From the NCBI GenBank assembly GCA_945877255.1, contig CAMCRE010000001.1:1-64000 (forward strand): DNA of 64,000 nt, read 5' to 3'. Below, piece by piece: positions 1 through 64,000 of this stretch. Positions within the stretch are counted from its first letter, which is position 1. Every line of letters begins with the position of its first letter. The notes beneath the pieces were generated by a model. That model had not been told where the DNA came from and did no database searches. It saw nothing but the letters and a program-made list of their open reading frames with translations. The DNA is from an uncultured Erysipelotrichaceae bacterium. Lineage in GTDB: Bacteria; Bacillota_I; Bacilli_A; Erysipelotrichales; Erysipelotrichaceae. Both the position numbers and the translations under genes were made by a program.

Positions 1-23
1 ATGGAGCTTTTTTTTATTTTATG

Positions 24-32
24 TGCTATAAT
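24..32 (+). promoter_or_regulatory. Extended -10 promoter of mnmA
   Basis: TGC followed by TATAAT forms an extended -10 element 18 nt upstream of the mnmA start. A GAGGTG ribosome binding site follows at 40-44. The T-rich run at about 8-20 may be the tail of an upstream terminator, but the rest lies outside the window. Confidence 0.55.
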
Positions 33-49
33 GATTATGAGGTGTTTTT

Positions 50-1189
50 ATGAAAAAAGTTTTACTAGGGTTGAGTGGTGGAGTTGATTCAGCAGTTGCC
101 GCATACTTATTAAAACAACAAGGGTATGATGTAACTTGCTGTTTTATGCGAAATTGGGATGCTTTCACAAATAATGATATATTAGGAAATCCAACTATTG
201 ATAATAGTATTTGTCCGCAGGAAGAAGATTATCAAGATGCATGTAAAGTTGCTGAATGTTTAGGTTTACCAATGCAACGTGTTGATTTTATTAAAGAATA
301 TTGGGATGCTGTTTTTACAACATTTCTAAAAGAATATGAGCGAGGTAGAACACCTAATCCAGATATTTTATGTAATAAATATATTAAATTTGATGCTTTT
401 TTTGAGTATGGAATGAAACAAGGATTTGACTATATTGCAACAGGTCATTATGCCAGAGTTGTTCATGAAAAAGATGAATCTTTTTTATTGCGTGGTGTTG
501 ATGAAAATAAAGATCAATCATATTTTTTATGTCAATTACCTAAATCGTCTTTACGAAAAACATTATTTCCAATTGGTGAACTAACAAAACAAGAAGTGCG
601 TGAAATTGCACTATCATTAAATTTAAACGTTGCAAAGAAAAAAGATTCTACCGGAATATGTTTTATTGGAGAACGTAATTTTAAACAGTTTCTACAAAAT
701 TATTTACCAGCTAAACCTGGTGATATTTATGATATTAACACAATGACATGTATTGCTAAACATGACGGCGTACTGTATTATACAATCGGACAACGAAAAG
801 GACTTGGAATTGGGGGTCAACATGGTCCATGGATTGTTGTTGGTAAAAATATTTATAATAATCGTTTATACGTATCAAATGTTGAAGATAAAAAACTAAT
901 ATACGCTAATGCTTGTATTGTAACGGATTGTGTATTTTTATCTGACTTAGAAGCGAAAACCGCAAAATTCAGATATCGTCAAAAAGATAATGATATTACT
1001 GTTGAGCGTTTATCTGAAACGGAATGTTTAATTAAATTTCATCATGACATTGCATCTGTTACACCAGGACAATATGCAGTATTGTATCACGATGATATTT
1101 GTATAGGTGGTGGCGTAATAGATAAAGTGTTTTATAATGGTCAAAATATTCAAGAATTAATTTACGAAAAAGAGAACCAAAATGTGTGA
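50..1189 (+). CDS. mnmA: tRNA-specific 2-thiouridylase MnmA
   Basis: A 379-residue protein of normal family length. It adds sulfur to U34 of the Lys, Glu and Gln tRNAs, activating the uridine with ATP and taking sulfur from a persulfide relay. The N-terminus carries the PP-loop GLSGGVDS (residues 7-14). The two catalytic cysteines are visible: Cys108 in NPDILCNK and Cys204 in DSTGICFIGER. The ATGHYAR and DQSYFL motifs are also typical. The gene overlaps the next start by 8 nt (ATGTGTGA), so it is translationally coupled to recD2. A cysteine desulfurase gene is not seen nearby. Confidence 0.97.
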   Translation: MKKVLLGLSGGVDSAVAAYLLKQQGYDVTCCFMRNWDAFTNNDILGNPTIDNSICPQEEDYQDACKVAECLGLPMQRVDFIKEYWDAVFTTFLKEYERGRTPNPDILCNKYIKFDAFFEYGMKQGFDYIATGHYARVVHEKDESFLLRGVDENKDQSYFLCQLPKSSLRKTLFPIGELTKQEVREIALSLNLNVAKKKDSTGICFIGERNFKQFLQNYLPAKPGDIYDINTMTCIAKHDGVLYYTIGQRKGLGIGGQHGPWIVVGKNIYNNRLYVSNVEDKKLIYANACIVTDCVFLSDLEAKTAKFRYRQKDNDITVERLSETECLIKFHHDIASVTPGQYAVLYHDDICIGGGVIDKVFYNGQNIQELIYEKENQNV

Positions 1190-3254
1190 AATAATTAGTG
1201 GGAAAATTACATATATCATTTATCAAAATACCAATAATGAATATATTGTGGCGACGTTTAAATCGCATGAATATGGCAATGTGACGATTAGTGGTATTAT
1301 TTGTCAATTAAACACAAATTTTGATTATGAATTAGAAGGTAATTTTGAGGTGCATCCAAAATATGGCATGCAATTTAAAATTATTAGTGCAAGAAAAAAA
1401 GTAGTAACTTTAACAGATAATATTATTGCGTATTTATCTGGTAATGAATTTAAAGGAATAGGTGTTAAAACAGCTACTAAAATAGTCGAGTTATTTAAAG
1501 AAAACACGATTGAAATATTAAAAAACGATGTATATATACTAGAGCAACATGGATTTAAATCAAAACATATTGAAGCAATTAAAAATGGAATAGCTGTTTC
1601 GTTTTCAGTAAGTAATGATATTATTCGTTTAAAAGAATTAGGGATAAATGATAAAGTCTTAAAAAACGCAAAAGCAAAATTTGGTGAAAATTTTGTGGAT
1701 GTATTAATAAATGATATTTATTATGCGAGTCGGCATATTAAAGGTTTAAGTTGTAATATGGCGGATTTCTACATTCAAAGCACAAATAAATCATATGATC
1801 GTTTTTCACGAGAGGCATCACTATTATATGAAAAATTAAGAAATGATTTTTTTCAATCAGGTAATACATATGAAGATTATTTTGAAGGATACTATAATTT
1901 AGAATTAATTGAGTTACTCGTAAAAGAAAACTTAATATTAATTGATGAAAATAGACTATATTTAAAACCAATTTATGAAAGTGAATTATTCATATCACAA
2001 TTTATTGCTTTTTTTCTAGAAAAACCAGCACATGTTTCGGTTGAAAAAGAAATTGCGTATCATGAATTAGTTAATCATATCCAATATGATACAACACAAA
2101 AAGATGCAATCAGAAAATTTTTTAACGAAAAATTATTAATTGTGAGTGGTGGACCAGGAACTGGAAAAACAACGATCACAAAAGCAATGGTTGACATCTA
2201 CAAACAAAAATACTCATCAAAAATAGCGATTTGTGCACCTACAGGACGAGCAGCTAAACGAATATCTGAGTTGGTAAACGTGTCCGCTTCAACGATTCAT
2301 CGTTTATTGAAATGGGATATGGAAAACGATTGTTTTGGGATAAATGAAAATAATCCATTAGATATTGATTTATTAATAATAGATGAAGCATCAATGGTTG
2401 ATTGTTATTTGTTTGCGTCATTATTGAAAGCATGTTCCAACGTTAAAAAAATATTAATTATTGGAGATAAAGATCAATTACCAAGCATTGCACCTGGTAA
2501 ATTGTTGCAAGATTTATTAGAAGTAAGTGTCATACCAAGAATCTTATTACAAAAAAATCATCGTCAAAACGACGGAAATGGTATTATTGATTTAGCATAC
2601 GACATTAACAAAAAATTAAAATTAAAAAATTATGATAATGTGCTATTTAATACGCCATCACTAGATAAATTTTTTGAAATCATTGAAGAAAAAATACAAG
2701 AAAATTGTGAGTTTCAAGTTCTAGCGTGTATGTATCGTGGTATGTTCGGAATCGATAACTTAAATAAGCTATTACAAGAAAAATTAAATCCTGCCACTAA
2801 AACTAAACCAGAAATTAAAGTAGGACATAAAATTTATCGAGTTAATGATAAAGTGCTGCAATTAAAAAATCAAGTTGATGATAACGTCTATAATGGTGAT
2901 ATTGGGACGATTGTAGAGGTAGATGTTGTTGAAAATGAAATTGTGGTCGATTTTGATGGTAATATAGTAAATTATACAAAAGATAATTTTGATAGCATTA
3001 CTTTAGGGTATTGTATATCAGTTCATAAATCACAAGGTAGTGAATACGCAACATTAATATTATGTTTAAGTGATGAGCATTATTTTATGTTTGAAAAAAC
3101 ATTAATTTATACTGCTGTTACACGTTCTAAAAATGAGTTAATTGTGTTTGGTAATAAAGATAAAATCGAACAAGCAATTAATAGTATAAAACTACGTACT
3201 CGAAAAACTACTTTAAGTTTTTACATTAATAAACTGATTGAAATGTATTATTGA
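1182..3254 (+). CDS. recD2: RecD2-family ATP-dependent DNA helicase
   Basis: A 690-residue superfamily 1B helicase of the RecD/TraA type that acts without RecBC in Bacillota and is linked to DNA repair and fork maintenance. The first 80 residues look like the N-terminal OB-fold. A helix-hairpin-helix region (about 85-185) follows, with GIGVKTATKIVELF. Walker A is GGPGTGKT at 323-330, the DEAS Walker B box follows about 70 residues later, and the C-terminal SF1 motif is SVHKSQGSE. The start overlaps the mnmA stop. RecD2 usually runs about 720-800 residues, so this is a slightly short member with all helicase motifs present. Confidence 0.93.
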   Translation: MCEIISGKITYIIYQNTNNEYIVATFKSHEYGNVTISGIICQLNTNFDYELEGNFEVHPKYGMQFKIISARKKVVTLTDNIIAYLSGNEFKGIGVKTATKIVELFKENTIEILKNDVYILEQHGFKSKHIEAIKNGIAVSFSVSNDIIRLKELGINDKVLKNAKAKFGENFVDVLINDIYYASRHIKGLSCNMADFYIQSTNKSYDRFSREASLLYEKLRNDFFQSGNTYEDYFEGYYNLELIELLVKENLILIDENRLYLKPIYESELFISQFIAFFLEKPAHVSVEKEIAYHELVNHIQYDTTQKDAIRKFFNEKLLIVSGGPGTGKTTITKAMVDIYKQKYSSKIAICAPTGRAAKRISELVNVSASTIHRLLKWDMENDCFGINENNPLDIDLLIIDEASMVDCYLFASLLKACSNVKKILIIGDKDQLPSIAPGKLLQDLLEVSVIPRILLQKNHRQNDGNGIIDLAYDINKKLKLKNYDNVLFNTPSLDKFFEIIEEKIQENCEFQVLACMYRGMFGIDNLNKLLQEKLNPATKTKPEIKVGHKIYRVNDKVLQLKNQVDDNVYNGDIGTIVEVDVVENEIVVDFDGNIVNYTKDNFDSITLGYCISVHKSQGSEYATLILCLSDEHYFMFEKTLIYTAVTRSKNELIVFGNKDKIEQAINSIKLRTRKTTLSFYINKLIEMYY

Positions 3255-3315
3255 TAAGCAATAATTGAAAATTTCATGATATTACTATATAATTTAATAA
3301 ACGTGGAGGTTGAAT

Positions 3316-4527
3316 ATGAAAGATAAATTAATTGAAAAATATATCGCATTAGAAGCACAACGACAAAATGAAAATATTGAATTAATTGCATCAGAAAATT
3401 TTGTGTCTGATGATATTTTAAAAGCAGCAGGAAGTATCCTAACAAACAAATATGCTGAAGGTTATCCAAAATTAAGATATTACGACGGTTGTGAATTTGT
3501 GGATGAAATAGAACAAATCGCGATTGATCGCTTAAAAAAATTATTTGGTGCAGAACATGCAAACGTTCAACCGCATTCAGGATCACAAGCGAATATGGGT
3601 GTGTATATGGCAATATTAAACCCAGGTGATAAAGTACTGGGAATGGACTTAAATGCAGGTGGACACTTAACACATGGGCATCCATTAAATTTTTCAGGAA
3701 TACTGTATGATTTTTATGGCTATGGTGTAGATGAAAAAACCGAACAAATCAATTATGAAGAAGTAAGACGATTAGCACATGAAATCAAACCGAAATTAAT
3801 CGTTGCTGGTGCTAGTGCATATTCGAGAATCATTGATTTTAAAAAATTTCGAGAAATTGCAGATGAGGTAGGAGCATACTTAATGGTAGATATGGCACAT
3901 ATTGCCGGATTAGTTGCTGCAGGGGAACATCCAAATCCTGTTCCATATGCAGATTTTGTAACGAGTACAACACATAAAACATTACGAGGACCACGTGGAG
4001 GAATTATTTTATGTAAGCAAGAACACGCAAAAAAATTAAATTCCCGTGTGTTCCCAGGTATTCAAGGCGGACCATTAGAGCATATTATTGCTGCTAAAGC
4101 GATTTGTTTCGAGGAGGCAAGTCAACCAGAATTTAAGACTTATATTAAGCAAGTTGTTAAAAATATGCAAGCGATGGCTACTCGTTTTCAGGAAAATGGT
4201 ATTAAAGTAGTATCAGGCGGAACAGATAATCATTTATTGATGATTGATGTTAAAAGTAAGTTCGGTATAACAGGTAAAAAAGCAGCAACATTATTAAGTG
4301 CAGTAAATATAACTTGTAATAAAAACAGTATCCCATTTGACACTGAAAAGCCAATGTATACTAGTGGAATTCGTTTAGGTAGTGCGGCGATGACAACTAA
4401 AGGCTATACTGAAAAAGAATTTATTCAAATTGCGGACTGGATTTGTGAAGTGTTAGAAAAACAAGAAGACGCAATCGATAAAGTAAAAGCTGAAGTAAGT
4501 CAATTAACTAAAAATTGGGTGAAATAA
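3316..4527 (+). CDS. glyA: Serine hydroxymethyltransferase
   Basis: A 403-residue PLP enzyme that interconverts serine and glycine and loads tetrahydrofolate with a one-carbon unit. The PLP lysine is K221 in the motif [14 protein letters not shown]. The substrate motifs SENFVS, YAEGYP and HSGSQAN are intact. I chose ATG 3316 because GGAGG lies at 3305-3309 with 6 nt spacing; an upstream TTG at 3310 sits too close. A 60-nt gap separates it from recD2, and the next gene starts 1 nt after its stop, indicating an operon with the aminopeptidase and pncB. Confidence 0.97.
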
Positions 4528-4528
4528 A

Positions 4529-6301
4529 ATGAGACAACAATTACTTCAATTGCGTCAAGCAATGAAAAAAGAAAATATTGATTATTATTATGTTCCAACA
4601 GCCGATTTTCATGAAAGCGAATATGTAGGTGAACATTTTCAAGCACGTGCATATATTTCGGGATTTACAGGTAGTGCGGGTTATATATTAGTTACTAAAA
4701 CAGAAGCAATTTTATGGACAGATGGACGTTATTTTATTCAAGCAGAAAAAGAATTAGAAAATTCAGGTTTTCAATTGTATAAAATGGGATTATCGTCCAC
4801 CCCAACAATTGACGAGTATCTGCAACAACATATTAAACCAAACGAAGTATTAGGATTTGATGCCCGTGTTGTGAATGTGAAGACAGCACAACGAATAAAA
4901 GATATATGTGATAGTCATTATGCCGATTTAATTGATTGTGATTTAATTTCACAAATTTGGAAAAATCGACCACCACTTTCACAACATCAAGCGTTTTTCT
5001 TATCTGAAAAATATACTGGAGAAAGTGTAATTTCAAAAATTGCTAAGGTAAAAGACAAAATTCGTGAAAACAATTGTGAAGCGATGATTATTTCAAGTTT
5101 AGATGAAGTAAACTATATTTTTAATATTCGTGGAAACGATATTTCGTATACACCGCATGTATTAAGCTTTGCAATAATTTCATTAGAAAACACTAAATTA
5201 TTTATTAATCAAAATAAATTAGATGAAACAATTACAAAAGAATTAGCGATTGCCGGTGTAGAAATATATGATTATGAAGAAATTTACATCCATGCAAACG
5301 AATTAGATTGTCAAGTTTTATGTGATTTTAATACTTTAAACTATCGTTTATTTATGAGTGTGCATACAGCAGTTGTTAATGTGGTATCACCAATTATATT
5401 AATGAAAGCTGTAAAAAATGAAACACAAATTGAGAATATGAAATTAGCCCAATATAAAGATGGCATTATAATGGCTAAACTTATGTATTTTATTAAAACT
5501 AATGCTAATAAAATTGCCATGAGTGAATTAATCATCGAAGAAAAAATTAAAGAATTAGCTTCACAACAAGAAAATTGCTTCGACTTAAGTTTTAACACAA
5601 TTTGTGGTTTTAAAGATCATGGTGCAATTATTCATTATAGTGCAACACCCGAAACGAATTATGAAATTAATGGAAATGGTTTATTATTAGTGGATAGTGG
5701 TAGACAATATTTAGAAGGAACAACTGATATTACGCGTACATATGGTATTGGTGAAGTTAGCGAAATCGAAAAAGAACATTATACTGCTGTTTTAAGAGGT
5801 TTAATTAATTTAAGTATGGCTAAATTTCAATATGGTGTTCGTGGTACCAACTTAGATATATTAGCGAGAATGCCGATATGGGAATTAGGGTTAGATTATC
5901 GAACTGGAACAGGACATGGAATTGGGTTTGTTTCTGGAGTACATGAAGCACCTAATGGTATTAGATGGCGTATTGTTCCAGAAAGAAATGATAGCTGTGT
6001 TTTAGAAGCAGGTATGTTCACTACCAATGAACCAGGTATTTATATTGATTATAAATACGGTATTCGTTTAGAGAATGTACTTTTAACTGTTCCGTTCACA
6101 TCTAATGAATATGGACATTTTATGCAATTTGAAACAGTTACGTATTCACCATTCGATATTGATTTAATTATTGTGGATAAATTGACATCTATTGAAAGAA
6201 AATGGTTAAATGACTATCACAAAGAAGTGTATAATAAACTTCAAGGTGCTTTAACTGAAGATGAAAGAATGTTTTTACGACAATACACGAGGGAAATTTA
6301 A
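4529..6301 (+). CDS. Aminopeptidase P family metallopeptidase (M24B, Xaa-Pro aminopeptidase)
   Basis: A 590-residue cytosolic peptidase predicted to remove N-terminal residues preceding proline. It is the long form with two creatinase-like N-terminal domains (about 1-300) and a pita-bread catalytic domain (about 305-540). Metal ligands are visible as LLVDSG, TDITRTY, GTGHGIG, TTNEPGIY and FETVTYSP. Length fits the roughly 590-600-residue bacterial family. The stop overlaps the pncB start by one base (TAATG), which points to translational coupling. Confidence 0.92.
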   Translation: MRQQLLQLRQAMKKENIDYYYVPTADFHESEYVGEHFQARAYISGFTGSAGYILVTKTEAILWTDGRYFIQAEKELENSGFQLYKMGLSSTPTIDEYLQQHIKPNEVLGFDARVVNVKTAQRIKDICDSHYADLIDCDLISQIWKNRPPLSQHQAFFLSEKYTGESVISKIAKVKDKIRENNCEAMIISSLDEVNYIFNIRGNDISYTPHVLSFAIISLENTKLFINQNKLDETITKELAIAGVEIYDYEEIYIHANELDCQVLCDFNTLNYRLFMSVHTAVVNVVSPIILMKAVKNETQIENMKLAQYKDGIIMAKLMYFIKTNANKIAMSELIIEEKIKELASQQENCFDLSFNTICGFKDHGAIIHYSATPETNYEINGNGLLLVDSGRQYLEGTTDITRTYGIGEVSEIEKEHYTAVLRGLINLSMAKFQYGVRGTNLDILARMPIWELGLDYRTGTGHGIGFVSGVHEAPNGIRWRIVPERNDSCVLEAGMFTTNEPGIYIDYKYGIRLENVLLTVPFTSNEYGHFMQFETVTYSPFDIDLIIVDKLTSIERKWLNDYHKEVYNKLQGALTEDERMFLRQYTREI

Positions 6302-7758
6302 TGAGTGTGAATGCTAGAAATGCGACCATGATTATGGATTTATACGAACTAACAATGGCGCAAACGTACTTTAAAAACGGATTAGGAGATAAAATTGTTA
6401 CGTTTGATATGTTTTATCGAAAAAACCCTGACAATGCTGGTTTTAGTATTTTTGCAGGTTTATCACAATTAATCGACTATATCGAGCAATTACATTTTAC
6501 TGAATCCGATATTCAATATTTAAGATCACTACAACTTTTTGATGAAAAATTTTTAGAATATTTAAAATCTTTTAAATTCAATGGAGATATTTATAGTGTT
6601 GAAGAAGGCACAGTTATTTTTCCGAACGAAACATTAATCGTTGTAAAGGCAAATATGATTGAAGCCCAATTAATTGAAACGGCATTGTTGATGGCGATAA
6701 ATCACCAAAGTTTAATTGCTACTAAATCGCTTAGAATTGTTAGAAGTGCAAACGGTAAAAATGTTGTGGAATTAGGTGCTAGACGTGCCCATAATTTTGA
6801 TTCTAGTATATATGGGGCTAGAGCGGCATATATAGGTGGGGTTCAAGCGACTAGTAATGTATTAGCAGGTCAATTATTTAATATACCAGTGATTGGTACG
6901 ATGGCACATTCCTACATACAGTTTTTTGAAAGTGAATATGAAGCATTTAAAACGTATGCACTAACGTATCCAGATAACACAGTATTACTTATTGATACGT
7001 ATAACACGATTGAATCAGGCTTGAAAAATGCGATCAAAGTTCACTTTGAAGTGCTGCAACCAATGGGAAAACAGCTTAAAGCTGTACGTATTGATAGTGG
7101 AGATATTGCGTATTTATCTAAAAAAACACGTAAAATATTAGATGAATGTGGTTTATTTGACGTTAAAATAATAGCTTCTAATTCATTAGATGAATACATT
7201 ATTAAATCATTAATTGAACAAGGTAGTGAGATAGATATGTATGGTGTGGGCGAAAATTTAATTTGTAGTAAGAGTACACCAGTATTTGGAGGCGTATATA
7301 AGTTATCAGCGATTGAAGAAAACGGTGAAATGATCCCTAAAATTAAATTATCAGATAATATTAGTAAAATGACAAATCCTTCATACAAAAAACTTTACCG
7401 TATTTACGATAAATTAACTAAAAAAGCTATGGCAGATATTATGATCAATTATGATGAAACGATTGATGAAAACCAATCACTTACAATATATCATCCACAT
7501 GATATTTGGAAAAATAAACGTTTTGAAGCAGGAACATATTATGTGAAAAACATGCATATTCCAGTAATGATTAATGGTAAAAAAGTTTATCAAGAAAAAT
7601 CATTACAAGAAATTAGAGTGTATTTGAATCAAGAATATGAAAGCATTTGGGATGAAGTCAAAAGGTTTGAATTTCCACAAGAATATTATGTCGATTTAAG
7701 TTATAAATTGATGAATATTAAACTAGAAATGTTGAATGAAATTGCAAAACGAAAATAA
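6301..7758 (+). CDS. pncB: Nicotinate phosphoribosyltransferase
   Basis: A 485-residue enzyme that makes nicotinate mononucleotide from nicotinate and PRPP in the NAD salvage pathway. The N-terminus MIMDLYELTMAQTYF is characteristic, as is GARRAHNFDSSIYGARAAYIGG. GTMAHSYI carries the histidine normally phosphorylated in the family. RIDSGDIAYLSKK contributes phosphate binding. It is the last gene of the glyA operon; a strong terminator follows about 115 nt downstream. No de novo NAD genes are seen nearby. Confidence 0.95.
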   Translation: MSVNARNATMIMDLYELTMAQTYFKNGLGDKIVTFDMFYRKNPDNAGFSIFAGLSQLIDYIEQLHFTESDIQYLRSLQLFDEKFLEYLKSFKFNGDIYSVEEGTVIFPNETLIVVKANMIEAQLIETALLMAINHQSLIATKSLRIVRSANGKNVVELGARRAHNFDSSIYGARAAYIGGVQATSNVLAGQLFNIPVIGTMAHSYIQFFESEYEAFKTYALTYPDNTVLLIDTYNTIESGLKNAIKVHFEVLQPMGKQLKAVRIDSGDIAYLSKKTRKILDECGLFDVKIIASNSLDEYIIKSLIEQGSEIDMYGVGENLICSKSTPVFGGVYKLSAIEENGEMIPKIKLSDNISKMTNPSYKKLYRIYDKLTKKAMADIMINYDETIDENQSLTIYHPHDIWKNKRFEAGTYYVKNMHIPVMINGKKVYQEKSLQEIRVYLNQEYESIWDEVKRFEFPQEYYVDLSYKLMNIKLEMLNEIAKRK

Positions 7759-7873
7759 CACCAAAATGCAATTAAGTTGTCTTGTATGTGTAATAGATTT
7801 TATTCAATTTAGCTATATAGCAATAAAATGTGGATATCAATCATTGTAGTTATTATTATTTTTGTTATTCAAT

Positions 7874-7894
7874 AAGGGCATTAAGCCCTTTTTT
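7874..7894 (+). terminator. Rho-independent terminator after pncB
   Basis: AAGGGC (7874-7879) and GCCCTT (7885-7890) form a 6-bp stem with an ATTAA loop, followed by TTTT. The stretch 7759-7873 in front of it contains no gene that I can see. Confidence 0.85.
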
Positions 7895-7945
7895 ACATTC
7901 TTTTAACATTTTTTTGATGATGTTTGTATTAAAAATGTGTATAGT
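7892..7945 (+). promoter_or_regulatory. Putative PhoP-box promoter of the pst operon
   Basis: TTTACA (7892-7897) and TTAACA (7903-7908) are two direct repeats exactly 11 nt apart, matching the TT(A/T)ACA repeat geometry of Bacillus PhoP boxes. A weaker TTGATG continues the phase at 7914. A candidate -10, TATAGT, lies at 7940-7945. The first repeat shares bases with the U-tract of the upstream terminator. No phoPR genes occur in the window, so regulation by phosphate is inferred. Confidence 0.5.
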
Positions 7946-7965
7946 GTAAAAGAAGGAGTACGCAT

Positions 7966-8742
7966 ATGAAGAAAATATTAACTTGTGGATTAGTAATTTT
8001 ACTGTTAGGATGCTCTGCAAAAAAAGCTAAAGTCGTAATAGGTGGATCGACTTCAGTATATCCATTAATGGAAAAAATAGTGGAACATTATGAAAAAATT
8101 GAAGTAGAAGTACAAGGTGGTGGAAGTACTGTTGGTGTAAGTCAAACTGAAAACGGTGTTTTTGATATCGGGATGTTATCACGTGAATTAAAACAATCAG
8201 AAAAACAACAACTGCAATTTAAAGAAATTGCAAAAGATGCAATTGTGGTTGTGGTGAATCATAAAAATCCAGTACAAAATATTTCGATTGAAAATTTAAA
8301 AAAAATATATAAGGGTGAAATCACAAATTGGCAAGAAGTTGGTGGTGAAAATAAGCCGATTGTTGTTATATCACGAGAAAATGGTTCAGGCACAAAATCA
8401 GCTTTTGAAGAAAGTGTACAATTAAAATCACGTGATATTACGAAGCATGCACAAATTCAAAATGCGACTGGTGCAATTGAATTATCAGTAAGTTCTAATG
8501 AAAATGCAATTGGTTATTTATCTTTTTCAACATTAAAAGATAATGTTAAGGCATTAAAAATTGATGGTGTGTATCCAAGTTTAGAAGCAATTAAAAAAGA
8601 AAGTTATAGTTTAGTTCGCTCATATTTTATCGTTTGGAAAAATGATAATGCAAAAACAGTAGTGGAGTTTTTATTATCAAAACAAGCAGATGAAATTATC
8701 CAAAAAAATAATTATATAGGTGTAAATGATGAAAAAAGATAA
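7966..8742 (+). CDS. pstS: Phosphate ABC transporter substrate-binding lipoprotein PstS
   Basis: A 258-residue extracytoplasmic phosphate-binding protein. A short signal peptide ends in the lipobox LLLGC with lipidated Cys16. The mature part has GGSTSVYPLMEKI near its start and SRENGSGTKSAFEE, the phosphate-contacting loops of the family. AAGGAG at 7953-7958 gives a good ribosome binding site. Its end overlaps pstC, and the full order pstS-pstC-pstA-pstB-phoU follows, so the whole high-affinity uptake system is present. Confidence 0.96.
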   Translation: MKKILTCGLVILLLGCSAKKAKVVIGGSTSVYPLMEKIVEHYEKIEVEVQGGGSTVGVSQTENGVFDIGMLSRELKQSEKQQLQFKEIAKDAIVVVVNHKNPVQNISIENLKKIYKGEITNWQEVGGENKPIVVISRENGSGTKSAFEESVQLKSRDITKHAQIQNATGAIELSVSSNENAIGYLSFSTLKDNVKALKIDGVYPSLEAIKKESYSLVRSYFIVWKNDNAKTVVEFLLSKQADEIIQKNNYIGVNDEKR

Positions 8743-9589
8743 AATTATACAATCAATAATTGTAATATTAAGTAGTTTTTCGGTTATCACGCTATTTGCG
8801 ATAATATTTTTTCTAGTAATAAAATCATTACCTTTTTTTGAAAAACATCGTGTACTTGATTTTATTTTATCGACGCAATGGTTGCCTGATGAAAATCAAT
8901 ATGGTATTGCAAGTTTTATAATGGGAACAGTAATTACAACGTTATTTGCTGTGTTCATTGCTATTCCAATCGGACTATATACTGCGATTTTTATTTTTGA
9001 AATCTTACCAAAAAATATCAGCAAAATTGCGTTATTTATTGTAGAAGTCGTAGCTGGTATTCCATCAATAATATTTGGTTTTTTTGGTATCGTTGTCGTT
9101 GCACCGCAACTGCAAAAAATATTTCATCTTCAAAGTGGGTTAAACATTTTAACGACAGCAATTATTTTAGCGTTAATGATACTACCAACGATGATTGTGC
9201 TAACGATTGCAGGTCTAAAAAGAGTTGATGTTTCACTCACAAGTGCATCTTATGCACTTGGTGCATCACAAGTTCAAACGATATTTAATGTGCAACTATT
9301 TCATGCTAAAAATAGCATTATTACTGCGATATTTGTAGCGTGTGTGCGAGCGTTAGGAGAAACAATGGCGGTAATTATGGTAGCGGGTAATGCCTTAGCA
9401 TTTCCAGCATTAATGCCAATTAGAAATTTAGTGTTTCAAAGTGTGAGAACACTAACGGGTAATATTGTTACAGAAGCAGCATATGCAACTGGAACACACT
9501 TAAGTGCATTATTTGCGACAGGATTAGTGTTATTTGTGTTTGTGGGGATAATTAATATTTGGATGATAAGAATTAAAAGGAGAATTTAA
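8729..9589 (+). CDS. pstC: Phosphate ABC transporter permease PstC
   Basis: A 286-residue membrane protein with about six transmembrane helices. The cytoplasmic coupling loop is ASYALGASQVQTIFNV, followed by RALGETMAVIMVAGN, the PstC signature. Two adjacent ATG codons exist (8726 and 8729); I prefer the second because AGGTG at 8718-8722 is then 6 nt away. It overlaps pstS by 14 nt and pstA by 1 nt (TAATG). Confidence 0.95.
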   Translation: MKKDKIIQSIIVILSSFSVITLFAIIFFLVIKSLPFFEKHRVLDFILSTQWLPDENQYGIASFIMGTVITTLFAVFIAIPIGLYTAIFIFEILPKNISKIALFIVEVVAGIPSIIFGFFGIVVVAPQLQKIFHLQSGLNILTTAIILALMILPTMIVLTIAGLKRVDVSLTSASYALGASQVQTIFNVQLFHAKNSIITAIFVACVRALGETMAVIMVAGNALAFPALMPIRNLVFQSVRTLTGNIVTEAAYATGTHLSALFATGLVLFVFVGIINIWMIRIKRRI

Positions 9590-10407
9590 TGCAAAAGTTA
9601 AAAGATAAATTTCAATATAGTTTAATGATCATATCATCATTAATAGTATTTAGTTTTTTTGGCTATATTTTATTATTTATAATTTTAAATGGTTATCGTC
9701 ATATTAATTTAACGTTTATTTTTTCGACTGATGCTGCACATGGTATTTTATCAATGATTGTTGCAACGCTGATTATAGTTATTATTTCAGTTATTGTTTC
9801 TGTAATTATTGCATTAGCGACAGCAATTTATTTAAGTGAATACGCAAAAGATCATTTTTTAAAAACGGTTATTATTTTTTCGATTGATTCATTAGTATCG
9901 ATACCTTCTATTGTGTATGGATTATTTGGATTAGCATTTTTTGTGGGAACGTTACAACTGAAATTTTCGATTTTATCAGGTGCATTAACGATATCGATTA
10001 TGCTTTTACCAGTATTAATTAACACAATTTTAGAAGCATTAAAAACAGTAGGAAATGATTTAAAAGCATCATCGTATGCGTTAGGAGCTAATAAATCACA
10101 AACAATATTTAAAGTAATTATACCAGAAGTTCGTGACAATATTTTTACTGGAATAATATTGTCTATTGCCAAAGTATTATCTGAAAGTGCACCGTTTATT
10201 TTAACAGCTGGTGTAGTCGCAAAAATGCCAAAATCAATTTTTTCATCTGCAAGAACACTTACAACACATATGTATTTATTAATAAGTGAAGGTTCTGAAA
10301 AAAATGCGATGCAATTAGCGTTTGCGAGTGGAACAATACTAATTGCTTTAATTGTATTATTGAATTTAAGTGTAAATTACATTAAGACAAAAATGGGAGG
10401 ACATTAA
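9589..10407 (+). CDS. pstA: Phosphate ABC transporter permease PstA
   Basis: A 272-residue integral membrane protein with six predicted helices, partner of PstC in the phosphate channel. The coupling loop [21 protein letters not shown] and the later [12 protein letters not shown] are characteristic. AAGGAG precedes the start inside the pstC end, and the start overlaps the pstC stop. Confidence 0.95.
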
Positions 10408-10408
10408 A

Positions 10409-11158
10409 ATGGAAACAGTGTTTAGTGTGAAAGATTTTAATTTATTTTATGGTGAACATCAAGTTTTAAAAAACATTAATATCGATATTTATAAAAATAA
10501 AGTTACAGCGTTCATAGGGCCATCAGGATGTGGAAAATCTTCTTTTTTGCGTAGTTTTAATAAAATGAATGATTTCGTTGGAACAGCACATTCAACGGGG
10601 ACGATTGATTTTGAAAACTGTGACATAAAAAAAATTGATGCACAATCATTGCGTTTAAAAGTTGGAATGGTATTTCAAAAACCGAATCCATTTAAAATGA
10701 GTATATTTGAAAACGTGGCGTATGGTTTAAGGTGTAAAGGTATAAATGACCGTAAAATATTAGAAGAAAAAGTGCAAGATGCCTTGCAAAAAGCAGCATT
10801 ATGGGATGAAGTAAAAGATAAACTAGATCAACCTGGCACTAGTTTATCAGGTGGGCAACAACAACGATTATGTATTGCACGAACAATCGTATTGTCTCCG
10901 GAAGTGATATTAATGGATGAACCAACAAGTGCACTTGATCCTATTGCCACAAAAAAAATAGAAAACCTAATTGAAGATTTAAGAAAAGATTTTACGATTA
11001 TTATCGTTACACATTCAATGCAACAAGCGGCATGTGTATCAGATTATACAGCGTTTTTTCTGATGGGTGATTTAATAGAATATGAAAAAAGTAAAACATT
11101 TTTTTCAATGCCAAAAGATAAAAGAAGTGAAGATTATATTAGTGGGAGGTTTGGCTAA
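10409..11158 (+). CDS. pstB: Phosphate ABC transporter ATP-binding protein PstB
   Basis: A 249-residue ATPase that powers phosphate import. Walker A is GPSGCGKS (37-44), the Q-loop region is MVFQKPNPF, the signature motif is LSGGQQQR and Walker B is [12 protein letters not shown]. The family feature of phosphate importers, [17 protein letters not shown], is present. It overlaps phoU by one base. Confidence 0.97.
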
Positions 11159-11787
11159 TGCGTGTTGAAAGACAAGTCAATAAATTAGAAAACAATTTAT
11201 TAAAGATGAGAGATCATACTTTAAAAATGTATGAATTATTAAAAAAAGCAATTTCAAAAGAAGAAGTAGATTATGACGAAATTAAAATTTTAGATGAAAA
11301 AGTAAATGAATGTGAAGAAGATGTTTTACAAGAAGCGATTATTAGTTTAGCGTTATTATCACCTGTGGCGTCAGATTTAAGAACAATGGTATCATGTATT
11401 CGTATTTCTAATGAAATGGAAAGAATAGCAGATTATGCCAAAAATATTTCAGAACATTACAAATATTCTTGTTTGCATTCAACGACATTAAAAAACACAA
11501 TACTCGCTTTAATTGATGAATTTTGTGTTGATTTTAATTTAGTTGTAGAAGGCTTTATTGCAAGAAATGCTAAAGTTGCATACGACATCAAACAAAAAAT
11601 GGAACAGTATGATGCACAATTTGTGAAGATATTTAAGTTAATTAATGAAAAAGAAAGTGGAAGTTTCCAACAATTATATCCGATTTACACAACATTTAAA
11701 AGTATCGAAAGAGCAAAAGATCATATGCTAAATATGTGTGAAAGTATTTTATATTTAAACACAGGGAAATTTTATAATTTTGGATAA
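11158..11787 (+). CDS. phoU: Phosphate signaling protein PhoU
   Basis: A 209-residue helical protein with two PhoU repeats. Metal-binding motifs of the E(D)xxx(D) type are visible in the segments around SNEMERIADYAKNI and SIERAKDHMLNMCE. PhoU links the Pst transporter to the phosphate two-component system and to cellular phosphate control. Last gene of the operon, followed directly by a terminator. Confidence 0.95.
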   Translation: MRVERQVNKLENNLLKMRDHTLKMYELLKKAISKEEVDYDEIKILDEKVNECEEDVLQEAIISLALLSPVASDLRTMVSCIRISNEMERIADYAKNISEHYKYSCLHSTTLKNTILALIDEFCVDFNLVVEGFIARNAKVAYDIKQKMEQYDAQFVKIFKLINEKESGSFQQLYPIYTTFKSIERAKDHMLNMCESILYLNTGKFYNFG

Positions 11788-11795
11788 TAAAAAAA

Positions 11796-11817
11796 TGTGG
11801 CGTTGCCACACTTTTTT
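11796..11817 (+). terminator. Terminator after phoU (possibly bidirectional with rnpB)
   Basis: TGTGGC (11796-11801), loop GTT and GCCACA (11805-11810) form the stem, followed by CTTTTTT. An A-run before the stem gives a U-run on the minus strand, so it may also end the convergent rnpB transcript. Confidence 0.85.
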
Positions 11818-11819
11818 AT

Positions 11820-12158
11820 TAATATCTTATAAGCCATGTTCTGTCTCTTTACAAGAGGGTAATCATTTATCTATCTTTCGATCCTCATCGTTTTTCTGAT
11901 TCAAACTTTGAAGTGCCCCTACCAATTTTGGGTTGCTCACTTGCGGGGTTTACCACGTTCCACCTTTTTCCTTTCGGAAAAGCTCGTCTCTTTGGCACTT
12001 TTATAGCATTATACATAGTTTCCCTTAGTATAATTAGCAGCCGTCAGCATATGCTGCCTAGATTTATTTTTTCATCTAGCACAAACACTACAATCATCAC
12101 AGATTGTGTGAGCATGGACTTTCCTCTACTATTACTAGCAGCGATTACCAAGATATTA
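11820..12158 (-). ncRNA. rnpB: RNase P RNA (type B)
   Basis: Read on the minus strand, the 5' part contains GGTAATCGCTGC and TAGAGGAAAGTCCATGC (P4 5' strand), and the 3' part ends with ACAGAACATGGCTTAT, the conserved P4 3' strand. The ends form a perfect 9-bp P1 helix: plus-strand 11820-11828 pairs with 12150-12158. The roughly 340-nt length fits the Bacillus-type RNA. It is the catalytic RNA that matures tRNA 5' ends. It begins exactly at the gpsB stop codon, so it is co-transcribed and processed or uses a promoter inside gpsB. Any protein read across this segment is spurious. Confidence 0.95.
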
Positions 12159-12476
12159 TTTGTTTTTGAATACTGCTTCTTCTAAACGTGCGATACGTGT
12201 TAGTAATTCAAGTTGGTTATTACTTGTTACATTAGGAATGCTTTGTTTAGCAAGTTGTAATTTTAATGACTCGTTTTCTTTTTGAAGTAATTCATTTTTT
12301 TCTTCATAGTCAACTAAAATTTTCCCTAATTCAGTAATGACTTCATTAAAACTATCATAATCTTGTACAATTAAGTCTAAAAAACTATCAACTTCTTCAC
12401 CGTTATAACCTTTGAAATCAACGTTGAATTTTTTTTCTAAGATTGTATCTGCGTTTAAATTTAATTTTTGTTGCAT
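12156..12476 (-). CDS. gpsB: Cell division protein GpsB (DivIVA-like)
   Basis: A 106-residue protein. The N-terminal DivIVA/GpsB domain contains DILEKKF-like and FKGYNGEEVDSFLDLIVQDY segments, followed by a coiled coil (about 45-75) and a short C-terminal helix ITRIARLEEAVF. GpsB coordinates peptidoglycan synthases, including class A PBPs, at the septum. Context supports this: rnpB lies directly downstream, as in Bacillus, and a PBP1 gene is divergent and close. GGTGGTGAT precedes the ATG, and a TATACT -10 lies at plus positions 12495-12500. Confidence 0.9.
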   Translation of the reverse strand: MQQKLNLNADTILEKKFNVDFKGYNGEEVDSFLDLIVQDYDSFNEVITELGKILVDYEEKNELLQKENESLKLQLAKQSIPNVTSNNQLELLTRIARLEEAVFKNK

Positions 12477-12586
12477 TAAATCACCACCATAAATAGTATA
12501 GCAAATTTATAATCAAAAATAAACTAAAAAATAGATAATAGTAGTAAAAAAATGCAAAATTTAGTATAATATGATTGGTGGTTTAG

Positions 12587-13174
12587 ATGATAAAGTATCC
12601 AAACATGAAAAAAACACAGCCTCAAAAGACGCAATATACGAATACAAGAGGGTTGAATTTAGAAAAAGATATTAACGATTCTAATGCATATTACAATGCG
12701 ATTAATCGAGCTGTTATTTATAAAAAACCGACACCAATAAACGTCGTTCGTGTGCAATATGAAAAGCGTAGTGTTGCAAAAATTATTGAAGCGTATTATC
12801 AACAAGCTTCTACTACAGATTATAACGGTGTTTATCGTGGGAAGGCAATTGATTTTGAAGCAAAAGAAACAAAATCAAAAAAAGAATTTAGATTAGATTT
12901 AATACATGCCCATCAAATAAAACACTTAGCGAGTGTTTTAAAACAAGGTGCAATTGCATTTATTGTTGTACGATTTATAACTTTAAATAACACTTATTTA
13001 TTAGATGCAAAAATAGTAATTGACTATTATAATCAAAAAAATATAAAGGCAATACCAATAGAAGTATTTGAAGAAAAAGGTGGCGTTATCACAGAAGGAT
13101 TTACACCACGATTGAAATATTTAGATGTCGTTGATGATTTATATTTTGGAGGAGGACAAAATGAAAAAAAATAA
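12587..13174 (+). CDS. recU: Holliday junction resolvase RecU
   Basis: A 195-residue homodimeric nuclease that resolves Holliday junctions and modulates RecA. The start MIKYPNMKKTQPQ and the core KPTPINVVRVQY, STTDYNGVYRGKAIDFEAKETK are the family signatures, the last carrying the acidic metal ligands and the catalytic lysine. A TATAAT box lies at 12565-12570. The gene overlaps the PBP start by 14 nt, the recU-ponA arrangement of Bacillota. Confidence 0.95.
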   Translation: MIKYPNMKKTQPQKTQYTNTRGLNLEKDINDSNAYYNAINRAVIYKKPTPINVVRVQYEKRSVAKIIEAYYQQASTTDYNGVYRGKAIDFEAKETKSKKEFRLDLIHAHQIKHLASVLKQGAIAFIVVRFITLNNTYLLDAKIVIDYYNQKNIKAIPIEVFEEKGGVITEGFTPRLKYLDVVDDLYFGGGQNEKK

Positions 13175-15581
13175 AATGATTGGTCGTTTAATTTTAAACA
13201 CAATAATATATTTTAGTATTACAATTATTATTGTGGTGGGAGCATTTGGTTTTTACACGATTAATCGTGTAATTGCAGAATCACCAAAATTAGATATTAC
13301 AAAAATAAATAGTTATGAACCAACAAAAGTATTAGACAGTAAAGGTGAATTAATCTCAACATTAGGTGGAGAATTACGTGAAAATGTAACATATAATGAT
13401 TTGCCACAAGTTTTAATTGATGCGTTTTTAGCAGTTGAGGATTCTCGTTTTGAATCACACAATGGGTTTGATGTGCCACGTTTCTTAAAATCACTATTAG
13501 TCAATGTAAGAGCTGGGGGAATTGAACAAGGTGGTTCAACGATTACAATGCAACTTATTGATAATGCGTATTTTGATAACGTTGGGAAAAATCAAACGGT
13601 TATTCAAAAATTAAAGCAAAAAATCGCAGAAATTACAATGGCTTTAAACTTAGAATCTAAGACAAGTAAAAAAGATATTTTATTAGCTTATTTAAATAAA
13701 ATTAATTTCGGTGATAATATTAGAGGTGTAGGTAAAGCTAGTGAGCATTATTTCGGTAAACATGTTTCAAAATTAACACTTTCAGAAGCTGCGTTTTTAG
13801 CTGGAAATATTAATGCTCCAAACTTATATAACCCATATAATGGAATTGTAGAAGATAAAAACGGTAAACAAACAAACTACTACAAATATGCTACTGATCG
13901 TCGCGATACTGCGTTGTCATTAATGAAATTACATGGTTATATTACAGATACAGAATATCAAGTTGCTAAGAACACAGACTTAGCATTCCAATTGAATGGT
14001 AGAATTACAGTAGGGAATAATGCCTACATCGCTTATACAGATATTGTTGAGAAAGAAGTAAGAGAATTAACAGGATTAAATCCACATGTTGTATCCATGA
14101 CAATTTATACTGCAATGGATAAAACAACACAAGATTTATCTAATCGTATTTCTAATCGTGAATTAGTTAAATTCCCGAATAAACAAGGCTTACAAATTGG
14201 AGCAGCAGTTATTGACAATATTAAACATGAATTGATTGCAATTAACCCTGGTTTTGGTAACGAAACTGGTGATAATCGTAAAAATTTTGGTTACGTTGAA
14301 AAAAATCAAATTGGATCAACATCAAAACCAATTGTGAGTTATACACCTGCGTTTGATAATTTAAATTATTCAACTGGGCATGTATTTGATTTAAAATCAA
14401 TAAAATATCGAGGAACGAATATTGAAATGCATGACTTTTATAAACCAAAAAAATATTCATTCGTGGAAACAGTTGCGTATTCTTTAAATAAAACATCACT
14501 TGAAACGTTTTATCGAAATTGGGATACAATCGGACTTGCAGGTTACAATAAATTGATGGATGATTTAGGATTAAATGTACCAGATGTAACAGACCAATTT
14601 TCTATTGGAGCAGGAGACTTTAGATTAACGCCGTATGAATTAGCGGGTGCATATAGTGCAATTGCGAGTAAAGGTGAATTTGTGAAGCCAACAACTGTTA
14701 GAAAAGTAATTGTGCATTCAACAGGGAAAGAATATGTTCCTGAAAAAGTAAAAAAACAACCGTATTCTCCACAAGCTGCATATTTAATGAGTACAATTTT
14801 AAGACAAATTGTGGCAGGGAATTACCAAAATGGATTACATCATTTAAGAAGTAGCTATCCAGTATATGCAAAAAGTGGTACATCTGATTGGGGGAAAAGT
14901 GGGTTAGCGTATGACATTCCAGAAGATGCTGCACGTGATAACTGGACGGCTGCGTTCTCAGGTAACACAACTGTTGCAACATGGATGGGAATTGATGCAC
15001 GTCAAATTAATAAAACGTCACATTTTTCATGGGCGGATAGAAACTTAGCTTCAACGCATAAAATCACAAAATTATTATTAGATTCAGCTACAAAATCACG
15101 TGAAAACGTTGAGATTAAGCAACCAGATGGTATTGTAACTGTAAAAACAATTGCGGGAATATATCCATATATGCAAGCACCAGCTGAATTAAGTGGTGGA
15201 ATTGTGACTACAGGGCTAGCAAAAAAAGAAGTGCTATCAAAAATAAAACCATATGAACCGTTAAATATCCCAACTGAAAGTGGATTTAGAATTGCGGTAA
15301 GTAGTGATAAAAAACAACTTGAATTTAACTTTAATGCAATACAGGAAAGTGAATTATTAGGAAAAGCAACATACGTTGTTACTGTAACGAATGCTTCTGG
15401 AAAAGAAGTGTACAAGCAAGAGCATGCAAATCCAAGTGGTAAAATTAGTATAACGAACTATAAAGATGGTAAATATACTGTAACAGGATCAGTTAAATTT
15501 AGTGCAATGCAATATGAAATTCCGAATGTTGCGTATGAGTATAATCATGTTGTGGAAACTGCGATTACACCAGCACCATAA
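13161..15581 (+). CDS. ponA: Class A penicillin-binding protein (PBP1A type)
   Basis: An 806-residue bifunctional peptidoglycan synthase with one N-terminal membrane helix (about 10-33). The GT51 transglycosylase domain has AVEDSRFESHNGFD and GGSTITMQL. The transpeptidase domain has the SxxK box STSKP, SLN in AYSLNKTS and KSGTS. The last ~120 residues are an extracellular Ig-like tail. The chosen ATG follows GGAGGAGG (13148-13155); reading frames further upstream lack a site. The recU coupling and nearby gpsB fit PBP1. Confidence 0.93.
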   Translation: MKKNKMIGRLILNTIIYFSITIIIVVGAFGFYTINRVIAESPKLDITKINSYEPTKVLDSKGELISTLGGELRENVTYNDLPQVLIDAFLAVEDSRFESHNGFDVPRFLKSLLVNVRAGGIEQGGSTITMQLIDNAYFDNVGKNQTVIQKLKQKIAEITMALNLESKTSKKDILLAYLNKINFGDNIRGVGKASEHYFGKHVSKLTLSEAAFLAGNINAPNLYNPYNGIVEDKNGKQTNYYKYATDRRDTALSLMKLHGYITDTEYQVAKNTDLAFQLNGRITVGNNAYIAYTDIVEKEVRELTGLNPHVVSMTIYTAMDKTTQDLSNRISNRELVKFPNKQGLQIGAAVIDNIKHELIAINPGFGNETGDNRKNFGYVEKNQIGSTSKPIVSYTPAFDNLNYSTGHVFDLKSIKYRGTNIEMHDFYKPKKYSFVETVAYSLNKTSLETFYRNWDTIGLAGYNKLMDDLGLNVPDVTDQFSIGAGDFRLTPYELAGAYSAIASKGEFVKPTTVRKVIVHSTGKEYVPEKVKKQPYSPQAAYLMSTILRQIVAGNYQNGLHHLRSSYPVYAKSGTSDWGKSGLAYDIPEDAARDNWTAAFSGNTTVATWMGIDARQINKTSHFSWADRNLASTHKITKLLLDSATKSRENVEIKQPDGIVTVKTIAGIYPYMQAPAELSGGIVTTGLAKKEVLSKIKPYEPLNIPTESGFRIAVSSDKKQLEFNFNAIQESELLGKATYVVTVTNASGKEVYKQEHANPSGKISITNYKDGKYTVTGSVKFSAMQYEIPNVAYEYNHVVETAITPAP

Positions 15582-15589
15582 TTAAATAC

Positions 15590-15806
15590 AATGATAAAGA
15601 GGAGTAAATTTATTGAAGTATTACAGAGAGTTTTAGTTTGGTGAAATAAAACTGCTTCATAAATTGAAAGTAGCTTTTGAGTAGGTTTTCTGAAAATAGT
15701 AGGAGAACACGTTCACTTTGCGTTAAAAAGTAGAAAGGCAAATTTTTGCGAATTTAGGTGGTACCACGTCATAGACGTCCTATTGTGATATCACCTTTTT
15801 ATTTAT
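15590..15806 (+). promoter_or_regulatory. T-box riboswitch (likely tRNA-Val) upstream of the GNAT-valS pair
   Basis: The conserved T-box bulge sequence TAGGTGGTACCACG lies at 15755-15768. Upstream are the Stem I elements AGAGGAGTA, ACAGAGAG (GA motif) and TTGGTGAAA (distal loop). A terminator arm ending in ATATCACC plus TTTTT (15796-15800) can pair with the T-box segment. A GTA (Val) triplet at 15670-15672 is placed where a specifier codon could be, but I cannot fold the RNA to confirm. Uncharged tRNA would stabilise the antiterminator. Confidence 0.9.
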
Positions 15807-15807
15807 T

Positions 15808-16299
15808 ATGTTAGTGACTAAAAGATTAATATTAAGAAAAGTAGAAATAGAAGATGCTGCTGATATTTATGAATATGCTTGTTTAGATAGTGTAAGTAAA
15901 TATACACAAGAAAAAAAACATGAAAATATTGAAGATAGTATTGATAGCATCATTAATTTTCATTTTAAATATAAAGAAAGAAATGCATTTTCGACATATG
16001 CTTTGGAATTAAAATCGACAGGAAAAATGATTGGTTTGATTGCTTTACATACTTGCTTATCAAATAATTGTTTTGAAATAGGATTTGAATGTAATCCAAA
16101 ATATCATAATCAAGGTTATATGCAAGAAGCATTAAGCAAATTTATGGAATATTATGAAAATCAAGTTAATTGTGTTGTTGCGAAAGTGTTGCAAAACAAT
16201 AATATTTCGCTTCATTTGTTGAAGAAATTAAAATTTATTGAAATTGGTAAAAATAAAGAAGAAATAATATTAGAGAGGCGTTTTTATGAAAAAATATAA
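15808..16299 (+). CDS. GNAT-family N-acetyltransferase (RimJ/RimL-like)
   Basis: A 163-residue acetyltransferase. The N-terminus MLVTKRLILRKVEIEDAADIYEY is typical of the Acetyltransf_3 group that includes RimJ/RimL. The acetyl-CoA site is seen as NPKYHNQGYMQEAL; the usual R/Q-x-x-G-x-G/A is reduced to HNQGYM. Substrate is unknown. The ATG starts 8 nt after the T-box terminator U-run and has no strong ribosome binding site of its own. Its end overlaps valS by 14 nt, so both are under the T-box. Confidence 0.85.
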   Translation: MLVTKRLILRKVEIEDAADIYEYACLDSVSKYTQEKKHENIEDSIDSIINFHFKYKERNAFSTYALELKSTGKMIGLIALHTCLSNNCFEIGFECNPKYHNQGYMQEALSKFMEYYENQVNCVVAKVLQNNNISLHLLKKLKFIEIGKNKEEIILERRFYEKI

Positions 16300-18865
16300 C
16301 CATTTAGAAATTGAAAAAAAATACTACAGCAATTGGATTAAAGAAGGTTATTTTACAGCGGGTGATACAACGAAACAACCTTTTACAATTGTTATTCCGC
16401 CACCAAATGTTACTGGGAAGCTTCATTTAGGACATGCTTGGGATAATACATTACAAGATATTATTGCACGATATAAACGATTAAAAGGTTTTGATACGTT
16501 GTATTTACCGGGAATGGATCATGCAGGTATTGCAACACAAGCAAAAGTAGATGAAAGATTAAAAAATTTAGGTATTTCAAGATATGATATTGGACGTGAA
16601 AAGTTTTTAGAACAAGCTTGGAGTTGGAAAGAAGAATATGCAAACCATATTAGACAACAATGGGCTAAATTAGGTGTCTCATTAGATTATACACGTGAAC
16701 GATTTACGTTAGATGAAGGATTAAGTGAAGCTGTTCAAAAAATATTCATTGATTTATATAATGATGGGTTAATTTATCGTGGTGAGCGTATTATTAACTG
16801 GGATCCACAAGCAAAAACAGCATTAAGTAATATTGAAGTTATATATAAAGAAGTTGAAGGAGCAATGTATACGTTTAAATATCGTGTAGTCGATAGTGAT
16901 GAAATACTACATGTTTCAACAACAAGACCAGAAACAATGTTTGGTGATGTTTGTGTAGTTGTCCATCCGGATGATACACGCTACCAACATTTAATTGGAA
17001 AAAATGTTGTTAATCCAGTTAATCAAGAAATTATACCAGTTATTGCTGATGATTATATTGATATTGAATTTGGGACAGGTGTTATGAAATGTACGCCAGC
17101 ACATGATCCTAATGATTTTATAATTGGTGAAAAATATGGATTAGAAAAAATCGTGTGTATGAATGCTGATGCAACAATGAATGAAAGAGCGTTAGAATTT
17201 GCAGGATTAGATAGATTTGAAGCACGTCAAAAACTTGTTGAAAAAATGATGAGTCAAGGTGATTTCGTAGGAAAAGAAATTCATATTCATCAAGTAGGGC
17301 ATTCTGAAAGAACAGATGTGATTGTTGAACCATACTTGTCAAAACAATGGTTCGTTAAAATGAAACCGTTAGCTGAAGAAGTGCTAAAAGCACAAAAAAA
17401 CGAAGCAACAAAAATTACTTTTTATCCAGCTAGATTTGAAAAAGTATTTGAAAGTTGGTTAGAAAAAATAGAAGATTGGTGTATTTCACGTCAATTATGG
17501 TGGGGGCATCGTATACCTGCGTATTATCATAATGAAACAGGAGAAGTAGTTGTAGGAGAAAAACCACTTGATATAGAAAACTATACAAGAGATGAAGATG
17601 TTTTAGACACATGGTTTTCAAGTGCATTATGGCCTTTTTCAACTTTAGGTTGGCCCCATACAACGGATGATTTAGCAAGATATTATCCAAATGATGTATT
17701 AGCAACTGGATATGACATTATATTTTTCTGGGTTGCTAGAATGGCGTTCCAAGCACGCTATGCAACACAATCACGACCATTTAAAGAAGTTTTAATTCAT
17801 GGTTTAATTCGTGCTGAAGATGGTAGAAAAATGTCTAAATCACTAGGTAATGGAATTGATCCGATGGATGTAATCGAATCTTATGGTTCTGATGCATTAA
17901 GATTTTTCTTAACAACAAATTCTACACCAGGTCAAGATTTACGTTATTCACAAGAAAAAGTAGAGGCGAGTTGGAATTTCATCAATAAAATTTTTAATGC
18001 CACAAATTTCGTAAAACGTTATTTAGATGGTGCTGAAATTAATCCTAACTATGATTTTAAAAATGCAACGTTAGTTGATAAATGGATAATCAATAAACTA
18101 AATGAAACGATTAACAACGTTGAAATAAATATGGAAAAATATGAATTTGCGATTGCGGGGAATGCGTTATATCACTTTATTTGGGACGATTTCTGTAATT
18201 GGTATATCGAATTTTCAAAAGCAAACTTAAATAGTGGAAATGAAAATGTTAAAACATCTGCATTACATACGTTATATCATGTTTTAAAATCTATTTTGAT
18301 TATGATTCATCCATATATACCGTTTGTTTCTGAAGAGTTGTATTTATGCTTACCAAACACTAAAAAATCAATTAATATTGAAGTCTATCCAGAAATTATA
18401 AATATTGATGATAACGTAGCTGTTATTGAGCAATTAATTGAAATGATTACACAAGCGCGTGAAATAAAAAAAGAATACGATTTAAAACCAAGTTTTGAAT
18501 TAACAGTTGCAATTCAATCGCAATTAAATTATAGTGATGTTGAATATGACATTTTATCTCGAATGGCAAATATTAATGTGGTAGAATTAATAGATGGTGA
18601 TAAAATCGAACGATTATTGACAGGTGGCGTGTTAGTTGTTTCATTAGAAAATATGGTGGATAAAGAAAAAGAAATCACTAAACTGCAACAAGAAATTATA
18701 AAATATCAAAGTGAAATAAAACGTGCTGAAAATATGTTGAATAATGAAAATTTCGTTTCGAAAGCACCTGCAAGTAAAATAGAAGAAGAAAAATCTAAAC
18801 TGATTAAATACCACCAACAACTAGAATTAGCTGAAAAAAAGTTAGAAAATTTACTTCATAAGTGA
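16286..18865 (+). CDS. valS: Valyl-tRNA synthetase
   Basis: An 859-residue class I synthetase. The HIGH motif is HLGH at 47-50 after PPPNVTGK, and KMSKS is at 515-519. The editing (CP1) domain contains STTRPETMFGD. The C-terminal ~70 residues form the tRNA-binding coiled coil (EKEITKLQQEI...). Length matches bacterial ValRS. GAGAGGCG precedes the start within the GNAT gene. Expression is probably controlled by the upstream T-box. Confidence 0.97.
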   Translation: MKKYNHLEIEKKYYSNWIKEGYFTAGDTTKQPFTIVIPPPNVTGKLHLGHAWDNTLQDIIARYKRLKGFDTLYLPGMDHAGIATQAKVDERLKNLGISRYDIGREKFLEQAWSWKEEYANHIRQQWAKLGVSLDYTRERFTLDEGLSEAVQKIFIDLYNDGLIYRGERIINWDPQAKTALSNIEVIYKEVEGAMYTFKYRVVDSDEILHVSTTRPETMFGDVCVVVHPDDTRYQHLIGKNVVNPVNQEIIPVIADDYIDIEFGTGVMKCTPAHDPNDFIIGEKYGLEKIVCMNADATMNERALEFAGLDRFEARQKLVEKMMSQGDFVGKEIHIHQVGHSERTDVIVEPYLSKQWFVKMKPLAEEVLKAQKNEATKITFYPARFEKVFESWLEKIEDWCISRQLWWGHRIPAYYHNETGEVVVGEKPLDIENYTRDEDVLDTWFSSALWPFSTLGWPHTTDDLARYYPNDVLATGYDIIFFWVARMAFQARYATQSRPFKEVLIHGLIRAEDGRKMSKSLGNGIDPMDVIESYGSDALRFFLTTNSTPGQDLRYSQEKVEASWNFINKIFNATNFVKRYLDGAEINPNYDFKNATLVDKWIINKLNETINNVEINMEKYEFAIAGNALYHFIWDDFCNWYIEFSKANLNSGNENVKTSALHTLYHVLKSILIMIHPYIPFVSEELYLCLPNTKKSINIEVYPEIINIDDNVAVIEQLIEMITQAREIKKEYDLKPSFELTVAIQSQLNYSDVEYDILSRMANINVVELIDGDKIERLLTGGVLVVSLENMVDKEKEITKLQQEIIKYQSEIKRAENMLNNENFVSKAPASKIEEEKSKLIKYHQQLELAEKKLENLLHK

Positions 18866-18896
18866 TATTATTTTTAAAATAAAATGCTGATTGTGG

Positions 18897-18902
18897 TATA
18901 AT
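18897..18902 (+). promoter_or_regulatory. -10 box of the LCP gene
   Basis: TATAAT with a weak TTAAAA -35 (18874-18879) at 17 nt spacing, followed by AAGGAGA and the LCP start. It separates the LCP-sugar transferase-efp group from valS. Confidence 0.5.
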
Positions 18903-18924
18903 ATAAAAGATAAGGAGAGATAGT

Positions 18925-20334
18925 ATGAAAAGAAAGGGTGTATTTTTAATCTCACTAATTGCACTAATTTGTGTAGGAGTATTTAATTACTTAGTATTTA
19001 AATACAAAGTATTAGGAGTGAAAAATATTGATTTTTATGTATTAATCGCAACATTATTACTATGTGTTATTATGTTGATATTTAATTTACGTAAGTTTCG
19101 AAAAAGTGTTGCTGTTTTTATTGCGATATTATTAATTATATCAACTAGTTTTGGTTCTTATTGGGTTATAAAAATTAAAAATACTTTTAATGAGCTAAAT
19201 ACAGTTAAAATTGTGGATAAAATTAAAGTCGTTGTTTTAAAAGATAGTCCAGTTCAAAAAATTGAAGATTTAGATGATGCTTTAGATTACTCCAAAGAAG
19301 ATGATAAAGCAATGGTTGATGTGATATTTAACCAAATAAAAGAGAAAAAACAATATATGGTGTTAATCGCGCATGAAAACTATCGTGATCTATATGCAAA
19401 ATTACAAAACAAATCAGTTGATGCTATTATTGTGAATGAGAAGTTTGTGCCGTATTTAGAAGAAATTGCACCAGGCTTTAATGAAAATACACGTGTTATT
19501 CATGAATATATTAAAGAAACAAAAGAAGTGATTGAAGAAGTTAAACCAACACAAGAAATGGTTAAAAAAATGAATATCTATGTGAGTGGAATTGATAGTT
19601 ATGGTAATATCGGTACTGTTTCACGCTCAGACGTTAATATTGTTATGAGTGCGAACTTAGAAAAAGGTAAAGTGTTATTAACTTCAACACCACGAGATGC
19701 TTACGTTAAAATACCGTTAGGTGGAAATAACCAGAGAGATAAATTAACACACGCAGGATTATATGGTGTGAATGCTTCAATGCAAGCACTTGAAGGTGTT
19801 TATGGTATAAAAATACCGTATTATATTCGATTAAACTTTACTGCATTTATGAATATTATTGATTTATTAGGTGGAATTGAAATTGAAAATGATCAATCAT
19901 TTACTTCTTATCATATTCATCATTTCTATAAAAAAGGACCGCTTAAATTAAATTCTAAATTAGCGTTAGAATTTGTGAGAGAGCGTTATAATTTAAAAAA
20001 TGGTGATGTTGATCGTGCTAAAAATCAATCAAAAGTTATTGAAGCGATTTTGAAAAAAATGTCATCTCCAGAATCAGTTGTTAAAGTTGGAAGCATTTTA
20101 AAACAAATTACAAATTCAATCCAAACGAATATTCCGTTTACAACATTGATGGAATGGATTAATTATCATGTTAATAGCGGTAATAAATTAAGTGTTGAAT
20201 CAACAGCAGTCGTTGCACATGGTACAATGAACTTAAAATCATACTTGATGCCAAGTGCGAAACTATATATGAGTGTAATTGATAAAAAAAGTTTAGAAGA
20301 AATCAAATTAAAAATGACACAAGTGTTTGAGTGA
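18925..20334 (+). CDS. LytR-CpsA-Psr (LCP) family wall polymer transferase
   Basis: A 469-residue membrane protein with three N-terminal helices (about 5-25, 35-55, 65-85). A middle domain (about 95-205) precedes the LCP domain (about 210-375), which has GIDSYGNIGTVSRSDVNIVM, the conserved arginine in STPRDAYV, and LNFTAFMNIIDLLGGIEIE. LCP enzymes attach lipid-linked glycopolymers to peptidoglycan. The adjacent phosphoglycosyl transferase gene, 7 nt downstream, would start such a polymer. Confidence 0.92.
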   Translation: MKRKGVFLISLIALICVGVFNYLVFKYKVLGVKNIDFYVLIATLLLCVIMLIFNLRKFRKSVAVFIAILLIISTSFGSYWVIKIKNTFNELNTVKIVDKIKVVVLKDSPVQKIEDLDDALDYSKEDDKAMVDVIFNQIKEKKQYMVLIAHENYRDLYAKLQNKSVDAIIVNEKFVPYLEEIAPGFNENTRVIHEYIKETKEVIEEVKPTQEMVKKMNIYVSGIDSYGNIGTVSRSDVNIVMSANLEKGKVLLTSTPRDAYVKIPLGGNNQRDKLTHAGLYGVNASMQALEGVYGIKIPYYIRLNFTAFMNIIDLLGGIEIENDQSFTSYHIHHFYKKGPLKLNSKLALEFVRERYNLKNGDVDRAKNQSKVIEAILKKMSSPESVVKVGSILKQITNSIQTNIPFTTLMEWINYHVNSGNKLSVESTAVVAHGTMNLKSYLMPSAKLYMSVIDKKSLEEIKLKMTQVFE

Positions 20335-20341
20335 GAATAGT

Positions 20342-21697
20342 ATGTATTATGTAAGAAATAATCGAAATATATTATTTTTATTAGTCGACACAATCGCAGT
20401 ATTATTAGCTTTAGCAATAAATGTTGTTTTATACTATGAAATATTTTATGATAAATTAGGTATTTTACCGATAACGTCTGTTACTGTAATTTTCCTAACG
20501 ATTATTGTACATTCATATGAAAATGTAATGTATCGTAAACCACTTGTGGAATTACGTGCAGTAATATATACTGCAATTAAAGCAATTTTAGTATTTGTGT
20601 TTATGTACTCTCAAATATTTAAAGGTGTCGTTAGGACACAAATTATTATTAAAATTTTTGTGTTGACTGTTATATTAATGTACACATTCAGAATGCTTGG
20701 TAAATTTTATTTCAGTAAGTTAAGAAACGTTAAGAAACATGTTATTATTATTTCAAGTATTAATGAAATTGAAAATATTTTATCTAATCTTAATAAAGAG
20801 GAAGAAGTGATTGGAATAGTCACAAAACAAAAAGTAGGTAGTTATAAAGATATTCCAGTTGTGAATGAATTAAATGATATAACGTGTTTCTTATCTACTA
20901 ATTACGTTGATGAGGTATTTATTAATATTGGTGAATTTGGTTTAGATGAAATTATTCGTTGGACGGATATTATCGGGCTAACAGCTAATATTAATTTAAC
21001 GCCACTTTTAAATAATTTTAGTGGGCATTACTTATTTACACGCCAAAACCAAAATATATACTTGACTAGTTCATTGAATATTGCGCGTTTATATCAAGTA
21101 ATGATTAAACGAATAATGGATATTTTCTTTGGATTAATTGGTTTAGTATTAATGGGAGTAGCATTACTTTTTGTGTATCCGATTGTGATGAAACAGTCGC
21201 CAGGTCCAATCTTTTTCAAACAAAAACGAATTGGTAAAAATGGTAAAGTATTTAATATGTATAAATTTAGAAGTATGTATTTAGATGCTGAAGAAAGAAA
21301 ACAAGAATTAATGCAAAAAAATGAATTGAATACTGATTTAATGTTTAAAATTAAAGATGATCCAAGAATTTTTCCATTTGGGAAAATTATGCGTAAGTTA
21401 TCAATTGATGAATTACCACAATTTATTAATGTGTTGTTAGGAGAGATGTCATTAGTTGGGACACGACCACCGACACTTGATGAGTGGAATAAATATGAAT
21501 CACACCATTTTAAAAGGCTATTTATTAAACCGGGTATAACGGGTTTATGGCAAGTTAGTGGTAGAAGTGATATTAAAGATTTTGAAGAAGTTGTGAAATT
21601 AGATTTAGAATATATTCGTAATTGGAGAATATTATTAGATGTAAAAATTATTTTAAAAACAATTAAAGTAGTATTAAAAAAAGAAGGAAGTAGCTAG
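20342..21697 (+). CDS. Polyprenyl-phosphate sugar-1-phosphate transferase (WbaP/bacterial sugar transferase type)
   Basis: A 451-residue membrane enzyme. About five N-terminal helices are followed by a nucleotide-binding-like middle segment. The C-terminal catalytic domain (about 255-451) has PIFFKQKRIGKNGK, MYKFRSMYLDAEERK and DELPQFINVLLGEMSLVGTRPP. It transfers a sugar phosphate to undecaprenyl phosphate, the first step of a surface glycopolymer. ATG 20342 is preferred over an in-frame TTG at 20327 because GAGTGAGA lies 7 nt before it. No further glycosyltransferases occur in this window, so the polymer is unknown. Confidence 0.9.
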   Translation: MYYVRNNRNILFLLVDTIAVLLALAINVVLYYEIFYDKLGILPITSVTVIFLTIIVHSYENVMYRKPLVELRAVIYTAIKAILVFVFMYSQIFKGVVRTQIIIKIFVLTVILMYTFRMLGKFYFSKLRNVKKHVIIISSINEIENILSNLNKEEEVIGIVTKQKVGSYKDIPVVNELNDITCFLSTNYVDEVFINIGEFGLDEIIRWTDIIGLTANINLTPLLNNFSGHYLFTRQNQNIYLTSSLNIARLYQVMIKRIMDIFFGLIGLVLMGVALLFVYPIVMKQSPGPIFFKQKRIGKNGKVFNMYKFRSMYLDAEERKQELMQKNELNTDLMFKIKDDPRIFPFGKIMRKLSIDELPQFINVLLGEMSLVGTRPPTLDEWNKYESHHFKRLFIKPGITGLWQVSGRSDIKDFEEVVKLDLEYIRNWRILLDVKIILKTIKVVLKKEGSS

Positions 21698-21706
21698 GAG
21701 GAAATT

Positions 21707-22264
21707 ATGATTATTGTTAACGATTTAAGACCGGGACAAACATTAGAACATGAAAATAATATTTATGTGGTGATTGATATTTCACATAATAAAACAGCAA
21801 TGCGTCAAATGATTGTAAAAACTAAAGTTAAAAATTTACGTACAGGTTCAATTGTGGAATTGACATTTACAGGTGGAGATAAAGTAGAACCTGCACACAT
21901 CGATAAAAAACAAATGCAATATTTATATTCTGATGAAGAGTTTGTGTTTTTCATGGATAATGAAACTTATGACCAAATTCAAATTGAGAAATCAAAAATT
22001 GCGTGGGAATTGAAGTTTTTAAAAGAACAAGATATTGTAACAATTTCAATGTTTGAATCAGAAATTTTAGGATTGATTTTACCAGATAAAGTTGCATTAC
22101 AAATTGTGGAATGTGAACCTGCTGTTAAAGGTGATACTGCAACAAGTGCTAGTAAAAACGCTAAATTAGAAACTGGATTAGAAATTAAGGTACCATTATT
22201 CATTAATGAAGGTGAAATTGTTTTAGTTACTACAGCAGATGGTAAATATTCATCAAGAGCATAG
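21707..22264 (+). CDS. efp: Elongation factor P
   Basis: A 185-residue three-domain factor that helps ribosomes stalled at polyproline. KNLRTGSIVELTF, MQYLYSDEEFVFFMDNETY and the C-terminal ETGLEIKVPLFINEGE are typical. The tip of domain I is unusual: the usual KPGKG is replaced by NKTAMRQ, so the position that carries the modified lysine or arginine (residue 32) is Met. No EF-P modifying genes are visible nearby. AGGAGG lies before the start, and the stop codon is part of the terminator stem. Confidence 0.94.
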   Translation: MIIVNDLRPGQTLEHENNIYVVIDISHNKTAMRQMIVKTKVKNLRTGSIVELTFTGGDKVEPAHIDKKQMQYLYSDEEFVFFMDNETYDQIQIEKSKIAWELKFLKEQDIVTISMFESEILGLILPDKVALQIVECEPAVKGDTATSASKNAKLETGLEIKVPLFINEGEIVLVTTADGKYSSRA

Positions 22265-22285
22265 TCGAAATGACTATGTTTTTTA
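22260..22285 (+). terminator. Terminator of efp
   Basis: CATAGTC (22260-22266), loop GAAAT and GACTATG (22272-22278) form a 7-bp stem followed by TTTTTT. The efp stop codon lies in the left arm. Confidence 0.88.
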
Positions 22286-22842
22286 ATTTTAGTATATTCA
22301 TTCCAATATCTTGTTAATTCTTCTGTGTTCATTTAGAAAACTCCTTTCTTCGTTATTTTCTCTTTAAAGTTTTATGACATTGACGGGTGCTTAGGATCAG
22401 CAACATTGGATTCTCACCACCGCCCCTTTTATGATGAGCCGGCTTTCACTAAAGAAGTATCATTATCATCACTCAGATCATCGCTTACAAAGTTTTCCCA
22501 TTCTTTGCTTTAAGAAAATTTATTTGTCTCTCATTTCCTTCTATCCTCATCTTTGACAGTATTCATTTAAACCGAATTTCTTCAGCAGGAAAGTCATGGC
22601 GTAAATATCTTTTGCTCACTAAATAATTAAAAGTCCCGTCTTGGTTTATTAAATTGTCAAAGAACAGATAGCTTATGCTATGTAGGTTCTTTTGCTAAAT
22701 AATGGAATAGATTTTTCCCCTGCCTCAAAAGCAAAAAGGATAAATTCCCCCTACACTTTAATAGTGAAAATCTATCCCTCTTGGTAACCAAATCTATATT
22801 TTTCTTGCAAAAAGAAAAATCAGACCATAAAAATCTGCTAAT
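22286..22842 (-). mobile_element. Remnant of an integrated mobile element, including a truncated ORF start
   Basis: Content and base composition differ from the flanking host DNA, with GC-richer patches such as GGGGCGGTGGTGAGAATCC. On the minus strand, AAAGGAG at a proper distance precedes an ATG at 22332 that begins MNTEELTRYWNEYTKI, after which the sequence runs into the efp terminator. This looks like the first codons of a gene cut off at about 22286. Upstream of it lies a strong hairpin at 22659-22692 (AAAGAAC/GTTCTTT enclosing ATAGC/GCTAT). No intact gene is visible. It resembles the leader region of an integrative element, but I cannot name the family. Confidence 0.5.
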
Positions 22843-23677
22843 TTAAACTTGCTTAAATTTCCAAAATTCTTTTGCTAAATTACAATATCTTTTAACATCA
22901 TCAGCATTCCTTATGGGCTTTCTTCCGTTTTGAACCATTTTATCTATAAACACTTTATCATTTAGTCTATACATCTTTTCTACAAAATCATATATGTTAT
23001 CAAATTTTTTTAAAAAATTTATTAAATATTGTTCATTAGGCTTTCCTTTAGTATAGCTAAGTATCGTATCGCTTTTTTTATCAAAATAATCCGTTACTGT
23101 AGCCCCAAAAAGTATCTAATCTATCTAATTGTTTTCCAGATATTTTTTGAGAAGAATATCTTATATTTCCATTCTCATCAAAATATAAACCTCCCTTAAC
23201 ATTGTTTAATCCTCCAGTCGTAGGAAGTATAGCTAAATTTTGTTTTGAAGAGTGCAATTCCTTACATTCTTCTAAAAGAGATAATATATACTTTTTATCG
23301 TTGTTAGAAGATTCATCTACAATCTTCTTTAAGTTATAATATTGTGTTTTAAAATTAAATAATTTTTCACCACCAAATGAAAATAAAGCCCCCAGTTCAC
23401 TTATTAGCTTGCTATTATCTTTAATCCATAATAAATATCGGGTATTATTATATTTTCCATCTTTCTCATATCGTGTTTTCACATTATCAAAATCAAATTC
23501 TCCCCAAAATTCCCAATCTAACGAAGTATATTGACTTTTGTAAAACTTCCAAGCTTCTTTTGAAGAATCATCATCATATTCTCTAATAATATCTTTTGCT
23601 GGTTTTCCTTGTTTGTATAATAGCACTATTTGGTGTTTAAAATCTGTTGTAAACGTTCTTCTTGGTCTTCTTGTCAT
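22843..23677 (-). pseudogene. Chimeric frameshifted ORF: IS3 OrfA start fused to an unknown protein
   Basis: The first ~35 residues (MTRRPRRTFTTDFKHQIV ... IIREYD) are the helix-turn-helix N-terminus of an IS3-family OrfA. After EYD the sequence switches to an unrelated acidic, Trp/Tyr-rich protein that I do not recognise. The first frame stops at 23081. A one-base excess in the run TTTTTGGGG (plus 23104-23112) shifts it; in the neighbouring frame it continues as GATVTDYFDKKSD ... EFWKFKQV to a stop at 22843-22845. The coherent continuation shows that the frameshift is recent or a sequencing error. Confidence 0.75.
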
Positions 23678-23685
23678 GTTGTTTT

Positions 23686-23753
23686 TCCTCCTACTAATTC
23701 TTTTATCTTATTTTACCACACTCCTTAAATTTTCTGTCCATTTTAGTATACCC
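23686..23753 (-). mobile_element. IS3-type left end, copy 1
   Basis: Read on the minus strand, GGGTATACTAAAATGGACAG is followed by an AT-rich stretch and AGTAGGAGGA, the ribosome binding site of the OrfA start at 23677. The same 68 bp with one mismatch recurs on the opposite strand at 58014-58081. No right end or orfB is present. Confidence 0.75.
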
Positions 23754-23826
23754 ATTCCATTTACCAATCTATGCATTACACATTTTAACGCGAATATGTT
23801 AAAATAGAAACAGAAAAGAGGGAATT

Positions 23827-24600
23827 ATGAAAAAATATAAAGTAGATAAAATATGTTTATGGTGCATAGCATTAGTGCTATTCGTAGTAGGAAGTTTTAA
23901 TGATTTAAAAATATCACAAACACTATACGATTCAACATCAATATTTGGAAGAATATTTGAAAATCATTTACTAACACTAGTCTTTATTCCAGTTATTGCA
24001 TCTGGATGGCTATTATTTAAAACAAGAAAGAATATTGTGTACTTATTAATATCAATTGGTGTAAGTATTAATGCCGGAATAGAAAACTTAACGAAATATT
24101 TTACAGGAGCGACAAAAATGATACTAGGAATATTATTAGGATTAATAATATTTGTATTAGTGAGTCAATTTTCTAAAAAAATACTTAAAAATCTAGACCA
24201 ACAAAAAGCAATTAACACATTAAAAATATTTTTCTTAGTAGTAGGCGTGATTTACACAATAAAATACTTAATTGGAAGAGTGAGATATCGTGACTTACAA
24301 ACACTAACACAATATAGTAACTGGTACGACTTAAATTTATTCCAAAAAGGAAATTCTTTTCCAAGTGGACATACAAGCACAATTTATTTACTCATACCAT
24401 TTTTAAAAATATATGAAAAAGATTTTAAAATATTACGTCTTATAGCATATATCATAATCATCTTAATGGCGTTATCAAGAATTATAATTGGCGCACATTA
24501 CTTAACAGATACGATGGCAGCATTACTAATCGCAATATCTATTGATATCTTATGGGAGAAAAAAAGTGAAAGCCAGAACACAAGTATATCAAATAATTGA
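23827..24600 (+). CDS. PAP2 superfamily phosphatase
   Basis: A 257-residue polytopic membrane protein with about six helices. The three PAP2 motifs are visible: KYLIGRVRYRD (degenerate KxxxxxxRP), PSGHT and SRIIIGAHYLTD with the catalytic histidine. Such enzymes dephosphorylate undecaprenyl pyrophosphate or phosphatidate; which one cannot be told here. The proline of motif 1 is replaced by Tyr. Its end overlaps the rsmB start by 35 nt. Confidence 0.88.
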   Translation: MKKYKVDKICLWCIALVLFVVGSFNDLKISQTLYDSTSIFGRIFENHLLTLVFIPVIASGWLLFKTRKNIVYLLISIGVSINAGIENLTKYFTGATKMILGILLGLIIFVLVSQFSKKILKNLDQQKAINTLKIFFLVVGVIYTIKYLIGRVRYRDLQTLTQYSNWYDLNLFQKGNSFPSGHTSTIYLLIPFLKIYEKDFKILRLIAYIIIILMALSRIIIGAHYLTDTMAALLIAISIDILWEKKSESQNTSISNN

Positions 24601-25756
24601 AAAAGTTTGTCTTGAAAAAGCATATGCAAACTTATTGTTGAGAAATATCACTGAACACGTACCATACACTACTAAAATGGTGTATGGTACACTACAAAAT
24701 CACTTATTATTGCGATATATCATAAGTAAATACACAAAAACGAAAGAAAAAATCATGTTGTTATTAATGTGTGCAACGTATGAATTATTGTTTATGGAAA
24801 CAGAAAAATACGCTGTCATTAATGAATTTGTGCAGATAAGTAAAAAAATGCATCAAGGTCAATATACTAAACTAGTAAATGCCGTATTACGTAAAATAAA
24901 TAAAGACGATTTAAACTTAGCACACTTACCAGACATTGAAAAATTAAGTATCACCACAAGTCATCCAATATGGTTAATTAAAATGTGGCAAAAACAATAT
25001 GGAAATGAAGTTTGTGAAGCGATTTGTTACGCAAACTTACAAGACAAAATTCAATATATTAGAATTAATCCAATGAAAGAAGTTTTTTTAAATCATAATA
25101 TTGCTAAAAATGAATTAGGCTATTATTATAAAAATGGAAATGCGGCTAATGATGAACTATACAAAGCAGGAAAAATCAGTATACAAGATTATGCATCGCA
25201 AGAAGTAACACGTTTTTTAAACCCAAAACCATACGAAGATATTATTGATATATGTGCTGCACCAGGTAGTAAAACACTGCATATTGCAGAATACACAAAA
25301 GGATTAAGTCATATCACTGCAATTGATTTATATGAATCACGTATTCAATTAATCGAACAAGCAAAAAAAAGACTTGGATATCATAATATTGTAACGAAAG
25401 TAGCAGATGCAACAACATATCAAGATAATAAGCGATACGATAAAGTATTAATTGATGCAGTATGTAGTGGCTATGGCGTATTAAAAGGAAAAAGCGATAT
25501 CAAATATCACTTAAATAATACGGATATGGATAGCATTATAAACACGCAAAAAAAAATACTGGAAAATTGTGCAAAATTAGTAAAAATAGGCGGAGAAGTT
25601 GTTTATTCCACATGCACACTAAATAAAAAAGAAAACGAACATCAAATTAGTGCTTTTGTTAAAAAATATCCTAATTTTGAATTAGTGCAGGAAAAAACGA
25701 TTTTTCCATTTGAATGTGATGGATTTTACATGGCAAAATTAAGGAGATTAAAATGA
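24566..25756 (+). CDS. rsmB: 16S rRNA (cytosine-967-C5)-methyltransferase RsmB
   Basis: A 396-residue protein with an N-terminal NusB-like helical domain (about 1-130) and a C-terminal Rossmann methyltransferase. The SAM motif is DICAAPGSKTLHIAE. The two cysteines of the m5C mechanism are in DAVCSGYG (usually DAPCSG) and YSTCTLNKKENE. The GTG at 24566 is chosen because GGGAG at 24554-24558 is 7 nt upstream. It overlaps the next gene by 4 nt. Confidence 0.9.
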   Translation: MKARTQVYQIIEKVCLEKAYANLLLRNITEHVPYTTKMVYGTLQNHLLLRYIISKYTKTKEKIMLLLMCATYELLFMETEKYAVINEFVQISKKMHQGQYTKLVNAVLRKINKDDLNLAHLPDIEKLSITTSHPIWLIKMWQKQYGNEVCEAICYANLQDKIQYIRINPMKEVFLNHNIAKNELGYYYKNGNAANDELYKAGKISIQDYASQEVTRFLNPKPYEDIIDICAAPGSKTLHIAEYTKGLSHITAIDLYESRIQLIEQAKKRLGYHNIVTKVADATTYQDNKRYDKVLIDAVCSGYGVLKGKSDIKYHLNNTDMDSIINTQKKILENCAKLVKIGGEVVYSTCTLNKKENEHQISAFVKKYPNFELVQEKTIFPFECDGFYMAKLRRLK

Positions 25757-26400
25757 ATTATTATGATGAAATAATAAAAAAAATAACCCAACATATTGAA
25801 AAAAATCCATTTCACGCAATGTCCTTAATTGAAGAAGAACTATCAATGCCATATATTGAAAAAGAATTTTATCAACAACTGCAAACGTTAAAATCACAAG
25901 CTCAATCACATTTGCCACCTATTCAAAAACAACAAGATGTCCATGATCTACTGTTTTGCGATGAAACGATAATGGCAGGGTTAGACTATTTAAGAAACGC
26001 CAATATTAGGCAATATATGGATATTGTAGAGAAATTTTTAACTAGTGATGTAGATGAATATTATAAAGGTATTTTAATAATGATTTTAATCGATCAAAAT
26101 TATTATGAAGAAGTTAAAATGACAAAAGAAAATTTCGATATCCAATTTCATCCTAATCAAATTGACTTACCGTTTATGAATGATACAATAATCGCATTAC
26201 ATGAAAAAATAACACAAAAATTAATGCAGTATCCACAATACGCAAGTGCATGTATCGATTTAATGTATGAAACAGCAATTAGAAATTTACCATTTAGTTA
26301 TGAAATGTCTGAAATTAATCAATTATATAGTGAAATAATTGAAAAAGTATTAACGATTTATGATGAAAAAACATTAATGAAAAGGCTGTTGCTTGAATAG
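25753..26400 (+). CDS. DUF3196-like protein
   Basis: A 215-residue soluble, helical protein. The N-terminus YYDEIIKKITQHIEKNPFHAMSLIEEELSMPYIEKEFYQQLQTL resembles the DUF3196 family seen mainly in Mollicutes and Erysipelotrichia, with TPR-like helices. Function is unknown. ATG overlaps the rsmB stop (ATGA), so it is translationally coupled. Confidence 0.7.
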   Translation: MNYYDEIIKKITQHIEKNPFHAMSLIEEELSMPYIEKEFYQQLQTLKSQAQSHLPPIQKQQDVHDLLFCDETIMAGLDYLRNANIRQYMDIVEKFLTSDVDEYYKGILIMILIDQNYYEEVKMTKENFDIQFHPNQIDLPFMNDTIIALHEKITQKLMQYPQYASACIDLMYETAIRNLPFSYEMSEINQLYSEIIEKVLTIYDEKTLMKRLLLE

Positions 26401-26446
26401 TTTTAGGAAATAGAGTAAAATATTTATAAGAGACTTAGGAGGATTT

Positions 26447-27721
26447 ATGAAATCAACATTAAATAAATTAGAAAATGCGAAAGTTGAATTAATCGCAGAA
26501 ATTGAAAAATCTGTATGGAAAGATGCACAAAAAAAAGCGTTTGATAAATTAGTAAAAAAAGTAAACGTATCAGGATTTAGAAAAGGGAAAGTACCAGCAT
26601 CAATCGCTAAAAAACATGTAAGCGAACAAAGTGTATTACTAGAAGCAGTTGAAACAGTAGCACAACCAGCATTAGTTGCTGCAGTTGATGAACACAAAAT
26701 TGAATTAATTGCAAGACCAAACTTAGAAATTGAAAAATTATCTAATGAAGAATGTACTTTAAAATTTATTTGCAGTGTTAAACCAGAAGTAAAACTAGGT
26801 GAATACAAAAACTTAGAAATCAAGAAAACACGTGTAATGGTAAAAAATGAAGAAGTAGAAGAAAGACTTACAAAATTAGCTGAAGAACACGCATCATTAG
26901 AAGTAGTTGATCGTGCAGTTGAAAACGGTGATGTTGCAGTTATCGATTTTGAAGGATTCTTAAACGATGTAGCATTTGAAGGTGGAAAAGGAGAGAACTA
27001 TCCACTAACAATTGGTTCAGGAAGCTTCATTCCAGGTTTTGAAGAGCAATTAATCGGTATGAAATCTGAAGAAACTAAAGATATTACAGTAACATTCCCA
27101 GAAAACTACCAAGCAGCGGAATTAGCAGGAAAAGAAGTTGTGTTTAAAATAACACTACATGAAGTAAAACAAAAAGTAACACCAGAAGTAAACGATGAAT
27201 TAATTGAAGAATTAGCAATTGAAGGTGTAAAAACAGTAGAAGATTATAAAAAACATACAAAAGATTCTATCCGCGAACAAAAACAAGTTGAAGCAGACAA
27301 CAAATACTTAGAAGAAGTATTAGAAAAAGTAAAAGAAAATGCAACATTTGACGTACCAGAAGTAATGGTAGAAGAAGAAACAAACAACATGTTTGAAGAC
27401 TTTAAAAATAGAATTACACAACAAGGGTTTACAGTTGAATTGTACGAACAATTATCAGGTCAAAAAGTTGAAGATATTAAAGCAACAATGAAAACAGAAG
27501 CTGAAAAACGAGTTGGTACAAGATTAATTTTAGAGGCAGTAGTTGCCAAAGAAAACATTACAGCAACTGAAGAAGACTACAAAGCAGAAGTTAAAAAATT
27601 AGCTGAGTTGTACAAACAAACTGAAGAAGTTATTCAAAATGCTATTCCAAAAACAGCTATTGAAAGTGAAATTTCAGTAAGAAAAGCATTAGAATTATTA
27701 AGAGATACAAATCAAGCATAA
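26447..27721 (+). CDS. tig: Trigger factor (ribosome-associated chaperone)
   Basis: A 424-residue chaperone and peptidyl-prolyl isomerase. The ribosome-docking signature is GFRKGKVP (about 44-51). The FKBP-type domain (about 150-240) has DFEGFLNDVAFEGG and GSGSFIPGFEEQLIGM. A helical C-terminal arm domain completes it. AGGAGG precedes the start. lon follows, giving a protein quality control pair. Confidence 0.96.
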   Translation: MKSTLNKLENAKVELIAEIEKSVWKDAQKKAFDKLVKKVNVSGFRKGKVPASIAKKHVSEQSVLLEAVETVAQPALVAAVDEHKIELIARPNLEIEKLSNEECTLKFICSVKPEVKLGEYKNLEIKKTRVMVKNEEVEERLTKLAEEHASLEVVDRAVENGDVAVIDFEGFLNDVAFEGGKGENYPLTIGSGSFIPGFEEQLIGMKSEETKDITVTFPENYQAAELAGKEVVFKITLHEVKQKVTPEVNDELIEELAIEGVKTVEDYKKHTKDSIREQKQVEADNKYLEEVLEKVKENATFDVPEVMVEEETNNMFEDFKNRITQQGFTVELYEQLSGQKVEDIKATMKTEAEKRVGTRLILEAVVAKENITATEEDYKAEVKKLAELYKQTEEVIQNAIPKTAIESEISVRKALELLRDTNQA

Positions 27722-27729
27722 TAAATATT

Positions 27730-27757
27730 CCCCTATTATTGGTTTCAATCTTAGGGG
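27730..27757 (+). terminator. Hairpin between tig and lon
   Basis: CCCCTA (27730-27735) can pair with TAGGGG (27752-27757) across a 16-nt loop. It is followed only by TTATTTG, so it may be a weak terminator or RNA-processing structure that sets the tig/lon ratio. Confidence 0.45.
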
Positions 27758-27782
27758 GTTATTTGCTTAAGAAGGAGGAAAA

Positions 27783-30092
27783 ATGGGAAACACATCATTT
27801 TATTTACCGCTCATATGTTCTAGAGGGGTGACAGTATTTCCAGGACATACAACAATTTTAGAAGTTGGAAGACCAGAAACAGTTAGGGCAATTCAAGAAG
27901 CAAAATTAGCACATGATAATTTAGCGATAATTGTAGGACAATTAGATATTACAATGGAAGAACCTAAATCATCTGACTTATATGCACACGGTGTCGTAGT
28001 TAAAATTTTAAGTTTTACAAAATTTGCGGGAATTTATCGCTTAAAAGTAGAAGCACAAGAAAGAGTACAATTCACAAAGCTGAGTACAGTAGAAGGTGTG
28101 AATTTTGCGCATGCAACGCTATTACCAACGATTTATGAAGGAGATGGAGAAGAAGTTGTTTTAGTAGGAAAAATTACAAGACTACTAGAAAAATATGACG
28201 TCTTATTGCAGTATTTCCCAGAAGAAGCATTAAACTTTATGGCTAAAGGCATAACTGCTGAAAATCTAGTATTTGCGATAGCACAACGCTTTCCTTTTCC
28301 ATATGAGTTTAAACAAACATTATTATCAATAGCACAAGTCAATAAAATGCTTTTAACACTTTTACTCCAATTAGAAGTTGAAAAAGAATTAATTGAAATT
28401 GATAATGATATTACATCTGTTGTAAAAGAGCGATTAGAAACGAATCAAAAAGAATTTTACTTAAGAGAAAAATTACGTGCGATAAAAGAAGAATTAGGTG
28501 ATGTTCCAGAAAAAGGAAACGACGCCGATGAAATTCGTAAAAAAGTATTAAATAATCCATATCCTACAAAAATTAAAGAAAAAATACTAGATGAATTACA
28601 ACGCTATGAAATGTTGCCGCAAGCATCGGGAGAATCAGGTGTAATTAAAACATATATTGATTGGCTTGTAAAATTACCATGGTGGCAAGAAAGTAAAGAT
28701 AGTCATGATTTAAAAAAAGCGAGTGCTATTTTAGATGCTGACCATTTTGGATTGGAAAAAATTAAAGAAAGAATACTAGAATATTTAGCTGTAAAAGCAA
28801 TGACTAACTCATTAAAAGCACCAATTATTTGCTTAGTAGGACCTCCAGGAGTAGGGAAAACATCACTATCTAAATCTATCGCCCGAGCATTAAATCGCAA
28901 ATTTGTGAAAATGAGTGTGGGTGGTGTAAAAGATGAATCTGAAATTAGAGGACATCGCCGTACTTATTTAGGAAGTTTACCAGGAAGAATTATTCAAGGA
29001 ATGAAAAAAGCCGGAGTAGTTAATCCAGTATTTTTAATTGATGAAATTGATAAAATGGCATCTGATTTTAAAGGTGATCCGACAAGTGCAATGTTGGAAG
29101 TGTTAGATCCAGAACAAAACGCAATGTTTTCTGATCACTACTTAGAAGAAGAATATGATTTAAGTAAAGTTATGTTTATTGCAACTGCAAATTATATTGA
29201 AAATATTCCAGCAGCTTTACGCGATCGTTTAGAAATTATTAACTTATCATCATATACAGAATTAGAAAAAGTTAATATAGCAAAAAAACATCTCATCCCA
29301 AAACAATTAAAAGAAAATGGATTAAAGAAATCACAATTTAAAATCAATGATGCAATGTTGCTATATTTAATACGCTATTACACAAGAGAAGCAGGTGTTC
29401 GACAATTAGAACGTACGATAAGTAGCTTAGTACGTAAAACAGTGTTAGCTATTTTACGTGACGGGAAAAAATCACTAACAATTAATCAAGAAATGATTCA
29501 AAAATGGTTAGGAAAAGAAAAAGTAGATTATGGAAGAAAAGAATTGCAAGACCAAATAGGTGTTGTAACAGGATTAGCTTACACTTCTTTTGGTGGTGAT
29601 ATTCTTCAAATCGAAGCAACAAAATTTGAAGGTAAAGGGAAATTAATTATTACTGGACAATTAGGTGATGTCATGAAAGAATCTGCATCAATTGCATTAG
29701 ACTATGTAAAATCTAATGCGAGTAAATATGCTATTGACACGAAAATATTTGAGACAACAGATATTCATATTCATGTTCCAGAAGGCGCAACACCAAAAGA
29801 TGGTCCATCAGCTGGAATAACATTAACGAGTGCTTTAGTATCACTGTTTACGAATCGAGAAGTTAAAAAAGATGTGGCAATGACAGGAGAAATTACGTTA
29901 CGTGGAAATGTTTTACCAATAGGTGGTCTAAAAGAAAAATCAATGGCGGCACATCGTTCTGGTATCAAAACAATTTTAATACCTAAACAAAATGAGAAAG
30001 ATATTGACGATATACCAGAAACAGTGCGTAATGAACTACGTATTATATCAGTATCACATGTTGATGAAGTAATTGAAAATGCAATTAATTAA
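27783..30092 (+). CDS. lon: ATP-dependent protease Lon
   Basis: A 769-residue AAA+ serine protease that degrades misfolded and regulatory proteins. The N-terminal substrate domain spans about 1-200. Walker A is GPPGVGKT (about 353-360) and Walker B contains PVFLIDEIDKM. The Ser-Lys dyad is S676 in DGPSAGIT and K719 in GGLKEKSMAAH. AAGGAGG before ATG 27783 gives a strong site. The coding end overlaps the ysxC start. Confidence 0.97.
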   Translation: MGNTSFYLPLICSRGVTVFPGHTTILEVGRPETVRAIQEAKLAHDNLAIIVGQLDITMEEPKSSDLYAHGVVVKILSFTKFAGIYRLKVEAQERVQFTKLSTVEGVNFAHATLLPTIYEGDGEEVVLVGKITRLLEKYDVLLQYFPEEALNFMAKGITAENLVFAIAQRFPFPYEFKQTLLSIAQVNKMLLTLLLQLEVEKELIEIDNDITSVVKERLETNQKEFYLREKLRAIKEELGDVPEKGNDADEIRKKVLNNPYPTKIKEKILDELQRYEMLPQASGESGVIKTYIDWLVKLPWWQESKDSHDLKKASAILDADHFGLEKIKERILEYLAVKAMTNSLKAPIICLVGPPGVGKTSLSKSIARALNRKFVKMSVGGVKDESEIRGHRRTYLGSLPGRIIQGMKKAGVVNPVFLIDEIDKMASDFKGDPTSAMLEVLDPEQNAMFSDHYLEEEYDLSKVMFIATANYIENIPAALRDRLEIINLSSYTELEKVNIAKKHLIPKQLKENGLKKSQFKINDAMLLYLIRYYTREAGVRQLERTISSLVRKTVLAILRDGKKSLTINQEMIQKWLGKEKVDYGRKELQDQIGVVTGLAYTSFGGDILQIEATKFEGKGKLIITGQLGDVMKESASIALDYVKSNASKYAIDTKIFETTDIHIHVPEGATPKDGPSAGITLTSALVSLFTNREVKKDVAMTGEITLRGNVLPIGGLKEKSMAAHRSGIKTILIPKQNEKDIDDIPETVRNELRIISVSHVDEVIENAIN

Positions 30093-30675
30093 ACATATTA
30101 AAAATGCAGAATTAGTTATTTCAGCTGCAAAAAAAATACAATGGCCTGAAACAACATTACCAGAAATTGTTTTAGCAGGAAGAAGTAACGTAGGTAAATC
30201 TAGTTTGATTAATACACTTGTTGGTAGAAAAAAATTAGCATACGTAGGAAATACACCAGGAAAAACAAAGTTATTAAATTTTTTCAACATTGATAATCTT
30301 TATATGTTTGTGGATGTACCAGGATATGGTTTTGCGAACACAAGTAAATCACAATTAATTAAATTTGGTGAAATGATGGAAGATTATTTTCATTATCGTA
30401 CACAAGCACGTTGCTTAATATTAATTGTGGATGCTAGACATAAACCAACACAAGATGATATGACAATGCTTGAATTTGCGAGATACCATACATTACCAAC
30501 GATTGTTGTTGCAACAAAAATTGATAAAGTTAAAAGCTCCCAACAAAAAAAAGCGTTAGATTTAATTAGCGAAACACTAATGTTAAAAGATGAAAAATTA
30601 GTCGTATTTTCTAGTGAAACAAAAAAAGGACGCGAAAAATTATGGGGTTATATTGATGAATATTGTGGCTATTAA
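30079..30675 (+). CDS. ysxC: Ribosome biogenesis GTPase YsxC (EngB)
   Basis: A 198-residue GTPase involved in late 50S assembly. G1 is GRSNVGKSS, followed by NTPGKTKLLNFF (G2), DVPGYG (G3) and TKIDK (G4). The usual start ATG 30079 lies within the end of lon; a TTG at 30073 is also possible. The lon-ysxC order is conserved in Bacillota. Confidence 0.95.
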   Translation: MQLIKHIKNAELVISAAKKIQWPETTLPEIVLAGRSNVGKSSLINTLVGRKKLAYVGNTPGKTKLLNFFNIDNLYMFVDVPGYGFANTSKSQLIKFGEMMEDYFHYRTQARCLILIVDARHKPTQDDMTMLEFARYHTLPTIVVATKIDKVKSSQQKKALDLISETLMLKDEKLVVFSSETKKGREKLWGYIDEYCGY

Positions 30676-30724
30676 GTAGTGCTATTTATCAGAAATTTGT
30701 GTATAATGATAGTGAGGTGAGAAT

Positions 30725-31051
30725 ATGGCAGAATATATAAGACTGACTAATGAATCAACAATTGGAGAAGTTGCAATAAGTATAGAAGTATTAAAACATA
30801 TTGCACAAATTGAAATAGAAGAAGATAAAGATGTAAGACTTGCAAATGAAGGATTATTTAAAACACCAATTAGTTGTAATATTGAAGGCAATAAATTAAA
30901 ATTGAATATCAATTTGGATGTACGATTTAAATGTAATGTAAAAGAAGTAACAAATCGTTTACAGCAAAGAATTGACGAGTCTATTTCACACATGACGACA
31001 TATGATTTAGAAGAAATTAATTTAAACGTTGTAGGTTTTATAATAGAATAA
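30725..31051 (+). CDS. Asp23/Gls24 family protein
   Basis: A 108-residue protein resembling the Asp23/DUF322 family: TIGEVAISIEVLKHIAQIEIEE at the start and the alternating hydrophobic strands LKLNINLDVRFKCNVKEV. Members are linked to envelope stress or lipid synthesis. GAGGTGAG precedes the ATG. It sits alone between ysxC and a terminator. Exact role unknown. Confidence 0.8.
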   Translation: MAEYIRLTNESTIGEVAISIEVLKHIAQIEIEEDKDVRLANEGLFKTPISCNIEGNKLKLNINLDVRFKCNVKEVTNRLQQRIDESISHMTTYDLEEINLNVVGFIIE

Positions 31052-31052
31052 T

Positions 31053-31082
31053 AACGGTATAATTAAATTATGCCGTTTTTTT
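31053..31082 (+). terminator. Terminator after the Asp23-like gene
   Basis: AACGGTATAA (31053-31062) pairs with TTATGCCGTT (31068-31077), including one G-U, followed by a run of T. It isolates the nan locus from upstream transcription. Confidence 0.88.
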
Positions 31083-31136
31083 AATAAAGTCTTTTTTATT
31101 TATTAAAATTATGCTAAAATATAGTAGGGTGATTAT

Positions 31137-31949
31137 ATGAAAATAGTAGCAACGATTGAGTCATTGTTTCCATCGTTATCTAAAACAGAGAAAAAAATCG
31201 CTAAATATGTACTAGAACAATTTGAAAAAATAGGTTATCAAACATTGCAAGAAATATCACAACATTTAAAAGTTGGAGAAGCAAGCATATTACGTTTTTG
31301 TCGGAAAATAGGATTATCAGGATTTAATGAACTTAAACTGGTTGTATCCAAAGAAGATAATAAAGAAGAAGTATTTCAAAATTATACCGACCATATTAGG
31401 ACATCGATTCATCAAACGATTGATTATACGTATGCAATGCAAAATATCGATTTACTAAATGAAGCAGTATATACGATTTATAAGTCAAAACGCTTATTTT
31501 TGTATGGTGTAGGATCAAGTGGAATAAGTGCCCAAGAAGCACAATCTAAATTTTTGCGATATGGAAAACTATGCTTTATGCTACAAGATTCCCATTTTCA
31601 AATGATGAGTGCGTCTATTACAAAAGAAGATGATGTTATTGTAATATTTTCATTGTCGGGATATACAAAAGAAATTGTAGAAGTAGCACAAATTGCAAAA
31701 CAAAACAATACTAAAATAATCGCTATTACAAATCATATGCTATCACCACTTGCAAAATTGGCAGATATCGTATTGATAAGTATGGGAAAAGAATCGCCTA
31801 TGACAGGTGGATCATTATCTGCTAAAATATCACAATTATATATTGTGGATATACTATCAACAGGATATCGATTGGTAGATAAAGAACAGGCTAATTTAAT
31901 GAAAATTAAGACAGCAAAAGCAATATTATCAAAATCAATAGAGGAGTAA
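31137..31949 (+). CDS. RpiR-family transcriptional regulator of the sialic acid locus
   Basis: A 270-residue regulator. The N-terminal helix-turn-helix (about 1-75) has LSKTEKKIAKYVLEQ and VGEASILRFCRKIGLSGFNELKL. The C-terminal SIS sugar-isomerase domain (about 100-260) has LFLYGVGSSGISAQEAQSKF and SLSGYTKEIV. In Gram-positive nan clusters such a protein (NanR type) senses ManNAc-6-P; this assignment rests on context. It is 2 nt upstream of the YhcH gene. Confidence 0.9.
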   Translation: MKIVATIESLFPSLSKTEKKIAKYVLEQFEKIGYQTLQEISQHLKVGEASILRFCRKIGLSGFNELKLVVSKEDNKEEVFQNYTDHIRTSIHQTIDYTYAMQNIDLLNEAVYTIYKSKRLFLYGVGSSGISAQEAQSKFLRYGKLCFMLQDSHFQMMSASITKEDDVIVIFSLSGYTKEIVEVAQIAKQNNTKIIAITNHMLSPLAKLADIVLISMGKESPMTGGSLSAKISQLYIVDILSTGYRLVDKEQANLMKIKTAKAILSKSIEE

Positions 31950-31951
31950 AT

Positions 31952-32404
31952 ATGATATACACGCGTATCAATGAATTAAATCAATATACTGGATTAAATG
32001 CTAATTTAGATAAAGCAATTAAATTATTAGAAACGATAGATCTAAAAGCATTACAATTAGGGAAAAATGTTATAGATGACGATATTGCAATCATGAAATT
32101 TGAATATTTTGCGGATGGCAAAGAAAATGATTTTTTTGAAGGGCATGAAAAGTATTTAGACATTCATATTGTATTAGAAGGAAAAGAAGCAATAACATGT
32201 TTAAATCGCAATAAAGCAAAACAAAGAGCACCATTTGATGAACTAAATGATGTCGGATTTTATGACGGAGAATACGATAGTAAGTTTATTTTAGATAAAG
32301 ATGACTGTTTAATTGTGTTCCCAAGTGATTTACATCAACCAAAAATTAAAGTAAACGAAAATAAAATTATTAAGATCGTTTTTAAAGTAAAAATTAATAA
32401 TTGA
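31952..32404 (+). CDS. YhcH/YjgK/YiaL (NanQ-like) family protein
   Basis: A 150-residue cupin-type protein. EYFADGKENDFFEGHEKYLDIHIVLEGKE and FPSDLHQPKIKV carry the family's conserved acidic and His residues. Some members (NanQ) assist sialic acid anomer conversion, consistent with the nan genes next door. AGAGGAG lies before the start. Confidence 0.88.
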   Translation: MIYTRINELNQYTGLNANLDKAIKLLETIDLKALQLGKNVIDDDIAIMKFEYFADGKENDFFEGHEKYLDIHIVLEGKEAITCLNRNKAKQRAPFDELNDVGFYDGEYDSKFILDKDDCLIVFPSDLHQPKIKVNENKIIKIVFKVKINN

Positions 32405-32425
32405 TAAAATTTTTCAAAAAAACTA

Positions 32426-32491
32426 TTTACAAAAATTAGAAAATGTGGTAATATATAGACAGGACTCCAAAACAATATAAAAAAATGGAGT
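32426..32491 (+). promoter_or_regulatory. Promoter and palindromic operator candidate of the nan transport operon
   Basis: TTTACA (32426-32431) and TAATAT (32449-32454) are 17 nt apart. Downstream, ACTCCA (32464-32469) and TGGAGT (32486-32491) form a perfect inverted repeat separated by 16 nt in the 5' leader. It may be the operator for the RpiR regulator or an RNA hairpin. Confidence 0.55.
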
Positions 32492-32511
32492 AAACACCAA
32501 AAGGAGGAAAT

Positions 32512-33801
32512 ATGAAAAATAAAGTGGTGAAAGGTTTATTAGTTACAGCAATTGCTGCAACAGCATTTGCTGGATGTGGAGCTAAAAAAAGTTCTTCTGT
32601 AACAGAAATTACATATTGGAACTTCCCAAACTTTGCAGGGGATAAAGAGTTCAAGAAAAATGAAGACTATGACGCAGCATTAATTAAAGCGTTTGAAGCT
32701 AAAAACCCAGGTATTAAAGTTAAATATCAAAAAATTGAATTTAGCGATGGACCTGCTAAAATTGAAGCAGCAATTCAATCAAAAACAGCACCAGATGTTA
32801 TTTATGATGCACCAGGACGTGTTATTACTTGGGCTTCAAAAGGACATTTAGTACCATTAGACCATGTTGATACTTCTAAATTATTAGAATCAGCAGTTAA
32901 AGCATCAAGTTACAATGGAAAATTATATATGTATCCACAAGGTGTTGCACCATTTACAATGGGTGTAAACAAAACATTAACTGATGAATTAGGCATTACT
33001 AATTTATTGCCATTAGCTAAAGAAGGGCGTAATTGGACTGTTGAAGAATATGAAAAATTCTTACGTGCAGCTAAAGAAAAATTAGCAGGAAAAGAAGATG
33101 TTTCACCAACATTGTTCTATACTAAATCTCAAGCAGGAGATCAAGGACCACGTGCCTTTATTTCTAACTTATTTAACTCTTGGATTACAGATAAAGATGT
33201 ATCAAAATATACAATTAATGATGAAGGTGGCGTTAAAGCTTTAGAATGGACTAAAAAAGCATATGATGCAGGATTATTAGGTAAAGGGATCGCTTTAGAA
33301 GCTAAAGATGCTGTTGAAGGATTTAAATCAGGTAAATTAGTATCAACAATTTTATTCTCACCTGGACTAGCTAAACAAGTAGAAAAATTTGAATACAAAT
33401 TCTTACCATTCCCTAACAGTTCAGGAAAAGCAACATACGAATACTTAGTTGCAGGACCAGCGATCTTCGACAACAAAGATGCTAAAAAAATTGAAGCCGC
33501 TAAAAAATTTATTGACTTTATGATTAATGATGCTGACTGGGGTAAAAGAACGTTATTAGCAAGTGGTAACTTCTCAGCAGTAAAAGGTGTAACAGGATTA
33601 TATGAAGGTGAAGAATTGAAATTCGCAGAGACATTATCTTCTCAATTTGGTCCTTACTACAACACAATAGCTGGATTCTCACAAATGAGACCATTATGGT
33701 TTAACATGGTACAAGGTGTGTTAAACGGACAACAAACTGCTAAAGAAGGTTTAGATTCATTTGTAACTAACGCTAATAAAACTATCGCTGAAGCAAAATA
33801 A
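32512..33801 (+). CDS. Carbohydrate ABC transporter substrate-binding lipoprotein (likely sialic acid)
   Basis: A 429-residue family 1 solute-binding protein. The signal peptide ends in the lipobox AFAGCG. The mature part shows ITYWNFPNF, APDVIYDAPGRV and a typical helical C-terminus. Substrate by context is sialic acid (nanE, nanA, nanK downstream). AAAGGAGG precedes the ATG. Codon use is more biased than in neighbours, suggesting high expression. Confidence 0.9.
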   Translation: MKNKVVKGLLVTAIAATAFAGCGAKKSSSVTEITYWNFPNFAGDKEFKKNEDYDAALIKAFEAKNPGIKVKYQKIEFSDGPAKIEAAIQSKTAPDVIYDAPGRVITWASKGHLVPLDHVDTSKLLESAVKASSYNGKLYMYPQGVAPFTMGVNKTLTDELGITNLLPLAKEGRNWTVEEYEKFLRAAKEKLAGKEDVSPTLFYTKSQAGDQGPRAFISNLFNSWITDKDVSKYTINDEGGVKALEWTKKAYDAGLLGKGIALEAKDAVEGFKSGKLVSTILFSPGLAKQVEKFEYKFLPFPNSSGKATYEYLVAGPAIFDNKDAKKIEAAKKFIDFMINDADWGKRTLLASGNFSAVKGVTGLYEGEELKFAETLSSQFGPYYNTIAGFSQMRPLWFNMVQGVLNGQQTAKEGLDSFVTNANKTIAEAK

Positions 33802-33810
33802 CAATAATGA

Positions 33811-33846
33811 AAGAAGAGATAGGTTGCTTTATCTCTTCTTATTTTT
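33811..33846 (+). terminator. Partial terminator inside the nan operon
   Basis: AAGAAGAGATA (33811-33821) pairs with TATCTCTTCTT (33830-33840), an 11-bp stem followed by ATTTTT. Its place between binding protein and permeases suggests 3' stabilisation of the abundant lipoprotein mRNA with read-through. Confidence 0.8.
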
Positions 33847-33859
33847 ATAAGGGGGATTT

Positions 33860-34765
33860 ATGAAACATAAAACTAAAAAGAAAAAAATAGACTATAGTGG
33901 TTATATATTTATCTTACCAATACTTACGTTTTTTTCCGTGTTTGTATTGTTTCCGATGTTAAGAGGTATTCAGCTATCATTATATAGTTTCACAAAACGT
34001 GATCCAATTTTTGTTGGATTTAAACATTATGCTGATTTACTTCTAAAATCAAATGATGCTACAATTCATACACCATTCATGAAATCACTATTTAACACTA
34101 TTACAATTACAGCAATAGCTGTACCAATAGTTGTTTTGATCTCAATATTTATTGCAGTAACGATTTATGACAAAAAACCAGCAGTACGATCATTTTTCAG
34201 AGGCGTATTTTATATTCCGGCAATTTCATCAGTTGTATCAATTACTGTTGTATGGGCGTGGATATATCATCCACAATTTGGTATTTTAAATTATGTATTT
34301 AAAAATATCGGATTAATTAAAGAAAGTGTCGATTGGTTAGGTGATCCACGTACAGCAATATATGCAATTATTGCAATATTAATTACAACATCTATTGGAC
34401 AACCAATTATTTTATATGTAGCAGCATTAGGAAATGTTCCAAAAGATTTATTAGAAGCTGCTGAAATTGATGGTGCAACACCTTGGCAAGTATTTAGAAA
34501 AATAACATGGCCGTTAATTAGACCAACAACTTTATATATTGTTGTTGTAACAACAATTAATTCATTCCAAATTTTTGCATTAATTCAGTTATTAACGGCA
34601 GGTGGACCAAATTATGCAACAAGTACAATTATGTATTTAGTATATAAAGCAGCAATCATTGATGGCAGACACGGTTTAGCAAGTGCGATGGGAATGATTT
34701 TAGCGATTATCATCGCAATTATTTCGATTGTTCAATTTAAAGTATTGAATAAAGGGACAGAATAG
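33860..34765 (+). CDS. Sugar ABC transporter permease (MalF-type)
   Basis: A 301-residue inner-membrane permease with six helices. The EAA loop is LLEAAEIDGATPWQVFRKITWPLIRPT. It pairs with the next gene. No ATPase gene is in the locus, so a shared MsmX-type ATPase elsewhere is expected. GGGGG before the ATG is the ribosome binding site. Confidence 0.92.
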   Translation: MKHKTKKKKIDYSGYIFILPILTFFSVFVLFPMLRGIQLSLYSFTKRDPIFVGFKHYADLLLKSNDATIHTPFMKSLFNTITITAIAVPIVVLISIFIAVTIYDKKPAVRSFFRGVFYIPAISSVVSITVVWAWIYHPQFGILNYVFKNIGLIKESVDWLGDPRTAIYAIIAILITTSIGQPIILYVAALGNVPKDLLEAAEIDGATPWQVFRKITWPLIRPTTLYIVVVTTINSFQIFALIQLLTAGGPNYATSTIMYLVYKAAIIDGRHGLASAMGMILAIIIAIISIVQFKVLNKGTE

Positions 34766-34773
34766 GAGGCAAT

Positions 34774-35607
34774 ATGGGAAAAAATAAAATCAGTATCTTT
34801 AAGATATTCTCATGGACAATTTTAATAGGTTTAACAGTTTTCTTTATTTTTCCATTTTATTGGATTGCTTCAGGATCTTTTAAACTACAAGATGTAGCAA
34901 TTACTATTCCTCCAGAATGGTTCCCAACAAAACCAACATTAGAAAACTTTTCACAACTTTTCACAAGTAGTACAATGCGTTGGTTTTTAAACTCAGTATT
35001 TATTTCTTTAGGAACAACAACATTAGTGTGTACGACAGCTTCATTAGCAGGATATGCACTTGCGAAGAAAAAGTTTCCAGGATCAAATGCGATTTTTGTA
35101 ATGTTTGTGTGTGCGATGGCGTTACCAAAACAAGTTATTTTAGTTCCACTATTAAATTTAATTACAGAATTTGGATTAATGAATACATATGTGGCATTAA
35201 TTTTTCCAGCAGTAGGATGGCCTTTTGGTGTATTCTTGATGAAGCAATTTTCACATTCTATTCCTAATGAATTATTAGAATCAGCAAGAATTGATGGTTG
35301 TAGTGAATTTAAAACATTCACAAATATAGCTTTACCGATTATTAAACCAGGTATTGGTGCATTAGCGATATTCACGTTTATTGCGAGTTGGAACGATTAT
35401 TTTTCGCAATTAATATTTACGAATACGCCTGAAATGGCAACATTACCACTAGGATTAGCACAACTCGCACAAGGTCAGGAATTTGCTAATGATTATGGTT
35501 TATTAATGGCAGGAGCATTAGTTGCTTCATTACCAATGATTTTAGTATTCTTAATGTTCCAAAATTACTTTACACAAGGTGTAACATTAGGAGCGGTGAA
35601 AGGATAA
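34774..35607 (+). CDS. Sugar ABC transporter permease (MalG-type)
   Basis: A 277-residue permease with six helices. The EAA loop is ELLESARIDGCSEFKTFTNIALPIIKPG. Eight bases separate it from the first permease, and nanE follows 2 nt after its stop. Both permeases match the carbohydrate uptake-1 family. Confidence 0.92.
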   Translation: MGKNKISIFKIFSWTILIGLTVFFIFPFYWIASGSFKLQDVAITIPPEWFPTKPTLENFSQLFTSSTMRWFLNSVFISLGTTTLVCTTASLAGYALAKKKFPGSNAIFVMFVCAMALPKQVILVPLLNLITEFGLMNTYVALIFPAVGWPFGVFLMKQFSHSIPNELLESARIDGCSEFKTFTNIALPIIKPGIGALAIFTFIASWNDYFSQLIFTNTPEMATLPLGLAQLAQGQEFANDYGLLMAGALVASLPMILVFLMFQNYFTQGVTLGAVKG

Positions 35608-35609
35608 TT

Positions 35610-36302
35610 ATGAAAAAAGAGCAGTTATTTGAATATTTAAAAGACGGATTAGTTGTATCTTGTCAAGCATTACCTGGTGAACCACTATATCGTGAAGAAG
35701 GTGGAATAATGGCATTAATGGCATTAGCAGCTAAAAATGCAGGGGCAAAAGCAATTAGAGCGCAAGGTGTAACCGATATTCAACAAATTAAAGCAATGGT
35801 TGATTTACCTGTTATAGGAATTATTAAAAAATCTTATCCAAATTTTGAACAATTCATTACAGTAACAATGGATGAAATTGATGCTTTAGTTGAAGTCGGT
35901 AGCGATATTATTGCGTTAGATGCAACATTACGACCAAGAGGAGATGGTTTGACTTTAGAACAATTTATCAAACAAATAAAAACGAAATATCCGGATATTA
36001 TTTTAATGGCAGATATTGCCACTTTAGAGGAAGCAATATATGCTGAAAAAATTGGAATAGACTGTGTAGGAACAACACTAAATGGCTATACGTCTTACAC
36101 AAAATCCGTAACAGAATTTGATGCTGATTTAATTAAAAAAATCGCTGATAACGTCCGTATACCAATAATAGCAGAAGGAAAAGTCCACACACCACAACAA
36201 GCGAAATTAGCTTTAAATAATGGTGCACATTGTGTTGTTGTTGGCGGGGCGATTACTAGACCACAAGAAATTGCAGCAAGATTTATGGAAGCGATGAAAT
36301 AA
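35610..36302 (+). CDS. nanE: N-acetylmannosamine-6-phosphate 2-epimerase
   Basis: A 230-residue TIM-barrel enzyme converting ManNAc-6-P to GlcNAc-6-P. GLVVSCQALPGEPL, VIGIIKKSYP (catalytic Lys region), IALDAT and IIAEGKVHTPQQA are hallmarks. It overlaps the next start by 1 nt. Together with nanA and nanK it completes conversion of sialic acid to GlcNAc-6-P. Confidence 0.95.
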   Translation: MKKEQLFEYLKDGLVVSCQALPGEPLYREEGGIMALMALAAKNAGAKAIRAQGVTDIQQIKAMVDLPVIGIIKKSYPNFEQFITVTMDEIDALVEVGSDIIALDATLRPRGDGLTLEQFIKQIKTKYPDIILMADIATLEEAIYAEKIGIDCVGTTLNGYTSYTKSVTEFDADLIKKIADNVRIPIIAEGKVHTPQQAKLALNNGAHCVVVGGAITRPQEIAARFMEAMK

Positions 36303-36598
36303 TGTATTTATTACATTTAATTGCGTTTTGGTATTTTACGAGTAAATACTATATTCTAGGATCTATTTTAGTCACGCTAATGTTTAATCAAACATTAAAA
36401 AAAATATGGTTAACACCACTAATTATTAATGCAATTTGCGTATTGTTGTTAGCTATCGGAATTTATACGAATTTAATTACTAAAAATGAAATATTTCCAA
36501 GTATAGTAGGTGTCTATATGCCAATCGTATTTACTAGTGGTTTAATGAATATAATAATATTTTGTGTTAAAAAAATTAGAAAGGAAAAATATGAGTAA
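36302..36598 (+). CDS. Small membrane protein of unknown function within the nan operon
   Basis: A 98-residue hydrophobic protein with about three predicted helices (residues 3-25, 33-55, 63-90) and a basic tail. I do not recognise a family. Its start overlaps the nanE stop and its end overlaps the nanA start by 8 nt, so it is made with the operon. It could assist transport or be an unrelated passenger. Confidence 0.75.
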   Translation: MYLLHLIAFWYFTSKYYILGSILVTLMFNQTLKKIWLTPLIINAICVLLLAIGIYTNLITKNEIFPSIVGVYMPIVFTSGLMNIIIFCVKKIRKEKYE

Positions 36599-37517
36599 AT
36601 TTAGTGTTCAAGAAATTAAAGGTGTAATACCAGCAGTTATTACTCCATTTGATGAAAATGAAAATTTTGATGCTGAAAAAATGGTAAAAGTAATCAATAC
36701 TTTAATTGATAAAGGTGTGCATGGATTTTATATTTGCGGTTCAACTGGTGAAGGATTTTTAATGAGCATCGACGAGCGTAAAGAAGTAGCACGTGTTGTG
36801 TGTGAAACCGTAAACGGACGAGTACCTGTTATTGTGCACGTGGGTGCGATCTCTACAAAATTATCTATTGAACTAGCAAAACATGCTGAAACTATCGGTG
36901 CAGATGCTATTAGTAGTGTTCCACCATTTTATTGGCGATTTAGTGAACAACGTATATTTGAATACTATGAAGATATCGCCAACAATTGTGAATTACCAAT
37001 GATTGTGTATAATGTACCACTTGTAGGGTTATTTGGATTTGATTTTATTAAGCGTTTAGCAAGTATACCAAAAGTAGAAGGTGTGAAATATACAGCGTAT
37101 ACACATCAAGATATTTACAAATGTAAAGACAAAATTAGAAAAGATTTTATGGTATATTCAGGGGCAGATGAAATGGCAGTAAGTGGATTGATTAATGAAG
37201 CGGATGGTATTATTGGTTCGTTTTATTCAATGTTGCCAGATTTATATGTAAAATTATATACTCACATTAAAAATAATGAAATTGAGCAAGCTCAAAGATT
37301 ACAAAAAATTGCGGTTGATATTATTGAAGCATCGTTAAAATATGATTACTACGCAGTCATCAAAACAGCAATGAAATGGATGGGATATGATGGTGGAAAA
37401 GTTAGAGCACCATTTAAACCATTAACGTTAGAACAAGAAAATGAATTAAAAAATACGTTCTTACAAATTAGAGAAACGTATAATGCATCTGATATTGATG
37501 TTTTAAGTGTATTATAA
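36591..37517 (+). CDS. nanA: N-acetylneuraminate lyase
   Basis: A 308-residue aldolase that splits sialic acid into pyruvate and ManNAc. The pyruvate-binding loop GSTGE is at 50-54, the catalytic Tyr140 in IVYNVP and Schiff-base Lys166 in EGVKYTAY. ATG 36591 follows AAAGGA; upstream in-frame starts lie in the previous gene. It overlaps nanK by one base. Confidence 0.95.
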   Translation: MSKFSVQEIKGVIPAVITPFDENENFDAEKMVKVINTLIDKGVHGFYICGSTGEGFLMSIDERKEVARVVCETVNGRVPVIVHVGAISTKLSIELAKHAETIGADAISSVPPFYWRFSEQRIFEYYEDIANNCELPMIVYNVPLVGLFGFDFIKRLASIPKVEGVKYTAYTHQDIYKCKDKIRKDFMVYSGADEMAVSGLINEADGIIGSFYSMLPDLYVKLYTHIKNNEIEQAQRLQKIAVDIIEASLKYDYYAVIKTAMKWMGYDGGKVRAPFKPLTLEQENELKNTFLQIRETYNASDIDVLSVL

Positions 37518-38419
37518 TGAAACAATTTATTGCATTAGATATTGGTGGTACAGCACTTAAATATGGCATCGTTAATGAAGATGGTTCGATATTAGAAAGT
37601 CTAGAACATAGTGTTAATTTTGACAACTACGAAACACCAATTATTCAAACAATTATCAATGTATTAGATCGTTATCAAAGTGACTATACAAAATTTAGTG
37701 GCATTGCAGTTAGTGCAACAGGGCAAATAGATTCTAAATTAGGGAAAGTAATTGGTGTTGGTGGCAACATTAAAAATTATTTGAACACTAATATTAAAGA
37801 AACGCTCGAAAACCGCTATAAAATTAGATGTGAAGTATTAAATGACGCTAACGCTGTTGCTGCGGCAGAAAAATGGATTGGTGCTGCAAAAAATTGTCGT
37901 AATGTTATTGCGATTACAATCGGAACAGGTGTAGGTGGTGGAATATATGTGGATAATCAACTACTACTAGGACAACGTGGTATTGCAGGTGAAATTGGCC
38001 ATTTTAGTATTCATTCACATGGAGTAAAATGTAGTTGTGGTAACGTAGGCTGTTTTGAAAAATATGCTTCTATGCGAGCGTTAGTTGAAAAAGTAAACAC
38101 GGCATTAAATGTTGAATATAACGGAAAAATAATTTTTGAAAATATTCATGACGTTACAGTATCAAAAATTGTAGATGAATGGATTACAGATATTGCAAAG
38201 GGAATTGTAAGTTTAGTACATATTTTTAATCCAGAAATGATTGTAATAGGTGGTGGCGTGAGTAAGCAAGAGAAATTGTTTGTGGAACCACTACGAAAGA
38301 AAATTCAAAATATTGCGATGCCTCGTTTTAGTGAAAATTTAGAAATAGTAGGTGCAAAATTAGAAAATGGTGCCGGAATGGTAGGCGCTGTTTACTACTT
38401 TATAAGTCAAGCAACGTAA
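37517..38419 (+). CDS. nanK: ROK-family kinase (N-acetylmannosamine kinase)
   Basis: A 300-residue sugar kinase. The ATP-binding DIGGTALKYG is at the N-terminus, GTGVGGGIYVD follows, and the zinc-binding CSCGNVGCFEKYAS segment defines ROK proteins. There is no DNA-binding domain, so it is a kinase. Placement after nanA indicates ManNAc as substrate. Confidence 0.92.
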   Translation: MKQFIALDIGGTALKYGIVNEDGSILESLEHSVNFDNYETPIIQTIINVLDRYQSDYTKFSGIAVSATGQIDSKLGKVIGVGGNIKNYLNTNIKETLENRYKIRCEVLNDANAVAAAEKWIGAAKNCRNVIAITIGTGVGGGIYVDNQLLLGQRGIAGEIGHFSIHSHGVKCSCGNVGCFEKYASMRALVEKVNTALNVEYNGKIIFENIHDVTVSKIVDEWITDIAKGIVSLVHIFNPEMIVIGGGVSKQEKLFVEPLRKKIQNIAMPRFSENLEIVGAKLENGAGMVGAVYYFISQAT

Positions 38420-38435
38420 AGACGTTGCTTTTTTA
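38410..38435 (+). terminator. Terminator of the nan operon
   Basis: AGCAACGT (38410-38417), loop AAAG and ACGTTGCT (38422-38429), followed by TTTTT. The nanK stop codon is partly inside the stem. Confidence 0.9.
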
Positions 38436-38485
38436 TTGTTCACTTTTTGAATTGTGATAACACAAATTATGTACTAAATGTGTAA

Positions 38486-39286
38486 TACACGAAATTAAAA
38501 AAACTTTTTCCTGAAATAAAATTTTTAGATCCATTAACATATGTTGATTTAAGTGATGTGATTGAAAATGTGGATATTATATTTTCAAGTGTATCGGATA
38601 TTATATTGGATACCACCAAAAAAGTATTTATCGTTAAGCCGTTGTTAAGTGCTCTTGAACAAAAACAATTAATTCAAGATGTCTATCAACATATTGGTAA
38701 ATTTCAATATCAATATCCATCACAGCATGAAATACTATCAATCGTAGGAAAATATGTTGATGATAAAACGTATGATTTGATTGAAAAAGAAATTTCTAAA
38801 CTTGTTGTTGAATCACCAAACCACCAACAATCACAAGAAATTAAATTGAGTGATATTATTGTTCCACAAGCAATTATGTTTAAAGATGTGAATAATATTG
38901 AAGAAGCGATTTCTGCGAGTTGTATCCCATTGATTAACGAATGTTATTGCACGCATGACTATTTACAAGCGATGTTGAAACAATGTCGTGAAAAACCTGA
39001 ATATTATTTAATTCATCATTTAATTTATTTTCCACATAGTAAAATAGAAGATGGTACATTAAAATTAGGAATTGGCATTACTAAATTAAAAAATTCAATT
39101 AAAATTAATAATAATGAAGTTCAATATATTATTTGTTTGTCGGCGATCGATAACTATTCGCATTTAACTGCGTTAGCAGAACTGTTGAAGTTAGTTGAAA
39201 CTAAAAAGTTATTTGATATTTTTGAACGAGAAGATGTAAATTATATTTTATCCGAAATACAAAATGCCGTTAATGAAGGTGTGTAG
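38486..39286 (+). pseudogene. C-terminal remnant of a PRD-type PTS-regulated activator (MtlR/BglG-like)
   Basis: The open frame resembles only the EIIB-like and EIIA-like end of a PTS-controlled regulator: LKKLFPEIKFLDPLTYVDLSDVIENVDIIFSS, then an EIIA type-2 domain with LIHHLIYFPHSKIEDG. The DNA-binding and PRD domains are missing; the frame is closed at 38483-38485. The first plausible start is a GTG at 38558 (242 residues), without a ribosome binding site. The mannitol-type EIIA His motif is changed to FPHS. It is most likely a 5'-truncated relic. Confidence 0.75.
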
Positions 39287-39293
39287 TAAAAAG

Positions 39294-39327
39294 TTGTCGT
39301 AGTATTAAAAATACACGGCAATTTTTT
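39294..39327 (+). terminator. Terminator after the regulator remnant
   Basis: TTGTCGT (39294-39300) pairs with ACGGCAA (39315-39321), with an inner GTATT/AATAC helix and one bulged base, followed by TTTTTT. Confidence 0.85.
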
Positions 39328-39520
39328 GTGTTTAAATAGTAGTAGTTGTGATATTTTTTCGTCTATTTTTATGAAAGTAATATTGGTTAAAGCATATCAA
39401 CGCGACATAAATGCTAAATATTATTGAAAAGCATGCTGATATTAACGAAAGTAGTATATGAATAAAGTGGAATAATTTATCTTTATTCATTTTTAATATA
39501 GTATGATGTGTCAATCACAA

Positions 39521-39589
39521 TGCAAAATGTCAAAAATATTCAAAAATGTTCAAAAATGTATTGAAAATTATGCAATAGAATGTTATAAT
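39521..39589 (+). promoter_or_regulatory. Strong promoter with 10-bp phased repeats
   Basis: TTGAAA (39561-39566) and TATAAT (39584-39589) are exactly 17 nt apart. Directly upstream are three perfect-period 10-mers, CAAAAATATT, CAAAAATGTT and CAAAAATGTA (39531-39560), preceded by TGCAAAATGT. The A-tracts repeat each helical turn, so this is either an activator site or intrinsically bent/UP-element DNA. The area 39328-39520 holds no gene I can support. Confidence 0.75.
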
Positions 39590-39630
39590 GAGGGTGTCAA
39601 ACATTAATTATATGAAGGGAGGAGTGTAGG

Positions 39631-39693
39631 ATGTTAAAAATTAATGTTTCTAGGTGTAAAAACGGAGATTCCTATATAATAATTAAAACATAA
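39631..39693 (+). CDS. Possible 20-residue peptide (unknown)
   Basis: ATG 39631 is 6 nt after AAGGGAGGAG (39615-39624), a near-ideal site. It reads MLKINVSRCKNGDSYIIIKT and stops at 39691-39693. One Cys, basic start. No family is recognised. The strong promoter and site argue that it is translated; it may be a signalling or leader peptide, or a leader ORF for the next gene. Confidence 0.45.
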   Translation: MLKINVSRCKNGDSYIIIKT

Positions 39694-39710
39694 TAGAAAG
39701 GAGATATTTT

Positions 39711-39923
39711 ATGAATAATAGAAGAATAATATTGCTGTGTACAACAATCATTTTTGGTGTGTTGTTAGATATACATGCAATACTTGAGGCTCGTGTATTT
39801 CCTGAACATTATTGGAAATATAATTTTTGGAAAATAGTATCTATCATTATTTTAATTGTTTGGTATATTTGTGAGTTATGGTTATTATTGAAAGAAAGGG
39901 ATGAAAAGAAAGGAAATAATTAA
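39711..39923 (+). CDS. Small two-helix membrane protein (unknown)
   Basis: A 70-residue protein with two predicted membrane helices (about 6-24 and 43-60), the second rich in Trp and Ile, and a charged tail KERDEKKGNN. AGAAAGGAG at 39695-39703 is 7 nt from the start. It resembles immunity-type or small stress membrane proteins in layout only. It shares a transcript with the 20-residue peptide and ends at a strong terminator. Confidence 0.7.
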   Translation: MNNRRIILLCTTIIFGVLLDIHAILEARVFPEHYWKYNFWKIVSIIILIVWYICELWLLLKERDEKKGNN

Positions 39924-39980
39924 AATTAGACATTTTTTACATGCATATGTAGAAAATATAACTGTAGTATATAATTGTGT

Positions 39981-40010
39981 AGCAACTTATAAATATAGGT
40001 TGCTTTTTTT
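39981..40010 (+). terminator. Terminator of the small membrane protein locus
   Basis: AGCAACTTATA (39981-39991) and TATAGGTTGCT (about 39993-40003) form a long stem, followed by TTTTTTT. Confidence 0.88.
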
Positions 40011-40147
40011 GTGAGTATGATTGTACTATTGTTTATTGAATTACAAAGTTAAAGTATTGAAGAATGCTTAATTACTAAAAATATGGTAAAATATAATCAG
40101 AAATTTCTTAAAAAATAATGAATTATGATATAATAGAAAGGTAAAAT

Positions 40148-40690
40148 ATGAAACTAAAACAATTAACTATAGCAGCACTAATAAGTGCATTACTTGTAGT
40201 CATTATTTTAATTGATACACGTTTTTCTTATTTTTTATCATATAATATTGGATTTATTTTACCGTTACCACTCATTATTATAGGTGTAAAAGAAGGGATT
40301 AAAGTGAGTAGCTTAATTACGATTTCAACTACAATTTTACTAATCGTATTCGGGCAATTTTTAGCGATTATTAATGTATTACCGGCGTGCTTAATCGGTT
40401 TATTAGCGATCAATATTATTCATGAAAAAACTAAATTATTTTGGACAATGTTTTTTTCAAATAGTATTTTTGTGATGATACAATATTATTTCTTTGCATA
40501 CATACTTAAAATAGAAATGGATATTTTTACTGAAATAACAGAAATGGCAAAATATTTTAATGTAACGATTCAGTATGCAACTATTTGGATACTCGCAATT
40601 ATTGTGATATTATTACAATCATTACTACAAACAGTTGTTATTTTAAAAGGATATCAAATTATTAAAATACGTTTTTTAAAGGAGGTATAA
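40148..40690 (+). CDS. YybS-like membrane protein (DUF2232-like)
   Basis: A 180-residue protein with about five membrane helices. In Bacillus the gene before gdpP is yybS, also a membrane protein of this class (related to ECF-S folds). Sequence and position agree, although it is shorter than YybS (about 300), so it may be a trimmed version. A TATAAT box lies at 40129-40134. It is 1 nt away from gdpP. Confidence 0.6.
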   Translation: MKLKQLTIAALISALLVVIILIDTRFSYFLSYNIGFILPLPLIIIGVKEGIKVSSLITISTTILLIVFGQFLAIINVLPACLIGLLAINIIHEKTKLFWTMFFSNSIFVMIQYYFFAYILKIEMDIFTEITEMAKYFNVTIQYATIWILAIIVILLQSLLQTVVILKGYQIIKIRFLKEV

Positions 40691-40691
40691 T

Positions 40692-42620
40692 ATGAAAATC
40701 ACATTAGAATTAAAAATTAAAATGGCAGTTATAGTAGTGTTACAATTAATATTTTTAATTTACTGTATTAATTATTTAGCATTATCTACTTTTTATATTG
40801 TACTAGCGTTTTTCTTGATTAATACCGCAACATTATTTTGGTTGTTGTTTGTGTTAAAAGTATTTAAACCAAAAACAGCTTTAACCGAATTTGAAGTAGA
40901 AGAATTAACTTCAATTTTAGACTTTGGTGCATTTTCGTTATTAGAATATGATGAAAATTATAACATTATTAATGTAACAGGATCGTTATTTGAAAAATAT
41001 GATGATTTAAAATCAAAAAAACTATCTTATATTGATGAGCGTTTTACAGAACAGCAGTTTAATAAAAATACTATATTACAAGTGAGTGTTGGATTAGATC
41101 ATTATGAAGTACGTCAATTAAATTCAAATGGTATTTTACTATTTAAAAATACTAATGAAATTCATCAGTTAAAACAATTTAAAGAAGACAATGAATTAGT
41201 TATTGGTTTACTTCAAATAGATAACTTTAATGATGCAATTGGATATAGCGATGAAATGGCATTTACCGAAGTATCTACGACGATTCGTAAAATAATTAAT
41301 GATTGGGCGTATACAAAAGGTATTGTAATTCGTCGTTTTAGGAATGATCGTTATTTTTTAATCACAAAAAATAAAACCCTATCATTTATTACTAGAGATA
41401 TTGAACAGTTTCTAAAACAATTTAAAGACAGTGCTGAATTGCTTGGCGTAAAATTAACACTTTCAATCGTGTTTGCACACGGAAGTGAAGAAAATAGTGT
41501 ATTAGATGCTAAAATTAATGAATTGTTGGAGCTGGCACAAGCACGTGGCGGTGATCAGATGATTGTACACGATTTAAATGGGCAATTAATGTTTTACGGT
41601 GGAAATACTGAAACACAGGCAAGTAAGTCAAAAACACGTTCTAAAATTATTGCACAATCGATTATTGATTTAATGCAAGATAGCAATAAAATATTTGTGT
41701 TTGGACATAAAATGATGGATTTTGATAGTATGGGTAGTTGTATTGCAATGAGTGTACTAGGAAAAGCAATTAATAAAGAAGTGTTTATTGTTTCTGAAAG
41801 TGGCGGAATTGAAACAAAATTAGCAACATATCTTAAAGAAAATCCAGAACTATACAGTAAACATCAATTTATTAGTGATACACAAGCCGTATTACTATAT
41901 GAAGAATCAGATTTAGTGATTGTTGTTGACCATCACAATCCACAACATTCTGCAGCACAAGAACTTGTGCACGAAGCTAAAAAAATAGTAGTAATTGATC
42001 ACCATCGTCGAGGAAATATGTTTGTGGAAAACGCTGTTTTAACGCACTTAGATCCGGGTGCGTCTAGTGTGTGTGAAATGGTAATAGAAATGCTACAAGT
42101 TTCGCAAGATAAACTTACTTTATCACATGAAGAAGCGTTGATGTTGTATACTGGAATTGTGGTTGATACAAATCATTTTAATGCTAGAACATCAGCAAAA
42201 ACATTTGAAGCATGTGCGTATTTAAAAGAAACAGGAATCGATGTATCAAGTGTACGAGATATTTTATCAGAAACAATTGATGATTTTAAATTAAAATCAA
42301 AAATATTTGATGTTGCATATCGTTATCATAATATGATGATTGCCACATTATACGACACTAAAATTGTTTCTAGAACGATATTATCACAAGTTGCAGATAA
42401 ATTATTAGAAATAAAAGATGTCGATGCTTCATTTGTGATTGGATATGTTGATACTAATGTTGTGTCAATTAGTGCAAGATCAAACAAAAACGTTAATGTA
42501 CAAGTGATTATGGAAAAATTACAAGGTGGTGGGCATTTTAATGCAGCCGCATCACAAATCAGTAATATGACTGTTGAAGAAGTAGAAAAAATGTTGATTA
42601 ATATATTGGAGGGAAATTAA
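40692..42620 (+). CDS. gdpP: Cyclic-di-AMP phosphodiesterase GdpP
   Basis: A 642-residue membrane enzyme. Two N-terminal helices (about 10-57), a PAS-like segment, a degenerate GGDEF domain (about 170-300) and a DHH/DHHA1 unit (about 335-640). The DHH metal sites are [18 protein letters not shown] and IDHHRRG; DHHA1 ends in GGGHFNAAA. It hydrolyses c-di-AMP to pApA. The GG(D/E)EF motif itself reads ARGGDQM, consistent with lost cyclase activity. GGAGG precedes the start. Confidence 0.95.
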
Positions 42621-42621
42621 T

Positions 42622-43071
42622 ATGAAAGTTATTTTATTACAAGATGTAAAAAAAGTTGGGAAGAAAAATGAAATAGTAGAAGTGAGTGATGGCTATGCAC
42701 GTAATTTTTTAATTGCGAAAAAATTAGCTGTTGCATTTACACAAGGTAGTAATTTAGTGTTATCCCAACAAAAACAGGAAATGCAAGAATTAGAAAAACA
42801 AAAAGAGTTAGAAGCTGAACAACTTAAACAAAGATTAACGACGATTTCTTTAAACTTTAAAGTTAAAGTCGGAAATGGTGGAAAAGTTTTTGGTAGTGTC
42901 TCCTCAAAACAAATTGTGGAAAAATTAAAAGAAGATTATGATATTGTAATAGACAAACGTAAAATTCAAAAAGATATTACTGCAACTGCATTAGGAACGA
43001 CACGTTTTAAAGTTGATTTATATCAAAATAAAGTAATTGGGGAAATTAAGGTTGTATTAAGTGAATCCTAA
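42622..43071 (+). CDS. rplI: 50S ribosomal protein L9
   Basis: A 149-residue protein with the L9 signature [17 protein letters not shown], a long connecting helix (about 45-75) and a C-terminal rRNA-binding domain ([17 protein letters not shown]). Between gdpP and dnaB as in Bacillus. It overlaps dnaB by 11 nt. Confidence 0.97.
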
Positions 43072-44395
43072 AATTTTACCTGCTTCAATTGAAGCAGAAA
43101 AATCATTGCTTGGATCATTACTTGTTTATCCAGATGCCATTACGACCGTTTTTCAGTTAAATTTATCACCCCAAGAATTTTTTACTGAAAATCATAAAAT
43201 CATTTATCAAAGAATTTTAGAATTAAATAAAAATCGTAAAGTATGTGATTTAACAACAGTTTCTACAATATTATCAAATTATGGTGAATTGGAAATTATA
43301 GGTGGATTAAATTATTTATATGAATTAACTTTAGGAACAATTTCGTTTTCAAATATTGCACATTATTGTGAAATTATTCAAGAAAAAGCACAATATCGTG
43401 CGTTAATTAAAACGCTTGATCGCTCACTAACAAACTCGTTTAGCGAACAAGGTGATTTACTCACGCTATTAAATTCAGTTGAAAAAGATATTTTAACAGT
43501 AACTAGAACACATCGTACATCAGATTTTAAAACAAGTGAAGAAGTCGTTGATGATGTCATCGCACAGTTAGAGTCTTTAAAAACGAACAATGGCATTTCT
43601 GGTATTAAAGTTAACTATCCTGTATTAGATGCAATCACAAATGGTTTTCAACGTGGCGATTTAATAATATTGGCTGCGCGTCCTGCGATGGGAAAAACGG
43701 CGTTTGCATTAAATTTAGGATTGCGTGCAAGTAAAAATGACAACAATGTTGTAGCGATGTTTTCTTTAGAAATGTCGGCAGATTCATTAATGAAAAGGTT
43801 AATTTCATCTGAAGGAAAAATTGATTCTTATAAAATGCGTACAGGACAATTTGAAAATGATAAAGAAATTAATCAACTTTATGAAGCGGCTAGTAGAATG
43901 AAAAATTACCAAATTTTTATTGATGAAACAGCAGGTATTACGATGAATGAAATTTTTGCGAAATGTCGGAAATTAAAAGCTGATAAAGGATTAGATATGA
44001 TTATTATTGATTATCTACAATTAATTACTACTAAAAATTCAAAAAGTGAAAATAGAGTTTTAGAAGTTTCGCAAATATCGCGTGAATTGAAATTATTAGC
44101 GAGAGAAATGGATTGTCCAGTTATTGCGCTATCACAATTATCACGTGCAGTTGAAACGCGTAGTAATAAACGCCCAATGTTATCTGATTTACGTGAATCA
44201 GGATCAATCGAACAAGATGCGGATTTAGTTATATTTTTATATCGTGATGATTATTATCAAAGTGATGAATCTGCTGATGCAAATGCAGCAGTTCCGATAG
44301 AAGTTAATATTGCAAAACATCGTAATGGACGAACGGATACAGTCAAATTAGCTTTTGATAAGAAGTTTAGCCATTTTGGGAGTTATGCCGAGTAA
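43061..44395 (+). CDS. dnaB: Replicative DNA helicase (DnaB/DnaC)
   Basis: A 444-residue hexameric fork helicase. The N-terminal domain (1-100) has [15 protein letters not shown]. Walker A is [10 protein letters not shown] (about 206-214), Walker [11 protein letters not shown], and [22 protein letters not shown] are typical. The start is GTG with AAGG 9 nt upstream inside rplI. It overlaps the next gene by TAATG. Confidence 0.97.
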
Positions 44396-45120
44396 TGTTG
44401 CGATTTCATATTTTAGCGAGTGGTAGTAAGGGAAATTGTTCAGTTATTCAATCGAAATTTGCTACTATTTTAATTGACTGTGGTTATAAAATAAGATATT
44501 TACGCGATTGTTTTCAAAAGATAGGTGTCGAGCATTTTGATGTGATGCTTATTACGCATATGCATAGTGATCATATTTCACAATTAAAATCATTTCAACA
44601 TTATCCCATTATTACAGCAAGTAATATTGTGGCATTAGATGTTACGAAAGCGACACCGAATGCAACGTATTATATCAAAGATATTAAAGTAACGATATTA
44701 AAGTTATCGCATGATGATGAAAACACGATTGGTTTTATATTTGAGTGTGAGCAAGAATCACTTGTGTATATTGCGGATACAGGATATGTTTCAACTAAAA
44801 TACAAAATATGATTAAAAATAAAACTTATTATGTACTAGAAAGTAATCATGACACAAAAATGTTGATGCAATCTAATCGTAGTATGTTTTTAAAACAACG
44901 TATTGCGAGTGATATCGGGCATTTAAGTAATGATGATTGTGCAGATGTTTTAAAAAACGTTGTAGGAAATGAAACAAAACAAGTTTTTTTAGCACATTTA
45001 TCACAAGATTGCAATAATGAAGAAATAGCACTTCAAACTTCTCGTAACGTTTTAGCGGATCACATTCAACTTTTTGTTGCGAAGCAAGATGAAATGGTAA
45101 CGGGTGGCTGTTGTGATTAA
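44395..45120 (+). CDS. walJ: MBL-fold hydrolase (WalJ/YycJ-like)
   Basis: A 241-residue metallo-beta-lactamase fold protein. The metal motif is THMHSDH, later ligands lie in IADTGY and LAHLSQDCNN. The start [18 protein letters not shown] is diagnostic of WalJ, a nuclease-like protein tied to DNA replication and cell division in Bacillota. Here it is next to rlmH (yydA), as in Bacillus, but walRK genes are not present. Confidence 0.88.
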   Translation: MLRFHILASGSKGNCSVIQSKFATILIDCGYKIRYLRDCFQKIGVEHFDVMLITHMHSDHISQLKSFQHYPIITASNIVALDVTKATPNATYYIKDIKVTILKLSHDDENTIGFIFECEQESLVYIADTGYVSTKIQNMIKNKTYYVLESNHDTKMLMQSNRSMFLKQRIASDIGHLSNDDCADVLKNVVGNETKQVFLAHLSQDCNNEEIALQTSRNVLADHIQLFVAKQDEMVTGGCCD

Positions 45121-45586
45121 AATAATTTGTATTGGAAAATTAAAAGATAAAATATTAAAAAATTTAGAAGATCATTATTTAAAACAATTAAAAACATATC
45201 ATAAAATAGAAATGATCGAGGTTAAAGATTGTGCCTTAACGCATGCTGAATCTCACAAACAAATCACACAAATATTAGAAACAGAAGCAAAAAATGTATT
45301 AGATAAATTAAAAGATGAATATATGATTTTATTAGATTTGCATGGACAACAAATCACTAGTGAGCAATTCGCATCTAAAATTGATCAACTGTTTGTAACC
45401 GGACATTCCAATATTGTCTTTGTGATAGGGGGTTCTTTAGGTGTAGGCGAAACACTTGTAAAACGTGCGAATTTTAGATTGTGTTTATCAAAAATGACGT
45501 TTACACATTTATTTTGTCGTGTATTGTTGATTGAACAAATTTATCGTGCATTTAAAATTAACGCAAACGAAACATATCATAAATAA
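45113..45586 (+). CDS. rlmH: 23S rRNA (pseudouridine-1915-N3)-methyltransferase RlmH
   Basis: A 157-residue SPOUT methyltransferase. VIGGSLGVGETLVKRAN, KMTFTHLFCRVLLIEQIYRA are the C-terminal knot motifs. GTG at 45113 is chosen: it gives the usual MIKIICIGKL start, and GGGTGG (45102-45107) is 5 nt upstream. A GTG at 45104 would add three residues. It overlaps walJ. Confidence 0.95.
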   Translation: MIKIICIGKLKDKILKNLEDHYLKQLKTYHKIEMIEVKDCALTHAESHKQITQILETEAKNVLDKLKDEYMILLDLHGQQITSEQFASKIDQLFVTGHSNIVFVIGGSLGVGETLVKRANFRLCLSKMTFTHLFCRVLLIEQIYRAFKINANETYHK

Positions 45587-45621
45587 ACATCACATTGCAA
45601 TAATTTGCGGTGTGATGTTTT
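45587..45621 (+). terminator. Terminator after rlmH
   Basis: ACATCACATTGCAA (45587-45600) pairs with TTGCGGTGTGATGT (45605-45618), followed by TTTTG. A long stable stem. Confidence 0.88.
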
Positions 45622-45643
45622 GTGAATATAACTTTCCTGTTAG

Positions 45644-45672
45644 TAGACGAATATTGATATTTGGTGTATAAT
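45644..45672 (+). promoter_or_regulatory. Promoter of the RNase J gene
   Basis: TAGACG (45644-45649) and TATAAT (45667-45672), 17 nt apart. AAAAGGAG follows before the start. Confidence 0.55.
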
Positions 45673-45698
45673 AATAGTAGTTTAGAAAAGGAGTATTT

Positions 45699-47366
45699 AT
45701 GGAAAAAATTCAAGTTTTTGGATTAGGTGGCTTTGATGAAAACGGAAAAAATATGTTGGTTATTGAAATCAATGACGACATTTTTATTGTGGAAGCCGGA
45801 ATCAAATATCCAGAAAAAAACAATTTAGGTGTTAAGTTTTTAATACCAGATATGAAATATATAATTGAAAATAAAAAGCGTGTTAAAGCAGTATTTGTGA
45901 CACATGCACATGATGATTTATGCTTAGCATTGCCATACTTGATGAAAGAAGTTAAAGCACCGATTTATACAGGTGCATTAAGTGCTGAAATTATTAAAAA
46001 TTTATTACGAGACGAGCAAATTGATGCTAAAGTCATTGCACTAAAAAAATCTGAAACATTATACATTAATAAAAGAGAAGTTAAAACATTTGGTTTAACG
46101 CACAGTTTCCCCAACAATTATGGAATAGCAATTAAAACGACTAAAGGTTATATTGTATATTTAGGTGAGCATGTTATTGATTATGACATTAATTTTCCAG
46201 AATTTTCATGCGATATTAATGAATTAAGCAGCATTGGCAAACAAGGTGTATTAATGCTATTTACAGAAAGTGTTTATGCTGATAAAGCTGGGCATACAAC
46301 ACCAAAACATCGAATTGCGGATTTTTTAGAAACACGTTTATTAGAGGCTAAAAACAGAGTTGTGATAATAGCACATTCTCAAAGTTTATTCCGATTAATT
46401 GAAATATTAGAAACATGTCGTTTTTTTAATAAAAAAGTTTATTTCAAAAACAAGCAAACATTTGAACTGCTTAAAATGATGGAGAGACTAAATTATTACC
46501 GTTTCGATAAAAAATTAATCGTAACTGAAGCAGAATATGATAATACATTAGATAATATTGTTGTCTTAGTAACAGATGATGGTAAAGCATTATATAAAGC
46601 AGTACAAAAAATAGCCGTTAAAGAAGATAGTAAAATTCAATTTAGAGAAACTGATACAATTATTATGTGTGCACCAACAATCGCAAATGCAGAATCTGAA
46701 GTAAGTAGTATGATGAATGAAATTTATAAAGAAGGTAATATTGTGGAATCAATTAACTCCAAAGTTGTACTTTCAATGCATCCTTCACAAGAAGATTTAA
46801 AGATGATGATTTACTTATTCAAACCAAAATATTATATTCCGATGAAAGGCGAATATCGCCACTTAATACGCAATGCAGAGCTTGCATATTCAATGGGATT
46901 AGATGATGAAAACATTATTGTTTTAGATAATGGACAAATAGCTGAATTTAGTAATGGTGAACTAGTAGATAAATCGCAATTTATTGAATTAGAAGATGTA
47001 AAAATTGATGGACTAGACACATTAGAAGAAGGTGGTGTCGTATTAAGAGATCGTGAAATTTTATCACGAAAAGGTGTCATTATTTTAGGTGTTGCATTAG
47101 ATAGTAAAACTAAAAAAGTGCTAAACGGACCAGATATTCAAACACGTGGATTAGTTTATTTAAAAGAATCAAAAGCTGTAATTGATCAAACAGGTGTGAT
47201 TATGCTAGAAACAATTAAAGAATTAGTAGCAGGAGGGCAGTACGATAATTTTGAGGCGAGAGGAGAAATTAAAGATAAAATTGGTAAATTTCTTCAAAAA
47301 GAAATTGGTAAAAAACCAATGATTGTGCCGATAATTATTGAACTGAATACAAAAAACAATGGCTAA
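45699..47366 (+). CDS. Ribonuclease J-family protein with degenerate active site (RNase J2-like)
   Basis: A 555-residue protein of RNase J architecture: MBL, beta-CASP, and C-terminal domain. GGFDENGKNMLVIEI and GEYRHL are recognisable. The HxHxDH metal motif reads HAHDDL (69-74), the usual GDFKFD is GEHVID, and HGEYR is KGEYR (383-387). These changes resemble Bacillus RNase J2 (HGHDEN, NGEYR), which is a weak enzyme that partners with J1. It may therefore be structural. It overlaps ftsK by 8 nt. Confidence 0.88.
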   Translation: MEKIQVFGLGGFDENGKNMLVIEINDDIFIVEAGIKYPEKNNLGVKFLIPDMKYIIENKKRVKAVFVTHAHDDLCLALPYLMKEVKAPIYTGALSAEIIKNLLRDEQIDAKVIALKKSETLYINKREVKTFGLTHSFPNNYGIAIKTTKGYIVYLGEHVIDYDINFPEFSCDINELSSIGKQGVLMLFTESVYADKAGHTTPKHRIADFLETRLLEAKNRVVIIAHSQSLFRLIEILETCRFFNKKVYFKNKQTFELLKMMERLNYYRFDKKLIVTEAEYDNTLDNIVVLVTDDGKALYKAVQKIAVKEDSKIQFRETDTIIMCAPTIANAESEVSSMMNEIYKEGNIVESINSKVVLSMHPSQEDLKMMIYLFKPKYYIPMKGEYRHLIRNAELAYSMGLDDENIIVLDNGQIAEFSNGELVDKSQFIELEDVKIDGLDTLEEGGVVLRDREILSRKGVIILGVALDSKTKKVLNGPDIQTRGLVYLKESKAVIDQTGVIMLETIKELVAGGQYDNFEARGEIKDKIGKFLQKEIGKKPMIVPIIIELNTKNNG

Positions 47367-49485
47367 ACAAAAAAATGATATTATTTTAAAAATCATTTCA
47401 ATAGCACTGATTTTTTTAACACTTGTTGCTGTATTACAACTCGGTCTTGTAGGTCGTTTTGTTGATGATGTTTCACATTATATGTTTGGTTACTACAAAT
47501 ATGTCGTGTATACGCAATTAATTTTTAATTGTGGGTATTATGCGTGGAAAAATCATATATTTAAAATTAATAAAACAGTTTTCTCATTAAATTTAGTTAT
47601 TTTTGCGATTTTTATGCTGATTACAGTATTTACTTCAAATAAAGTGGGAATGGCATCATTTAATTTAACTACACCTAATCATTCAGTTGGATTAGTGTTT
47701 ACATTACTATATGCCATTATTTCTAGTTTGGTTGGACAGTTTGGCGTAGTATTATTCGCTGTGATATTATTATTGGTAGGAATAGTGCTTTATTTTGGGA
47801 AAGCATTTATTGAAAATAAATATTTTACAACTAAAGAAAGCATTAAAAATTATCAAGAAGTACAGAAAAGTAAAAAAGAAGAAAAAGAACGAAAAATGCC
47901 GTTTTATGATTTACGTAAAGCAAAAAAACAAGAAAGTGTATTTATTACATTAGAAGATGATAATAAAGTACATCATACTGTTTCAGATGTGAAGCAAGAT
48001 AAGATGATTATACCGGTCATTGAACCTATGCAACCTCAAGAAGATGGTATACGTGAAGCGACACCTGTAAAACAACAAAAGAAAAATGATGATTATGATT
48101 TACCAAAATTAGATTTATTAAAAGAAGGTAAACAAAAAGCACATGAGGTTAATTATCGTAAAGCACAAGAAAATAGTGTGAAAATTATTGATATCTTGAA
48201 ACAATTTCAAATTAATGCTAAGGTTGCTAACATTAGTATTGGACCAACAGTAACACGATTTGAAATTGTGCCAGAACAAGGTGTGCGTATTAATCGAATT
48301 GCAACATTGCAACATGATATTAAAATGGCACTTGCTGCTAAACATTTACGTATCGAAGCACCTATTCCAGGAAAAAGTGCGGTTGGAATTGAAGTTCCTA
48401 ATATTGAAAAAGAGATGGTTTATATGAAACAAGTAATGGCGTCTGTCAGCAACAAAAATAGTAAGTTATTATTTGTTTTAGGGAAAGATTTAACTGGTAA
48501 TGCAATATATGGGGAATTAAATAAAATGCCACATTTATTAGTTGCCGGTTCTACTGGAAGTGGTAAGTCTGTTTGTATTAATAGTATCATTACTTCTGTT
48601 TTATTAAGATCAACACCTGATGAAGTAAGAATTTTATTAATCGATCCTAAAAAAGTAGAATTTACACCATATAAGTCGATTCCACATTTAGTTGCACCAA
48701 TTATTACAGATGCGAATAAAGCAGCGCGTGCTTTAGAAGTTGTAGTGGCAGAAATGGATCGTCGATATGATTTATTTGCCGAATACGGTGTTAAAAATAT
48801 GAGTGGGTATTCTGAACTTCGTCAAAAAAATCCTGATATTGAACCAATGCCGTTTATAATGGTTGTAATTGATGAATTAGCTGATTTGATGCTTGTTGCA
48901 AGTAAGAAAGTTGAAGCAAGTATTCAAAGAATTACGCAACTTGCACGTGCGGCGGGAATACATTTAATTGTGGCGACACAAAGACCATCTGTTGATGTTA
49001 TTACAGGAGTCATTAAATCTAATATTCCTTCTAGAATAGCGTTTGCTGTATCTAGTTCAATTGATTCACGTACGATTTTAGATGAATCAGGAGCTGAAAA
49101 ATTGCTAGGAAATGGGGATATGTTATACATACCTATCGGAGAACAAAATCCTATTCGTGTTCAAGGTGTATATGTATCAGATGAAGAAGTGGAAAGTATC
49201 TGTGAACACACATTAAAATATGGAGATGTGGAATACATGGATGTGTTTATGCAGTTAGAACAATTAGATAGTATTGCAGATAATGGACCAACTTTAAGTG
49301 ATGAGTTATATGTTGAAGTTCGCAACTACGTTATTAGTACGCAGCAAGCAAGTGCTAGTAATATTCAAGCACGTTTTGGGATTGGCTACCCACGTGCTAA
49401 TAAATTAATGAACATGTTGGAGGTTAATGGTGTTATCGGACCAAAAAACGGGACGAAGCCACGCGAAATTTTAATTAATAATTAG
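47359..49485 (+). CDS. ftsK: DNA translocase FtsK/SpoIIIE
   Basis: A 708-residue septal DNA pump. About four N-terminal helices (to residue ~155), a charged linker, and the motor domain with AGSTGSGKSV (about 396-405), RILLIDPKKVEF and FIMVVIDELADLM. The C-terminal gamma winged helix (last 65 residues: SASNIQARFGIGYPRANKLMNMLE) reads KOPS-like sites. It clears chromosomal DNA from the division septum. Confidence 0.95.
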   Translation: MAKQKNDIILKIISIALIFLTLVAVLQLGLVGRFVDDVSHYMFGYYKYVVYTQLIFNCGYYAWKNHIFKINKTVFSLNLVIFAIFMLITVFTSNKVGMASFNLTTPNHSVGLVFTLLYAIISSLVGQFGVVLFAVILLLVGIVLYFGKAFIENKYFTTKESIKNYQEVQKSKKEEKERKMPFYDLRKAKKQESVFITLEDDNKVHHTVSDVKQDKMIIPVIEPMQPQEDGIREATPVKQQKKNDDYDLPKLDLLKEGKQKAHEVNYRKAQENSVKIIDILKQFQINAKVANISIGPTVTRFEIVPEQGVRINRIATLQHDIKMALAAKHLRIEAPIPGKSAVGIEVPNIEKEMVYMKQVMASVSNKNSKLLFVLGKDLTGNAIYGELNKMPHLLVAGSTGSGKSVCINSIITSVLLRSTPDEVRILLIDPKKVEFTPYKSIPHLVAPIITDANKAARALEVVVAEMDRRYDLFAEYGVKNMSGYSELRQKNPDIEPMPFIMVVIDELADLMLVASKKVEASIQRITQLARAAGIHLIVATQRPSVDVITGVIKSNIPSRIAFAVSSSIDSRTILDESGAEKLLGNGDMLYIPIGEQNPIRVQGVYVSDEEVESICEHTLKYGDVEYMDVFMQLEQLDSIADNGPTLSDELYVEVRNYVISTQQASASNIQARFGIGYPRANKLMNMLEVNGVIGPKNGTKPREILINN

Positions 49486-49499
49486 AGAGAAGGTGAAAT

Positions 49500-50411
49500 A
49501 TGGAATTCTTAAAACAAATTTCAGTTTGGTCAACGCTAAAGTTTTTGTTTGATTTTAGTATTATATGGATGTTGATATATGGGATTATGCGTTTATTACG
49601 TAATAATGATCGTGCCGCACAAATTTTCAAAGGATTATTGATTTTAATTTTTGCACGATATGTAGTTAATTTAATTGGTTTAAAATTAACATCACGCATT
49701 TTAGCGGAATTTCTAAATTGGGGTGTGTTGTTAGTTGTAATTATATTTTCACCAGAAATTAGAAATGCGTTAGAAAACGTTGGGAAAAAATCTTTTTTCA
49801 ATAAAAATATTAAATTATTAGAAAAAGATAAAAATGTATTAATTCATGAATTAGTAAGTGCAGTAACGGAATTATCAAATAGCAACACAGGAGCACTCAT
49901 TACGATTGAAATGAAAGATTCTTTAAAAGAATACTATACGAATGGTATTTTAGTAGATGCAAAAGTTACTAAAGCATTATTAGGAAATATTTTTTATCCT
50001 AAAACACCGTTGCATGATGGGGCTGTAATTATTCAAGGTGATAAAATTATGGCTGCTTCGGTATTCTTTTTACCGACGACTAAGCATGTCCAATCAAAAT
50101 ACGGTGCAAGACATCGTGCAGCACTTGGTATTAGTGAAGTAAGTGATAGCTTAACGATAGTTGTAAGTGAAGAAACGGGTGATGTTTCAGTTGCAGTTTA
50201 CGGTAAAATTCATAAAATGACAATAGCACAATTAGAAGATTATTTAATTAAAGCATTAGAAACCGAAACTAAAAAAGATAATGTGGGTGTTATTCGTCAT
50301 TATTTAGAAAATCCAATTGAGGTTAATCATCACGATAAATTCACAAAAACGGAGATGGTTGATGGAGAATTAGTCAATATTTATTATCGACCATTTGGAG
50401 GTAAGAAATAA
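49500..50411 (+). CDS. cdaA: Diadenylate cyclase CdaA
   Basis: A 303-residue membrane enzyme with three N-terminal helices. The DAC domain (about 100-270) has the DGA motif in LHDGAVIIQGD and RHR in YGARHRAALGIS. It makes c-di-AMP from two ATP. It overlaps the next start by 1 nt, the cdaA-cdaR pair; glmM, usually third, is not in the window. Confidence 0.95.
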   Translation: MEFLKQISVWSTLKFLFDFSIIWMLIYGIMRLLRNNDRAAQIFKGLLILIFARYVVNLIGLKLTSRILAEFLNWGVLLVVIIFSPEIRNALENVGKKSFFNKNIKLLEKDKNVLIHELVSAVTELSNSNTGALITIEMKDSLKEYYTNGILVDAKVTKALLGNIFYPKTPLHDGAVIIQGDKIMAASVFFLPTTKHVQSKYGARHRAALGISEVSDSLTIVVSEETGDVSVAVYGKIHKMTIAQLEDYLIKALETETKKDNVGVIRHYLENPIEVNHHDKFTKTEMVDGELVNIYYRPFGGKK

Positions 50412-51670
50412 TGGATAAACTACGATGGATTAGGTTGTTACTTGAAAAATTATCGTCATTTATCGATCGTGTTGCCACTGATGCGAAACATGCAAAAATA
50501 GTTTCTTTTGTGTTGGCGTTGCTTTTAGTAGGAATTATCGGGTTATCAGATGGCATAACGTCGTTGTTTGACATTAATTATCGCTCAGGAGTGGTGCTTT
50601 CAGATTTACCATTACAAACACAAAGTGATGAAACGCAATTTGAAGTTGTTGGATTACCAACATCTGTGGATGCTTCATTAGTAGGGGATTTAGCAGAGCT
50701 ACAAGATATTGTTTCAAAAAGAAGTATTAAAGTTGGCGTCGACTTAACAAAACTGGGGGAAGGAACGCATGTTGTTAAATTAATTGCAACTGGTGCTACT
50801 GAAAACGTTAAAGTTAATTTAAATCCAAGTACTGTTAATGTTGTGATCCGAAAAAAGATTGCAAAATCATATAAATTTAAGTATGATATTATTAACGAAA
50901 ATACTGACGAAGAATTATTTTATGGTGTACCTAGTTTTAGTTCAGATACAGTCGAAGTATTAGCGAGTGAATTTAATCATGAAAAAATTAAGTATATCAC
51001 TGCGTTAGTAAACGTTGATAAAGCGATAAGCGACATTGACGCTAAAACAACATACGGTGCATATGATGAAAATGGTACGAAATTAAACGTGACAATTAGT
51101 GCGGTTGATCAAGTTGTGAAAGTTGCCATTCACAAGCCAAAAAAGGAAGTACCGATAAAGGCTAAATTGTTGGGGCAACTTAAAGATAGCAAAAAAGCAG
51201 TAGATTCGATTAGTCTTTCTGAAAGCTCAACTACATTATTTGGAAAAGCGGATGTTTTAAAAAATCTACAATTTGCGGAGGTAATTATACCACTAGAACA
51301 AGTAAGTGGTAATGACCGTCTGCAATTGCCAGTTACACTAATTAATGGAATAAGTAGTTCTACAGTTTCACGTGTAAATGTTTCAATTACATTAGCAGAA
51401 AGAAAAACAAAACAGTCTAGTATTCCGATTATAGTTAAAAATTTAGCGGATAATTATGTTGTTAAATTAGTTCAAAATGCACTTGATGCTGAAATTAGTG
51501 GAACACAATCACAATTATCAAAAATAAATAATGATAATTTAAAACTAGTTGTCGATCTTGCAAACGTGAAAGAAGGGGAATATACACTGCCTGTAACAGT
51601 TGAAAAACCGTCTTTAATTAACGTTAATTTGGCTACACAAACAGTTAAAGTAATAATTACTGCTAAATAA
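50411..51670 (+). CDS. cdaR: CdaA regulatory protein CdaR (YbbR domains)
   Basis: A 419-residue protein with an N-terminal membrane helix (about 35-56) and four extracellular YbbR repeats (about 65-150, 155-240, 245-330, 335-417). CdaR controls the cyclase CdaA. The frame starts in the cdaA stop (TAATG). Confidence 0.88.
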   Translation: MDKLRWIRLLLEKLSSFIDRVATDAKHAKIVSFVLALLLVGIIGLSDGITSLFDINYRSGVVLSDLPLQTQSDETQFEVVGLPTSVDASLVGDLAELQDIVSKRSIKVGVDLTKLGEGTHVVKLIATGATENVKVNLNPSTVNVVIRKKIAKSYKFKYDIINENTDEELFYGVPSFSSDTVEVLASEFNHEKIKYITALVNVDKAISDIDAKTTYGAYDENGTKLNVTISAVDQVVKVAIHKPKKEVPIKAKLLGQLKDSKKAVDSISLSESSTTLFGKADVLKNLQFAEVIIPLEQVSGNDRLQLPVTLINGISSSTVSRVNVSITLAERKTKQSSIPIIVKNLADNYVVKLVQNALDAEISGTQSQLSKINNDNLKLVVDLANVKEGEYTLPVTVEKPSLINVNLATQTVKVIITAK

Positions 51671-51680
51671 TGTTTATTAC

Positions 51681-51752
51681 TTTACACATTTATATATAAA
51701 TGTTATAATCATAAAGAGTAAATACAAATTTACTCCTTGTTTCGTAAGAAAC
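51681..51752 (+). promoter_or_regulatory. Promoter and structured leader of rpsF-ssb-rpsR
   Basis: TTTACA (51681-51686) and TATAAT (51704-51709) have the ideal 17-nt spacer. The leader holds two hairpins: GAGTAAAT/ATTTACTC (51716-51735), and TTGTTTC with GAAACCAA (about 51737-51755), with a bulged C. Bacterial S6:S18 leaders bind the protein pair for feedback control; I see no clear CCG match, so the class is uncertain. Confidence 0.6.
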
Positions 51753-51778
51753 CAATTGACCATAAGGAGGTGTACAAA

Positions 51779-52066
51779 ATGAAAAAATACGAAATTATGT
51801 ACATTGTAAATTCTTCATTAGAAGCTAGTAAATCAGCTGAAGTAATTGAGAACTTACATGCGATTATTACATCAAACAACGGTGTAATTGATAATGTAGA
51901 TGACTGGGGTGTAAGAGAGTTTGCGTATGAAATCAATAAACAAACAAAAGGACACTATGTAGTTTTAACAGTAACTGCACCAGTAGAAGCAATTTCTGAA
52001 TTTGATCGTTTATCACGTATTAACAGTAATGTTGTTCGTACGATGATTATTCGTTTAGAAGATTAA
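51779..52066 (+). CDS. rpsF: 30S ribosomal protein S6
   Basis: A 95-residue protein. MKKYEIMYIVNSSLEASKSAE and WGVREFAYEINKQTKGHYVVL are typical. ATG 51779 is chosen as AAGGAGG (51764-51770) lies upstream. First gene of the rpsF-ssb-rpsR operon. Confidence 0.97.
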   Translation: MKKYEIMYIVNSSLEASKSAEVIENLHAIITSNNGVIDNVDDWGVREFAYEINKQTKGHYVVLTVTAPVEAISEFDRLSRINSNVVRTMIIRLED

Positions 52067-52075
52067 GAGGTTAAT

Positions 52076-52534
52076 ATGATTAATCGTGTTATTTTAACTG
52101 GAAGATTAACAGATAACCCACAAATCAGAAATACTACAACAAAACTTGCGAGTTTCACAATAGCTGTAGGTCGTCGTTTTCACCAACAAAATCAACCACA
52201 AGCTGATTTTATTCGTTGTGTTGCTTTTGGTAAATTAGCTGAGTTAATTGAGCAATACGTTACTAAAGGTATGATGATTGGTGTAGAAGGTAGAATTCAA
52301 ACTGGTAGTTATGATGATGCTACAACAGGAAAAAAAGTTTATACAACTGATGTAGTTTGTGATAATGTGCAGTTTTTAGAATCTAAAAAATCAGCAAATG
52401 ATGCAAATTCACAGGCTTACAATTTTTCATCAGAACCAAGTGTACAATCAGAAAATTTTTCGATTAATGTAGAATCATCTGATTCACAAGAATATGAAAA
52501 TTTAGGTCTTGCAAGTGATGATTTACCATTTTAA
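52076..52534 (+). CDS. ssb: Single-stranded DNA-binding protein
   Basis: A 152-residue SSB. The OB fold (1-105) has [20 protein letters not shown] and [22 protein letters not shown] disordered linker ends with the protein-interaction tip DDLPF. Located between rpsF and rpsR, as in most Bacillota. Confidence 0.97.
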
Positions 52535-52548
52535 TGAAAGGAGATACT

Positions 52549-52779
52549 ATGTCATTTAAAAAACAAAGAGTAGGAAGAAAAAAAGTTTGTTATTTTACTA
52601 AAAACAAAATTGAAAAAATTGACTATAAAGACGTTGAATTATTAAAACGTTTTATTGCACCAAACGGTAAAATTGTTTCTCGTAGAGTAAGTGGAACAAA
52701 AGCTAAATACCAAAGATTATTAGCTACTGCAATTAAACGTGCACGTCAAATGGCGTTATTACCATATATTAGCGATTAA
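52549..52779 (+). CDS. rpsR: 30S ribosomal protein S18
   Basis: A 76-residue protein, with [32 protein letters not shown] 52549 follows AAAGGAG (52537-52543). Zinc-type cysteine is limited to one Cys (KVCYF). Confidence 0.97.
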
Positions 52780-52787
52780 ATATATTT

Positions 52788-52822
52788 AAAGAATGTGAAA
52801 TTTGATTCACATTCTTTTTTCG
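52788..52822 (+). terminator. Terminator of rpsF-ssb-rpsR
   Basis: AAAGAATGTGAA (52788-52799) pairs with TTCACATTCTTT (52806-52817), followed by TTT. Confidence 0.88.
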
Positions 52823-52833
52823 TAGTATATAAA

Positions 52834-52862
52834 AAAGTTACTGATTAGCGTCAGTAACTTTT
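52834..52862 (-). terminator. Terminator of the minus-strand methyltransferase gene
   Basis: AAAGTTACTGA and TCAGTAACTTTT enclose TTAGCG. T-runs exist on both sides, so it works for the minus-strand operon and may also back up rpsR. Confidence 0.8.
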
Positions 52863-53733
52863 ATTTTTTATACCATTTGCCATATATACCACAAGGTAAT
52901 AAATTTTGATTGCTTGAGATAGGTAATGTATTTTCACCAGTTTCAATAACCCCTTCAGGATGTTTTTTTAATACGGTATTCGATAACAGATTATTTAAAA
53001 CTAATGGAGAAAAACCTGTTGTATAACAATTAACTAAAAAGAATAATGGATCATTATCCAAAATATCAAGACATTTTGTGATTAATTCAAAAATTTGTTC
53101 TTCAATTTTCCAAACTTCTTTATTAGGTCCTCTACCATAACTTGGAGGATCCATTAAAATACCATGATAAGTATTACCGCGTCTTTTCTCTCTCGCCACA
53201 AATTTTATAACATCATCAACAATAAAACGAATTTCATTGTTTTGTAGGTTATTTAAATCACGATTTTCTTTAGCCCAATTCACCATACCTTTGCTGGCAT
53301 CAACATGGACGACCTTAGCACCAGCACTACTACAAGCCATTGTTGCACAACCAGTATACGCAAATAAATTGAGAACACGAATTTCTCGGTTTTCGTTTTT
53401 GATTAAATTCATCATAAAATCCCAATTACTTGCTTGCTCTGGAAAAATTCCAGTGTGTTTAAATCCAGTAGGGGAAACTTTGAATTTTAGGTGCTTGTAA
53501 TTAATTGTCCAAAATTCTTGTACGTGTTTTTTAAATTCCCAACTTCCACCACCATTGTTTGATCGATGATAATGGGCGTGAGGATTATTCCACAATTTAA
53601 TATTTTTTTGAATTGGCCATAATGCTTGTGGGTCGGGTCTTCTTAAAATAATATCATTCCATCGTTCAAGTTTTTCTTTATTACCACAATCGATTAATTC
53701 GTAGTCAAACCATTCTTTAGCAATCTGATTCAT
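52861..53733 (-). CDS. Class I SAM-dependent methyltransferase (RlmI-like)
   Basis: A 290-residue methyltransferase. The SAM site is VLNLFAYTGCATMACSSAGA with VHVDASKGM, and the catalytic motif is ILMDPPSYGRG, as in the Methyltrans_SAM family including RlmI/RlmK. An N-terminal PUA domain of RlmI is not evident; residues 1-100 instead have WPIQKNIKLWNNPHAHYHRSNNGGGSWEF. The rRNA target is inferred. It overlaps the DegV gene by 17 nt. Confidence 0.85.
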   Translation of the reverse strand: MNQIAKEWFDYELIDCGNKEKLERWNDIILRRPDPQALWPIQKNIKLWNNPHAHYHRSNNGGGSWEFKKHVQEFWTINYKHLKFKVSPTGFKHTGIFPEQASNWDFMMNLIKNENREIRVLNLFAYTGCATMACSSAGAKVVHVDASKGMVNWAKENRDLNNLQNNEIRFIVDDVIKFVAREKRRGNTYHGILMDPPSYGRGPNKEVWKIEEQIFELITKCLDILDNDPLFFLVNCYTTGFSPLVLNNLLSNTVLKKHPEGVIETGENTLPISSNQNLLPCGIYGKWYKK

Positions 53734-54592
53734 TGTTAGTGTTTACCTCAATAGTAGGATAATACTGAATAGCGATTGAACCTAGTCCAGTGTGGACAGC
53801 TACTGGTGCTATCAAATTAGAGATCATAATTGATGTGTTGTGGAAAATTTCTTCTAATTCTAATTTTATTTGCTTAGCATATTCTAGTGCATCAACATGT
53901 ATAACATGGATATGGTATTTTTCTTTAATGTTTTCTTTCATTAAATCAATTGTTTGTTTTAATAGTTTTGCTTGTGTGCGTGCTTTTCCGATAGCGTCAA
54001 TTTTACCATTAGTTGACACATTTAAGTGTAACCAAGGTTTGATTTTTAATAGTCCAGCAATTGAAGCAGCAAAACCAGTCAAGCGACCACTTTTAATTAG
54101 TTGATCACAACTTGCAGGGATAATAAATGTATCACTGTTTTTTATGATGTATTCGCAATGTGAAACAATTTCTTCAATAGTGTAATTGTTGTCATACATT
54201 TTTTTTGCTTCTGTAATGCAATATTGTTGAATGTATGCTGTAGAATAACAATCAACGTAAATTATTTCTAAATTGTGCTGTTTTGCAAGTAGTGCAAATG
54301 TATCTGCTGTTGATGAAATACCACGTGTAATACAAACGCAAAATACACGTTGGTATCCTTCATGTACTAGTTTTTCAAATAATGAATCAATTAATCCAGC
54401 AGAAGGTAATGAAGTTTTAATAATTGTGTTTGATTTAAGTAACGTATTAATTTCATTATATGTAATTTCTTCTAAATCTAATTTTGAATGATTATCATAA
54501 ATAATTTGTAGTGGAACGCTGAAGATTCCTTTTTCAAGTGATTCTTGTATAGACAATCCAGTACCAGAATCAGTAATAAATGCTGTTTTCAA
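53717..54592 (-). CDS. DegV family fatty acid-binding protein
   Basis: About 291 residues. TAFITDSGTGL and TIIKTSLPSAG carry the lipid-binding Ser/Thr, and VYVDCYSTA, CDQLIKSGRL follow. DegV/FakB proteins present fatty acids to the FakA kinase; no fakA is here. I prefer TTG at 54592: GGAGG lies 8 nt before it, while ATG 54598 is too close and ATG 54613 overlaps a TATAAT -10 (54606-54611 region). Confidence 0.88.
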   Translation of the reverse strand: MKTAFITDSGTGLSIQESLEKGIFSVPLQIIYDNHSKLDLEEITYNEINTLLKSNTIIKTSLPSAGLIDSLFEKLVHEGYQRVFCVCITRGISSTADTFALLAKQHNLEIIYVDCYSTAYIQQYCITEAKKMYDNNYTIEEIVSHCEYIIKNSDTFIIPASCDQLIKSGRLTGFAASIAGLLKIKPWLHLNVSTNGKIDAIGKARTQAKLLKQTIDLMKENIKEKYHIHVIHVDALEYAKQIKLELEEIFHNTSIMISNLIAPVAVHTGLGSIAIQYYPTIEVNTNNESDC

Positions 54593-54655
54593 TGTCATCT
54601 CCTCCAATATCATTATACACTATTTATAGTTCTTTGATAAAGCGTATCGCTTGTT

Positions 54656-54684
54656 TTGAAAAAATTGTGATGGTATAATATAGT
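54656..54684 (+). promoter_or_regulatory. Promoter of the thioredoxin-like lipoprotein gene
   Basis: TTGAAA (54656-54661) and TATAGT (54679-54684) with 17-nt spacing, followed by AAAGGAG. It is divergent to the DegV promoter. Confidence 0.55.
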
Positions 54685-54704
54685 ATATCGTAAAGGAGAT
54701 TAAC

Positions 54705-55109
54705 ATGAAAAAATTACTTATTTTATTTTTTGTTTTTATAGTTGGGATAGTAGGATGTGCAAATAAAACTGCAACTAAAATTATTAAACAAGAATACATT
54801 ACAATTGCACAATTAAAAGAAAAAATTGAGAAAAAAGACACTTTTATGTTTGTGGTATCATCTCGTCAATGCTCGCACTGCAATAAATTGACAGCATATT
54901 TAGATAAGTATGAAGCATCTGGTACAATTTATAAATTTGAAGCTTCTACTGCTACGCAAGCTGACATTAGAGAAATTACGACAATGTTTCCGGATTTAAA
55001 TTCAACACCTACAACGATTGTATTTGAAAATGGTACAAAAAAAGAAACAATTGTTGGATTTGAAGAGGCTGTAATGAAAAATGCACTAACAAGTTTTTTC
55101 AATAAGTAA
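54705..55109 (+). CDS. Thioredoxin-like lipoprotein
   Basis: A 134-residue membrane-anchored protein. The lipobox is GIVGC. The thioredoxin fold has the active site CSHC and the cis-Pro motif STPTTIVFENG. It most likely acts as an extracytoplasmic thiol reductase or oxidoreductase. AAAGGAG precedes the start; a poly-T stretch follows downstream. Confidence 0.85.
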   Translation: MKKLLILFFVFIVGIVGCANKTATKIIKQEYITIAQLKEKIEKKDTFMFVVSSRQCSHCNKLTAYLDKYEASGTIYKFEASTATQADIREITTMFPDLNSTPTTIVFENGTKKETIVGFEEAVMKNALTSFFNK

Positions 55110-55163
55110 TTTTAATTTGGTTTTTTTTTCAAAATATGTTACAATAAGTGTGTCGGAGGAATT

Positions 55164-55553
55164 ATGAAACAAGTAGAAAATAATGCTTATTTTTGGCAAA
55201 AACTAGACACATTATTTGTTTCTGCAACGTTCTCAATTATACATAGCAAGCATTCAACGCACAGCGTGTATAAAAATTTAGTGTATCCAGTGAATTATGG
55301 TGTAATTAAAGATGCACACAGTTATGGAAATACTGAAATAGGCGTGTTTAAAGGTTCAAATGATATTCATCGTGTAGATGCTATTGCAGTGAGTATTGAT
55401 ACTTTAGAAAGAGATGCAGATATTAAATTACTAGTAGGTTGCAACGAAGAAGAAACATATAAAATTATGCAGTTTCTAAATGAGACAGAGTTTCAAAAAT
55501 CGATATTAGTTCGTAGAAGTGATGAAATTTCTGAATGGGCTATTTTTGAATAA
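55164..55553 (+). CDS. Inorganic pyrophosphatase-like protein
   Basis: A 129-residue protein with similarity to family I pyrophosphatases at VYKNLVYPVNYGVIKDA. The metal-binding DxDPxDV segment is replaced by YGNTEIGVFKGSND, so catalytic activity is doubtful. Small members of this type occur in Bacillota. The GGAGGAA site is before the ATG. Confidence 0.6.
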   Translation: MKQVENNAYFWQKLDTLFVSATFSIIHSKHSTHSVYKNLVYPVNYGVIKDAHSYGNTEIGVFKGSNDIHRVDAIAVSIDTLERDADIKLLVGCNEEETYKIMQFLNETEFQKSILVRRSDEISEWAIFE

Positions 55554-55593
55554 AGGAAGGTAACTTTCTTTATTTTTAATATAAGGAGATCAT

Positions 55594-56904
55594 ATGAAAA
55601 CAATAATAAAAAAAATGGGTATTAATGGGGAAGGAATTGGTTATATTGATCGTACGCCAGTTTTTATTCCACAAACATTAATTGATGAAGAAGTTGAATT
55701 TAAAGTTGTAAAAAAAGAAGCAAATTATCGTGTTGGAAAAGTTGAGAAAATATTGAAAAAAAATCCAAATCGTATTAATCCAATTAATAAACAAGAATAT
55801 TCGACGGGTGGATTTCCGTATATGATTTGTGAGTATGAAGAGCAAGTTAAATACAAAGAAGCTTATTTAAAAGAGAGTTTAATTAAATATGCCCAAATTA
55901 ATCCTAAATTAATTTCACCATTAATTAAGGCTGATAAAACGACTAAATATCGTAATCAATTAAAGCTTCCGTTTGCGAATGTTGAAGGAAAATTAGTTAC
56001 AGGGATGTATCAAGCGAATTCTAATTATTTTACAAAAATAGACATTAGTAGTATACATGAAGATGGTTTAGAGCGTATTCGAAAAAAAGTGGTATCAATT
56101 TTAAATGAAGAGAATTATTCTGCATATAATTTTAAAATTAAGAAAGGGATGCGTTCGTTAATTATTAGAGGTTTAGATAATCAGTATCAAATTTGTTTAG
56201 TTACGGGTGAAGATGAAATAAAGTTTTCAACAATTGAGAAAATCATGAATATCCCAAATGTTGTTTCACTTGCTCAAAGCATCAATACTGAAAAAAAATC
56301 TGTTGACTTATTCGGTAAGAAAGTACAAGTTTTAGCGGGTGATAAATATATGAAGTTTCTACTGAATGGTTATGAATTGAGTGTAAGTGTGCGCTCTTTT
56401 TTCCAGTTAAACACTTCTCAAGCTGAAAAATTATATCAAGTAGTAGAGCGATTCGTTCCTGCTAAAAATGATTTAATCGTTGAGTCGTATAGTGGAATTG
56501 GTGCGATCTCATTAATGGTAAGTCATAAGGCAAAAGAAGTAATTGGAATTGAAGAAATTAAAGATGCAGTAACAAACGCTAATTTGAATGCACATAACAA
56601 TCATTTACATAATATTTCGTTTTTATGTGCAGATGCTGCTGATAAATTATTGTATTTATCAAAAACAAAAAATATTGATACGTTAATTGTGGATCCGCCA
56701 CGCTCAGGTTTAGACGTTAATATGTTGGCGTGTATAATGAAAAGTAAAATTAAAAATATTGTATATGTTTCTTGTAATCCTGCAACATTGGCTAAAAATT
56801 TATCAATATTAAAAAATCGCTACGATGTTAAAGAGATTATACCGATTGATATGTTTCCACAAACACCACACGTGGAGTGTGTAGTACTGTTGGAAAGAAA
56901 ATAG
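55594..56904 (+). CDS. 23S rRNA (uracil-5)-methyltransferase, RlmCD/RumA type
   Basis: A 436-residue enzyme with an N-terminal TRAM domain (1-55) and a C-terminal methyltransferase. SYSGIGAISLMVS is the SAM site, IVDPPRSGLD and YVSCNPATLAKNL carry the catalytic motif and nucleophilic Cys. The Fe-S cysteines of RlmD are missing (STGGFPYMIC), as in Bacillus RlmCD. AAGGAG lies before the start. Confidence 0.92.
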   Translation: MKTIIKKMGINGEGIGYIDRTPVFIPQTLIDEEVEFKVVKKEANYRVGKVEKILKKNPNRINPINKQEYSTGGFPYMICEYEEQVKYKEAYLKESLIKYAQINPKLISPLIKADKTTKYRNQLKLPFANVEGKLVTGMYQANSNYFTKIDISSIHEDGLERIRKKVVSILNEENYSAYNFKIKKGMRSLIIRGLDNQYQICLVTGEDEIKFSTIEKIMNIPNVVSLAQSINTEKKSVDLFGKKVQVLAGDKYMKFLLNGYELSVSVRSFFQLNTSQAEKLYQVVERFVPAKNDLIVESYSGIGAISLMVSHKAKEVIGIEEIKDAVTNANLNAHNNHLHNISFLCADAADKLLYLSKTKNIDTLIVDPPRSGLDVNMLACIMKSKIKNIVYVSCNPATLAKNLSILKNRYDVKEIIPIDMFPQTPHVECVVLLERK

Positions 56905-56988
56905 GTAGGATACAGTAAATATTCTGATAAATAAAGGATTTCTGAGTGATAATTTAATATACAACCAAAAGATCTTAGAGATGAGTGA

Positions 56989-57678
56989 AGCATTGAGAGT
57001 CCAAGAGAAGATTTAACAGATGAAGCTGAAGATGCAATCATTACGACTATCAATGGATATAGAGTTGTTATCAGTAAATTTCCATCTCCTGTGCCAAATG
57101 AAGAGGCGGAAATTAATGCTTCTAATAATTATATGTGGAGGGAAGCGGTAGAAGTTACCAAAAGCCATAAGGCACATATTGTCGTTGCCGTTTTAGGTGA
57201 TGGAGAAGATATAAAAGAAAGAGGATTGATTTATACTGAGATTGTGTCAGCTTGCAGCATGCAGGAAAATGCCATAGGCGTATTTACAAGCGGGGTGGTC
57301 TTTGAACCAAATTATTATATCGACTCCGCTCAAATGATTAAAGAACAGGCATTGCCTATTTTTAACTGGATATGGTTCGGTCTTTATCAAACTGACAAGG
57401 GAATATCCGCATACACTTATGGAATGGACGTGTTTGGAAAGCATGAACTTGAGATAATAGATGCAGATGAAATTCCGGGGAAGCTAATGGAGTTTATATC
57501 TTCAATCGTATCATACATACTCCTTACGGATGCAGATTTGCAGGATGGTGAGACCATAGTGCTTTCAAAGAAAGACAAGCATAAAATTACATTAAGCACA
57601 GGTATTGCTCTTCCGGAGCAAGATACATTGAAAATTGCTCATGAAGCGGAAACAAAGAAATCTTGGTGGAGGAAATAG
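56989..57678 (+). pseudogene. DUF4261-domain protein, 5'-truncated
   Basis: The frame opens after a TGA at 56986-56988 and reads LTDEAEDAIITTINGYRVVISKF ... MWREAVEVTKSHKAHIVVAVLGDG, resembling DUF4261 proteins often found near polymorphic toxins. The first possible start (GTG 57091) has no ribosome binding site and would lose conserved sequence. In another frame, ATG AGT GAA GCA TTG before 57000 looks like the missing end, so a frameshift is likely. Codons are less AT-biased than the host genes, suggesting transfer. Confidence 0.65.
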
Positions 57679-57687
57679 AGAAACAAT

Positions 57688-57927
57688 ATGGACGGAGTAT
57701 TTGAATTTTTAAAAGCACATTATCAATATGTGTTGATAGCAGGCGGACTATTATTTTTAATAGGTGCGATAAGAGACTGGAAATGGGTATATCAAGCAAC
57801 ATCAGGAAATAAAGCAAGGCATGCCTTTATCTTTGAAGTGTGGGGCGAGAAAGGATATAGAGTTTTCATAGGAATATGCGGACTTATACTTGCGATTTGC
57901 GGTGTTGTGCTTTTAATATTAGGGTAA
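57688..57927 (+). CDS. Imm17-like small membrane protein
   Basis: A 79-residue protein with two helices (about 12-28 and 58-77) around a charged loop ATSGNKARHAFIFEVWGEKGYRVF. It resembles immunity protein 17 of polymorphic toxin systems. It is 9 nt downstream of the DUF4261 frame. Composition is GC-richer than surroundings. No cognate toxin gene is seen. Confidence 0.6.
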   Translation: MDGVFEFLKAHYQYVLIAGGLLFLIGAIRDWKWVYQATSGNKARHAFIFEVWGEKGYRVFIGICGLILAICGVVLLILG

Positions 57928-57946
57928 ACTCAAAGGAGGAGCAACT

Positions 57947-57994
57947 GTGATATCATTTATTGAATTGATAAATGATAAGATTAAAGCGGTGTAG
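57947..57994 (+). pseudogene. Truncated ORF after the Imm17-like gene
   Basis: AAAGGAGG (57932-57939) precedes a GTG that reads MISFIELINDKIKAV and stops. The IS3-type end begins 19 nt later. The good site with a short product indicates the first codons of a third immunity or toxin-island gene cut off by a rearrangement. Confidence 0.5.
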
Positions 57995-58013
57995 ATAGTG
58001 TCTATAAATCTGG

Positions 58014-58081
58014 GGGTATACTAAAATGGACAGAAAATTTAAGGAGTGTGGTAAAATAAGATAAAGGAATTAGTAGGAGGA
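58014..58081 (+). mobile_element. IS3-type left end, copy 2
   Basis: GGGTATACTAAAATGGACAG to AGTAGGAGGA, identical to the minus-strand sequence at 23753-23686 over 68 bp except for one base. Here no orfA follows; the sequence diverges immediately after the ribosome binding site. Confidence 0.75.
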
Positions 58082-58190
58082 TAAAAGATTACACAAGTTG
58101 GCTTACGATACTATTGGATATGAACAAGGTTTACATATACAATCGATATTATCGTAAAGATGTATATACTAACAAAGGAAGAAATTTGAA

Positions 58191-58501
58191 ATGAAGTTAG
58201 TATTATCAAACAATTATGTAGAATTAGAATAAGAAGAAATGATACACATAGATGGCAGGTGGGATCGCGATTAACAGGTCAAAATTTAATTAAGCTTGGT
58301 ACTTCTATTTGGGCTGGATATCTACTTGTGCAGGCTGGAAAAATTATGTTAGCAAATGCGAATATTGGGTTCTGGGGAGTTGTTGCTAAAGTTGGATATG
58401 CTGCAAAAACTGCGTTTATGTTATTTCCTTTATGGGCTAAGATAGCTGTTGGTGTAGGTGTTTCAGCAACTATATGGGCATTAGAAATTTGGGAGTTTTA
58501 A
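58191..58501 (+). pseudogene. Decayed double-glycine-leader bacteriocin precursor
   Basis: The frame at ATG 58191 (AAGGAAG upstream) reads MKLVLSNNYVELE, a TAA at 58230, then EEMIHIDGRWDRD: a double-glycine leader with the final Gly changed to Arg. Removing one missing base near 58269-58271 joins it to the frame starting about 58271, LTGQNLIKLGTSIWAGYLLVQAG ... ALEIWEF, a very hydrophobic ~80-residue mature part. Thus one nonsense codon, one -1 frameshift and one processing-site change are needed to explain it. A GTG at 58259 also opens this frame, without a clear site. The exact class is unknown. Confidence 0.6.
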
Positions 58502-58502
58502 A

Positions 58503-58652
58503 GTGTTTAAAAAGAATATTGGTTTTTTGATATTTGGAATATTGTTAATGTCTGTATTTGTATACAGATTAGGGACAGTAGAGTTATCTAGAATAGAGTT
58601 GGTATTATATGTGGTAATTGCATTATTGATTATTTTTTGGAAAAAAACATAA
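58503..58652 (+). CDS. Small membrane protein, putative bacteriocin immunity
   Basis: A 49-residue protein (start GTG 58503) beginning MFKKNIGFLIFGILL, with two predicted membrane helices and a basic tail FWKKT. GGGAG at 58491-58495 is 7 nt upstream, inside the bacteriocin end. No family match is recognised. Adjacency to the bacteriocin relic and size suggest immunity. Confidence 0.5.
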   Translation: MFKKNIGFLIFGILLMSVFVYRLGTVELSRIELVLYVVIALLIIFWKKT

Positions 58653-58742
58653 TTATTGTACTCTTCTATTAAAAGAAGTATATAAAATTTAATAATTATA
58701 ATTACATATATTCTTATTTGTGGTATTATGTATAACAAAAAA

Positions 58743-58777
58743 CTTATCTAGGCAGAAATGCTTGGATAGGTTTTTTT
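58743..58777 (+). terminator. Terminator of the bacteriocin-immunity unit
   Basis: TATCTAGGCA (58745-58754), GAAA tetraloop, TGCTTGGATA (58759-58768), then TTTTTTT (58771-58777). A full 10-bp stem. Confidence 0.9.
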
Positions 58778-58867
58778 AATTTTTCAAAAATAAAAAAAAC
58801 GTCCTATTTTATCCTGTCCCACGGTAACAAGTAGAGGGATAACAAAATCATCTAGAAAGGAGAACCT

Positions 58868-58975
58868 ATGAAACACAATTTAAAAGTCAGTGTTTCAAAA
58901 AATCCTAACAAGGATAGTATTCTACAATGTCGCAAAGTAACTATGAGAGAAAAAATAATACAGTTTTTATGTTAA
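58868..58975 (+). pseudogene. Truncated small ORF of mobile-element type
   Basis: AAAGGAG (58857-58863) precedes a 35-codon frame MKHNLKVSVSKNPNKDS ... REKIIQFLC. The opening resembles short proteins encoded in Bacillota integrative elements, which normally continue beyond the REKI segment. Here it stops early. Function unknown. Confidence 0.45.
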
Positions 58976-58989
58976 TATTAAAATAAAAG

Positions 58990-59031
58990 TACTCAAAAAA
59001 AGGAAAATAAAAATACCCCTTGAGTATTTTT
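58990..59031. terminator. Weak long-loop hairpin
   Basis: TACTCAA (58990-58996) pairs with TTGAGTA (59020-59026) across 23 nt, followed by TTTTT. It may end the small-ORF transcript. Confidence 0.35.
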
Positions 59032-59077
59032 AAAAATATGATAGCATAAATCTTTCGTGAAATCTTTTTATACCAAA

Positions 59078-59113
59078 AAATGTCGCAGTATGATTTTTCA
59101 GACTGCGACATTT
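59078..59113 (-). terminator. Terminator of the toxin-antitoxin operon
   Basis: Plus strand AAATGTCGCAGT (59078-59089) and ACTGCGACATTT (59102-59113) form a 12-bp stem; on the minus strand it is followed by a T-run (ATTTTTTGG). Confidence 0.88.
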
Positions 59114-59129
59114 GATTTTGTAATTTACG

Positions 59130-59447
59130 CTATTTTAGAAATTCATCAATATTTCGTTTTGAATAGAGTAGTCTTCGTACTTCCATCGTGTCATCAAGCA
59201 CAACATAAAATATGGAAAAATTTCTTACATTGATTCTATAGTATGGATGCTCACGCAATTTTGATGTTTGATAAAGTGCAAATGCCAATGGGGACGCTAA
59301 TCTTTTTAGAATAGCAAGTTCAATATCATTAACAAGACGGTGTGCAGCACTTGGATTTTTTAGTGCGTTTGTAATGTAGTCTGTAATAAATGTTAAATTT
59401 TGCTCAAATAGTGGTAAAAAAGACAGCTTATAAATTTGATGATTCAT
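59130..59447 (-). CDS. ParE/RelE-family toxin
   Basis: A 105-residue toxin of the RelE/ParE fold: YKLSFLPLFEQNLTFITDYI, then REHPYYRINVRNFSIFYVVLDD and VRRLLYSKRNIDEFL. Target (gyrase or ribosome) cannot be decided. It overlaps the antitoxin by 20 nt, with the antitoxin first. Confidence 0.88.
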   Translation of the reverse strand: MNHQIYKLSFLPLFEQNLTFITDYITNALKNPSAAHRLVNDIELAILKRLASPLAFALYQTSKLREHPYYRINVRNFSIFYVVLDDTMEVRRLLYSKRNIDEFLK

Positions 59448-59700
59448 CTATCCTAGTCCTTACTTTATTAAAGAGTTGATCTTTAGAAAGTCTGGTGTTA
59501 GATGATTTCGCCAAGTTATCTGCTTCATCAAGTTTTCTTTCAACATCATCAGTTAGAGCGGCGTAGTGTTCAATACTTAAAATAACCATCGTGCCATATC
59601 CATTTTTAGTTAGAAAGACTGGTGCGTTTGAATTAATAACTGTTTCTTCGATTTCAGGGAATTTATTTCTCAAATCAGAAACTGGTCGAATGTTTATCAT
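59428..59700 (-). CDS. Phd/YefM-family antitoxin
   Basis: A 90-residue antitoxin starting MINIRPVSDLRNKFPEIEETV, with FLTKNGYGTMVILSIEHYAAL, the Phd/YefM DNA-binding domain; the C-terminal half binds the toxin. GAGGAGG precedes the ATG. Confidence 0.9.
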   Translation of the reverse strand: MINIRPVSDLRNKFPEIEETVINSNAPVFLTKNGYGTMVILSIEHYAALTDDVERKLDEADNLAKSSNTRLSKDQLFNKVRTRIDESSNL

Positions 59701-59724
59701 GTGAATACCTCCTCTATTATCAAC

Positions 59725-59753
59725 ATTATATCATAATTTTATCTTAATTTCGA
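59725..59753 (-). promoter_or_regulatory. Promoter of the toxin-antitoxin operon
   Basis: On the minus strand, TCGAAA (59753-59748) and TATAAT (59730-59725) are 17 nt apart, upstream of GAGGAGG. The rest of 59754-60200 holds no supported gene; a CCAGAA/TTCTGG hairpin with T-run sits at about 60007-60066. Confidence 0.6.
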
Positions 59754-60261
59754 TTTTGTATGAGATAGGGGAACGAAACGCAAAAAAAACAGGGATAAAC
59801 GATGAAGCAATATAAAATTGAACGGATCGGTAACAGGGCAACAATAGCAATGCAAATATGTATTTTATAAAAAAGATGTAGTTTAAAATGTTGCCACCAA
59901 AATCAAAGTGACCGTATTCACGCTCAAATTGTTTCATCAGGTTACATTACCCGATGGTATACAAACAACGCAACAAAAAATTATGCCTTAAAAAAGTTGG
60001 TTGCTTCCAGAACATACCCTCTTAAACTGATGCATTTATGGCTAGTTTCTGGAGGTCTGTTTTTTATTTAGTTGTTAATAGAGAATTGAAAATGATAGAA
60101 ATTGTAGATAACAGTACTACAAAAGTAATTTTCCATTTAATAATAAGCAATATCATTTTTCATTAATAAAAATTCACTACACTTAATTATAAAAATAGTA
60201 AAAAATGTATATTTATGGTATATTATTGGTAATGAAAAAATGTGAGTTAAGGAGTATGTGT

Positions 60262-60990
60262 ATGGAAAAGAGAAGTAGAATTTCACGTTATAAAGAATTA
60301 CGTGACACAATGTTGGAAACTAAAATTGATAGTGAAGACGTATTAGAAGTAAATATCGAAGATTTAGAAAATGAAAAAACATATCAACCATCAAGAGAAA
60401 AAGTGCAAATTGTGCCTGAATTTATTATTGATGATTTTCATAATGAATACTTAGATGAATTTATTAAAGAAGTAAAAGAATACAACATTCGTAAAGGAAA
60501 TGCTTTTTCTGAAGATACACAGCTTAATGTACTTCAAGAACTAAAAAACAAAGATGATTTAAGAACACCATATATTGAAGAAATTGATGAGTTTGAAGAA
60601 ATTAATTACTTTGATGATATTTCAAAACAAGTAGCAGCATTATTAAATGAAACACCAGTAGAAAAAACAGAAGAAGTACCGACGGAAACACCACAAGTCG
60701 TAGAAAATATTGTTGAAGAAGTTCCACATCAAGAAGAAGTTCCTGTTATTGAAGAAAAAGTGAATGCACCATCAGAAAATAGTGTTCAAAAAATAGAACA
60801 AGAAGATTTATTAGAAGAAACACGAAAAATTAATTTAAAAATTGAAGAGTACAAACAAAATGTAGAAACAATCACAACAAACGTGAGTAAAGCGAACACG
60901 ATTTTAAATGTAGTAATCGTTATTTTAATTATTTTTATTTTAATTATTATTGGATTAGCGGTTTGGTTTGTGTTGATGGTGAATAAATAA
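60262..60990 (+). CDS. Acidic tail-anchored membrane protein of unknown function
   Basis: A 242-residue protein: basic first 15 residues, a long acidic cytoplasmic region with a Pro-Glu-Val rich stretch (about 135-185), a coiled coil (about 190-215) and a single C-terminal helix (about 216-238). ATG 60262 is chosen since AAGGAG (60249-60254) is 7 nt upstream. It overlaps cmk (TAATG). It may be envelope or division related; I do not recognise it. Confidence 0.7.
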   Translation: MEKRSRISRYKELRDTMLETKIDSEDVLEVNIEDLENEKTYQPSREKVQIVPEFIIDDFHNEYLDEFIKEVKEYNIRKGNAFSEDTQLNVLQELKNKDDLRTPYIEEIDEFEEINYFDDISKQVAALLNETPVEKTEEVPTETPQVVENIVEEVPHQEEVPVIEEKVNAPSENSVQKIEQEDLLEETRKINLKIEEYKQNVETITTNVSKANTILNVVIVILIIFILIIIGLAVWFVLMVNK

Positions 60991-61628
60991 TGAAGTTTAA
61001 TATTGCAATTGATGGAACGAGTGGTGTTGGTAAAAGCAGTGTTGCAAAGCAATTAGCACAACATTATACGATGAACCATTTAGATACAGGTGCAATGTAT
61101 CGTGCCATTGCATACTTTTTAAAAGATGAATACGATTTAGAGCAACAACTTGAAAATTGCTGTATTGAATTAACACATGATAAAGTAATACTGAATGGTG
61201 AAGATATTTCGAACTTGATCCGAAATGATGAGATTTCGATGCGTGCCAGTGATATTTCAAAAAATCCAATTGTGCGTCGTTTTTTAGTTTCGCAGCAACA
61301 AAAAATCGCATTAAAAAAAGGATATATTTTAGACGGTCGTGATATTGGAAGTGTTGTTTTACCAGATGCAGAAATCAAATTTTTTATGGTAGCAGATGCA
61401 AGTGAAAGAGCAATGCGACGATTAAAAGAATATCAAAGTAAAGGCATTGCATGTGATTATAATGAAATTTATCAAAATATATTATTACGTGATATGCAAG
61501 ACTCTTCACGAGAGCATTCACCACTTACACAAGTCGTTGATGCTTATTTATTAGATACAACTAATAAAACGATTGAAGAAGTTGTAGCAGAAGCTATTCA
61601 GTATGTAGAAAGTAAGGTGAGAAAATGA
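60990..61628 (+). CDS. cmk: Cytidylate kinase
   Basis: A 212-residue kinase for CMP and dCMP. The P-loop is GTSGVGKSS, followed by [12 protein letters not shown] and [10 protein letters not shown]. Located before der, as in Bacillota with cmk-der-gpsA order. Confidence 0.96.
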
Positions 61629-62932
61629 TTGCCGGTATTGCAGCAATAGTAGGGAGACCAAATGTAGGGAAATCTACTATTTTTAATCGTATCTTACAAG
61701 AAAGAAAATCTATTGTTGAAGATACACCAGGTGTAACACGTGATCGCATTTATGGAAAAGCAGAATGGCTAACAAAAGAGTTTCGTATTATTGATACGGG
61801 CGGAATTCAATTAGCTGATCAACCATTTAAAAAAGAAATTGAAGTGCAAGTAGAAATTGCAATTGATGAAGCAGATACCATTTTATTTGTTGTGAGTGGA
61901 AAAGAAGGTTTAACTAATGATGACGAATATATTGCGAGAATGCTTCAAAAATCTAATAAACATGTTATTTTAGTTGTTAATAAAGTAGATGATGACCATT
62001 TAAAAAACAATATTTATGAGTTTTATGCCTTAGGATTAGGTGATCCGATACCAGTATCTGCCTCTCACGGTATTGGAATTGGTGACACATTAGATTTATT
62101 AATCGCTTCTTTTGATAAAAAAACTAGAAAAGAATACGATGCAACATTAGCGTTTAGTTTTATAGGGAGACCAAACGTTGGAAAATCATCGTTAGTTAAT
62201 GCAATTTTAAATCAAGAGCGTGTCATTGTATCAAACATAGAAGGTACAACACGTGATGCGATAGATACACCTTTTAAAGTTGATGGTAAAGAATATGTTG
62301 TTGTTGATACAGCCGGAATTAGAAAAAAAGGTAAAATATTTGAAAATATTGAAAAATATTCTGTTTTACGTGCAATGACAGCTATTGAGCGAAGTGATGT
62401 TGTATTAATTGTGATTGATGGTGAAAAAGGAATTATCGATCAAGATAAACACGTAGCAGGTTATGCACATGAATCTGGAAAAGGTGTGATTATTGTATAT
62501 AATAAATGGGATGTAATTGATAAAGATGAACATACTATGCAAAAAATCACACACCAAATTAGAAATGAATTTGTGTATTTATCGTATGCACCAATTGTGT
62601 TTGTTTCGGCATTAACGAAACAACGTATCCACACGTTATTACCGCTAATTGAAGAAGTAGCAGAAGCGAATACACAACGTATTCCGACGAATGTATTGAA
62701 TGAAGTAATTTTAGATGCACAATTAGTTACACCGCCGCCAACACACAATGGAAAACGTTTAAAAATTTATTACGCATCACAAGTTGCAACAACACCGCCA
62801 ACGATTGTGTTGTTTGTGAATGATCCAGAGTTAATGCATTTTAGTTATCGCAGATATTTAGAAAATAAATTACGTGAAGTATTTGATTTTAAAGGAACGC
62901 CAATTCATATTATGGCTAGGGAGCGTAAATAG
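61625..62932 (+). CDS. der: Ribosome-associated GTPase Der (EngA)
   Basis: A 435-residue protein with two GTPase domains: GRPNVGKST at 9-17 and GRPNVGKSS at about 181-189, then a C-terminal KH-like domain. Needed for 50S maturation. It overlaps cmk by 4 nt and gpsA by 1 nt. Confidence 0.97.
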
Positions 62933-63936
62933 TGAAAACAGTAGTTATTGGTAGCGGAAGTTGGGGGACAGCATTAGCACAAGTGTTAGATGATAACCAA
63001 CAAGATGTTATAATTTATTCAATTAGTGCAGAACAAGTTAATGCTATTAATTTTGATCATATTAACCCGATTTTACCGGGTGTGATTTTAAATCAAGGGT
63101 TAAAAGCAACATTAGACATTAATGTTGTAAAGGACGCTGATATTATATTATTGGCAGTTCCATCTAGTGCAATTGTGGGAATTGTACAGCAAATTGTACC
63201 ATTACTGCAAAAAAAAGTAATTGTTGTGAATACTGCAAAAGGATTTCATCCAGCCACAAAACAACGTTTATCAGTTGAGATAAGAAATCATTTTGATGCG
63301 AGTAAGTTAAGTAGTGTTGTATCTTTAATCGGACCTTCACATGCTGAAGAAGTTGCAAGAAAAATATTAACGTTAATTAATGCTGTTAGTAGTAATGAAC
63401 AAGATGCTGCGATTATTCAAAAATTATTTTCTAATCATTACTTTCGCGTATATACATCAAACGATGAAATTGGTTGTGAATTAGGGGTTGCGTTAAAAAA
63501 CATTATTGCACTATGTTCTGGTATGATACACGGTTTAGGGTATGGAGATAATACGCGTGCCGCTTTAATGACACGTGGGCTAAGTGAAATGAGCCGTTAT
63601 ATTTTAAAAGAAAATGGTAAATTAGAAACGTTGTTAGGTTTATGTGGTGTAGGTGATTTAATTGTTACTTGTACAAGTATACATTCTCGTAATTTTATGG
63701 CAGGAAAATGTATTGGTGAACGAAATGATGCAACGCAATATTTACTTGAAAACACTAAAACTGTGGAAGGAATTAATGCTTGTAAATATTTATACGCTCT
63801 CGCAAAAGAAAAAAACATTGAAATGCCAATTGTTGAAAAAATGTATGAAATTTTATTTGAAGGGTTAAAACCCAAAGATGCAGTAACGCAATTAATGTTG
63901 CGTGATTTAAAAATGGAGTTTGGATCGTATGATTAA
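62932..63936 (+). CDS. gpsA: Glycerol-3-phosphate dehydrogenase [NAD(P)+]
   Basis: A 334-residue enzyme making glycerol-3-phosphate for phospholipids. GSGSWGTALAQ binds NAD(P); VNTAKGF, GVALKNIIALCSG and GLSEMSR are catalytic motifs. Start is GTG 62932 in the der stop, with AGGGAG at 62918-62923. Confidence 0.96.
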   Translation: MKTVVIGSGSWGTALAQVLDDNQQDVIIYSISAEQVNAINFDHINPILPGVILNQGLKATLDINVVKDADIILLAVPSSAIVGIVQQIVPLLQKKVIVVNTAKGFHPATKQRLSVEIRNHFDASKLSSVVSLIGPSHAEEVARKILTLINAVSSNEQDAAIIQKLFSNHYFRVYTSNDEIGCELGVALKNIIALCSGMIHGLGYGDNTRAALMTRGLSEMSRYILKENGKLETLLGLCGVGDLIVTCTSIHSRNFMAGKCIGERNDATQYLLENTKTVEGINACKYLYALAKEKNIEMPIVEKMYEILFEGLKPKDAVTQLMLRDLKMEFGSYD

Positions 63937-64000
63937 TCAATTATTGCATATATTGAATTTACCAAAAGAAGAATATAGTTGTATTCAAGGTATTACAAAA
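63929..64000 (+). CDS. Start of an unidentified gene (partial)
   Basis: ATG 63929 overlaps the gpsA end and opens a frame MINQLLHILNLPKEEYS that runs off the window. Too short to identify. Confidence 0.5.
   Translation, partial: MINQLLHILNLPKEEYSCIQGITK

Follow-up and report, generated by a model that had tools for sequence, protein, structure and literature searches.

Very short translated leaders with a strong Shine-Dalgarno (SD) sequence just upstream of the gene they serve are typical of inducible genes of the ermC and cat-86 type, and the broader concept of conserved upstream open reading frames (ORFs) has been formalized (uORF4u, PMC10219788). In amino-acid biosynthesis attenuators such as the trp and his operons, a short translated leader also heads the operon, together with a run of regulatory codons and a terminator between leader and gene. 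Circular bacteriocin (TIGR03651) and propionicin SM1-like (DUF2599) operons, as well as short peptide pheromones of the Rgg/ComRS type, provide further points of comparison. Here, we examined a locus of an uncultured Erysipelotrichaceae bacterium (GCA_945877255.1, contig CAMCRE010000001.1) within a 64,000-nt stretch, hereafter the window, in which a 20-residue ORF precedes a gene for a 70-residue protein with two predicted membrane helices.

Like ermC-type leaders, the 20-residue ORF is very short, lies just upstream of the next gene with a good SD, is conserved in amino-acid sequence in its family, and would complete its function within about 8-13 codons; R-x-K in its core also resembles the +x+ motif of drug-dependent arrest, which we take as a lead only. 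In contrast, it is present in up to about 12 copies per genome, in front of unrelated exported or bacteriocin-type genes rather than resistance genes, and no SD-sequestering alternative structure was found. Compared with amino-acid attenuators, it has no run of regulatory codons and essentially no terminator between leader and gene, and some leaders are intra-operonic. Genes downstream of some leaders belong to or resemble the two bacteriocin types, although the leader is not present in the stretch read upstream of the Enterococcus DUF2599 relative and is a feature of this bacterial order. As with Rgg/ComRS-type pheromones, the unannotated peptides of 10-24 residues are linked to competition genes, but they carry no hydrophobic export-type sequence by eye, and the many copies are each tied to their own operon.

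Layout of the locus and its promoter region

The following features, all on the forward strand, were assigned:

39515-39531 (+), 17-nt motif TCACAATGCAAAATGTC, whose last 16 nt (39516-39531) recur exactly at two other intergenic places in the genome
39524-39559 (+), phased decamer array of period 10 and 3.7 copies (CAAAAATATT CAAAAATGTT CAAAAATGTA), predicted to be curved
39561-39589 (+), promoter TTGAAA-17-TATAAT with an extended -10 TG, whose -10 and downstream region are shared with paralogous loci
39599-39609 (+), 5' arm AAACATTAATT of an 11-bp stem that puts the leader SD and ATG in its loop
39617-39624 (+), SD sequence GGGAGGAG of the leader mini-ORF
39631-39693 (+), leader mini-ORF MLKINVSRCKNGDSYIIIKT of the RYKNGD family
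39639-39649 (+), 3' arm AATTAATGTTT of the stem, overlapping leader codons 3-7
39652-39669 (+), core codons R-C-K-N-G-D (consensus R-Y-K-N-G-D)
39697-39703 (+), SD sequence AAAGGAG of the 70-residue ORF
39711-39923 (+), 70-residue protein with two predicted membrane helices, an orphan in sequence and immunity-like by context
39981-40011 (+), intrinsic terminator-like hairpin with a T tail

A preliminary description of the locus had reported three CAAAAATxTx decamers in exact 10-bp period with a weaker fourth, a TTGAAA-17-TATAAT promoter, two small ORFs with excellent ribosome binding sites, and a strong terminator, and this observation was confirmed. The three decamers occupy 39531-39560, with the weaker fourth upstream, and TRF returned the period-10 array. 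No other place in the window has 18 of 20 matches at period 10. The promoter is the best promoter-like site near the locus, matching at 11 of 12 positions with TG before the -10. A wedge-type curvature model, run with approximate parameter values, placed the site at the 99.93-99.97th percentile of the window, with 2-5 other peaks as high. Both ORFs have good SD sequences, whereas the terminator, a hairpin at 39981-40004 plus T7 located 58 nt after the second ORF, is only moderate, with 10 pairs of which 3 are G-C. Codon usage of the 70-residue ORF is atypical for the genome (-0.03 bit/codon, against +0.15 for the 5th percentile of genes), such that this ORF is supported by its SD and position and not by codon bias. 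The minus-strand ORF 39332-39514 scored as non-coding. The fold of the whole transcript was not unusual (z -0.51), and no Rfam hit was found at the locus, the pemK RNA motif (RF02913) scoring above the gathering score elsewhere in the window (22403-22466, minus strand). A hairpin with T runs on both sides (39293-39335), probably a bidirectional terminator, separates the PTS IIA-like gene from this operon.

The preliminary interpretation, namely a signalling, toxin or stress module behind a strong, possibly curved or activator-bound promoter, was partly supported. The kind of module is close to what we found, but the emphasis on a special promoter is not supported as the key. The decamer array was found only here in the 1.26-Mb genome, and paralogous copies of the leader share the extended -10 and start region but not the array. 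The weak fourth repeat is part of the 17-nt stretch TCACAATGCAAAATGTC, which, at least for its last 16 nt, recurs exactly at three intergenic places of the genome (window 39515-39531, and two loci of our collection, labelled L, at L077 1507-1523 and L081 1510-1525) and could be a regulator site or a repeat. A second promoter/leader is shared on the reverse strand by L075 (1-80) and L081 (1380-1440) (TATAATTG..TAATTGAGGGTAGAA), in front of two different genes, suggesting another small regulon. Absence of both ORFs from relatives had been proposed as a refuting condition, and here the answer was split, since the 20-residue leader is widely conserved while the 70-residue protein is not.

The RYKNGD mini-ORF family

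To determine whether the leader region has paralogues, we searched the genome with the promoter-leader DNA, and thus without peptide bias. Four clear paralogous places (E 1e-11 to 3e-25) and weaker ones were found, of which six encode a mini-ORF with the same core: MLKINISRYKNGDLFFIFKINS, MWVINVSRYKNGDY, MIIINVSRYKNGDFNVISK, MWVINVSRYTNGDLF, MKRINVQRYKNGDIFFWF and MIYISRYKNGD. A codon-degenerate pattern for RYKNGD was next applied and returned ten places in this genome and 102 exact matches in 46 of 315 genomes of the order, against 16 for the reversed pattern. Together with the window copy (RCKNGD) and an RYTNGD copy, the genome therefore has about 12. Of 92 matches inspected, 83 lie in ORFs of 60 residues or less, whereas in the class sample outside the order, matches were at control level and almost all inside long ORFs. 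Exact matches in viral contigs also look like background; all eight hits were examined and none is a convincing leader, and phage carriage of the leader was rejected. No paper in the literature searched, which covers only open-licence papers, contains the string, and the family appears to be undescribed. We define the family by a mini-ORF of 10-24 residues with an SD and the core [S/A/Q/G/H]RYKNGD, followed by a gene for an exported or membrane protein; the window copy fits both criteria, with one Y-to-C substitution in the core and the 70-residue two-helix protein starting 20 nt after the last sense codon of the leader. The identification of the family is strong.

Conservation was found at the level of the peptide. 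In the set retrieved by nucleotide mismatch only, and therefore without bias for synonymous change, the core shows 17 synonymous and 4 non-synonymous codon changes, one of the four belonging to an unrelated ORF (L103), while random change would give a synonymous fraction of 0.20 (p 3.5e-9). As the sequences are related, this and the other p-value below overstate independence and are indicative. Across about 80 mini-ORFs, all common synonymous codons are used, with Arg encoded by AGG, AGA, CGG or CGA and Gly by all four codons. The residue before Arg is mostly Ala, Ser, Gln, Gly or His, preceded by only 2-9 residues, often M-x-x-[Y/I]-N-[P/V/L/I]. After Asp, the tail is free and spans 0-34 residues, the reading frame ending within 0-3 residues in more than half the cases.

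Genes that follow the leader

We then examined the first ORF with an SD after each leader. A strongly hydrophobic N-terminal stretch, as expected for a Sec-exported or small membrane protein, was found in 59 of 64 cases, against 15 of 54 genes of the window used as controls (p 1e-13). Several of these loci are bacteriocin-like. At L124, a circular bacteriocin (TIGR03651, E 5e-18) lies behind a 65-residue membrane protein. At L076, a DUF2599 protein (E 3e-15) is followed by a 79-residue membrane protein and is 34% identical over 89 residues to a 207-residue protein of A. jensenii plasmid pLME106; since propionicin SM1 is a 207-residue propeptide of that species (PMC5756557), the plasmid protein is probably propionicin SM1, an inference from species and length. 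Furthermore, secreted proteins of about 100 residues followed by ABC transporters occur in L166, L167, L175 and L180, DUF6973 proteins in L140 and L190, and a C39-like peptidase in L164. Many downstream proteins match nothing.

The 70-residue protein itself is a sequence orphan. No homologue was detected in its own genome, in the 315 genomes of the order, or among phages, plasmids and viral contigs, and no Pfam, NCBIfam or PHROGs hit exceeded the cut-off, so that it does not belong by sequence to a known immunity family; candidates at E 0.01-1 were inspected and dropped. GdpP used as a synteny probe in named genomes found nothing. Two other leaders in the genome (L075 and L080) are likewise followed by a lone 68-residue two-helix protein. 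Local alignment to these exceeds 1000 shuffles, but BLASTP finds no alignment to the L080 protein, so kinship is only suggestive. The immunity-type reading thus rests on context and on these similar small proteins and is an inference.

Leaders were also found inside operons, 31 nt after the preceding gene in L101 and 20-24 nt after a conserved small secreted ORF in L164 and L169. Tandem units carry their own leader each: at L161 (270-2120), on contig C17 of the genome, two near-identical units comprise a leader, a 164-residue secreted protein and a membrane protein of about 96 residues, leader plus gene being repeated almost unchanged while the second membrane protein has diverged. In L099 and L178 (genomes G253 and G251), a second RYKNGD is fused in frame to the signal peptide of a lipoprotein, directly behind a separate RYKNGD mini-ORF.

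Possible modes of action of the leader

Taken together, the analysis establishes that the leader is one member of a family of about 12 copies in this genome and about 100 in the order, that its peptide and not its RNA is conserved, that the next gene is nearly always exported or membrane-bound, and that some leaders lie inside operons. The mode of action is inferred. We read the transcript as a two-gene operon, in which the conserved leader mini-gene is followed by a small membrane protein that by context is an immunity-type member of a bacteriocin/exported-protein set. A cis action of the leader is likely, as leaders placed within operons and repeated in tandem units would not be needed for a diffusible signal or a promoter-proximal role. 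More tentatively, we favour a mechanism in which, while the ribosome reads the RYKNGD stretch, the nascent chain, or a factor recognizing it near the peptidyl-transferase centre, would alter elongation around the Asp codon, and the state of that ribosome would set translation or stability of the adjoining gene, so that all operons carrying the leader would answer to one ribosome-level signal. In this view, the action would be complete once Asp is decoded, since the residues after it are free to vary, and the phased A-tracts would add promoter strength or a locus-specific regulator site. Ribosome arrest is a supposition, and neither textbook readout is supported. Between leader and gene, only one terminator hit was found among the loci examined, and it overlaps the gene's own SD, which speaks against trp-type attenuation. 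Modelling a ribosome held at the Asp codon did not relieve SD sequestration (median unpaired probability 0.57 versus 0.60, with no systematic change; 0.83 to 0.71 for the window copy), which speaks against ermC-type unmasking. Moreover, the leader-to-gene distance varies from about 19 to over 200 nt, looser than expected of a strict cis switch.

Among the alternatives, the one that survives best, although unlikely, is that the peptide acts in trans, as an intracellular or exchanged signal, perhaps processed, that is read by a receptor and switches on the bacteriocin-type operons, each adding to the same signal. Conservation of the peptide with a variable tail, a downstream set of the kind usually under peptide quorum control, and the absence of a cis RNA structure in our searches are compatible with this view. 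Genome G157 also carries one leader operon next to a LytTR regulator and a histidine kinase, and its locus L154 (contig C20) shows three RYKNGD leaders around a LytTR response regulator, a 408-residue sensor kinase and a 52-residue ORF, a possible peptide quorum system next to the exported proteins. However, besides the repetition of leaders within operons and tandem units, the peptides have no export signal by eye, and no solitary conserved leader without a downstream gene or its remnant is evident, apart from two or three unclear cases such as L150 and L153. LytTR regulators, while common in the order, are absent from the leader-rich genomes G269 (7 leaders), G243 and G245, with one weak match in the window's own genome, which speaks against them as the shared regulator.

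Less likely still, the leader could merely load ribosomes, with a strong SD and a short ORF giving efficient reinitiation or translational coupling at the next gene without sensing. Spacers are mostly 20-60 nt, and reinitiation at short leader genes has been proposed as a general booster (PMC4833913), but this explains neither the conservation of the amino acids nor spacers above 100 nt. A promoter-centred reading, in which the decamers bind a CtsR-like or LytTR/OmpR-like activator of a stress or quorum operon, is similarly doubtful. The decamers abut the -35 and GTCAAAAATATTCAAA fits a relaxed CtsR-type repeat, but no ctsR gene (PF05848) was found in the genome, matches of the relaxed pattern elsewhere in the genome are near control level (35 versus 26), and the array is unique and not shared by paralogous leaders. 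Finally, an RNA or DNA signal (the 5' stem or a conserved 24-nt stretch) with an incidental ORF is the weakest reading, since, although own-genome copies share the start region and the 11-bp stem around the leader SD and ATG (91% paired over seven copies, against 31-49% in slid controls), the stem is missing or weak in other own-genome copies (L022, L159-L161), which makes it a local addition, and the core accepts all synonymous codons.

Bacterial leader peptides usually control one gene or a few paralogues. The mini-ORFs described here are shorter than most annotation limits and were therefore probably missed, and RYKNGD plus an SD gives a simple sequence handle for finding undescribed bacteriocin-type genes in this order, most of which match no known family. 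It is possible, but not more than that on present evidence, that they form a nascent-peptide regulon, in which one short peptide code repeated in front of up to a dozen unrelated bacteriocin/immunity operons per genome would put all of them under a single ribosome-level signal without attenuator RNA structures. A peptide motif conserved across about 100 mini-genes and repeatedly attached to unrelated secreted toxins, immunity proteins and lipoproteins would be a cassette-like translational control element.

What the first reader, a model, noticed from the sequence alone, without database searches (positions are those of the whole stretch)
58191..58652. Decayed double-glycine bacteriocin with intact putative immunity gene
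The leader MKLVLSNNYVELE(stop)EEMIHIDG(R) is typical of double-glycine peptides but has a stop and a lost second glycine. A one-base shift at about 58270 restores a hydrophobic 80-residue mature part. A 49-residue two-helix membrane protein with a good ribosome binding site follows directly, then a strong terminator. The family of the mature peptide is not recognised, so this could be an undescribed bacteriocin class. Retained immunity with lost toxin fits a 'cheater' strain.
Basis: partly seen in the sequence, partly recalled or inferred. Interest (0 to 1): 0.75.

Follow-up and report, generated by a model that had tools for sequence, protein, structure and literature searches.

The report
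Dead bacteriocin gene beside kept immunity
A small bacterium carries the wreck of a gene for an exported killer peptide next to an intact gene that probably protects against that peptide; working copies of the pair exist in other bacteria, so this is a genuine but mostly ordinary case of a weapon lost and a shield kept.

Summary
At 58191-58501 lies a broken double-glycine (GG) peptide gene: a leader with an in-frame TAA, a lost second glycine (G to R) and a frame break between leader and mature part. A 49-residue membrane ORF follows at 58503-58652. Homology settles what it is. Intact precursors with full GG leaders occur in Helcococcus massiliensis, Proteiniclasticum ruminis and Erysipelothrix urinaevulpis, each followed by a 48-57 residue protein homologous to the window's 49-mer (shuffle z 5-7.5; z 14 to a Streptococcus suis homologue). 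The Helcococcus copy sits in a complete cluster (RNPP/Rgg-type regulator, C39-peptidase ABC exporter, HlyD protein), the anatomy of the pneumococcal rtg locus, and the leaders carry the rtg-type proline at -18. The window's genome has no C39 exporter and holds a second decayed locus with retained membrane ORFs. Across the family, the four genomes with broken leaders of this type lack C39; the five with intact ones have it (p = 0.008, post hoc). Further orphan copies of the immunity family occur in three other loci. So: an rtg-type GG peptide cassette with dead toxin and exporter and surviving cognate immunity. Killing, protection and 'cheating' are inferred; rtg peptides themselves have no proven function.

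The parts
58191..58259 (+). Leader region of the broken GG precursor: MKLVLSNNYVELE*EEMIHIDGR; TAA at 58230-58232, second glycine replaced by R at 58257-58259
   Evidence: leader profile match E 2.2e-15; aligned with intact leaders MELVLPQNYVEIEQEEMMYLDGG
58260..58501 (+). Mature (cargo) part of the precursor, open in another reading frame than the leader; about 77 residues with NIGFWG-VAK-G-AAKTAF---PLWAKIA motif; stop at 58499-58501
   Evidence: shuffle z 13-14 to Helcococcus and Proteiniclasticum, 8.8 to E. urinaevulpis, 12 to E. tonsillarum
58503..58652 (+). 49-residue membrane protein, putative cognate immunity protein (motif VYRLG...E...LYVVIAL)
   Evidence: homologous to the ORFs that directly follow the intact toxins (z 4.8-7.5), to an orphan in S. 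suis (z 14, 44% identity), not to immunity candidates of other GG peptides (z about 0)
58737..58776 (+). Terminator-like stem-loop with T run
   Evidence: 1 found, 1.0 expected in shuffles
57688..57927 (+). Neighbour: Imm17 family protein (Pfam PF15562), orphan immunity-type gene; context, not part of the cassette
   Evidence: E 4e-13
57001..57678 (+). Neighbour: DUF4261 protein, 5' end missing (no start codon between the upstream stop and GTG 57091); context

Best explanation
The locus is a decayed toxin-immunity cassette of the rtg type. The ancestral gene made a precursor of about 103 residues. Its 23-residue double-glycine leader would have been recognised by a C39-peptidase ABC exporter (PCAT), cut after Gly-Gly and exported, releasing a hydrophobic peptide of roughly 77-80 residues predicted to be helical, most likely a membrane-active bacteriocin. 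The directly following gene makes a small two-helix membrane protein that protects the producer. In this Erysipelotrichaceae genome the exporter is gone and the precursor is dead three times over (stop in the leader, cleavage-site glycine lost, frame broken), while the immunity ORF is intact and by inference still protects the cell from producers of the same peptide family. Shown: the lesions, the homology of both genes to intact cognate pairs, the absence of a C39 exporter, and recurrent orphan copies of the immunity family. Inferred: killing, protection, and that protection is what keeps the ORF.
For: Intact homologous precursor plus homologous downstream ORF in three organisms. Helcococcus cluster with RNPP regulator, PCAT with Peptidase_C39 E 1e-27 and HlyD. 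No C39 domain in the window's genome even at E 10; the Helcococcus PCAT finds only ABC proteins whose matches start beyond its peptidase domain. Second decayed locus in the same genome, C4:42.5-43.7 kb. Broken leaders in 4 genomes without C39, intact ones in 5 with it, Fisher p 0.008. Orphan immunity copies: S. suis L074:8308-8472, Proteiniclasticum L069:7780-7953 after a toxin-tail remnant, G586 with no toxin. Pneumococci without RtgAB still keep rtg GG peptide and immunity-like genes (PMC7018657).
Against: No bactericidal activity is proven for any peptide of this leader type; the authors of the rtg paper only speculate that they are bacteriocins. The 49-aa ORF is short and could simply not yet be broken. 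No other strain or species of the genus is held, so selection on the ORF cannot be tested. The 4-versus-5 association was noticed after the search and several of those genomes are Erysipelothrix.
Confidence: 0.6

Rival explanations
1. Both genes are passive wreckage of a horizontally acquired cassette; the 49-aa ORF is open only because decay is recent or the target is short, and it protects nothing.
For: The neighbourhood is itself a graveyard: DUF4261 lacks its 5' end, other small fragments lie between rlmD and 60205, and the genome is reduced (1.26 Mb). Own locus C4 also mixes broken and open frames.
Against: Orphan copies of the same immunity family recur in unrelated hosts (S. suis, Proteiniclasticum, G586), more than passive decay of one locus would predict. 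Membrane ORFs of 60 and 111 aa also survive beside the second broken toxin.
Confidence: 0.25
2. The peptide was not a bacteriocin but a secreted GG signalling or colonisation peptide, and the 49-mer has another membrane role.
For: The function of rtg GG peptides is unknown; some GG peptides are pheromones or act in biofilms (PMC7595303).
Against: Length (about 80 residues) and hydrophobicity fit membrane-active bacteriocins rather than pheromones; a specific, co-inherited membrane ORF follows three of the intact copies; several different GG peptides with different membrane ORFs sit in one cluster.
Confidence: 0.1
3. The hydrophobic frame is still translated from an internal start (GTG 58259 here, ATG in E. 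tonsillarum) as a leaderless or intracellular peptide.
For: In the window and in G407 (E. tonsillarum) all lesions fall in the leader and its junction while the mature frame stays open. The cleavage-site glycine is lost in three of three broken loci that reach it: R, R, C.
Against: No good ribosome binding site at GTG 58259; the mature part of the second own locus is itself cut to a fragment; GGN codons are prime targets of A+T-biased mutation.
Confidence: 0.05

Closest known systems
rtg locus of Streptococcus pneumoniae: GG peptides RtgC/G/T/W exported by the PCAT RtgAB under Rgg regulator RtgR (PMC7018657)
   Same: 23-residue leader with proline at -18 and hydrophobic residues at -15, -12, -7, -4; intact relatives sit with an RNPP/Rgg-type regulator, a C39 PCAT and an HlyD protein; small immunity-like ORFs follow the peptide genes; loss of the exporter with retained peptide and immunity-like genes is common in pneumococcus
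   Different: Here regulator, exporter and accessory genes are all gone, the peptide gene is dead, and the host is an Erysipelotrichaceae. Rtg peptide letters were not available for a direct sequence comparison
Class II bacteriocins with double-glycine leader, Pfam Bacteriocin_IIc (PF10439) and the blp pneumocins
   Same: GG leader, hydrophobic Gly/Ala-rich cargo, cognate small membrane immunity protein downstream
   Different: Intact homologues reach PF10439 only at E 0.02-0.2, below the curated cut-off; cargo and immunity families are unnamed
blpA-disrupted 'cheater' pneumococci (PMC4739721, citing Son et al. 2011)
   Same: Weapon export lost, immunity retained
   Different: There the peptide genes and regulation persist and immunity induction by competitors was shown experimentally; here the peptide gene itself is broken and nothing was tested
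Erysipelothrix urinaevulpis (L066) and E. tonsillarum (L086) loci
   Same: Homologous cargo peptides; the E. urinaevulpis immunity ORF is homologous to the window's 49-mer
   Different: E. urinaevulpis is intact with three C39 matches; E. tonsillarum has a broken leader, DGC at the cleavage site, no C39 and a different downstream ORF

Membership tests
Double-glycine (PCAT substrate) peptides | Leader with hydrophobic residues at -15, -12, -7, -4 | tested here: met
   Y, L, M, I at these positions in the window leader
Double-glycine (PCAT substrate) peptides | Gly-Gly (or Gly-Ala/Gly-Ser) before the cut | tested here: not met
   Window has Gly-Arg; intact homologues have Gly-Gly. The window gene is a broken descendant, not a working member
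Double-glycine (PCAT substrate) peptides | C39-peptidase ABC exporter in the genome | tested here: not met
   No PF03412 match in G000 up to E 10; present near intact homologues
rtg-type GG peptide cassette | N-terminal leader motif in the -22 to -18 region with P at -18 | tested here: inconclusive
   Intact relatives have E-L/M-V-L/M-P with P at -18; the window has KLVLS, with P changed to S; no Rtg letters available for direct comparison
rtg-type GG peptide cassette | Rgg/RNPP regulator, PCAT and accessory protein with the peptide genes | tested here: inconclusive
   Met for Helcococcus L067; none seen among the ORFs around the window locus
Bacteriocin immunity protein (cognate) | Directly downstream of the toxin and homologous to the ORF downstream of intact homologous toxins | tested here: met
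Bacteriocin immunity protein (cognate) | Protects cells from the peptide | not testable with these tools
   Needs an experiment
Bacteriocin | Kills or inhibits other bacteria | not testable with these tools
   No activity known even for intact homologues
Pfam Bacteriocin_IIc PF10439 | Score above the curated cut-off (27.1 bits) | tested here: not met
   Window mature part: no match. Intact homologues: 12-15 bits

The most novel reading that the evidence does not exclude
In lineages that lost the C39 exporter, the cargo peptide is kept and re-used from an internal start as a leaderless or intracellular peptide. The leader is taken apart specifically (cleavage-site glycine lost in three of three broken loci that reach it) while the hydrophobic frame stays open.
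Probability: 0.05. Interest if true: 0.6.

Novelty: new member of a known kind. Interest (0 to 1): 0.4.

Why it matters
It adds an unnamed cargo-peptide family and its cognate small immunity family, both absent from Pfam, NCBIfam and PHROGs and now traced through Helcococcus, Proteiniclasticum, Erysipelothrix and (immunity only) S. suis, to the little-understood rtg-type GG peptides, whose function is an open question. The recurrent orphan immunity genes, and the match between loss of the C39 exporter and decay of the leader, give a testable case of weapon loss with shield retention.

Tried and rejected
Mature 80-mer alone against genome contigs, viral contigs, plasmids and phages: no relatives; the Helcococcus precursor or its profile against plasmids, phages and viral contigs: none. 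PDB: no meaningful match. A DNA hit at G000:C1:147377 to the end of the 49-mer gene is an A+T-rich chance match in an intergenic stretch before another gene. AlphaFold: one long helix from a single sequence (pLDDT 85, pTM 0.40) and three helices with a five-row alignment (pLDDT 65, pTM 0.39); both too weak for a fold search, but agree on all-helical. Holin or phage origin: no PHROG match for the 80-mer. The shared position beside an rlmD-type gene in G586 is not synteny: upstream genes differ and identity is about 30%. Sequencing error: rejected as the whole explanation, because three separate lesions here plus a second decayed locus would be needed. DNA of the whole patch 56850-60300 against plasmids: no match.

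Full report
What is there. The leader-like reading frame starts at ATG 58191 after an AAAGGAAG ribosome binding site and reads MKLVLSNNYVELE, TAA (58230-58232), EEMIHIDG, R. The hydrophobic part is open in a different frame up to 58501. A 49-codon ORF follows at 58503-58652, then a terminator-like hairpin at 58737-58776. Neither product has a significant match in Pfam, NCBIfam or PHROGs. Open-frame length alone is weak evidence: 36 of 1000 shuffles do as well. The case therefore depends on relatives.

Relatives of the toxin. The mature frame alone finds nothing in named collections. Leader and mature part read together, with X at the stop, hit Erysipelothrix tonsillarum (G407/L011/L086) at E 8.9e-13. 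The profile of the two then hit E. urinaevulpis (G571/L020/L066), an intact precursor MELVMPMNYELLKQEEMMYLDGGWSAYTV..., and a second locus in the window's own genome. A scan of 84,980 species with three sequences brought intact precursors from Helcococcus massiliensis and Proteiniclasticum ruminis, 104 residues each, 83% identical to each other, with the same GFW...VAK...AK.AF..LP.WAK motif as the window, plus many other GG peptides with the same leader in Streptococcus, Enterococcus and others. Against shuffled sequences the window's mature part scores z 13-14 with Helcococcus and Proteiniclasticum, 12 with E. tonsillarum and 8.8 with E. urinaevulpis.

Relatives of the immunity ORF. Directly behind the intact toxins lie ORFs of 53 (Helcococcus), 48 (Proteiniclasticum) and 57 (E. 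urinaevulpis) residues that share YRLG/WRLG...E...(L/F) with the window's 49-mer. Shuffle z values are 5.0, 7.5 and 4.8; a 55-residue S. suis protein gives 14.2 (44% identity). Immunity candidates of other GG peptides in the same family of bacteria give about 0. So toxin remnant and 49-mer come from the same cognate pair.

The export machinery. The Helcococcus locus holds an RNPP-type regulator, a 741-aa ABC protein with a Peptidase_C39 domain, an HlyD protein and three further GG peptide ORFs of this leader type. The uncultured Eubacterium (L039) and G005 loci also have C39-ABC and HlyD genes beside GG peptides of this leader. This is the anatomy of the pneumococcal rtg locus; its exporter RtgAB recognises a motif at -22 to -18 including P(-18) (PMC7018657), and the intact leaders here have P at -18. 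The letters of Rtg peptides were not found in the paper library, so membership by sequence was not tested. The window's genome has no C39 domain, and the Helcococcus exporter finds only ABC proteins without the peptidase part there.

Decay as a pattern. In the family, broken leaders of this type are found in G000 (two loci), G407, G444 and G456, none with a C39 match above cut-off; intact GG leaders are in G452, G005, G567, G571 and G048, all with one (G048 only a partial match). Fisher exact p = 0.008. This was seen after the fact and some genomes are related. The second own locus (C4, about 42.5-43.7 kb) has a leader with a frame break and DGR, a C-terminal toxin fragment homologous to E. 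tonsillarum's, a third leader stump ending MESLVIP-stop, and open membrane ORFs of 60 and 111 residues.

Orphan immunity. Homologues of the 49-mer without a working adjacent toxin occur in G586, S. suis L074:8308-8472 and Proteiniclasticum L069:7780-7953, where a toxin-tail remnant precedes it. This recurrence is the best indirect evidence that the immunity gene is worth keeping alone. A comparable pattern is reported for pneumococcal rtg loci without RtgAB (PMC7018657) and for blpA-broken strains (PMC4739721).

Setting. Between rlmD (55594-56904) and 60205 lies a patch that includes a 5'-truncated DUF4261 gene, an Imm17 gene and a ParE/Phd-type toxin-antitoxin pair; the DUF4261-Imm17 part reaches 38% G+C against about 30% around it, consistent with acquired DNA. 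Imm17 is another immunity-type gene without its toxin in sight.

Confidence. That this is a dead GG peptide gene with its cognate downstream partner: about 0.95. That the lost peptide was a bacteriocin and the partner its immunity protein: about 0.85. That the immunity gene is still functional and kept for that reason: about 0.6; the main rival is passive wreckage.

Verdict. It is a dead member of a known kind (rtg-type GG peptide) with an unnamed cargo family, beside its surviving cognate immunity gene. Killing, protection and cheating remain inference.

Noticed in passing
G000 contig C4 42500-43700 (L036:6548-7681): Second decayed GG peptide locus in the window's genome: frame-broken leader with DGR, toxin C-terminal fragment, third leader stump, and open membrane ORFs of 60 and 111 residues.
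   Followed up: yes
window 57001-57927: 5'-truncated DUF4261 gene followed by an intact Imm17 gene with no polymorphic toxin nearby, at raised G+C: a second, unrelated orphan immunity-type gene 0.6 kb upstream.
   Followed up: partly
window 58257-58259; L036:7681-7610; L011:1525-1550: The cleavage-site glycine is lost in all three broken loci whose leader reaches it (R, R, C), and in two of them it is the only changed conserved leader residue apart from the indels. Could be A+T-biased mutation or early selected inactivation; unexplained.
   Followed up: partly
window 58230-58232 and G444:C1:59069-59107: Two genomes carry a TAA at the same leader codon (after VELE), where intact relatives often have Q or E; probably coincident C-to-T or G-to-T changes.
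   Followed up: partly
G586:C114:11196-11339 (L100): Orphan immunity homologue just downstream of an rlmD-type methyltransferase gene, as in the window, but in different upstream context; may mark an insertion-prone site.
   Followed up: partly
L011/L018 (Erysipelothrix tonsillarum): The broken GG peptide there is followed by a multi-pass membrane ORF and a 210-aa membrane protein with an HEIAH motif (metalloprotease-like), with IS3-type transposase genes nearby.
   Followed up: no
window 58868-58975: 35-codon ORF MKHNLKVSVSKNPNKDSILQC... with a good ribosome binding site; recalls small mobile-element proteins but matches no family.
   Followed up: partly
window 59130-59700, minus strand: ParE-type toxin and Phd/YefM-type antitoxin pair directly after the cassette.
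   Followed up: no
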